IMG/VR virus record: IMGVR_UViG_3300049893_000512
Location: 1 to 29,442 of that record
Direction: 5' to 3' (one strand)
DNA: 29,442 nt
Source: a virus
The position numbers and the translations under genes are program-made. Shown one piece after another: positions 1 through 29,442 of the stretch; position 1 is the first letter of the stretch; every line of letters starts with the position of its first letter. Under the pieces are notes generated by a model that saw nothing but the letters and a program-made list of their open reading frames with translations, did not search any database and had not been told where the DNA came from.

Positions 1-165
1 CGCCAATACCCCAAACCGCTTGCATCGCAGCGAGTTTGGCGGGTGGGGTGCGACAAAACCTCTACATCCGCACGCAAGCGCTGCAGGTTTGACACACCTA
101 CCCCCTGCTCCCCACCCCCAGGGGGCGCTAACCTCAGTAAGTAAGGGCCTGTTGGGGTTGATTGG
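1..165. other. Left-edge non-coding leader with a G/C-rich stem-loop
   Basis: No complete gene is visible here. One plus-strand frame is open from base 3 to a TGA at 90-92 and could be the tail of an upstream gene such as the small terminase subunit, but about 29 codons are too few to identify it. Bases 101-107 (CCCCCTG) pair with 119-125 (CAGGGGG) around an 11-base C-rich loop. No T-tract follows, so this is not a typical intrinsic terminator. The repeated start-associated motif lies at 126-137, ahead of the terminase gene. Confidence 0.4.
126..137 (+). promoter_or_regulatory. Start-associated motif, terminase
   Basis: CGCTAACCTCAG, 28 bases before the terminase GTG. One of the weaker copies. 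Confidence 0.4.
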
Positions 166-1521
166 GTGTCGGTGCTGAGCGTGATTGCTGGGGGGAACGT
201 GCTGGAGCCCCCGCAGCGCACCAGCACCCGCTGCAGCGAGAGCTACGAGAGCCTGCGCAAGCGGATCTACGACACCCTTCTCCCCGCGCAGAAAGAGTTT
301 GTAGACGATACCGACCACAAGATCCTCGGGTATTGTGCAGGATTTGGTGCAGGTAAGACCCACGCGCTTAACGCAAAGGCCATATTTCTCGGGATGGATA
401 ACCCAAATACTACGGCAGCGGTGTTTGAGCCCACCAACATCCTCCTGAGGGACGTTTGGATGCGAAGTTTCGACAGTTTCTTGGAGGAGTTTCGCATTGA
501 ACACGACTTCCGGGTGTCACCCCAGCCGGAATATGTGCTGCACCTACCCCGTGGCCCTGTCACCCTTATTTGTAGAGCAACCGAGACATTTAATAGAATC
601 AGGGGCCAGACATTGAGCTATGTTTTGGCTGACGAGCTTGATACTTCTCCCCTAGAGGTCGCACAAAAGGCATCAGAGATGATGCTGGCCCGTTTGCGTG
701 GTGGCGTCAAACCCCAGTTGGCAGTGGCGTCTACACCTGAGGGCTATAAGTTTTTCTACCGCTGCTTCGTTGAGCAGGGTGACAGACCGGACCGGCGTTT
801 GATTAAAGCCAAGACCACCGACAACCCCCATCTCCCGGATGGATTCGTCGATTCGCTGTATCAGAACTACGACGCCAACTTAATTGCCAGCTACATCAAC
901 GGTGAGTTTACCAACCTTGCAAACACGACGGTCTACCATCCGTTCGACAGGGACCGCCATTGGTGCGATACGGAGATCCGTGATGACGACCGCCTGTTGA
1001 TTGGGGTGGACTTCAACGTGGGGTCGGTCTTCACCGAGGTGGTCGTTCGCCGGGGGGACGAGTTCCACGTCGTCGCGGAGCACTACCCCAAGGACACCCC
1101 CGCGCTGGTGCGGCTGCTGCAGGAGACCTACCCCCAGCAGATTGAGCAGGGCAACGTGGTGATCATCCCTGACGCCGCGGCCAGGCAGCGCACGACCACC
1201 AACGCAGCGGAGTCGGACCTGTCCTTGCTGCGCAAAGGGGGCTTCACGATCAAGGCCCAGCAGGCCAACCCCCAGATCGCAGACCGTGTGAACTGCATCA
1301 ACGTGCTGCTGATGGCGGATCGATTGAAAGTCCACAACCGCTGCAAGTACCTGATTAAGTCAATGGAGCAGCAGTGCTATGCGAAGGACGGGAACCCAGA
1401 AAAAGGTCGGGGTGGCATTGAGGACGTGAGCGGTCCTGTGGATGCGCTTGGGTATGCCATCCACTACTTAGCCCCTCTCCGCCGCTGGGCGACTGGGGGC
1501 AGCAGTTTCAGAACCTACTGA
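166..1521 (+). CDS. terL: Terminase large subunit (DNA-packaging ATPase/nuclease)
   Basis: Motor of genome packaging: it binds the portal, pumps DNA into the prohead by ATP hydrolysis and cuts the concatemer. The 451 residues show a Walker A motif GFGAGKT (about 59-65), a Walker B strand ending in Asp-Glu (YVLADE, about 152-157) and an ASTPEG coupling motif (about 188-193). The C-terminal RNase H-like nuclease has three spaced acidic residues: Asp282 (IGVDFN), Asp336 (IPDAAA) and Asp426 (PVDALGY). Length and domain order are normal for the family. The start is GTG; no ATG lies in frame upstream. The next gene starts on the last base of its stop codon. Bases of about 350-900 look more AT-rich than the rest of the gene, which may mark mosaic exchange. 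Confidence 0.97.
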   Translation: MSVLSVIAGGNVLEPPQRTSTRCSESYESLRKRIYDTLLPAQKEFVDDTDHKILGYCAGFGAGKTHALNAKAIFLGMDNPNTTAAVFEPTNILLRDVWMRSFDSFLEEFRIEHDFRVSPQPEYVLHLPRGPVTLICRATETFNRIRGQTLSYVLADELDTSPLEVAQKASEMMLARLRGGVKPQLAVASTPEGYKFFYRCFVEQGDRPDRRLIKAKTTDNPHLPDGFVDSLYQNYDANLIASYINGEFTNLANTTVYHPFDRDRHWCDTEIRDDDRLLIGVDFNVGSVFTEVVVRRGDEFHVVAEHYPKDTPALVRLLQETYPQQIEQGNVVIIPDAAARQRTTTNAAESDLSLLRKGGFTIKAQQANPQIADRVNCINVLLMADRLKVHNRCKYLIKSMEQQCYAKDGNPEKGRGGIEDVSGPVDALGYAIHYLAPLRRWATGGSSFRTY

Positions 1522-1853
1522 TGAAATACAAGCGTCTACAGCTGAGCCCACACACCAGCATCGAGACCTCGCTGGACACCAACGGGCGCTTCTGGATCGC
1601 CTATTGCAGGGGTGCGAGTGTGTTCATCCGCGACACGAAGGAGTTGCGGCGGTTCTTGAAGCTGCCCAAGGGGATCCCTTCGCGGGAGCGCTTTGACGAG
1701 TGGCTGGGTGAGATTGAGTCTGCCGATACCGCCCGCAAGGAGCGAAAGGATGCCAAGGAGGGGTTATCGGAGGAGCTACTGGCCACCGGTTGGGGCCCTG
1801 AAGTTCACCTAGACGAGAGCGATCCCAATTACGCAACGAAGACCGTGATTTAG
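1521..1853 (+). CDS. Hypothetical protein between terminase and portal
   Basis: A 110-residue protein I do not recognise. Its ATG shares one base with the terminase stop (TGATG), so translation is probably coupled. The N-terminal half is mixed and rich in aromatic and basic residues (GRFWIAYCRG around 22-31). The middle (about 40-90) is strongly charged and probably helical, with KERKDAK. There is no signal peptide or membrane segment. Position between terminase and portal suggests an accessory head or packaging protein, but the sequence gives no function. The overlap and codon use support a real gene. Confidence 0.72.
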   Translation: MKYKRLQLSPHTSIETSLDTNGRFWIAYCRGASVFIRDTKELRRFLKLPKGIPSRERFDEWLGEIESADTARKERKDAKEGLSEELLATGWGPEVHLDESDPNYATKTVI

Positions 1854-1860
1854 GGCATAT

Positions 1861-1872
1861 CGGAAATCTCGG
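1861..1872 (+). promoter_or_regulatory. Start-associated motif, portal
   Basis: CGGAAATCTCGG, identical to the copy at 23238-23249, 21 bases before the portal GTG. Confidence 0.65.
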
Positions 1873-1893
1873 ATAGGTATGTGACCGACTGGC

Positions 1894-3489
1894 GTGGCGA
1901 GCAATAGCACCTACCCGAATGCGGCGAGCGTGCTGTCGCCACTGCTGACCTACCCGGCCAGTCAGGCGAGCACCAACGCCGACGACCCGAGTGTGGTCAG
2001 CAATGCGGTGGTGGGGATGGCGAGTGACTGGGCGCCGATTGATACGTGTCTGTCGGGGACGACGGGATTGCGGTTGAACTGCCGCGACCTGATCCCCCAG
2101 GAGAACTCAGAAGCGGATGACGCTTACAACCGGCGGATCTTCCATGCCACCCTCCCTCCGTTTCTGCAGCGGTTGGCGTCTCAGGCTGCGGGGGTAATCC
2201 TGCGCAAGGGGGTGCAGGTGGAGGGCGACGAGTATTGGGAGGAGTGGACGAAGGACGTTACAGGTGATGGCACCACCTTGAACGAGTACGCAAGGCGTCA
2301 GTTGGTGACGGCGCTGCTGTTTGGCCATAGCAGCTCCATTGTTGATTTCGCCAACGTCACGACGCCACGGAACCTGGCGGAGGAGCGTCAGCTCAATCGC
2401 AAGCCCTATCTGGTGCCGGTGCATCCCCGGCAGGTGTTGGGATGGCGCACCAGCAATGACTCCAGCAGCAGCGATCTGAGCCAGGTCCGCATCCGCGAGC
2501 AGATCGTGGTGCCTTTTGGGGCTTATGGCGAGCAGGTCGTGGATCAGGTGCGGGTGCTCACCCCTGGGGGGTATGAGCTATGGCGCAGCGCACCCAAACC
2601 CAACCCCGTCCCGCCATACGGGGGACTGCAGCCACCACCATCGCAATGGGAGTTGTACGACAGCGGCACCACATCGCTGAGCCGGATTCCGCTGGTGACG
2701 GTGTATTCCAACCGCAAGGGGAATCTGATCAGCGCACCACCGCTGCTGGAGGTGGCGCATTTGGTGATCGCCTATGCCCAGCGTTTTGCGGACCTGCACC
2801 ACGGCATCCACGTATCTGCCAACCCGATGCTGGTGTTGCGGGGCTTCGACCCGGATAGCGACACCCCGTTGGGGATTAGCTGCAACACCGCCTTGCTGCT
2901 CCCGCCGGATGGGGGTGCGGAGTTTGTGGCCCCCAACAGCGAGGCGTTTGACAGCCAGCTGCGGTGTCTGCAGGCGCTGGAGGATCAGATCAGCCGGCTG
3001 GGGATTAACACGCTGAGTCAGAGCAATCTCACCAACGCTGCTGCGGAGGCGAGGCGGCTGGACCGCATTGATAGCGACTCGATCATGGCGGTCATCGCCG
3101 GCGACTTGGAGCGCGCCGTGAGCCAACTGTTTGAGCTGGCTGCGGAGTACGTCGGCATCGAGCCCCCCACCGTCTACATCCCGCGGGACTACGACAACCG
3201 CCTCGTCACCGGCAACGACATCACCGCCTACCTGCAGCTCTACATGCAGGGGGCGATCAGCCAGCAGACGCTGCTGGGGATTTTGCAGGACGGGGAGATT
3301 CTTCCCGCCACCCTCTCGATTGATGAGGAGATCAGCCGGACGCAGGAGATGCTGGCGGAGCAGCAGGCGATGGAGCGTCTGGCCGCAGAGGGTGGTCCCG
3401 ACATGGCGTTCCAGAACGCGGGGCAGGGGGAGTCATTGGACAGCCAGACGCTGCCGACGCCGCTGCGTCCGGGGCGTAACGCTGACTAA
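1894..3489 (+). CDS. Portal protein (DUF4055-like)
   Basis: Ring protein at the capsid vertex through which DNA passes; it docks terminase and later the neck. The 531-residue sequence has the layout I know from DUF4055 phage portals. An N-terminal WAPIDTCLSG segment is followed by a stretch with Y-x-x-R-I, then GDGTTLNEYAR and ALLFGHSSSIVDF. A conserved core IPLVTVYSNRKG leads to a long helical C-terminal half (LEDQISRLGIN, AEARRLDRIDSD). The last 60 residues are Gln/Glu-rich and probably helical. The start is GTG at 1894, because the ATG at 1879 and the GTG at 1881 both run into early stops. A copy of the start-associated motif lies at 1861-1872. Placement after terminase and before the minor head protein fits. 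Confidence 0.92.
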   Translation: MASNSTYPNAASVLSPLLTYPASQASTNADDPSVVSNAVVGMASDWAPIDTCLSGTTGLRLNCRDLIPQENSEADDAYNRRIFHATLPPFLQRLASQAAGVILRKGVQVEGDEYWEEWTKDVTGDGTTLNEYARRQLVTALLFGHSSSIVDFANVTTPRNLAEERQLNRKPYLVPVHPRQVLGWRTSNDSSSSDLSQVRIREQIVVPFGAYGEQVVDQVRVLTPGGYELWRSAPKPNPVPPYGGLQPPPSQWELYDSGTTSLSRIPLVTVYSNRKGNLISAPPLLEVAHLVIAYAQRFADLHHGIHVSANPMLVLRGFDPDSDTPLGISCNTALLLPPDGGAEFVAPNSEAFDSQLRCLQALEDQISRLGINTLSQSNLTNAAAEARRLDRIDSDSIMAVIAGDLERAVSQLFELAAEYVGIEPPTVYIPRDYDNRLVTGNDITAYLQLYMQGAISQQTLLGILQDGEILPATLSIDEEISRTQEMLAEQQAMERLAAEGGPDMAFQNAGQGESLDSQTLPTPLRPGRNAD

Positions 3490-3492
3490 GCC

Positions 3493-3735
3493 ATGAGACA
3501 TCACCCCAGCTGGCGTGAGGTACGCCACGACTACATGCGCGACCTAGTGCCGATTGATGCCACCTGTGCTGTGTGCCGTTGGTGGCACCCGTGGAACGGG
3601 TCTCCTACCGATCCGGCGGGCTACTGCCACTTCAACCCGCCAACGGCTCAGGGTTGGCCGCAGACAGGGAGCAAGGACGTGTGTAGCGCGTGGGAGACGG
3701 ACTACAACCCCGTCCCTCGCACAAACGCGGCATGA
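3493..3735 (+). CDS. Small four-cysteine protein, possible metal binder
   Basis: An 80-residue protein with four cysteines spaced as Cys25-x2-Cys28 ... Cys45 ... Cys64, with GYCHFNPP and DVCSAW around the last two. This pattern (CxxC, then G-x-C-x3-PP, then D-x-C-x-x-W) is one I have seen in small phage proteins of unknown role, and it suggests a structural zinc or Fe-S site. The gene begins four bases after the portal stop. Its own stop overlaps the next start (ATGA), so it sits in a translationally coupled string between portal and minor head protein. The function is unknown. Confidence 0.7.
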   Translation: MRHHPSWREVRHDYMRDLVPIDATCAVCRWWHPWNGSPTDPAGYCHFNPPTAQGWPQTGSKDVCSAWETDYNPVPRTNAA

Positions 3736-4559
3736 CCAACGCCGACTACCTGCGGGAGCTGGCCACTGCCATCACCCGCCAGGAGGATCTAAGCGACGAC
3801 GAGGCGCAGCAGGTGCTGTATGAGCTGGCGCTGCGGATCTATGCGCTACTGCTGAGGCGTCTCCCTGAGAACCGTTTTGAGCGGTATTTGCGGTGGCCGG
3901 AGCTGCGGCGTCAGATCATCTTGTGGCTGCTGGAGGCCAATGACCTGCTGGCCAACACCGTCTACAACCGCTTGATCGGCACCGAGACGCTGGTGCTCAA
4001 ACCAACCAGCCAGTTGTTCCAGCTCCCCGAGGGGGTGTTGCAGCCGCGGCCAGTGACGCAGGTGTTGGATCAGACGTTGGTGGTGGGCACCAGTGTCAGC
4101 CGGTTGTTCGCACGTAATGCGAGCACGGGGTTGTCGCCATGGGTGACGCAGATGCTGCAGCTGCTGGAGCGCAGCGTGATCTCGATGTTCTTCAAGGACC
4201 CACCAACCACTGACGTGGCGCAGAAGGTGGTGGGGGTCCGCACCCAAGCGGGGCGTGAGGTGCCGGTGGTGAACAAGGGCAGCGTGGCGAATGCGTGGCG
4301 GGAGCGGCAGCGGAATATCACGGCCGCGGCCTTGTGGGGCACCGTTGCGCCTGCGGCGCAGCGTGCCGCGGCCCTAGCGGCCGAGAGTGGCGGGCTGCGG
4401 GTGACAGGGTGGCGCTGGAATGCGGTGCTGGACCCCAAGACCTGCCCGGTGTGCCGCCCCCTACATAACACCACCGCACCAACCCCGCAGGCGTTTCCAA
4501 ATGGCGCACCACCGTTGCACCCTCGGTGCCGCTGCGTTGTGCTACCAATCCTCGCGTGA
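3732..4559 (+). CDS. Minor head protein, phage Mu F / SPP1 gp7-like
   Basis: Head morphogenesis protein associated with the portal; family members are packaged in small numbers and help DNA ejection or portal stability. The evidence is the C-terminal motif of the Mu F family: Cys238-Pro-Val-Cys241 with His245, then LHPRCRC with His263, Cys266 and Cys268, a likely zinc-binding cluster. The region before it (about 130-230) is mostly helical. I start at the ATG at 3732, which overlaps the upstream stop as ATGA. An in-frame upstream start would add 14 residues inside the neighbouring gene and is less likely. Length 275 residues. Confidence 0.9.
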   Translation: MTNADYLRELATAITRQEDLSDDEAQQVLYELALRIYALLLRRLPENRFERYLRWPELRRQIILWLLEANDLLANTVYNRLIGTETLVLKPTSQLFQLPEGVLQPRPVTQVLDQTLVVGTSVSRLFARNASTGLSPWVTQMLQLLERSVISMFFKDPPTTDVAQKVVGVRTQAGREVPVVNKGSVANAWRERQRNITAAALWGTVAPAAQRAAALAAESGGLRVTGWRWNAVLDPKTCPVCRPLHNTTAPTPQAFPNGAPPLHPRCRCVVLPILA

Positions 4560-4576
4560 GTTACCTGCGTAGTTAA

Positions 4577-4588
4577 GGGCAACTTAGG
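4577..4588 (+). promoter_or_regulatory. Start-associated motif, scaffold and coat unit
   Basis: GGGCAACTTAGG, identical to the copy at 24682-24693, exactly 20 bases before the scaffold GTG. No Shine-Dalgarno sequence lies between. Confidence 0.7.
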
Positions 4589-4608
4589 CGGTACTTTCAC
4601 CAACCCGC

Positions 4609-5343
4609 GTGACTGAAAACGTCAACGGGGGTCTTCCCGCGGAAGACCAGAGTGCGTCCGTGACGCCCTCACCCGACGCTCAAGGCACCACCTCCGATGA
4701 ACTGGCACGCCTTCGGGCAAAGCTGGATCTGGTTTCCGAAGACAAGCGACGAGCCGGCGAGAAGAACGCCGAGTTGAATCGCAAGTTGCAGGAGTTAGAG
4801 GAGGCGCTGAAGGCGACGCAGGCCCAGCTCAAAAGCGGCCAACAGCAAACGCTGGAGGCAAGCGGCGAGTACAAGAAGCTCTGGGAAGACGCGAAAGCGA
4901 CGAACCTGGACCTAGAGCGCCAGATGTCGGAGCTACGGGGTCAGCTTGATGCAGAGCGTCAAGCGCGTGCCACCGAGACGCTACGGAGCCGTGCTCTCAG
5001 CGAGATCACGCAAGCCAAAGCACTCCGCCCCGACCAACTGTTGGCGCTGATTGCCAGCGACCTCCGTGAGGTTGACGGCAAACCGGTGGTGATCAACGGG
5101 GGCATTGAGATCCCTCTGAGCGACCACTTGGCCAGGCTTCGCGCACCAGAAAGCGGCTGGGACCACCACTTCGCCCCGAACGGAGCGAAGGGTATGGGGT
5201 CCACACCAGCTACGCCTGCTGGCGCTGCCCCTGTGAGCAATCCATTTCTGGCATCGCCGCCGAACCTTAGCGAGATCGCCCGGTTGTACCGGGAGGACCG
5301 CAGTTTGCACGACCGCCTGAAGGCTGAAGCCACCCGAGGCTGA
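4609..5343 (+). CDS. Probable capsid scaffolding protein
   Basis: A 244-residue acidic and helical protein directly upstream of the coat protein, the usual place of a scaffold that guides prohead assembly and is removed before packaging. Residues 1-28 are polar and disordered. About 29-140 form a long heptad-rich coiled coil (LARLRAKLDL, LNRKLQELEE, LERQMSELRG). A short conserved-looking section (ALRPDQLLALI, about 145) and a Pro/Ala-rich linker follow. The end is a basic helix (IARLYREDRSLHDRL), a typical coat-binding tail in scaffolds. The start is GTG, with no Shine-Dalgarno sequence. A perfect copy of the start-associated motif sits 20 bases upstream. No protease domain is visible. Confidence 0.78.
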   Translation: MTENVNGGLPAEDQSASVTPSPDAQGTTSDELARLRAKLDLVSEDKRRAGEKNAELNRKLQELEEALKATQAQLKSGQQQTLEASGEYKKLWEDAKATNLDLERQMSELRGQLDAERQARATETLRSRALSEITQAKALRPDQLLALIASDLREVDGKPVVINGGIEIPLSDHLARLRAPESGWDHHFAPNGAKGMGSTPATPAGAAPVSNPFLASPPNLSEIARLYREDRSLHDRLKAEATRG

Positions 5344-5375
5344 TCGGTACACCCACCCATCATTGACGAACCGCC

Positions 5376-6428
5376 ATGGCAACGCTTCGCTCGGATGTCA
5401 TCATCCCCGAGGTTTTTACGCCTTATTTGATTGAGGCATCCACCGTCCGCAACTCGTTCCTCACCAGCGGTGTTGTCACCCCACTGGCAGCACTGGACGC
5501 TTCCGACGGGGGCGACAAGATTACGATCCCGAACTGGAAAGCCAACCTGACCGGCGACGCTGAGCGTCTGACCGACAGCACCTCTCTGACCCCCAGCAAG
5601 ATCACCGCTGATAAGCAAATCGGCGTTGTTCTGCATAGGGGCCGTGCGTGGGAATCCCGCGACCTCGCGCGCCTCGCAGCGGGCAGTGACCCCATGGGTG
5701 CCATCGGCGCCAAGGTGGCCGACTACATCGCCAACGAGCAGCAGAAAGACCTGATCGCCACCCTCAAGGGTGTCTTTGGTGCTCTGGGCTCCAGCAACAG
5801 CGGTGCTGCCTTTGCAGCGCTGACTGTGGATGCCAGCGGTTCTGGTGAGACCACCCTCGGCCCCCGTCAGATCGCTGCTGCTGAGGTGCTGCTGAACGAG
5901 GACGCCGACAAGCTCGGTGCCATCGTGATGCACCCGATGGTGTATGCGGACCTCAAAGAGCGCAAGGCGATCGACTTCGTTTCTGCGACGGATGCTCGCG
6001 TCACCGCTTCCACCGCAGCTGCTGGCAGCATCACCGCCCTGAACGCCTTTGGTGGTTCGGTGGCCGCTGCCTACACCAACAACATCAGCGTGCCCTTCTA
6101 CATGGGTATGCGGGTGATCCGCTCCAAGGATGTGCCGACCTCTGGCACCGGCTCCACCACGAAGTACGCCTGCTACGTGATGGCCACCGGTGCTGTTGGC
6201 ACCGGTCAGCAAGCAGCCCTTCGCTCGGAAGTGGACCGCGACATCCTCGCCAAGAGCGATGCAATGTCGGTGGACTGGCACAACGTGTACCACCCCCTCG
6301 GCGCTCGTTACATCGGCCCGGTGAACCCCACCAACGCCGATCTGGCCACCGCTGCCAACTGGGAGAAGGTGTTTGAGACCGAGAACCTCGGGATTGTTCG
6401 CATCACCGTCACCTCCAACTTCGACTGA
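5376..6428 (+). CDS. Major capsid protein (HK97-fold)
   Basis: Shell-forming coat protein of 350 residues. The N-terminus (DVIIPEVFTPYLIEAS) and the later GGDKITIPNW, LTPSKITADKQIG, RGRAWESRDLA and DPMGAIGAKVADYIANEQQ segments match coat proteins I know as the Gp13-like branch of the HK97 fold. A central helix (GPRQIAAAEVLLNEDADKLGAIVMHP) and a C-terminal HPLGARY-type strand also fit. There is no N-terminal delta domain, consistent with a separate scaffold upstream. Codon use is strongly biased to C/G-ending codons, as expected for the most abundant protein. A hairpin begins on its stop codon and a terminator follows. Confidence 0.93.
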   Translation: MATLRSDVIIPEVFTPYLIEASTVRNSFLTSGVVTPLAALDASDGGDKITIPNWKANLTGDAERLTDSTSLTPSKITADKQIGVVLHRGRAWESRDLARLAAGSDPMGAIGAKVADYIANEQQKDLIATLKGVFGALGSSNSGAAFAALTVDASGSGETTLGPRQIAAAEVLLNEDADKLGAIVMHPMVYADLKERKAIDFVSATDARVTASTAAAGSITALNAFGGSVAAAYTNNISVPFYMGMRVIRSKDVPTSGTGSTTKYACYVMATGAVGTGQQAALRSEVDRDILAKSDAMSVDWHNVYHPLGARYIGPVNPTNADLATAANWEKVFETENLGIVRITVTSNFD

Positions 6429-6446
6429 TCGCGCTATGCGCGATCA
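6426..6446 (+). other. Perfect 9-bp hairpin starting on the coat-protein stop codon
   Basis: TGATCGCGC (6426-6434) pairs perfectly with GCGCGATCA (6438-6446) around a TAT loop, and the TGA stop forms the first three bases of the stem. No T-tract follows. It may protect the 3' end of the coat-protein message, or act with the terminator just downstream. Confidence 0.6.
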
Positions 6447-6453
6447 CTTGTAG

Positions 6454-6477
6454 CCCTGTGCGTTAGCGCGGGGTTTT
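6454..6477 (+). terminator. Probable intrinsic terminator after the coat gene
   Basis: CCC-(TG)-TGCG at 6454-6462 pairs with CGCGGGG at 6467-6473 across a TTAG loop, with one two-base bulge and one G-T pair. TTTT follows. The stem is moderate, so partial read-through into the next gene is likely. This would lower expression of the next protein relative to coat. Confidence 0.55.
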
Positions 6478-6501
6478 CCGTCCTTTTCCTGGTAACGACC
6501 C

Positions 6502-6915
6502 ATGGCATCCATTTTTGAGCTGGGGGACATTCCCGGCACCCTGCTGCCCAACCAGATGAAGCTGGCTGAGCCGACCGCGACCGCCACGCTGTCTGCCACC
6601 AACAGCTTCAACGTGATCGTTCGCGGCGTACCCACCGCTGCTGCGACCTACACCACGGCCACCGCCGCCCAGATCGTTGCCGCCATCGGTGGCGACTGTG
6701 CTGTCGGCACCACCTTCATGGTGGTGGTGCTGAACGCCTCGGCTGGTAACTACACCATCACCGTGGCCGGCGGCACCGATGTGACCGTGAGCGGCGTGGC
6801 GACTGTGGCCCAAAACGCCAGCAAGATCTTCCTCGGCCGCGTCACCAACGTGACCAGCGGCACCGAGGCGATCACGCTGTATGGCCTGGGCAGCACCGCT
6901 GCTGCCGTGGCCTGA
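6502..6915 (+). CDS. Small Ala/Thr/Val-rich head protein, possible capsid decoration
   Basis: A 137-residue protein almost free of charged residues, dominated by Ala, Thr, Val and Gly with alternating beta-strand patterning (YTITVAGGTDVTVSG, FMVVVLNASAGN). There is no signal peptide. It lies directly after the coat gene, between two terminators, and shares the coat gene's C/G-ending codon bias, which suggests a highly expressed virion protein. A capsid decoration or head-fibre role is the natural reading, inferred only from position and composition. The ATG follows no clear Shine-Dalgarno sequence and no copy of the repeated motif. Confidence 0.78.
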   Translation: MASIFELGDIPGTLLPNQMKLAEPTATATLSATNSFNVIVRGVPTAAATYTTATAAQIVAAIGGDCAVGTTFMVVVLNASAGNYTITVAGGTDVTVSGVATVAQNASKIFLGRVTNVTSGTEAITLYGLGSTAAAVA

Positions 6916-6934
6916 TCTCAGGCGTAACCACCAT

Positions 6935-6961
6935 GCGGGGCTCTACGGGGCCCCGCTTTTT
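6935..6961 (+). terminator. Strong intrinsic terminator
   Basis: GCGGGGC (6935-6941) pairs perfectly with GCCCCGC (6950-6956) around an 8-base loop and is followed directly by TTTTT (6957-6961). It closes the coat/decoration transcription unit. Confidence 0.85.
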
Positions 6962-6974
6962 GTAGAAGCCGTCC

Positions 6975-7124
6975 ATGGGAATGATGACCTTCCGGCGCCT
7001 GCGCGCCCAGCAGCAGGAGCCGCAACCGCCAGAGCCTGCCACCCCGGTTATCACATCAGAGCCGCCGGAGCCCACCGCCCCTGCACCAAAGCGTCGCCGC
7101 AAGGCCGCGGAAATCTTGGAGTAG
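6975..7124 (+). CDS. Tiny Pro/Arg-rich protein
   Basis: A 49-residue reading frame beginning ATGGGAATGATG, encoding MGMMTFRRLRAQQQ, then a proline/glutamate-rich linker and a basic KRRRKAA segment ending in AEILE. Similar tiny proteins (basic N-terminal helix, Pro-rich middle, Lys/Arg cluster) are often annotated between coat and head-tail connector genes in siphoviruses. That is family memory, not proof. It starts just after the terminator, and a copy of the start-associated motif overlaps its 3' end. The function is unknown; it could be a shadow, but the composition and position favour a real gene. Confidence 0.5.
   Translation: MGMMTFRRLRAQQQEPQPPEPATPVITSEPPEPTAPAPKRRRKAAEILE
7108..7119 (+). 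promoter_or_regulatory. Start-associated motif, gene at 7147
   Basis: CGGAAATCTTGG, 27 bases before the ATG and overlapping the last codons of the 49-residue frame. Confidence 0.55.
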
Positions 7125-7146
7125 TGCCTGTCCGTTAGCGATCACC

Positions 7147-7380
7147 ATGAGTTACGGGGAAGCGGACATTGGCTTTGAGCTGATCACAGACACGCTGGCC
7201 CACACCGGCCGGTTCTTCCGCCTCTATGCCTTGGAGGCCACGGTGATCAACACGGCCACGGTGCTGAACGCCAGCGGCAACACGTTCAGCGCGGTGCCGC
7301 TGCCAGCCGGCGGTGAGATCGACGGGATCTTCACGTCGGTGACACTCACCAGCGGCAAGGTTGTCGCCTACAAGATCTGA
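7147..7380 (+). CDS. Small beta-rich virion protein
   Basis: A 77-residue protein with no cysteine, signal peptide or membrane segment. It has predicted beta strands (FFRLYALEATVINTATV) and a loop-strand end GGEIDGIFTSVTLTSGKVVAYK. The pattern of a short Thr/Ala strand, a Pro-Ala-Gly-Gly turn and a GxxTSVTLTSGKVVAY end recurs in small head- or tail-surface proteins of cyanobacterial phages. I cannot assign a role beyond probable virion component. A motif copy (CGGAAATCTTGG) sits 27 bases before the ATG. It is followed after nine bases by the connector gene. Confidence 0.72.
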   Translation: MSYGEADIGFELITDTLAHTGRFFRLYALEATVINTATVLNASGNTFSAVPLPAGGEIDGIFTSVTLTSGKVVAYKI

Positions 7381-7389
7381 GGCTGACTC

Positions 7390-7959
7390 ATGCCCGCACC
7401 CACGATCGTTGCGACGGCAGGCAGCGCCAGCGCGAACAGCTACCTCACGGTCGCCGGTGCCGACTCGATCGCCAACGGGATGCTGGGCACCTTGGCGTGG
7501 AGCAGTGCCACCAGCGATGACAAGGCGCGGGCGCTGATCACCGCCACCAACGGACTGGAGACGCTGGAGTGGATTGGCACCCGCACCAGCGAGACCCAAG
7601 CGCTGAGCTGGCCCCGCACCGATGCGGAGTGCGGGGACAAGGTGCCAGCGAGTGATGAGATCCCCCGTGAGCTGGAGCTGGCGACGTTTGATCTGGCCAA
7701 CGCGCTGCTGACCACACCGACCCTGCTGCGGAGCGCAAGTAGCGCGTCTGCGCTGGTGCCTGGGGTGCCCAATCGGGACCTGAAGAGCCTCAAGCTTGAT
7801 GTCATGGAGATCACTTGGCGGACTGACGTGGGGAACAGCACCACCGAGGCGGTGACGCCACTGACGGTGCTGCCGCACTTGGCCACGATTCTGGGCTGCC
7901 TGACCACCAGCACCACGCGAGGCGGGATCGGCAGGGTTTGCGCAGTCGTTCGCAGTTAA
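7390..7959 (+). CDS. Head-tail connector, DnaT-like family
   Basis: A 189-residue protein whose N-terminal two thirds fit the family often labelled 'putative DnaT-like ssDNA binding protein', which in phage head modules is a gp6-type connector ring under the portal. Visible hallmarks are ANSYLTVAGADSIA near the start, LAWSSATSDDKARALITATNGLETLEW, and QALSWPRTDA before an IPRELELATFDLANALL helix. The DNA-binding label is probably a misnomer in this context. The position, after the coat and small head proteins and before the tail genes, supports a neck role. Confidence 0.82.
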   Translation: MPAPTIVATAGSASANSYLTVAGADSIANGMLGTLAWSSATSDDKARALITATNGLETLEWIGTRTSETQALSWPRTDAECGDKVPASDEIPRELELATFDLANALLTTPTLLRSASSASALVPGVPNRDLKSLKLDVMEITWRTDVGNSTTEAVTPLTVLPHLATILGCLTTSTTRGGIGRVCAVVRS

Positions 7960-8012
7960 GTACATAAGGGACTGGCGAATCAGCTGTAGTTGGCTGTCGC
8001 TAAGTTATTTAT

Positions 8013-8588
8013 GTGCCTAACTCAGCCACTGCTGAAGATCCGGCGTGCCCGGACAAGTCGGTGCGTCGCAGACCACGCACCGGTTACCTAGCCACGCCAC
8101 TCACCCGTGACGAGCAGCGGCACGTTGCCGCGATGTACCGCAAGCATCAGGGAATCCTGCGCTTGCTGGGTCGCAAGCTCTGCCGCAAGTACCCCTTCGT
8201 CAGCGCGGAGGACGTGTTCAGCTGCATCGACACGGCCTTCATCAAGACCTGCAGGGCGTGGGATCCCGCCAAAGGGGCGTTCAGCACATTGCTCACCGTC
8301 TTTTCAGAAGGTGACGTGCTGCATTTCATTCGTGACCACAACTGGACGATCAAGGCGCCAGGCGCAGTGCGGCGTCTGGGGCAGCTAGCCCGCAAGATGT
8401 TGGATAAGGGTCACACCATGCCTGAGGTCCGCGCAGAGCTGGGGATCAGCGATGAGCAACTGAAACTGGCGCTGGTGGCAACCCAACCCACCGACCACGA
8501 CATCCGCGGGTTTGACCTTCATATCTGCCCGCGCCCCAACCCGTGGGAAATGCTGGAGGCAGCGGAGTACGGCTACGCGGAAAGCTAG
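8013..8588 (+). CDS. Sigma-70 family-like protein (region 2/3, no region 4)
   Basis: Probable phage RNA polymerase sigma factor of 191 residues. The match lies in residues about 38-118: a YRKHQGILRLLGRKL helix, EDVFSCIDTAFIKTCRAWDP (region 2.2-like) and KGAFSTLLTVF-x4-VLHFIRDHNWTIKAP (regions 2.3-2.4). These resemble the group 3 SigB/SigF pattern of aromatic-rich helix then RDHxW-x-V/I-x-x-P. Residues 118-155 (LGQLARKMLDKGHTMPEVRAELGISDEQLKLAL) look like a region-3 helix-turn-helix. No region 4 follows; the C-terminus is short and acidic. The start is GTG at 8013; an ATG two bases upstream is out of frame. It lies between connector and tail tube genes, an unusual place for a regulator. Confidence 0.75.
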   Translation: MPNSATAEDPACPDKSVRRRPRTGYLATPLTRDEQRHVAAMYRKHQGILRLLGRKLCRKYPFVSAEDVFSCIDTAFIKTCRAWDPAKGAFSTLLTVFSEGDVLHFIRDHNWTIKAPGAVRRLGQLARKMLDKGHTMPEVRAELGISDEQLKLALVATQPTDHDIRGFDLHICPRPNPWEMLEAAEYGYAES

Positions 8589-8589
8589 T
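8578..8589 (+). promoter_or_regulatory. Start-associated motif, tail tube gene
   Basis: CGGAAAGCTAGT, exactly 20 bases before the tail tube ATG and overlapping the stop of the sigma-like gene. Confidence 0.55.
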
Positions 8590-8609
8590 GGTAGCACTCG
8601 CTTCACACC

Positions 8610-9086
8610 ATGGCAACCGGCGCGTTCTTCGCTTCGCTGGGCTACAAGTTTTACGTGAAGGCTGGCACCACCAGCTCTACTGCACCAACGTCCAGCACCG
8701 GCATGACCGAAGTCCTCTCATTGGTCAATGCTGGCATTCAGGGCTCCACTGACACGCAAGAGGTTTTGGATTATGGAAGTGAGCAGGGTTTTAAAGCTCA
8801 GATCCCCGTATCACAGAGCTATTCTATACCTTGCCAGATGAACCTGGATCTAAACGACGCCGGGTATCTTGTACTTAAAGACGCAGCTCTGAACGCCACA
8901 ACTAAGACCGTTCAGTGGTATCGTGAGTCTCCCGAGATGAGCGCTACTGGCTCCCCCGAGAAGCACGCTGGCGTTGCCTTCGTGACCGACTTCTCCGAAG
9001 ACATCCAGGCTGGCAACATTGCCCAGGTTAGCTTCACCCTCACCGGCTACGGCGCTTATACCCACACCGCTGAAACCAACGTCTGA
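8610..9086 (+). CDS. Major tail tube protein
   Basis: A 158-residue protein with the pattern of siphovirus tail tube subunits: N-terminal MATGAFFASLGYKFYVKAG, a loop (VLDYGSEQGFKAQIPVSQSYSIP), a helix-loop (LNDAGYLVLKDAAL) and closing strands (GNIAQVSFTLTGYGAYT). Subunits stack as hexamers around the tape measure. The gene has its own motif copy 20 bases upstream and an intrinsic terminator downstream, so it looks like a self-contained, highly expressed unit. Bases of about 8760-8900 are AT-richer than the flanks. Confidence 0.8.
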   Translation: MATGAFFASLGYKFYVKAGTTSSTAPTSSTGMTEVLSLVNAGIQGSTDTQEVLDYGSEQGFKAQIPVSQSYSIPCQMNLDLNDAGYLVLKDAALNATTKTVQWYRESPEMSATGSPEKHAGVAFVTDFSEDIQAGNIAQVSFTLTGYGAYTHTAETNV

Positions 9087-9165
9087 TACTAAGTAACCCC
9101 ATACGCCAGGGCGCCCGACTATGGAGAGCAGCTGTGAACGCTGCTACCATCCGCGAGTGCTACGG

Positions 9166-9204
9166 AGCCGGCGCTGCCTTCATGGTGTGGGCGCCGGCTT
9201 TTTT
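9166..9204 (+). terminator. Strong intrinsic terminator after the tail tube gene
   Basis: AGCCGGCGC (9166-9174) pairs perfectly with GCGCCGGCT (9191-9199), and a run of T reaches 9204. It separates the plus-strand tail tube gene from the convergent minus-strand pair. No T-tract exists on the other strand, so it acts only on plus-strand transcription. Confidence 0.85.
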
Positions 9205-9211
9205 GTGGTCG

Positions 9212-9658
9212 TTACCCGCGGTCGAGTTCACGCCACCGCTGCACGAAGTACCGATCAAATGGCTGTGCCTCCAGCGCCGGTTTGATCCAGTCACGGCCTG
9301 GCAGGTCAATGCTCCGCACAGCCCCGTTACGGCCGACGAACTCAGCGGTATCACCGGAGAAGATGTCCTTTGCGTAAGGAGCCGTCCACCCGATTTCCAT
9401 CTGGACACCGCTGTCCGTTTCTGACACCTGCGGTTCGGTCTGGCTATCGGCGAACTCGCCGGTGTCCACGATGTTGCGCTTACCGGCCTTGACCAACCTG
9501 CCATTCTTGCGCAGGGTGTCCCGAGGCCAAGGGAACTGCGATGAGTTGATCTCGTTCTGCAGCTGTGGCCCCAGCACATCGCCGTAGTCGGTGAGGATGC
9601 GCCGCGGCACCCGCCGCATCAGGCGGTCAGCGTTCCAGCTGACCAGCCGGAAGCTCAC
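9212..9658 (-). CDS. Tail completion / neck protein (HK97 gp10-like), inverted
   Basis: A 148-residue protein with the pattern of HK97 gp10-type neck or tail-completion proteins: an N-terminal basic helix (NADRLMRRVPRRIL), RNIVDTGEFADSQ, a strand ending WTAPYAKDIFSG, and a C-terminal PGRDWIKPALEAQPFDRYF helix. Such proteins join the finished tail to the head. The GTG start overlaps the stop of the upstream minus-strand gene (GTGA), so the two are coupled. It is encoded opposite to all surrounding late genes and runs head-on toward the tail tube terminator. Confidence 0.8.
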   Translation of the reverse strand: MSFRLVSWNADRLMRRVPRRILTDYGDVLGPQLQNEINSSQFPWPRDTLRKNGRLVKAGKRNIVDTGEFADSQTEPQVSETDSGVQMEIGWTAPYAKDIFSGDTAEFVGRNGAVRSIDLPGRDWIKPALEAQPFDRYFVQRWRELDRG

Positions 9659-10050
9659 GCCTGCCCCCTGCTGATCAGCTGCACCTTCTCCCCCAGCACC
9701 GCAGCAAGCGTTTCGCCGAGCAGGCCGGTGTTGCCGTAGGGCAGCCGTAGCGCCTTGACCTCACAGCGCACTGGATCCTCCCCAGCAAAAGTCAGCGTGC
9801 CTTGGGAGCCCACCTGCACCCGCGAGTCAAACGCCATCGGCACCACGGCATAACCCTCATAGAGCGTGTCGAGCTGATCAACGCCGGGGTAGCGGGTGAT
9901 CTCAATGGTCTCCGCCCGCAGGAACATCTCTACTGAGACGGTGGCCGCGGCCGGGCTGACGTTGCCGGTGTCTGGGTCGGTGACGACCCCAGTGCCGGCC
10001 ACGTCAAACACGGCGGTGGCGTTAGCGAGGGCCAAGATTGCTGATGCCAT
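9655..10050 (-). CDS. Probable head-tail joining (stopper-type) protein, inverted
   Basis: A 131-residue beta-rich protein with few charges at its N-terminus (ASAILALANATAVFDVAGTG), then GNVSPAAATVSVEMFLRAETIEI, LTFAGEDPVRCEV and a C-terminal LPYGNTGLLGETLAAVLGEKVQLI. The size, all-beta character and coupling to a gp10-type gene fit a head-closure or stopper protein, but I see no diagnostic motif. I start at the ATG (10050); a TTG two codons upstream overlaps the CGGAAACCTTGG motif and is less likely. It is divergent from the tape measure with about 50 bases between the starts. Confidence 0.72.
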   Translation of the reverse strand: MASAILALANATAVFDVAGTGVVTDPDTGNVSPAAATVSVEMFLRAETIEITRYPGVDQLDTLYEGYAVVPMAFDSRVQVGSQGTLTFAGEDPVRCEVKALRLPYGNTGLLGETLAAVLGEKVQLISRGQA

Positions 10051-10052
10051 AC

Positions 10053-10064
10053 CCAAGGTTTCCG
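10053..10064 (-). promoter_or_regulatory. Start-associated motif, inverted neck genes
   Basis: Minus strand CGGAAACCTTGG, two bases before the ATG of the first inverted gene. Its orientation follows the gene, not the genome. Confidence 0.65.
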
Positions 10065-10066
10065 GC

Positions 10067-10078
10067 AGGCAACCTCGG
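10067..10078 (+). promoter_or_regulatory. Start-associated motif, tape measure
   Basis: AGGCAACCTCGG, 23 bases before the tape-measure GTG, back to back with the minus-strand copy at 10053-10064. Confidence 0.65.
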
Positions 10079-10101
10079 CTTACAGGCAGACACCAGCAGC
10101 A

Positions 10102-13100
10102 GTGGCGGAACTCGGAGAAGCCGTATTAACAATCCGAGTTGATTCGCAAGCCGCTGAGCGGCAAATTCTGGCATTTAGGCAAGAGATTAGTCGTGCTCTT
10201 GGTGATGTAGGCGAAATCAACTTCAACGGCCTTGAGCGCTCTGCGCGCAGCAGTGGCGAGCGAGCCGGTCGCGCACTGGCGCAGGGCGTAACGCAGGCCA
10301 CGCAAGGCTTACGCTTTGACAGCATTGAAGAAGCGCTCAATTTCTCGGGCGCGCTGGATGGAACACTTAGCGACCTGCGAACTTATCGAGCAGCGTTAGA
10401 AGCCCTCAGGAACGTCACCCAAGCGACTACGCCTGGGTTCTACCAGCTCAACGATGTCATTGCGGCGACGGGTGAAGCCATCCGCAACTACAGCGCCAGC
10501 ACCGACCAGCTGGCAGATGCTGCGCTCCGCACCCGTGTTCGCGAACTAACAGCGCAGCTTCGCGACCAGCGCGAGGAGGCCGCGGCCAACGCTCGGGTCG
10601 ATCGAGAGTGGGTTCAGGCTATCCGCACTATCGAGAGCGCCCAGCGCAGCGCGGCGGCTGCAACTCGTATTGCCAACCAAGCCTTTCGGGACCAAGTAGC
10701 GGCGGTTGGATCACTCGCCCGCAAAGGTGCTGGTGATGTAGCTGGCGCAGTGGGCGCGGTCGGCAAAGGCGTTGGGGCCGCGGTACGCGCCGGAAAAGTC
10801 GGCTACAGCATCGGAGCGGAGTTTGGCATTTTTGAGGAGCCGAAGGTAGGCCCGATCAAGACCGCGATCTCGCAGGTCATTGAGCGCTACAAGTTCCTCG
10901 GCGAGCAAGCCACCACCACCCGCGGAATCATTCTGCGCAGCTTGGAAGGCGTCGGCGCAGGTGCCGGCCTGATCAAGATCGCTGAGTACGCAGATCAGCT
11001 GCGCTCCGCGCTGAACGGTGTCAGTGTCGCCGGCAAGGCCACTGAAGGGGCAGTGACTGGGTTGTCGCGCTTCTTCGACTACTTCTCAAAAAGCGGCCTT
11101 GGCAGTGTTGGGCCCCTGAAAGACGTATTTAGGGCGCTGGCCGATGTCGGCGATGCGACTTCAAGCGTCACGAGCCTGACCGATCAGCTGCTGCAGCTCG
11201 GGACAAAAGGTGTCGGAGCTGGGGTTGATGGAGTCGAGGCTCTTGTCAAAGGCTTCACTGCATTACCACCAGCGGCCCAGGCAGCGGCGCTTGCAGCGCC
11301 CGCTGTCTTTGCCGCGCTGAGCGGCCCCCTAAGCGTCAAGGCAAAGGAGGAGCTGAACAAGATTCTGAGCCAGCTCGATCAGATCCAGTCAAGGTCTATT
11401 GGCGTTACGTCGGGCCTTGCGCAGGCCATCAACGATCTGGGCAAGGCTGAGTTCGACGCGCAGCCGAAGCTGCTACCCCCTGCCACAGACGCGCTTAAGC
11501 AACCACTCAGCGAAATTCTCAGCGCCCAGCAAACCAGCAAGAACGTTGAAGACGCGATCAACCAGAGCCGCGAGCGCGGTGTTCGGTTCCTTGAGAAGCA
11601 AGTCCAAGAGCAGCAACGGCTGATTGATCAGGGTCTGTTGCTACGCCCTCTGTCCCAGAGCCCAGTAGTTACCAGAGATCGGCTGCTGCCGCCCGGCGCA
11701 CCAGCCGCGTCACTGCCTAACCCCAACCAGTACCAGTCTCCGATCGGCCCGAACGAGTCGCCTGCCGTACTGGCTGAGCGTCGGCAGGCCCAGCTTTTGG
11801 ACGACCTCGCCGATGTCACCGGCAAGCGACTCGTGATTGAGAAGTCGATCCTGAAGCTGCAGGAAGCTACACGTCAGGCGTATTCGCGCCAAGAGCGAAA
11901 AGCGCGAGCGATAGCCGAGTTCGGCGCTTCACCAATCGATGGGCGCTTGCGGGACGGCCGCCTTATTCCTGGCTCTCCCGCCGCCAAGAAGGATCGTCAG
12001 CGCCGAGTGAACGACGCTGCCGGGAGTGCCATCATCGGCGGCGCGTTCCCTCTGCTGTTCGGTCAGGGGCTTGGCGCCAGTCTCGGCGGCGGCCTTGGCG
12101 GCCTTGGCGGAGGAGCACTCGGCGGCCAATTCGGTTTTGGCCTCTCACTGGTCGGCACGGCGGTCGGCGCCCAGTTTGATCAGGCCAGCCAAAAGCTGCA
12201 GACCCTTGGCAGTGCACTGAGCGACCCAATCGGGAAGTTCGGCGAGCTTCAGCAAGCCGGGCTGCTCTCATCGAAGGGTTTGGAACGCCAGATCCAGGCG
12301 CTGATCGACACCGGTAGGCAGGCTGAAGCCGCTGCGCTGATCCAAAAGGATCTTGCCACCACCTACGGCGACTTACAGGCAGCCAAGGGTCTGGCCAGGC
12401 AGAGCGATGAGCTGAACCGGTCGTGGACGCGACTGACCGTGACCCTTGCAGACCTAGGGATTTCACCACTGGTCAGCCTGCTGGGCGAGACCAGTAATGC
12501 TGTGCAGGGTTTTGCGCTGGCGATTAAAACCCTGCGTGACGCGCTGCCCAACCTGCCGACACCGTTTGGCACGCCGAAGGAAATCAGCCAGAACTTGACC
12601 TCGCAAGGTGGCATCACTGGGGGGCTGGCGCGGTTTGCCGGCGACTACGCCAAGAACTTTCAGCGCATTTTGTTCTCCAACGCCTTCCTGCCCGGAAGCG
12701 GAGTGGACACCGTGCTTCGCTTGGGCAGTGGACTTGGCCAAGTGTTTGGCGCAAACAAATCCGCGACCTCACCGGCCACCGCCGCGGGCGAAGCCAACGC
12801 TGAGGCATCGACGAAAGCGCGCCAGGAACTGCTGGCGGTTACCCGCCAACTGATCACCTCAGAAGCGCAGAACAACACCACGCTCACCACCGGCTTGAAG
12901 CTGCGGCAAAGCCAGCTGCAGGAGGCGCAGGCGATTGCGAACCTAACGGAGACCGACCCCAAAGCTCGCCAAGTTCGCATCGAGGAAATCCAACGTGCGG
13001 CGAATGAGGAGCGCGCTCGTCTGCGCGAGCAGGCGCGGGAGGCCGAGCGCAGTGGCATCCGCGATCTAGGCCGCGCCCTGCAGCTGGTCGGCGTCTACGG

Positions 13101-14073
13101 CACACAGCGCCAGATCAAGGAAGAGCAGCTCAAGCTGGACGAGGCTCGCCGTGTTGCAGAGCAGGCGCAGCAGAGCTTCAACAAAAGCGCCACGAAGGAC
13201 AAGGCCGAAGAGAACGCCCTGAACGCGGCGATCCTGAAGTACCGCCAGACGGAGCTGGAGGTCACCGAAAACATTCGCCGGCTTGAGACGGAGCGCTGGG
13301 CCAACGCGATTGCCGCGGCCAACCGTCTTAAGTCGATCCAAGAGCAAACCGCGATCCAGCAGCAGCGCCCGAACCTCACCGGCACCGGCATTGGCGCGCT
13401 GCAGTCGGTGGTGTCATTCCGCGATGCCGTTCGCGCAGAGCAGGAAGCGCAGGCGCGGCTACGCGCTGAGCCTGGCAATGAACAGCTGCAGCAGGCTGCC
13501 CAGGCGGCTAGTGCCGAGGTCAGACGTGCTGCCGCCCAGACCCGCTCGGACCTGATCGACGCCTACAACGCCGCCAAGGACTCGGTGCAGGCGATTAGCC
13601 GAAGCATCCAGGACGGAGCGCAGTCGCTTGCGGAACTGCAGAACACAAGCGGCCAAGGCGTTAATAAGTATCTATCGCCTCAGCAAGTCATTCAACGCCA
13701 AGAGGCGTTAAACCCTATCTTGTTACAACGGGCATCGGAGGCTCTTAACCGGTACAGGGAACGCACCGGTCAAGAAGTCAACCTGCAGGTCAGCGGAACC
13801 TTGGAGCAGCGCAATGCCCAACTGATTGATATTGAAAGGGCGTTTAACAATGAGAATCGCGCAGTGGAAAACTTAACCATCCAGAACAATGCACTCACTC
13901 AGGCAACAAACGACTCTAATCTTATTACTGCTGCGCTAACAGCAGTTGGCGTTAAACTGTCTGAAACCATTCCCACACTTGCCACCAACATTAAAGAGTT
14001 AGCTGGCAAGAAGTGGGACGTGAACGTCACGGTTTACCAAGACGGGAAATCTCCCATCATCCCGAGTATCTGA
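10102..14073 (+). CDS. Tail tape measure protein
   Basis: A 1,323-residue protein that sets tail length and is threaded inside the tail tube. The N-terminal 550 residues are mostly Ala/Gln/Arg-rich helices. A small-residue, membrane-like segment follows (about 638-690: SAIIGGAFPLLFGQG, then Gly-rich GLGG repeats), probably used for membrane passage at DNA entry. The GAFPLLFGQG signature is one I associate with cyanobacterial phage tape measures. Residues about 900-1130 form long Gln/Glu/Arg-rich coiled coils (EEIQRAANEERARLREQ). By the usual rule of about 1.5 Å per residue the tail would be near 200 nm. GTG start. From about 13650 to the end, base composition turns AT-richer, suggesting an exchanged 3' end. 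It lies directly ahead of the tail-tip genes. Confidence 0.94.
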   Translation: MAELGEAVLTIRVDSQAAERQILAFRQEISRALGDVGEINFNGLERSARSSGERAGRALAQGVTQATQGLRFDSIEEALNFSGALDGTLSDLRTYRAALEALRNVTQATTPGFYQLNDVIAATGEAIRNYSASTDQLADAALRTRVRELTAQLRDQREEAAANARVDREWVQAIRTIESAQRSAAAATRIANQAFRDQVAAVGSLARKGAGDVAGAVGAVGKGVGAAVRAGKVGYSIGAEFGIFEEPKVGPIKTAISQVIERYKFLGEQATTTRGIILRSLEGVGAGAGLIKIAEYADQLRSALNGVSVAGKATEGAVTGLSRFFDYFSKSGLGSVGPLKDVFRALADVGDATSSVTSLTDQLLQLGTKGVGAGVDGVEALVKGFTALPPAAQAAALAAPAVFAALSGPLSVKAKEELNKILSQLDQIQSRSIGVTSGLAQAINDLGKAEFDAQPKLLPPATDALKQPLSEILSAQQTSKNVEDAINQSRERGVRFLEKQVQEQQRLIDQGLLLRPLSQSPVVTRDRLLPPGAPAASLPNPNQYQSPIGPNESPAVLAERRQAQLLDDLADVTGKRLVIEKSILKLQEATRQAYSRQERKARAIAEFGASPIDGRLRDGRLIPGSPAAKKDRQRRVNDAAGSAIIGGAFPLLFGQGLGASLGGGLGGLGGGALGGQFGFGLSLVGTAVGAQFDQASQKLQTLGSALSDPIGKFGELQQAGLLSSKGLERQIQALIDTGRQAEAAALIQKDLATTYGDLQAAKGLARQSDELNRSWTRLTVTLADLGISPLVSLLGETSNAVQGFALAIKTLRDALPNLPTPFGTPKEISQNLTSQGGITGGLARFAGDYAKNFQRILFSNAFLPGSGVDTVLRLGSGLGQVFGANKSATSPATAAGEANAEASTKARQELLAVTRQLITSEAQNNTTLTTGLKLRQSQLQEAQAIANLTETDPKARQVRIEEIQRAANEERARLREQAREAERSGIRDLGRALQLVGVYGTQRQIKEEQLKLDEARRVAEQAQQSFNKSATKDKAEENALNAAILKYRQTELEVTENIRRLETERWANAIAAANRLKSIQEQTAIQQQRPNLTGTGIGALQSVVSFRDAVRAEQEAQARLRAEPGNEQLQQAAQAASAEVRRAAAQTRSDLIDAYNAAKDSVQAISRSIQDGAQSLAELQNTSGQGVNKYLSPQQVIQRQEALNPILLQRASEALNRYRERTGQEVNLQVSGTLEQRNAQLIDIERAFNNENRAVENLTIQNNALTQATNDSNLITAALTAVGVKLSETIPTLATNIKELAGKKWDVNVTVYQDGKSPIIPSI

Positions 14074-14075
14074 CC

Positions 14076-15317
14076 ATGACAGTCACCATCGGCAGCTTCA
14101 GCACCAACCGCCTCAACGCCCAGCCGTTTGGCTATGAGGGTGAGGCCCGTACTGGCCTGACGGCACGGACGTTCCGCATCTCAGGGCTGCTGACGCCAGC
14201 GGAGTGGCAGACGCTGGTGAGTGAGTACAACGCATGGAGGAGCACGCGCATACAGAACGAGGACACTCTCCTTTCAAAAACTGTTGGAACTACTATCGCA
14301 TTAACAGTTACAAGCGCAAATAATCTGTTTGTAACAAACCTTGCCTGCTGGTTTACAGAGGCGCCATCGGGCGATCAGACGGGCAAATATGTAAGTGCTA
14401 CCGTAACACTGGTGGATGCAGCTCAGGCTCTAGCCGTAATCCTGCGTAAGCAGGAGCTAGACAATGAGAGACGTATTGCTGAAGCACAGAATGTTGACTG
14501 TGCTGTAATTGCCGCAGAACTACAAAGGCAGAAAGACGATGCCGATTGCGAGATCGCTGCGCTGCAAACGGGACTTGCGGATGACTTTGCTCAGCAGGCC
14601 CTAACCAAGCAAGACATCGAGGCAACAGCAAAAGCGACAGCTTATGCCGGTGGGACGGCAACCCTTGAAAGCATCAAAGCAGCAGAAGCAAATGTTGAGT
14701 TACTGGAGCGCCAAGCAGAAGTAGCCGCACGTTCTGCCTACGCCAGTGACATTGCTGCGGCAGAGCTGCAGCTTGAAGCGCTATCAGCTGATGGCAAAGC
14801 CACGGCCTATGCAGCTAACACCGGCAGCTTGGAGCAAATCAAAGGTTCAGAAATAGATATTGAGCTGCTTCAGAGTGCTGCGCAGGTCGCTGCATGGTCG
14901 TCTGGTACGCGACTAGACGATCTGAAAGCTGCCCGAGCATTGCAGTCGGTCTATGACAGGTACATTGGCGAGGATCTACCCGACCTTGGCACGGTCAGCC
15001 TAGGAGGCGTAACGATCACGCTCACTAAACCCGCTGACACCCGGAGCGACGGTCCTCAAGTAGCACTAACAGCGACAGGAGCGAGTTACATCACAGGCCC
15101 GCTGACCGCTCACGAAAGTCGCCAGATTGAAGGCATCATTACCAATGGGAGCTTTGCGACTTTGCTGAGCTGGTACGACTCCACCGTCAGTAGCGTGCCA
15201 AGCCCCGGCACATGGTTTCCGACAAGCGCTCCTACCGCATCAGCGGAACCATTTTTAATTAGCGGTGCAAAAGGCACTCGTTGGTCAGTTTCTTTGGAGG
15301 TGAAAAAGATCCGCTAA
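14076..15317 (+). CDS. Tail tip (distal-tail-like) protein with duplicated end domains
   Basis: A 413-residue protein located where siphoviruses encode the distal tail protein. Residues 1-118 and about 303-413 look like two copies of one beta domain: TFRISGLLTPAEWQTLVSEYN and TGPLTAHESRQIEG-x10-LLSWYDS occupy equivalent places. Between them lies an Ala/Glu-rich helical insert (about 119-295) with a repeat spaced by 54 residues: KATAYAGGTATLESIK at about 186 and KATAYAANTGSLEQIK at about 240, each followed by ELL-x3-A-x-VAA. I start at the ATG two bases after the tape-measure stop. A weak motif copy lies 20 bases upstream, inside the tape-measure gene. Exact role uncertain. Confidence 0.78.
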   Translation: MTVTIGSFSTNRLNAQPFGYEGEARTGLTARTFRISGLLTPAEWQTLVSEYNAWRSTRIQNEDTLLSKTVGTTIALTVTSANNLFVTNLACWFTEAPSGDQTGKYVSATVTLVDAAQALAVILRKQELDNERRIAEAQNVDCAVIAAELQRQKDDADCEIAALQTGLADDFAQQALTKQDIEATAKATAYAGGTATLESIKAAEANVELLERQAEVAARSAYASDIAAAELQLEALSADGKATAYAANTGSLEQIKGSEIDIELLQSAAQVAAWSSGTRLDDLKAARALQSVYDRYIGEDLPDLGTVSLGGVTITLTKPADTRSDGPQVALTATGASYITGPLTAHESRQIEGIITNGSFATLLSWYDSTVSSVPSPGTWFPTSAPTASAEPFLISGAKGTRWSVSLEVKKIR

Positions 15318-17938
15318 TGGCAGTTGATATTCGCGCCGATGCTACCTGCTCGATTGGGCCACTGATCAGTGCTTCAATTTCTGATGACTATGTGCAGGGA
15401 ACGGGCCTAATCAAGACAAGAGGCAACTGTGTTGTTAAGGGGCTGTACACGCCCAACGTCGGCAGCGCAGTGACGTTCAGCTACACAAAAAACGGGAGCA
15501 CGCGGCAGATCCCGCGCAAGCTGAGGGTTCTTAGCTCGTTCGCAGATCCGTGCCGTCAGACCACCACCATTGAATTGGGGTGCAAACTGACATACCTAGC
15601 TGACAAGCAAGAACCGATTGATTGGACGGCATTTGACGATCCAGCAAATGCCAATGAAACATCAGAAGATGCCAAAATCATTACGCTTCCCATTTCAGCC
15701 GCATCGGTGATGGATAAGTGCCTAACAGAACTAGGCATCACTGCAAACAGCAATCCTCTGACCAATAAGTTTTCTGTTGACAAATTTGATCTAGGCCCCG
15801 GCTACGTTACGGTCTTAAGTGATCTGCTGGTGTCTGAGAGCTATTGCGGTTACTTAGATGCCGACGAGCAGCTAAACGTTTTTAGTCTTGACGCTTCTGA
15901 CGACACCACCGGCCCAGTGATCGTACAAGACGACATTGTTGACCTTGGCAGCATTGGCGTCGGCCCACTTCCAGCTGAAACAGTTGTTGTTAGTTACTCA
16001 ACGCTAAAGCTAAACACAGGCAACGAAGACCCCAGTGCAGCCGATTGGGATACGGTCAGCTCCAGCAACGCCCACACGATTTACATCCCCTACACAGACA
16101 CAACAGGAACGCAGCAGTTCAGAGGGTACAACGTATTAGACAAGTCGTTTGTCTCAACCACGTACCAGCAGATTATCAAGCCCAATGGTGAGGTGGTCAA
16201 GGTTCCACGCTCACGCCGCACGATTGAGACGACAGGCTCCGTGGCGATTGTAGGGAGCCTAGTGACTGACTATCTCAAGAACGGAATGCAGTATTACAAC
16301 CAAGATGTCACAAGAGACACAAGCGAGTTTTTCTATTACGACGAGTGGGGAAATGAAACGCTTTACATCAGTGACACTCTGGGCGCACTTGCCCATCTTG
16401 CAGGTGATTTAGGCATTAACCAGTGGGTATTCACTCCCAATAGTGACTACGTTCAGCTGAGCACGGACACCGACCGCAGCATTGAGTACATCGTTCGCCG
16501 CACCTACACGGTTGGTGAGTTTCAGCGCGTCATTACGGAGAGCTATGGACCTTGGACCCGCACGATCGCAGGTCAACAGGCGATTGCTGCAGCTGCGCAG
16601 GATTTGACCACCTCCATTCAGGTCAACGCGCTAATTGCCAAGTTGTTCCCTAAGTCTGGTGGAGTTGGTAACCGTGGTCTGTTTTCGTTGGGCGTTGAAG
16701 TCAGCACACAGCGCCGAACCGAAGGCCAGATTGCTCCAACCGACTCAAGCCTGATCAACGCTGCCAACGCCAGTGGTGGTGACCCGAGCAATGGCTATAG
16801 GACAGAGAGCAGTGCCGAGCTGGAACTAGCTATCGGCAGCGCAACAGCGCAGCGCCGCATTGAGTTTCGAATGCCTTATGCACCTGACGACACATTCATC
16901 AAAAATGATGGGCCGCCGGTGACCTATAACTCAGAACCCAGCGATGCAGCTGAAAAGGCAAATCTATACGGACGCGTTCAAAACAGGTTGCTGTTAGGCA
17001 ACCGATCTGGAATGAACCTCCAGCTTGCACCGGAAAAGCTGCCAACCAGGCCGTTTGCTCCGTTTGTCGTAAGCGCTGGGGGAGCTTCTGCAACGTATCG
17101 GACGAACGGCACCAGCTGGCAACTGAGTAGCGATGGTGTGCTGGTCAGCGTAGATGCGTTGTTTTGGGGCGGTGCTGGGGCTACTCCAGGCACATCAGCG
17201 TGGTTTCCAACAGCTCCAGGCATTACTGAGCTACCACCGACTCCAACCATTACTAACACTGCACCTACCAGTGTTATTGGGACGGTTGCGACCGTTGGCA
17301 CGAACCCGCAGACCACGCTTAATGCTGCGTTTCCAAGTGCCACTAGCGGCCAAGGTGTTCAGGACTTGGCCACTGACGAGTTTTGGAAATACAACGGTAC
17401 GAGTTGGGTCAACGTCGGTACAACGCCGGGTCCGACGATGACGGTCACGTCTGTCGTGCCGGTCTGGAACGAAACCGTACTAGCAGTCGGCCGGACGAGC
17501 ACCAAGTTGCAGGTGACCAGCCTGCCCTATGCGCTGAGCCTTCTCACGGAGGTGGCAGTGACGACGCAGACCGCGTTGGTCGTCACCAAGATTCTCAAGG
17601 TTGAGGTTCCTGCGGCCGATGTAACCGTGGCCGGTGGGGCGCCTGCTGTGAGCATTGGCGTTGCCCTGCGGCCACCAGCAGCGGATGTGGCAGTTGCAGG
17701 CGCAGCTCCAGCGGTTTCGACGGCGACGGTCGTTCAGGTGCCCGCTGCCGATGTGGTCGTGGTTGGTGCTGCACCAACTGTGGTGGCCAGCCTGACAGTG
17801 GTGTTGGTGCCAGCTGCCAATGTCACCGTGAGCGGGGCTACGCCCGATCTGCAGGCCGGCGACGACTACTACACCAACCTGGCCACGCAGTTCTTCACGC
17901 TGCTGCGGGATTGGCGGGTGGATTGGTGGGGCGACTGA
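15317..17938 (+). CDS. Large tail hub / central fibre protein
   Basis: An 873-residue tail-tip protein. The N-terminal 200 residues resemble a baseplate-hub organisation: beta-rich RKLRVLSSFADPCRQTTTIE, then a helix (ISAASVMDKCLTELGI) and a GPGYVTVLSDLLVSESY-x2-YLDADEQLNVFSLD segment. The middle is beta-strand-rich. About residues 600-720 carry fibre-like linkers (TYRTNGTSWQLSSDG, FWKYNGTSWVNVG). Residues about 764-843 hold four tandem repeats of roughly 22 residues (VPAADVTVAGGAPAVS type). The last 30 residues are acidic and Trp-rich (DWRVDWWGD). I start at the ATG that shares one base with the upstream TAA; an upstream in-frame start would overlap the previous gene needlessly. Confidence 0.82.
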   Translation: MAVDIRADATCSIGPLISASISDDYVQGTGLIKTRGNCVVKGLYTPNVGSAVTFSYTKNGSTRQIPRKLRVLSSFADPCRQTTTIELGCKLTYLADKQEPIDWTAFDDPANANETSEDAKIITLPISAASVMDKCLTELGITANSNPLTNKFSVDKFDLGPGYVTVLSDLLVSESYCGYLDADEQLNVFSLDASDDTTGPVIVQDDIVDLGSIGVGPLPAETVVVSYSTLKLNTGNEDPSAADWDTVSSSNAHTIYIPYTDTTGTQQFRGYNVLDKSFVSTTYQQIIKPNGEVVKVPRSRRTIETTGSVAIVGSLVTDYLKNGMQYYNQDVTRDTSEFFYYDEWGNETLYISDTLGALAHLAGDLGINQWVFTPNSDYVQLSTDTDRSIEYIVRRTYTVGEFQRVITESYGPWTRTIAGQQAIAAAAQDLTTSIQVNALIAKLFPKSGGVGNRGLFSLGVEVSTQRRTEGQIAPTDSSLINAANASGGDPSNGYRTESSAELELAIGSATAQRRIEFRMPYAPDDTFIKNDGPPVTYNSEPSDAAEKANLYGRVQNRLLLGNRSGMNLQLAPEKLPTRPFAPFVVSAGGASATYRTNGTSWQLSSDGVLVSVDALFWGGAGATPGTSAWFPTAPGITELPPTPTITNTAPTSVIGTVATVGTNPQTTLNAAFPSATSGQGVQDLATDEFWKYNGTSWVNVGTTPGPTMTVTSVVPVWNETVLAVGRTSTKLQVTSLPYALSLLTEVAVTTQTALVVTKILKVEVPAADVTVAGGAPAVSIGVALRPPAADVAVAGAAPAVSTATVVQVPAADVVVVGAAPTVVASLTVVLVPAANVTVSGATPDLQAGDDYYTNLATQFFTLLRDWRVDWWGD
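17606..17845 (+). repeat. Four tandem VPAADV-type coding repeats
   Basis: Near the 3' end of the hub gene, units start VPAADVTVAGG, PPAADVAVAGA, VPAADVVVVGA and VPAANVTVSGA; the last unit is truncated. Confidence 0.75.
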
Positions 17939-17942
17939 TCGC

Positions 17943-17954
17943 CGGCAACCTTGG
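17943..17954 (+). promoter_or_regulatory. Start-associated motif, gene at 17972
   Basis: CGGCAACCTTGG, 17 bases before the ATG, shortly after the hub gene stop. Confidence 0.65.
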
Positions 17955-17971
17955 TGTAGCGCAGGTGCGGT

Positions 17972-18331
17972 ATGGCGGCCCCGAATCTCAAGCAGCCGAC
18001 AACGATCACAGGCAAGACAGCACGCTATGCGGTGACTGCCAGCCTTGCTGCTGCGCTGAGCAATAGCGCCGCATCGGGCAAGGTGCTGAAGATTAACAGC
18101 GTTTACTGCGCCAATGTGGACGGCACCAACAGCGCAGACATTGATCTAACTATTTACAACGGCACCACCGACTACTACTTAGCTAAAACCATCACAGTGC
18201 CTGCGGATGCGACGCAGGTGTTGGTAACCAGAGAAGGATACATCTATCTTGAGGAAGGGGATAGTCTACGGGCCAAGGCATCAGCCGTCAGTGATCTTGA
18301 GCTTGTGGTTGGTTACGAGGAGATCAGCTGA
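17972..18331 (+). CDS. Small beta-rich tail protein
   Basis: A 119-residue protein, probably a single beta-sandwich: GKVLKINSVYCANVDGTNSADIDLTIYNG, then TITVPADATQVLVTREGYIYLEEGDSL and a last strand. This arrangement (strand, xVYxxN-x-DGTxSxDxDLxIYN, PADATQVLV) is typical of a small tail-surface protein family I have seen in cyanobacterial and marine phages. The role is probably receptor-side decoration or fibre attachment. A motif copy lies 17 bases before the ATG, and its stop shares a base with the next start. Confidence 0.75.
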   Translation: MAAPNLKQPTTITGKTARYAVTASLAAALSNSAASGKVLKINSVYCANVDGTNSADIDLTIYNGTTDYYLAKTITVPADATQVLVTREGYIYLEEGDSLRAKASAVSDLELVVGYEEIS

Positions 18332-19248
18332 TGATCGGCCTGAACGGCGGCCTGTTGGGCTCTCAACGCAGCACTTCAACCACCTCAGCGGCAGGCGTGT
18401 GGGTTGGGAACGAGCAGGCATTGCTTCAACGTGCCGGGACATGGCCTCTGCTTGGCGTCCAGGTCAGTTATCTCGTTGTAGGCGGTGGTGGTAGCGGCGG
18501 CGCCCGTGTCGGCGGTGGTGGTGGTGCAGGCGGCCTTAAGACCGGCAGCATCCTGCTGAGCTACGGCACCTCCTATACGGTCACGGTTGGTGGTGGTGGT
18601 GCGGCCGTTACGCAGTCAGGCAGCACTGGCCTAGTCGGCAATGCTGGTTCTGCTTCTGTATTTGGCTCAATTAGCGTCTCAGGAGGTGGAGGCGGTGGTG
18701 CCTACAACGGCATCAGTGCAACGAGCGGTGGATCAGGTGGTGGTGCTGGTGGTTACAACAGCGGTGCATCAGCTAACGGCGCATCAGGCACGAGCGGTCA
18801 AGGGTATGCCGGCGGCAATGGCGTCAGCGGTGGCGCAGGCGGCGGTGGTGGTTCTTCGGCAGTGGGCAACAACGGAACCACCAACAACGGTGGCGCCGGT
18901 GGCGCTGGCACCTCGTCGTCAATTACTGGAAGCGCTGTTACTTATGCCGGCGGCGGCGGTGGTGCTGGCGATTCGTCTGGTGGCGCAGGCGGTAGCGGAG
19001 GTGGGGGCGCTGGTACTACCGGCACCACAACACCGGCAACCTCTGGAACAGTCAACACCGGCAGCGGTGGTGGTGGGGTCCGAAACAGCACCGATGGCAG
19101 CAACTTTGTTTCAGGTGCCGGCGGTTCTGGAGTTGTGATCATCAGTGCGCCAATCGCAGCGACAAGCACGACAGGCAGTCCAACTGTGACCACATCCGGT
19201 GCGAATACGATCTATAAGTTCACGGGGTCAGGGAGCATCACCTTCTAA
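18331..19248 (+). CDS. Glycine-rich tail fibre / adhesin
   Basis: A 305-residue protein with a short N-terminal attachment part (about 1-45), then SYLVVGGGGSGG at about 50. From there to residue 275 runs a glycine-rich region with blocks GGGGGAGG, GGGAGG and GGSGGGGAG separated by Ser, Asn and Ala stretches. The end is a beta strand series (GVVIISAPIA, NTIYKFTGSGSITF). This is the layout of the 'glycine-rich domain' of tail fibre tips. In T4-like S16 adhesins, packed polyglycine II helices form the receptor tip, which is the best model here. Such regions vary fast. TGATG overlap with the upstream gene and TAATG with the next. Confidence 0.85.
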   Translation: MIGLNGGLLGSQRSTSTTSAAGVWVGNEQALLQRAGTWPLLGVQVSYLVVGGGGSGGARVGGGGGAGGLKTGSILLSYGTSYTVTVGGGGAAVTQSGSTGLVGNAGSASVFGSISVSGGGGGGAYNGISATSGGSGGGAGGYNSGASANGASGTSGQGYAGGNGVSGGAGGGGGSSAVGNNGTTNNGGAGGAGTSSSITGSAVTYAGGGGGAGDSSGGAGGSGGGGAGTTGTTTPATSGTVNTGSGGGGVRNSTDGSNFVSGAGGSGVVIISAPIAATSTTGSPTVTTSGANTIYKFTGSGSITF

Positions 19249-19481
19249 TGGCACATTTTGCTGAGCTTGACAAAGACGGCTACGTCATCAGCGTTGTTGT
19301 AGTCAATAACGCCGAATTGATGGTGGATGGCGACGAGAGCGAGAGCGCAGGAGTGGCATTTCTGAAGTCGTTGTATGGGCATAGCCGGTGGAAACGCACC
19401 AGCTACAGCGGGGCATTTCGTGGCTGTTATGCAGGGATCGGGTATCGGTACGACGCTTCGAGCGACACATTTATCCCGTAG
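19248..19481 (+). CDS. Conserved cyanophage-type small protein (MAHFAELD family)
   Basis: A 77-residue protein beginning MAHFAELDKDGYVISVVVVNN, with SAGVAFLKSLYG, WKRTSYSGAFRGCYAGIGYRYD and a C-terminal DTFIP. I recognise this as a small protein common in marine phages, especially those of picocyanobacteria, where it lies among tail fibre genes. Its role is not known to me; its usual location suggests a structural or host-adhesion accessory. The start overlaps the stop of the adhesin gene by one base. Confidence 0.88.
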   Translation: MAHFAELDKDGYVISVVVVNNAELMVDGDESESAGVAFLKSLYGHSRWKRTSYSGAFRGCYAGIGYRYDASSDTFIP

Positions 19482-19493
19482 GGGCAACCTAGC
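19482..19493 (+). promoter_or_regulatory. Start-associated motif, gene at 19514
   Basis: GGGCAACCTAGC, beginning right after the previous stop codon and ending exactly 20 bases before the GTG. Confidence 0.65.
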
Positions 19494-19513
19494 CTCACAG
19501 CCTTGTAGCACCC

Positions 19514-19945
19514 GTGGCGGTCACGATCAGCCTGTACGACCACACCGCAAAGCGCTTTGCTGATGGGTCCAACAGCACCTCAGATACCTACAAGCTAATG
19601 CTGTGCTCAGCTGCCACCTTCTCGGGAGCTAACACCACGCTGGCTGGCATCACCAAAACGGAACTCAGCACCGCCAATGGCTATACCGCTGGTGGGGCAA
19701 CGCTAAGCGGCGTGACCGTGACGCAGACCGGCAACGATGCCGCGTTTGACGCTAACGATGTGACCTGGACTGCCTCAGGCGGCACGTTGGGCCCCGCTGC
19801 CTACGCGATCCTCTACAACGACACCGACGCCAACGATCCACCAGTGGCACTTATTGACTTTGGTGGTAACCAGAGCGCTGGTGATGGAACAGACTTCAAA
19901 GTGATCTGGAATGCCTCAGGCATTGTGACCTTCACGGTGGCTTGA
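19514..19945 (+). CDS. Small tail-surface protein, paralogue 1
   Basis: A 143-residue beta-rich protein. It shares a C-terminal pattern with the gene at 24714: DANDVTWTASGG-x5-YAILYND, then IDFGG and WNASGIVTFTVA. The N-terminal part carries LYDHTAKRFADGSN and YKLMLCSAATFSG, echoed by LKVMLCSVGATG in the next gene. Probably a small fibre or tail-surface module that has been duplicated. It starts with GTG and has no Shine-Dalgarno sequence, but a motif copy (GGGCAACCTAGC) ends exactly 20 bases upstream, directly after the previous stop. Confidence 0.78.
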   Translation: MAVTISLYDHTAKRFADGSNSTSDTYKLMLCSAATFSGANTTLAGITKTELSTANGYTAGGATLSGVTVTQTGNDAAFDANDVTWTASGGTLGPAAYAILYNDTDANDPPVALIDFGGNQSAGDGTDFKVIWNASGIVTFTVA

Positions 19946-19946
19946 T

Positions 19947-20351
19947 ATGGCAACCACTACCACGATCAGCCAGAAGGAACTCAAGCGTCAGGCCGGGCTG
20001 GTGTTTGAGGGCAAGACGCTCAAGGTCATGCTCTGCAGCGTCGGCGCAACTGGCTACACGTCTGAGAGCACGGTGGCCAACTGGCAAAGCGTAGAGAAGA
20101 GTGGCAACGGCTACGTGCGTTACTCCACCACGATTGCCACAGGCGCCTATGACGCCACCACCGGCACTTACAAGCTGCCCGACATTGATGCTGCCTTCAC
20201 CGCCACTGGTGTGGGCTACAGCTACGACCGCATCGTGCTCTTTATTGACGGTGAGACGTACATCCATAGCTTGATCGCTGAGGATCCGAATATCACCCTC
20301 TCAGCTGGTCAAACGCAGACGTACCGCCTCAGCCTGCGTCAGGATGATTGA
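19947..20351 (+). CDS. Small tail-surface protein, paralogue 2
   Basis: A 134-residue protein, one base after paralogue 1. LKRQAGLVFEGKTLKVMLCSVGATG near the start and GTYKLPDIDAAFTATGVGYSYDRIVLFIDGETY in the second half match the layout of its neighbours: a Lys-Val-Met-Leu-Cys strand, a GTYKL turn, an A-x-FTATG strand and a final solvent-facing sheet. The N-terminal 12 residues are Thr/Lys-rich. Function unknown beyond probable virion surface component. The stop overlaps the next start (TGATG). Confidence 0.78.
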   Translation: MATTTTISQKELKRQAGLVFEGKTLKVMLCSVGATGYTSESTVANWQSVEKSGNGYVRYSTTIATGAYDATTGTYKLPDIDAAFTATGVGYSYDRIVLFIDGETYIHSLIAEDPNITLSAGQTQTYRLSLRQDD

Positions 20352-21484
20352 TGAGCACGCAGATCAACGTCACGGTTGACTCTGGCGGCCTTCGGCAGCG
20401 TGATAAACAACAGCGTCATGCGCTGCGGCTTGGCAAGGTTGAAGCAGACAATCAGCGCAAGGTAGAGGCACGCGCCACAGACGCACGCACAGCTGAACTG
20501 CGCAAAGCGCTGTTGGGCACAGACGGCAAGCCGTTGTTTGGCACACCGACACCTGCAACATTGCGTCGGGATGAGCCGGCGGCCTTTCGCACAGCAAGCA
20601 TGTATGAAGCATTACTAAAGCCCAGCAATAGCAGTATTTCTGGACTGGAGTTGAGCTTTGACGTGCAAGTCAAAGGCGGTTCTGCATTTGCCGTGAAAAC
20701 CACTAAGAGATGGCGAGCTGATTCTAACGAGTTTGGATTTAGTGGCACCGGCTTTATTTATTATGACAATCTAGATATTTATGCAACTGATATTATTGAG
20801 CGCTTGCCAGCAGGCGGTCCCATACCTTCTCAGCCAGCAATGCGCTTTAAGAGATGGCCAGCGATCTTAAACAAAGGGACATACAAAAGTGAGATCAACT
20901 ACATCATTGAGATTGACGATCGCATCAATGCAGCAACCCGCAAGCCAGCAGGCAAGAAGCCTCCTGGCGATTTCACGCTGGAGTTCTACCTCCAACTAAG
21001 CGAAACGGCCGTGTCATCTGGTGCTGTTTACAGTGGCTTTCGCCAGTTTGCGCTGGAGCTACGAAATCCAGTGACAGACGACTTGTTCGCTGAAATTATT
21101 AGCTATACAGAAGACGATCCAAACAGCGGCAACAACTGTGTCGCCATCTATGGGTGGCTAGATAACAATGGCAATGAGCAGCAAAAAACGGATGTAATTG
21201 TATCTAACGCGCACCAGTGGCACCACTACGCTATTTGCCGCAAAAGCGGTCAGCTTTCTGCATACCTTGATGGGGCGCGGGTCTCTGGCCCACATGCGAC
21301 TACCTATGCAGCGACATCCAATGGGCTAGACATCTATCTAATCAGCAAAGCTGACCAAACTATTGACTACGGGACGGTTGGGTTGCCGCTGTACACACCA
21401 GATGCTGCACGCGTCTCTAATGTTTTGTTCAGCACCAAAGCGCTCTATGACGGACCCTTTACGCCAACGTACTTAGCGCCATGA
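20351..21484 (+). CDS. Tail fibre with C-terminal concanavalin/LamG-like domain
   Basis: A 377-residue protein. Residues 1-60 are a highly charged helix (RQRDKQQRHALRLGKVEADN) likely to trimerise. From about residue 205 the sequence has the hallmarks of a concanavalin A-like (LamG type) lectin fold: DFTLEFYLQL, later HQWHHYAICRKSGQLSAYLDG followed by a final strand ending LFSTKALYDG. Such domains bind sugars on the host surface. I choose the ATG at 20351 (sharing a base with the upstream stop) over a TTG one codon earlier. Bases of about 20590-21100 are AT-richer than the neighbours, as is common for receptor-binding genes. Confidence 0.83.
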   Translation: MSTQINVTVDSGGLRQRDKQQRHALRLGKVEADNQRKVEARATDARTAELRKALLGTDGKPLFGTPTPATLRRDEPAAFRTASMYEALLKPSNSSISGLELSFDVQVKGGSAFAVKTTKRWRADSNEFGFSGTGFIYYDNLDIYATDIIERLPAGGPIPSQPAMRFKRWPAILNKGTYKSEINYIIEIDDRINAATRKPAGKKPPGDFTLEFYLQLSETAVSSGAVYSGFRQFALELRNPVTDDLFAEIISYTEDDPNSGNNCVAIYGWLDNNGNEQQKTDVIVSNAHQWHHYAICRKSGQLSAYLDGARVSGPHATTYAATSNGLDIYLISKADQTIDYGTVGLPLYTPDAARVSNVLFSTKALYDGPFTPTYLAP

Positions 21485-21609
21485 CCACCCCACCGCCCAA
21501 CCCGCAGGCGCTGATCGCAGCGGCCAAGCAGCAAACCGCCGCTAACCGATATGCCCTGCTACGCAAGGCAGCAGATGCACGGTTGGTGCAGAAGGTCGTC
21601 AAGAGCTAA
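21481..21609 (+). CDS. Tiny helical protein
   Basis: A 42-residue frame starting on an ATGA overlap with the fibre gene. The product begins MTTPPPNPQALIAAAKQQ and continues as one basic helix (NRYALLRKAADARLVQKVVK). The precise coupling and clean helical pattern support a real gene. I cannot assign a function. Confidence 0.55.
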   Translation: MTTPPPNPQALIAAAKQQTAANRYALLRKAADARLVQKVVKS

Positions 21610-21611
21610 GC

Positions 21612-21623
21612 CGCTAACCTAAA
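21612..21623 (+). promoter_or_regulatory. Start-associated motif, tail chaperone
   Basis: CGCTAACCTAAA, 22 bases before the ATG. A weak copy, closest to that at 126-137. Confidence 0.4.
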
Positions 21624-21645
21624 TACATAATGACTTCGCAGCTCC

Positions 21646-22212
21646 ATGCTGTCCTTTGTTAAGCCACCGGCTCCTCGTAAGACACGCCTGATCGGCAACG
21701 ACCAATGCGGGGTGCTGGAGGTTGAGGAGCGGGGTGGGCTGACGGTGGGTGAATCCGCCGCCATCAGCGAACTGCTGGCGGATGAGCAGAGCAGCTTTGT
21801 TCGCGGTGCGCAGATCGCAGACCAGATCGCCACAGAGGAAAACATCTCGCTGGCCGAGGCGTTTTCCATCGTGGAGAAATCCATCAGTGGTCAGCCGCTG
21901 GAGGACAAAGCAGAGGCGATCCGCTTGAAGCACGCTGAGCGCATTGCGGAGGTAGCGCGGGTGTACGCCTTAGCAGGGCAGAGGAATCTGGAGGCCACGG
22001 TCACTTCGCTGGTGAGGTCGCGTTGTGGTGCTCCCGAGTGGACCTTGGCTGACACCCGCGCTATGGCCAAACCCCTGTTTGATGGGCTGTGGCAGTTAGC
22101 GCAGGATGAGCAGGAAGCAGAAGCCATGCCGTCTGAGCCGCCATCCGCTGAGGATCTGGGAAAGCCGCGGCGGGGACGTGGCAGAAGCCGACAACCGATT
22201 GGGCTGCAATAG
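21646..22212 (+). CDS. Tail assembly chaperone, short form (lambda G-like)
   Basis: A 188-residue acidic, largely helical protein. Helices include LTVGESAAISELLADE, SLAEAFSIVEKSISG and DTRAMAKPLFDGLWQLAQDEQEAEA. It ends with a basic tail (PRRGRGRSR) produced only in the zero frame. Codons 171-173 read CTG-GGA-AAG, giving the heptamer G GGA AAG used by phage lambda for its G-to-GT shift. Tail assembly chaperones coat the tape measure before tube polymerisation. This one lies about 7.6 kb after the tape-measure gene rather than directly before it. A motif copy is 22 bases upstream of the ATG. Confidence 0.78.
   Translation: MLSFVKPPAPRKTRLIGNDQCGVLEVEERGGLTVGESAAISELLADEQSSFVRGAQIADQIATEENISLAEAFSIVEKSISGQPLEDKAEAIRLKHAERIAEVARVYALAGQRNLEATVTSLVRSRCGAPEWTLADTRAMAKPLFDGLWQLAQDEQEAEAMPSEPPSAEDLGKPRRGRGRSRQPIGLQ
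22158..22164 (+). other. Programmed -1 frameshift site GGGAAAG
   Basis: The heptamer fits X XXY YYZ in the zero frame (G GGA AAG) and is the same heptamer used by lambda gene G. After the slip the ribosome reads GCC from base 22164 in the -1 frame, which stays open to 22820. A GC-rich stretch containing GCCGCGGC follows immediately and could form a stimulatory structure. Confidence 0.85.
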
Positions 22213-22820
22213 CGTTTGAGCTATTCACCGGCTACCCCGGCCAGTACAACCGCAGCACCTTCCACGCGGAACTGAGGCAGGAGGTGCTGGCGGCTTGGCG
22301 CGAGCTGAGTCGAATCCGCCGGGATGCCGCGGCCATCACCGAGCTGCCCACTGCGCAGTTGATGGCGCTCACCGCCAACTTGAACCGCGACCCCAAGCGC
22401 AAGCCGGACCCGTTCACCGCGGCGGACTTCACCTGCTTCCGCGAGCGAGAGCGGCCGGAGGACGCCTTCACGCCGGAGGTGGCGGCAGTGGCGTTGGACC
22501 TACGCGCCGAGAACAACGCACCGCCGTTGTTGCTGGCGGTCTGGCCGCAGATCTTGGCGTCTGCCAAGAACGGCGCTGCAGCCAAGCCGTTAGAGGTGCG
22601 GGCCTACCGCAGCGATGACGAAGCGGTGTGGGTGTTGGCGCCGAAGTGGGAGGGCCGCCATTGCCGCGGTGGGTTGGTGCTGGTGCGTGGCCGCGTCATT
22701 GGCCCGATCACGCTGCGGGACATTGACAAGCCGCTGATCACCCACCGGCTGGTGGTGCCTGAGAAGCCAGGCGCCGGCTGGATTGAGGCGGGGTGTCTGC
22801 TGCTGGCGGCGGAATCCTAG
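22164..22820 (+). CDS. Tail assembly chaperone, T-like extension made by -1 frameshift
   Basis: This frame has no ATG, GTG or TTG between the in-frame stop at 22149-22151 and the GTG at 22284, yet it reads as sensible protein from the slippery site: QKPTTDWAAIAFELFTGYPG, then the helix around 22284. Further on comes ALTANLNRDPKRKPDPFTAADF, a signature of T-type extensions (N-x-NRDPKRKP-x-x-F-x-x-x-DF). The fused GT product would be about 391 residues: 173 from the zero frame plus 218. The GTG at 22284 is therefore an internal codon. The C-terminal 100 residues (EAVWVLAPKWEGRHCRGGLVLVRG) are beta-rich and longer than in lambda. Confidence 0.82.
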   Translation, partial: AAAGTWQKPTTDWAAIAFELFTGYPGQYNRSTFHAELRQEVLAAWRELSRIRRDAAAITELPTAQLMALTANLNRDPKRKPDPFTAADFTCFRERERPEDAFTPEVAAVALDLRAENNAPPLLLAVWPQILASAKNGAAAKPLEVRAYRSDDEAVWVLAPKWEGRHCRGGLVLVRGRVIGPITLRDIDKPLITHRLVVPEKPGAGWIEAGCLLLAAES

Positions 22821-22821
22821 G
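22810..22821 (+). promoter_or_regulatory. Start-associated motif, gene at 22825
   Basis: CGGAATCCTAGG, overlapping the chaperone stop and three bases before the ATG. Confidence 0.55.
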
Positions 22822-22824
22822 GGC

Positions 22825-23235
22825 ATGGATGTGCTCACCCTGCGGCAAGAACTGGAGTCGCTGCTCGTTGATGAGCTGGGCACCTACACCTTGGGCAATG
22901 GCGCCGTGACGCCGGCTGTTGCGGTGCGTGCCACAGGTGAGGCAATGCCATCAGGCACCAAGGTGTCAGGGGTGGAGCTGATCATCCGCCGCAACCCAGA
23001 CCTAGAGCCGGTCAACGCCTACCAGCGGGAGGTGGCGCTGCGCAAATGGCGGGTGTACCTCGTCGATTGGGCGGGAGATCGCAACCTTGAGCAGCTGGCG
23101 GGGCGAGTGGTGTACGCCTACCCCGGCTGCGAAGTGGAGACGGTCAACGTACCCGAAGGCGCTGGTCCGCAACACCAGATGCGACTGGTCATCACCACTG
23201 GCCCGGATGGGTTGGTGAGTGGCGGGGCAACATGA
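22825..23235 (+). CDS. Possible tail terminator-like protein
   Basis: A 136-residue alpha/beta protein: an opening helix LRQELESLLVDELGTYTLGNG, strands around KVSGVELIIRRNP, a central KWRVYLVDWAG, a helix NLEQLAGRVVYAYPG and a closing strand MRLVITT. The layout of an N-terminal helix, a sheet and a late helix resembles tail-terminator or neck proteins, and I recall similar proteins of unknown function in cyanobacterial phages. The start is the ATG at 22825, three bases after a CGGAATCCTAGG motif that overlaps the upstream stop. An upstream in-frame start would lie within the chaperone gene. Confidence 0.68.
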   Translation: MDVLTLRQELESLLVDELGTYTLGNGAVTPAVAVRATGEAMPSGTKVSGVELIIRRNPDLEPVNAYQREVALRKWRVYLVDWAGDRNLEQLAGRVVYAYPGCEVETVNVPEGAGPQHQMRLVITTGPDGLVSGGAT

Positions 23236-23237
23236 GC

Positions 23238-23249
23238 CGGAAATCTCGG
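23238..23249 (+). promoter_or_regulatory. Start-associated motif, gene at 23252
   Basis: CGGAAATCTCGG, two bases before the ATG, followed by GT as in the minus-strand copy at 10053-10064. Confidence 0.6.
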
Positions 23250-23251
23250 GT

Positions 23252-23599
23252 ATGCCTGTCACTCCAGCCACCTACAACATTCGCCCCCAGCGCAGGGCGG
23301 ACTATGTGTTGACCGTGCAGTTTAAGGACAGCACCGGCATGGGCATCAACCTGACGGGTTGGAGTGTGTACGCCAGTGTCTGGGACACCGAGCGCGTCAA
23401 CAAGTACGGCGACTTCGTGGTGACAGTGACCAGCCCCAGCACTGGGGTGGTGCAGCTCAAGCTCCCCTATGCCATCACCGCCACGTTGCCGCTAGGCGGG
23501 TATGCGCAGTATGACGTGATGCTCGTGAACCCCAGCAATCTGCGCGAGTTCTACCTGCAGGGATTGGTGCGTAGCAGTGAGGGTTACACGACGCCATGA
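23252..23599 (+). CDS. Fibre/baseplate beta-sandwich protein
   Basis: A 115-residue protein with the layout of the small N-terminal fibre or baseplate domain seen in many tailed phages: TYNIRPQRRADYVLTVQFKDSTG, then INLTGWSVYASVWDT and a LPLGGYAQYDVMLVNP-x8-LQGLVR end. The phrase 'KDSTG-x-x-INLTGW' is the recognisable part. I use the ATG at 23252, which lies two bases after a CGGAAATCTCGG motif. A GTG at 23219 is possible but overlaps the previous gene by 17 bases. Its stop overlaps the next start as ATGA. Confidence 0.75.
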   Translation: MPVTPATYNIRPQRRADYVLTVQFKDSTGMGINLTGWSVYASVWDTERVNKYGDFVVTVTSPSTGVVQLKLPYAITATLPLGGYAQYDVMLVNPSNLREFYLQGLVRSSEGYTTP

Positions 23600-24678
23600 G
23601 CAATAGCGTTGAGCTGACCGCCACCGGCCAAGTTCTCGTCACCGAAGTCACGGAGCAGGCCATTGAGGTTCAGGCGCCCGGCACTCCGCTAACCGTTGAA
23701 GTTGCTACGGCAGGTCCTCAAGGCCCGCCACCGGATCTGACTGCCGTTGATGTTCTCGGATTTGATACAGCGGCAGCCGAGTCAGTTGTTGCGGGCCAAC
23801 TGGCATGGAACGCAACAGAGGGCACGCTTGATGTTGGCGCGTCGGGCATTACCTACCAGCTTGGCCAAGAGCTGAGCTTCCGCTGCAAGAACGTCTCAGC
23901 AGATCCCATCGTTGACGGTGAAGCCGTCATGTTCATGGGCGCTGATGCCAGCACGGGTTACTTGGAAGTGGCCCACATGGTGGCCGATGGCAGCCTGCCC
24001 GGCTATGTGTTCTTTGGCGTTGCAACTGAACCGATTGCCATCGGGGCAGTTGGCTATGTCACCACCTTGGGCAAGGTGCGTGGATTAGACACCAGCGCCT
24101 ATGCAGAAGACGCCATCCTCTACTGCGATCCGGCAAACCCTGGTGAGTACACCGACGTTGAGCCCAACGCGCCGAACCTAAAGCTACAGGTGGCAGCGGT
24201 CATTAAGTCGCACCCCACAGATGGGGTGATCTTCGTTCGTGCGAACAACGGTCAGCGTATCCAGGACTGTCATGACGTAGATGTCAGCACCGTCAGCGAC
24301 GGCGATGTGCTGACGTGGGTGGATAGCGCCAACCGCTGGGAGCACCGGCAACCAACTAACGGTTCCGCACCACGCAGCATCACGATTGCGGCGCCGCAGC
24401 CCAACGACAGTTTCACGCTGTTCCGCACCACGATTGAGACCGAGATCCAGAGCGTGGTGGCATTGGTCTCCGGCGGGTCGGTGTCCTATGAGATCCGCTA
24501 TGCCACTGACCGCACCACCACCGGCACCTTGGCCGCCAGTGACACGGTGACCAACACCACCACCGGGGACACCGCCACACTCCAGAACCAGCCGATCCCA
24601 GCAGGCCGCTATGTGTGGGTGGGGTTGACGGCCGTAACCGGCACCGTCAGCGAGTTCAACCTATCGATCGGGTTCTGA
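23596..24678 (+). CDS. Tail fibre protein with short collagen-like spacer
   Basis: A 360-residue fibre protein. The N-terminus is beta-rich (VELTATGQVLVTEVTEQAIEV), followed by a GPQGPPP collagen-type spacer at about residues 40-46. The middle (about 70-215) is a beta domain with GEAVMFMGADASTGYLEVAHM and VFFGVATEPIAIGAVGYV. The phrase VSDGDVLTWVDSANRWEH at about 235 is a common phage fibre linker ('DGDVLxWxxxxxxW'). The C-terminal 110 residues form a last beta domain ending SEFNLSIGF, likely the outer or receptor-facing part. Coupled to the upstream gene by ATGA. Confidence 0.78.
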   Translation: MSNSVELTATGQVLVTEVTEQAIEVQAPGTPLTVEVATAGPQGPPPDLTAVDVLGFDTAAAESVVAGQLAWNATEGTLDVGASGITYQLGQELSFRCKNVSADPIVDGEAVMFMGADASTGYLEVAHMVADGSLPGYVFFGVATEPIAIGAVGYVTTLGKVRGLDTSAYAEDAILYCDPANPGEYTDVEPNAPNLKLQVAAVIKSHPTDGVIFVRANNGQRIQDCHDVDVSTVSDGDVLTWVDSANRWEHRQPTNGSAPRSITIAAPQPNDSFTLFRTTIETEIQSVVALVSGGSVSYEIRYATDRTTTGTLAASDTVTNTTTGDTATLQNQPIPAGRYVWVGLTAVTGTVSEFNLSIGF

Positions 24679-24681
24679 GCG

Positions 24682-24693
24682 GGGCAACTTAGG
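24682..24693 (+). promoter_or_regulatory. Start-associated motif, gene at 24714
   Basis: GGGCAACTTAGG, three bases after the fibre gene stop and exactly 20 bases before the ATG. Confidence 0.7.
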
Positions 24694-24713
24694 ACACCTG
24701 TCCAGCCGCGCTG

Positions 24714-25133
24714 ATGGCCTCATTCGTAAAATTCAACAGCTTCGTTGAGGCACTGGCCGAGAAAGTCCACAACCTAGGCAGCGACACCCTGACCGTGGCA
24801 CTGACTGACACACTGCCAGTCAACACCAACACGCAGCTGAGCAATATTACACAGATCAGTTACACCAACATCCAAAACGGTACTACGACTGGTCGTGATT
24901 TGACTGGTGTGACCTCCTCTCAAACCAGCGGCACCTACAAACTGGACGCCAACGACTTGGTGCTGACCGCCACCGGCACCGTACCCCAGTTCCGATACGT
25001 CGTGTTGTACAACAACACAGCCACTAACGACGAACTGATCGGCTGGTACGACTACGGTTCTGCCGTGAACCTGCTAAACGGCGAGACCTTCACGATCACC
25101 TGGGACGCTGCTGGCATCCTGACCCTGGCCTGA
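24714..25133 (+). CDS. Small tail-surface protein, paralogue 3
   Basis: A 139-residue protein with clear kinship to 19514-19945: the shared block is LDANDLVLTATG-x4-FRYVVLYNNTATNDELIGW, followed by DYG and a WDAAGILTLA end. Its N-terminus (FNSFVEALAEKVHNLGSDTLTVALTDTLP) is different. Probably a small virion-surface or fibre-tip module. An exact motif copy (GGGCAACTTAGG) ends 20 bases before the ATG, and there is no Shine-Dalgarno sequence. Confidence 0.78.
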   Translation: MASFVKFNSFVEALAEKVHNLGSDTLTVALTDTLPVNTNTQLSNITQISYTNIQNGTTTGRDLTGVTSSQTSGTYKLDANDLVLTATGTVPQFRYVVLYNNTATNDELIGWYDYGSAVNLLNGETFTITWDAAGILTLA

Positions 25134-25155
25134 TAACTAACGCGGAGGCAGTTCA

Positions 25156-27123
25156 GTGGCTGTTGCCCATAGCGCTGCCTCCGAATCCCACACAGGGGCA
25201 ACAGGCTCAGCCAACCAGCAGGCGTTCAGCTGGTTGCATACGCAGACGGGCACACCGAAAGGTGTGGTCGTTTTTGTCTCGACGTATGCCAGCACAGCAG
25301 ATTTAATCAGCAGCGTCACCTATGGCGGCGTTGCTTTAACGCGGCTAACTAGTGGATCGGCTACCGACACAGCTGGTGAAATTGGCCGCCTCGATGCGTT
25401 CTTCCTTGGCAGCGGTCTAGGCACCGGCAACCAGACCATCACCGTCAACCGCACCAGCAACGCGACGGTGATGTATGCGGCGGCGGCAACTGTCACCGCT
25501 GGTGCCAATACTGCCGTCCCTGAGGCGACCATCGTCCTTCTGGAGGGCGATGGCACGCTCACGGTCCAGAGCGTTGATGACACGTCACCCGGCGTTAACA
25601 GCCTTCGCTACGCCGGTTGCTACTCGGGTCTAAACACCCTGCCAACGGCAGGCACGGGCAGCACGCTGCTCACCAGCATTGACATCGGCAACTACGGTTC
25701 TGCGCTGGTGCGCGAAACCACTGCCGGTCAAGGCGCTCGCAACGTCGGCTTCAGTGGCAGCTCCGATGACCGCGCAGCGGTTCATCTCGCCATTCGAGAA
25801 CTGGTTCCTCGGACCCTTTCTCAGACGGTTGGCAGTTTCACGCTGACGGGCAATACGGCCACGCTCACCAAGGTCAGTCCGAAGGTCATGGCCGGTGGAA
25901 CTGGCACCTTCACGCTAACGGGCAAACCTGCAGATCTGCGCCACAACCCGGACATTGAGGCTGGCGTCGGCACGTTCACGCTGACAGGCAACCCAGCCGA
26001 TGCGCGGCACAACGTCCGCATCGAGGCAGGCACTGGTGCGTTCAGTTTTGTTGGCAACGACGCGACGCTTACTGAAGCGACGCCCAAGGCCATAACGGCC
26101 GAAACCGGCAACTTTTCGCTAACGGGCAACGACGCCGCACTCCGCCGCAATTACGCACTGACAGCCGAGGCCGGTGCGTTCACCACCGATGGCCAGCCAG
26201 CCACGCTGCGCGACAACCCGCGGATTGAGGTTGCTACTGGCTCTTTTGCACTGAACGGCGGCAACCCTGCCCTGCTACGCAGCTACTACCTAAGCGGCGG
26301 TGCGGGCACGTTCATTGAGACCGGCCAGCCCGTCACATTCAGCCGCACTTGGGCAATCCAAAGCGGCACGGGCAGCTTCACGCTGACAGGTAATGCGGCC
26401 AGCTTGACTGAGCTAGGCGCTTACGAGATTGATTTAACCGTTGGAGCGTTCGCGCTCTCCGGGCAGCCTGCCACGCTGGCGCAAAGCCGGACCATGCCGG
26501 TCAATGCCGGCGCCTTCGTACTTGGCGGCCAGCCCGCAACACTGCGCCACAATCCGGCTATTGCTACCGATGGCGGGCAGTTCACGCTTTCGGGTCAGCA
26601 GGCAGCGCTGAAGCAGGGCCATGCGCTGCCAGCAGGCACCGGCTCCTTTGTACTCATAGGGCAGCCCGCCACTCTTGCCGACACCGATCGACTTGAGGCA
26701 GGCACTGGGATTTTCACGCTGACAGGAGATCCCGTTGAACTGAAAAAGAACTCTGCTCTATCTGCAGCCACCGTTGCGTTCACCTTTACCGGTAACTCAG
26801 CCAGCCTTGACAAGCAATTTGCGAGGGAACTCAAAGCTGATGCCGGCAGCTTCGTGCTCACCGGCCAACCAGCGACCCTGGCTGCCCTGCAGAAACTGCA
26901 GAGTGGTGTTGCCTCTTTCGCTTTGATTGGCAACCCAGCAGCGCTACAGATAGCGCGTCTGATAACAGCAGACGCTGGTACGTTTATCTTTACGGGCCAA
27001 AGTGCAAACCTCACCGATACCGATGAGCTATATCCCTCGGTCGGCAGCTTTGCGTTGACAGGTCTAGCGGTTGGGCTGTTAAAGACCAGCACTGCTCGGC
27101 GCCGGAATGTTCTAATTTTTTAG
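25156..27123 (+). CDS. Tail fibre-like protein with 19 tandem GxFxLTG repeats
   Basis: A 655-residue protein. Residues 1-225 form a beta-rich head (GVVVFVSTYAS, VTYGGVALTRLTSGSATD, ITVNRTSNATVMYAAAATV). Residues 226-655 are 19 tandem repeats of mostly 22, sometimes 24, residues with pattern G-x-F-x-L-T-G-x-P/D-A-x-L-x8-A-G; repeats 1, 4, 9 and 15 are the 24-residue type. Each repeat probably gives two strands, forming a long shaft. Start is GTG with a good Shine-Dalgarno sequence (CGGAGG at about 25142-25147), unlike most genes here, and no motif copy. The repeats differ at the DNA level, so they are old or under diversifying change. Confidence 0.85.
   Translation: MAVAHSAASESHTGATGSANQQAFSWLHTQTGTPKGVVVFVSTYASTADLISSVTYGGVALTRLTSGSATDTAGEIGRLDAFFLGSGLGTGNQTITVNRTSNATVMYAAAATVTAGANTAVPEATIVLLEGDGTLTVQSVDDTSPGVNSLRYAGCYSGLNTLPTAGTGSTLLTSIDIGNYGSALVRETTAGQGARNVGFSGSSDDRAAVHLAIRELVPRTLSQTVGSFTLTGNTATLTKVSPKVMAGGTGTFTLTGKPADLRHNPDIEAGVGTFTLTGNPADARHNVRIEAGTGAFSFVGNDATLTEATPKAITAETGNFSLTGNDAALRRNYALTAEAGAFTTDGQPATLRDNPRIEVATGSFALNGGNPALLRSYYLSGGAGTFIETGQPVTFSRTWAIQSGTGSFTLTGNAASLTELGAYEIDLTVGAFALSGQPATLAQSRTMPVNAGAFVLGGQPATLRHNPAIATDGGQFTLSGQQAALKQGHALPAGTGSFVLIGQPATLADTDRLEAGTGIFTLTGDPVELKKNSALSAATVAFTFTGNSASLDKQFARELKADAGSFVLTGQPATLAALQKLQSGVASFALIGNPAALQIARLITADAGTFIFTGQSANLTDTDELYPSVGSFALTGLAVGLLKTSTARRRNVLIF
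25831..27120 (+). repeat. 19 tandem coding repeats of 66 or 72 bases
   Basis: Protein-level repeat G-x-F-x-L-T-G within the fibre-like gene. Fifteen units fit the 22-residue form, counting the longer final unit, and four have 24 residues. DNA copies have diverged, so simple slippage is not recent. Confidence 0.85.
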
Positions 27124-27132
27124 GTCAACGCA

Positions 27133-27228
27133 CTAACGGCGCATCCGATCCGCCACCCACAGCAGCGCCCACATCGCCACCATCCACAGGATGGTGAGGA
27201 TCGCCATGGTGATGAGCAGGTTAATCAA
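27133..27228 (-). CDS. Tiny single-pass membrane protein
   Basis: A 31-residue frame on the minus strand starting at a TTG that overlaps the stop of the upstream minus gene (TTGA); an internal ATG at 27207 would give 24 residues. The peptide is one strongly hydrophobic helix (MAILTILWMVAMWALLWVAD) closed by a basic RMRR anchor. It could be a holin-like or lysis-regulating peptide given the lysis genes nearby, but that is inference from position and hydropathy. Confidence 0.5.
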   Translation of the reverse strand: MINLLITMAILTILWMVAMWALLWVADRMRR

Positions 27229-27353
27229 CGACCTTGGCCGCGGGTCTTCTTGCGGCCGTGGGCGGCTTTGCTGTGTTGGCCCTGCCCTTGGCGTGTCCGC
27301 TTGGGTTTGCCGGGCACATGTTCAACGCGGGTTGCGCCTTTGGCTTTGGCCAC
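27225..27353 (-). CDS. Tiny strongly basic protein
   Basis: A 42-residue frame on the minus strand: MAKAKGATRVEHVPGKPK at the start, then TRQGQGQHSKAAHGRKKTRG. It carries many Lys/Arg and His residues and no hydrophobic core, so it is probably a nucleic-acid-binding or disordered peptide. A stop lies just upstream of the GTG, so this is the only reasonable start. A motif copy on the same strand (CGGCTATCTAGG, 27382-27371) sits 17 bases before it. It resembles small basic proteins I have seen in picocyanobacterial phages, but I cannot name a family. Confidence 0.62.
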   Translation of the reverse strand: MAKAKGATRVEHVPGKPKRTRQGQGQHSKAAHGRKKTRGQGR

Positions 27354-27370
27354 GCAGCGACTGCTAGTGC

Positions 27371-27382
27371 CCTAGATAGCCG
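27371..27382 (-). promoter_or_regulatory. Start-associated motif, minus-strand small genes
   Basis: Minus strand CGGCTATCTAGG, 17 bases before the GTG at 27353; divergent partner of the copy at 27384-27395. Confidence 0.55.
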
Positions 27383-27383
27383 C

Positions 27384-27395
27384 AGGAAACCTAGG
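27384..27395 (+). promoter_or_regulatory. Start-associated motif, lysis cassette
   Basis: AGGAAACCTAGG, 17 bases before the ATG at 27413, the first gene of the lysis cassette. Confidence 0.65.
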
Positions 27396-27412
27396 CCGTT
27401 GCCTCACGCCCT

Positions 27413-27586
27413 ATGACGCCAGAGGAAGTCGCGGGCCTCGCCATCGCACTGCTGGCAGGGTCTGAACTGTTGAGCTATATGCCGGGCGTCAAAGCCAACG
27501 GTTGGGTGCAGCTGGTGCTAGCCGCACTCCAGGGCATTGCCGAGGCCCAAGGCGGCAAGGCCAATCGCAACAAGCGCCGCCGCTGA
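27413..27586 (+). CDS. Small phage protein with membrane-associating helices
   Basis: A 57-residue protein: MTPEEVAGLAIALLAGSELLSYMPG, then VKANGWVQLVLAALQGIAE and a basic NRNKRRR tail. The 'AGSELLSxxPGVKANGWVQLVL' pattern is common in cyanophage lysis regions. Two amphipathic or hydrophobic helices plus a cationic tail fit a holin-associated role, which is inference. The motif AGGAAACCTAGG lies 17 bases before the ATG. The next gene starts two bases after its stop. Confidence 0.72.
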   Translation: MTPEEVAGLAIALLAGSELLSYMPGVKANGWVQLVLAALQGIAEAQGGKANRNKRRR

Positions 27587-27588
27587 TC

Positions 27589-27831
27589 GTGGTTGAGATC
27601 TGGGCGGCGATTGTTGGTGCTGGAGTGGCCATTGGCGCCAGCGGCATTGGCTCGTTCATGAAGCGAGACGATGAAGCCTCCCGCGCTGTGATTCGCCTCA
27701 CCGCAGCGGTGGAACACATTGCTGGGGAGGTGAGTCTGCTGCGCGGTGAGATCAAAGAAGACCGGCAAGAGCTGTACCCCAGGCTCAACGCCATTGAGCA
27801 ACGTCTGGCCAAGTTGGAGGGACGCCTTTGA
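27589..27831 (+). CDS. Membrane-anchored coiled-coil protein (holin/haemolysin XhlA-like layout)
   Basis: An 80-residue protein from a GTG: an N-terminal membrane helix (IWAAIVGAGVAIGASGIGSFM, about 4-24), a charged hinge (KRDDEAS) and a coiled coil (AAVEHIAGEVSLLRGEIKEDRQ, LNAIEQRLAKLEGRL). This one-membrane-helix plus coiled-coil shape is shared by XhlA-type lysis helpers and small phage spanin-like proteins. It lies directly upstream of the endolysin, whose TTG start overlaps its stop (TTGA). A longer reading upstream overlaps the previous gene in full and is not used. Confidence 0.7.
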   Translation: MVEIWAAIVGAGVAIGASGIGSFMKRDDEASRAVIRLTAAVEHIAGEVSLLRGEIKEDRQELYPRLNAIEQRLAKLEGRL

Positions 27832-28985
27832 TCCAGCTTCGAGATGCGGCTAAATGGTTTAAGGGTCAACCCCACCAGCTGGCCGCGTGGGATTGGTTGC
27901 AGGCCGAGCTGAGCAAGAAACAGCTTGAGGAGTTTGCGGAGCTGTACCGCGCAGCGGTGGAGGTCAAGCAGCCACTCCCGCCGCCGTGGCTGGCGCCCTC
28001 GCTGCGGATTATTAAGTCATTTGAGGGGCTACGCCTAGAGGCGTACAAGTGCCCAGCGGGTATTCCGACGCTGGGCTATGGAGCAACACGCACCAAAGAC
28101 GGCCCGGTGCGGATGGGGATGACGATCACCGAGCAGCAGGCTGAGGAGCTGCTGGCCCATGACGTGGAGCAGCTTTACGGCCCTGGCGTCCTGACCCTGA
28201 TCCCCTCGGCGGCCAAGTGGCGGCCGAATCAGATCGCGGCGTTGGTGAGCTTCAGCTTCAATGTGGGCCTCGGGGCGCTGGAGGACTCCACCCTCCGCAA
28301 GCGCCTCAACGCCGGGGAAGACCCTTGCACCGTCGTTAAGGAAGAACTGCCCCGCTGGTGTCATGCCGGCGAGGCGGTTTTGGCGGGGCTGGAGCGTCGC
28401 CGCGCTGCTGAGGTGGCCTTGTTCTGCGGCGATGTCGCTACCGCACCGTCATCGCCCGTGCTGCGGGTGCCGTATTACAGCCAGCGGGACAGCGCCACGG
28501 ACCAAGCGCTGCGGATGTGTTTCTCGTCGAGCTGCGCGATGCTCCTGGCTTCGCTGAAGCCTGGCGCGATCAGCGGACCTAACGCTGACGACCAGTACCT
28601 CAAACGGGTGCAGCAGTACGGCGACAGCACCGACGCATCAGCTCAGCTCAAGGCCCTCGCCAGCTACGGCGTGAAGGCGCAGCTGATGCAGAACTGCGAG
28701 TGGGTGTACCTAGAGCGCCAGATCAAAGCCGGTATCCCCGTGCCCTGTGGGTTCTTGCACAAGGGCAGTGTGGGCAAGCCTTCTGGTGGTGGGCATTGGC
28801 TTTGCGTGATCGGCCTGACGCCAAGCCACGTCATTGTCAACGACCCCTACGGCGAGATGGACGTGATCAATGGCACCTATATCAGCTCAAAGGGAGCGGG
28901 GATTGCCTACTCGCGTAAGAACTGGGGGCCAAGGTGGCTCGTTGAGGGGCCAGCAAGCGGCTGGGCGATCATTGCGCAGCCGTAA
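27828..28985 (+). CDS. Bifunctional endolysin: GH24 lysozyme plus C39-like peptidase
   Basis: Cell-wall hydrolase of 385 residues. The N-terminal AAKWFKGQPHQLAAWDWLQ segment (about 7-25) is shared with cyanophage lysins. The lysozyme domain (about 58-202) holds Glu66 in KSFEGL, Cys75 in AYKCPAG and Thr81 in PTLGYG, spaced E-8-C-5-T; Cys takes the usual Asp place, a known natural variant of the triad. The C-terminal domain (about 210-385) resembles C39-type papain-like peptidases, with VPYYSQRD, Cys231 (MCFSSSCAML), His323 (GGGHWLCVIG) and Asp339 (VNDPYG). The two activities would cut the glycan and the peptide or another bond. The TTG start is coupled to the upstream stop. There is no signal peptide, so export should need a holin. 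Confidence 0.93.
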   Translation: MIQLRDAAKWFKGQPHQLAAWDWLQAELSKKQLEEFAELYRAAVEVKQPLPPPWLAPSLRIIKSFEGLRLEAYKCPAGIPTLGYGATRTKDGPVRMGMTITEQQAEELLAHDVEQLYGPGVLTLIPSAAKWRPNQIAALVSFSFNVGLGALEDSTLRKRLNAGEDPCTVVKEELPRWCHAGEAVLAGLERRRAAEVALFCGDVATAPSSPVLRVPYYSQRDSATDQALRMCFSSSCAMLLASLKPGAISGPNADDQYLKRVQQYGDSTDASAQLKALASYGVKAQLMQNCEWVYLERQIKAGIPVPCGFLHKGSVGKPSGGGHWLCVIGLTPSHVIVNDPYGEMDVINGTYISSKGAGIAYSRKNWGPRWLVEGPASGWAIIAQP

Positions 28986-29149
28986 TGCAGAACATCAGCC
29001 GCCGCATCCAAGACGGGCTGTGGGTGGTGCAACGCACCGACACCGACGTTCAGGTGTGGCTGGCCATCGGCCGTGATGGGCTGACCTATATGTCGTACTC
29101 CGAAGATAACGCCAGGCTCTGGCTGTCAAGGGAGCGGGACGAGCGTTGA
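28985..29149 (+). CDS. Small hypothetical protein after the endolysin
   Basis: A 54-residue protein: MQNISRRIQDGLWVVQRTD, then VQVWLAIGRDGLTYMSYSEDN and a charged end. It looks like one small beta-sheet domain. Its ATG shares a base with the endolysin stop (TAATG), which supports expression. I do not recognise it. Its last 64 bases are overlapped by a convergent minus-strand frame. Confidence 0.62.
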   Translation: MQNISRRIQDGLWVVQRTDTDVQVWLAIGRDGLTYMSYSEDNARLWLSRERDER

Positions 29150-29289
29150 CCTTTCGACGCTCTTAAGCATTCCCAGGTGACTTCTGCCTGCCAGCGTTGG
29201 CGGTGTTCAACGCAATAACCCAGCCCACAGACACGCCAATGCTCTTCACCGTTTTTCTTTATTTTTTCGATTCGCACATTATCAACCAC
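29086..29289 (-). CDS. Possible small minus-strand protein
   Basis: A 67-residue frame from a GTG: MVDNVRIEKIKKNGEEHWRV, then CGLGYCVEHRQRWQAEVTWECL and a Ser-rich end. The aromatic and Cys content reads like protein, but the last 20 residues overlap the end of the convergent plus-strand gene. The strongest support is the motif CGGGAACCTAGT on the same strand (29323-29312), 22 bases before the GTG. A longer frame to 29400 would run through the plus-strand gene at 29324 and is not preferred. Confidence 0.45.
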   Translation of the reverse strand: MVDNVRIEKIKKNGEEHWRVCGLGYCVEHRQRWQAEVTWECLRASKGQRSSRSLDSQSLALSSEYDI

Positions 29290-29290
29290 G

Positions 29291-29302
29291 GGGGAATCTA
29301 GG
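29291..29302 (+). promoter_or_regulatory. Start-associated motif, right-end gene
   Basis: GGGGAATCTAGG, 21 bases before the ATG at 29324. Confidence 0.6.
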
Positions 29303-29311
29303 CGAACCGTT

Positions 29312-29323
29312 ACTAGGTTCCCG
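29312..29323 (-). promoter_or_regulatory. Start-associated motif, minus-strand gene at 29289
   Basis: Minus strand CGGGAACCTAGT, 22 bases before the GTG at 29289; its span interlocks with the divergent copy at 29291-29302. Confidence 0.55.
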
Positions 29324-29442
29324 ATGGCATGGGGCGAGTGGATGGTGCCCCAGCTGGGGCCAGAGCACCTGCTTACCTTGGAGCGGCAGCGCCGCGTCAT
29401 TGAGGGCTACACCGTCACAGAAGCCCGAGAGCAGCTGTGGAG
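29324..29442 (+). CDS. Partial gene running off the right end
   Basis: The first 39 codons of a plus-strand gene: MAWGEWMVPQLGPEHLLTLE followed by a basic helix (RQRRVIEGYTVTEAREQLW). An in-frame TAG lies just upstream, so the ATG is the first possible start. The motif GGGGAATCTAGG (29291-29302) is 21 bases upstream. The helical N-terminus is similar in style to small regulatory or structural phage proteins, but it cannot be named from this piece. Confidence 0.55.
   Translation, partial: MAWGEWMVPQLGPEHLLTLERQRRVIEGYTVTEAREQLW

Follow-up and report, generated by a model that had tools for sequence, protein, structure and literature searches.

A predicted G/GT tail-assembly chaperone cassette with a conserved -1 frameshift site in uncultivated cyanophages

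The virus record IMGVR_UViG_3300049893_000512, whose whole length of 29,442 bases is referred to here as the window, contains two overlapping reading frames that very probably encode the G/GT tail-assembly chaperones, the GT form being produced through programmed -1 ribosomal frameshifting. As judged from the sequence, the pair resembles the G/GT class in that the second ORF lies in the -1 frame without a conserved start of its own, and a conserved in-phase heptamer is located near the 3' end of G. Homologues of the pair were found in cultured cyanophages and in a large group of uncultivated relatives.

Reading frames and slippery heptamer

The G ORF occupies 21646-22212 on the plus strand and encodes 188 aa. 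Its codons 171-173 are CTG GGA AAG, and the heptamer GGGAAAG at 22158-22164 sits in X XXY YYZ phase, which agreed with the sequence and translations as the earlier note had read them. The zero-frame stop is located at 22210-22212, and G thus ends 15 codons plus the stop 3' of the slip site. In the -1 frame, a TGA at 22149-22151 is followed by a frame that is open from 22152 and ends at the TAG at 22818-22820, and no ATG, GTG, or TTG was found in this frame between 22152 and the GTG at 22284. Translation of the window therefore bore out the previous claim of a frame open to 22820 with no start before 22284. The T extension (22164-22820, plus strand) comprises 218 codons plus the stop, so the slip product has 173 + 218 = 391 residues with the junction peptide L-G-K-A-A-A-G-T; the size and the peptide were both as previously proposed.

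To scan the window ORFs, a script was used whose positive control, the lambda GGGAAAG at 10109, was recovered; the heptamer is thus the one of lambda, as had been noted. In total, 12 heptamers fitting XXXYYYZ were detected across 8660 in-phase codon positions, and GGGAAAG occurred once (22158-22164). Within the overlap of approximately 20 codons, the estimated chance was approximately 0.002 for GGGAAAG and 0.03 for any XXXYYYZ, conservation not being counted. As either GGGAAAG or AAAAAAG was conserved in phase across 72 distinct contexts, chance was removed as its source.

The heptamer G_GGA_AAG shifts very readily in E. coli, and lambda G and GT are made in this way (PMC5009743). In the window, most ribosomes would stay in the zero frame through CTG GGA AAG, terminate at 22210-22212, and release G, while in a minority of them the tRNA-Gly on GGA and the tRNA-Lys on AAG would slip back by one base and pair with GGG and AAA instead. 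These ribosomes would read on through T to 22820 and make GT, with 391 residues. If the roles are as in lambda, G would coat the tape-measure protein and the tail-tube protein would be recruited by the T part of GT, so that the slip rate would set the G:GT ratio needed for tail assembly. The slip, its rate, and the binding partners are what we infer for this cassette.

Conservation and selection at the slip site

Searches with T, G, and the T alignment returned over 100 loci. After duplicates and loci starting inside T were dropped, and four distant loci (rumen-type and similar) that matched only over a short stretch of the T domain were set aside, 72 distinct contexts remained, including three cultured phages (P-SS2, S-CBS2, and S-CRES1). 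Homologues of G were present in approximately 70 loci and in the three cultured phages. All 72 contexts held an in-phase heptamer at the same place, GGGAAAG in 48 and AAAAAAG in 24, with the T frame always -1 to G, and the distance from heptamer to stop was identical in 52 of them. The Gly codon of the GGGAAAG form was GGA in 48 of 48 cases, compared with 8% of the Gly codons elsewhere in the same genes, and in the AAAAAAG form a Leu before Lys-Lys, where there was one, was always encoded by CTA, compared with 8% of Leu codons. These heptamer and codon counts are less than independent owing to the relatedness of the contexts. On the protein tree, to which the two heptamer columns contribute slightly because their residues stayed unmasked in 23 rows, the heptamer forms must have switched at least nine times, with three substitutions needed each time, and no intermediate or lost heptamer was seen among the 72 contexts. 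Without selection for slipperiness, such a pattern in the sequences would be difficult to account for.

Two frames with a one-base offset may also look like one original gene that was split by a real frameshift mutation or by a sequencing error. This origin was ruled out, since the identical offset occurs at the identical place in 72 distinct contexts, cultured phages included. Slippage of RNA polymerase, rather than of the ribosome, could also make a fusion, and one third of the relatives carry AAAAAAG, which contains a short A run. However, the other two thirds, including the window, carry GGGAAAG, which has no homopolymer longer than three, and the heptamer always keeps the same phase relative to the codons, a condition that slippage by the polymerase would not require. 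An origin of the fusion in transcription is therefore scarcely credible.

Another explanation is that T is a separate gene, started from the internal GTG at 22284 or coupled to the translation of G, with the heptamer being incidental. In the window, a weak GAGG is located six bases 5' of this GTG, and database annotators of S-CBS2 and P-SS2 picked internal starts. Nevertheless, the GAGG is absent at the other loci with GTG at the equivalent codon, and the first available T start varies from codon 33 to codon 105 among relatives. Moreover, conservation extends over T residues 1-40 (TDWA..F.EL..GYPGQF..ELR), and in the segment from the G stop to the earliest possible T start, the pN/pS values were 0.51 for the T frame and 1.1-1.2 for the remaining frames. 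T is therefore selected as a protein ahead of any start codon. A separate T gene would also leave the fixed heptamer unexplained, and we consider it very improbable. The heptamer, the open -1 frame, and the lack of a conserved alternative start across the 72 contexts instead support the lambda-type -1 frameshift that the earlier note had suggested. Its expectation that gene callers would choose an internal start also held in cultured phages: in the records of P-SS2, S-CBS2, and S-CRES1, two proteins are entered separately and T starts from an internal codon, the second gene of S-CBS2 being annotated from 9910 (T residue 40) and that of P-SS2 from T residue 48.

The window carries GAGG, a Shine-Dalgarno-like tetramer, at 22150-22153, and GAGG, AGGA, or GGAG was found upstream of the heptamer in 64 of the 72 contexts, mostly starting at -11 or -10. 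The tetramer is a possible stimulator of the frameshift, and it also encodes conserved acidic residues. RNA folding 3' of the heptamer showed no conserved structure: the consensus fold of 26 sequences gave no pairs, and single folds were near random except in S-CRES1 (z -5.3) and L024 (z -2.6). In S-CRES1, a very stable hairpin lies directly past the heptamer (L036:8020-8099), which was absent in the other lineages tested. In S-CBS2 (L035:9787-9796), S-CRES1 (L036:8013-8022), and a contig filed under Myxococcales (L107:9986-9995), the zero-frame stop immediately follows the heptamer, whereas 15 codons lie between them in the window; the close stop may have an effect on slippage.

Protein families and predicted folds

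T residues 42-108 (22287-22487) matched the Pfam family PF06223, Phage_tail_T (Minor tail protein T), with an E-value of 3e-5 and 24.8 bits, below the curated cut-off of 25.9. The match covers most of the model, and 10 of 12 relatives also matched, with E-values down to 2.7e-5. The segment NLNRDPKRKP, previously pointed out as typical of T domains, falls inside this sub-threshold match. G matched no family in Pfam, PHROGs, or NCBIfam, and single sequences of lambda G and T did not match these proteins in hhalign profile comparison. Going by sequence, G and T make up a separate family of cyanosiphovirus proteins, in which the link of the T domain to PF06223 is weak.

The G model showed a predicted beta hairpin plus helices (pLDDT 82). 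In the PDB, its best Foldseek match had an E-value of 0.47, and the VIA Z scores of at most 6.6 for the helical model were not meaningful; in BFVD, its best match was F4YCJ6 (E 8e-10). The T model was only fair (pLDDT 65) and returned nothing from the PDB with a Z of 5 or more. The second BFVD match of the G model was A0A346A5Z9 and that of the T model was A0A346A5Z8; as these accessions are consecutive, they are perhaps neighbouring genes of one phage.

A feature beyond those described in the earlier note is an extra C-terminal region of GT, for which AlphaFold2 predicted strands at T residues 147-215 (22602-22808; pLDDT approximately 60-82) and which is conserved in relatives. This region of approximately 70 residues matched BFVD A0A346A5Z8, a protein of 78 aa, with a TM score of 0.77 by target, an rmsd of 1.8, and an E-value of 1.9e-3. 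Lambda shares with the window the GGGAAAG heptamer, the -1 shift near the end of G (predicted for the window), and a T-type extension. However, lambda G and T gave no detectable alignment to the window proteins, the annotated lambda T ORF has 144 aa compared with 218 codons in the window extension, and the strand-rich C-terminal region sets the window GT apart from that of lambda.

Gene order and cultured relatives

The customary place of G/GT is between the tail-tube and tape-measure genes, and this place was not taken as defining. In the window, terminase, portal, capsid, and tail-tube (8610-9086) genes are followed by the putative tape-measure gene (10102-14073, plus strand, 1323 aa), tail and fibre-like genes, and then G-GT. 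The cassette is therefore located approximately 7.6 kb after the putative tape-measure gene and not between this gene and the tail-tube gene, which is a second feature beyond the earlier note and differs from the V-G-T-H order of lambda. The tape-measure assignment is inferred from the place of the gene after the tail-tube gene and from its length, which varies among relatives; searches against Pfam, PHROGs, and NCBIfam and by hhalign gave no family match for it. In the relatives that hold both, the matched part of the putative tape-measure gene is followed, past fibre-like genes and at a distance of 5.6-7.9 kb, by a block of G, GT, and a small gene.

Homologues of G and T with an in-phase heptamer occur in P-SS2, which infects Prochlorococcus, and in S-CBS2 and S-CRES1, which infect Synechococcus; the G homologues matched with E-values of 1e-12, 1e-6, and 2e-7, respectively. 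An in-phase GGGAAAG is also present in S-CRES3, and the protein comparison gave a match for S-CRES2 similar to that for S-CRES1. As in the window, the three phages show a predicted -1 shift, a long C-terminal extension, and the same following gene, whereas the T identity between them and the window is 22-28%. This following gene (22825-23235, plus strand), possibly a tail terminator, has homologues behind G-GT in all three phages (E 2e-7 to 3e-13) and is adjacent to the cassette in nearly all loci. With homologous G and T, a heptamer at the junction, and a common downstream neighbour, the window cassette shows every feature by which the cyanosiphovirus family was recognised.

The location of the cassette differs between the lineages. 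In P-SS2, S-CBS2, and S-CRES1-3, it lies ahead of the tail-tube and tape-measure genes, whereas in the window lineage it lies behind fibre-like genes. In S-CBS2 and S-CRES1, two neck-type genes come first, followed by G, GT, an opposite-strand HNH gene, a small gene, tail tube, and tape measure. In P-SS2, G-GT precedes the tape-measure gene by approximately 18 kb, and fibre genes lie in the interval. In the window lineage, a minus-strand homologue of the second neck-type gene lies between the tail-tube gene and the putative tape-measure gene, and a further minus-strand gene adjoins it. These two neck/tail-type genes (9212-10056, minus strand) are inverted, and the inversion is kept in the relatives L007, L013-L015, L024, and L029; in P-SS2, S-CBS2, and S-CRES1, a homologue of 9212-9658 precedes G and is encoded on the plus strand. 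A plus-strand ORF at 9134-9424 that overlaps the inverted gene had no match in any relative and is probably not a gene.

The genome is mosaic. Between 166 and 6428, terminase and capsid are nearest to KBS-S-2A, S-H1, and MED4-184 (capsid identity 53-59%), while between 8610 and 23235, the tail-tube, G-GT, and neighbouring genes match S-CBS2, S-CRES1, and P-SS2. No homologous G or T was found in the regions read of KBS-S-2A, S-H1, and MED4-184, the nearest cultured phages by capsid and terminase. Further downstream, a 385-aa ORF (27828-28985) resembles, by eye only, a lysozyme-type endolysin with an additional C-terminal domain similar to a papain-like peptidase. A genome scan found no prophage copy of the cassette in a cyanobacterium, and the best match was in a MAG labelled Myxococcales. 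In this MAG, a 74.7-kb contig (L107) holds a cyanophage-type cassette with 41% identity to the T of P-SS2, and it is possibly a misbinned phage contig. In other bacterial MAGs with a short T-domain match (L109, L112, and L113), overlapping frames with TTTTTTC in phase around 9755 are possibly another frameshifted chaperone.

With regard to function, lambda G and GT are absent from the virion (PMC5009743). In the virion proteome of P-SS2, Table 2 lists ORFs 061-063 and 066-069 as detected and does not include ORFs 064 (G) and 065 (T) (PMC2784084). As this table takes in only ORFs with annotation, detection, or a metagenome match, its listing rule indicates that 064 and 065 were not detected in the virion (PMC2784084), and this absence agrees with chaperones, as expected. 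The frameshift could be real and its products could still do something other than tail-chaperone work, since G has no known family match, the cassette is distant from the tail-tube and tape-measure genes, and GT carries an extra C-terminal region. Against this, T has a T-domain match, the pair is linked to tail genes in all relatives and adjoins neck and tail genes in S-CBS2 and S-CRES1, and both proteins are missing from the P-SS2 virion list. A function outside tail assembly was accordingly judged unlikely.

The mechanism proposed here is that of lambda G/GT, which is already known, and it is extended to a large group of uncultivated cyanophages. It offers a function for an unnamed gene pair of these phages, and the records of the cultured cyanophages P-SS2, S-CBS2, and S-CRES1-3 are without the fusion protein. 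The window also provides an example of a chaperone cassette located away from the tail-tube and tape-measure genes. Moreover, approximately 70 natural variants of one frameshift site with two heptamer forms provide material for relating slip rate to tail length. As a tentative reading, to which we give a low chance, the cassette may be a distinct kind of chaperone, with a G that has no relation to known G proteins, a GT extended by a C-terminal strand-rich domain, and freedom from the usual neighbours, in which the alternation of heptamers possibly tunes the G:GT ratio to tail length. If this reading is true, chaperone and tape-measure genes need not be adjacent.
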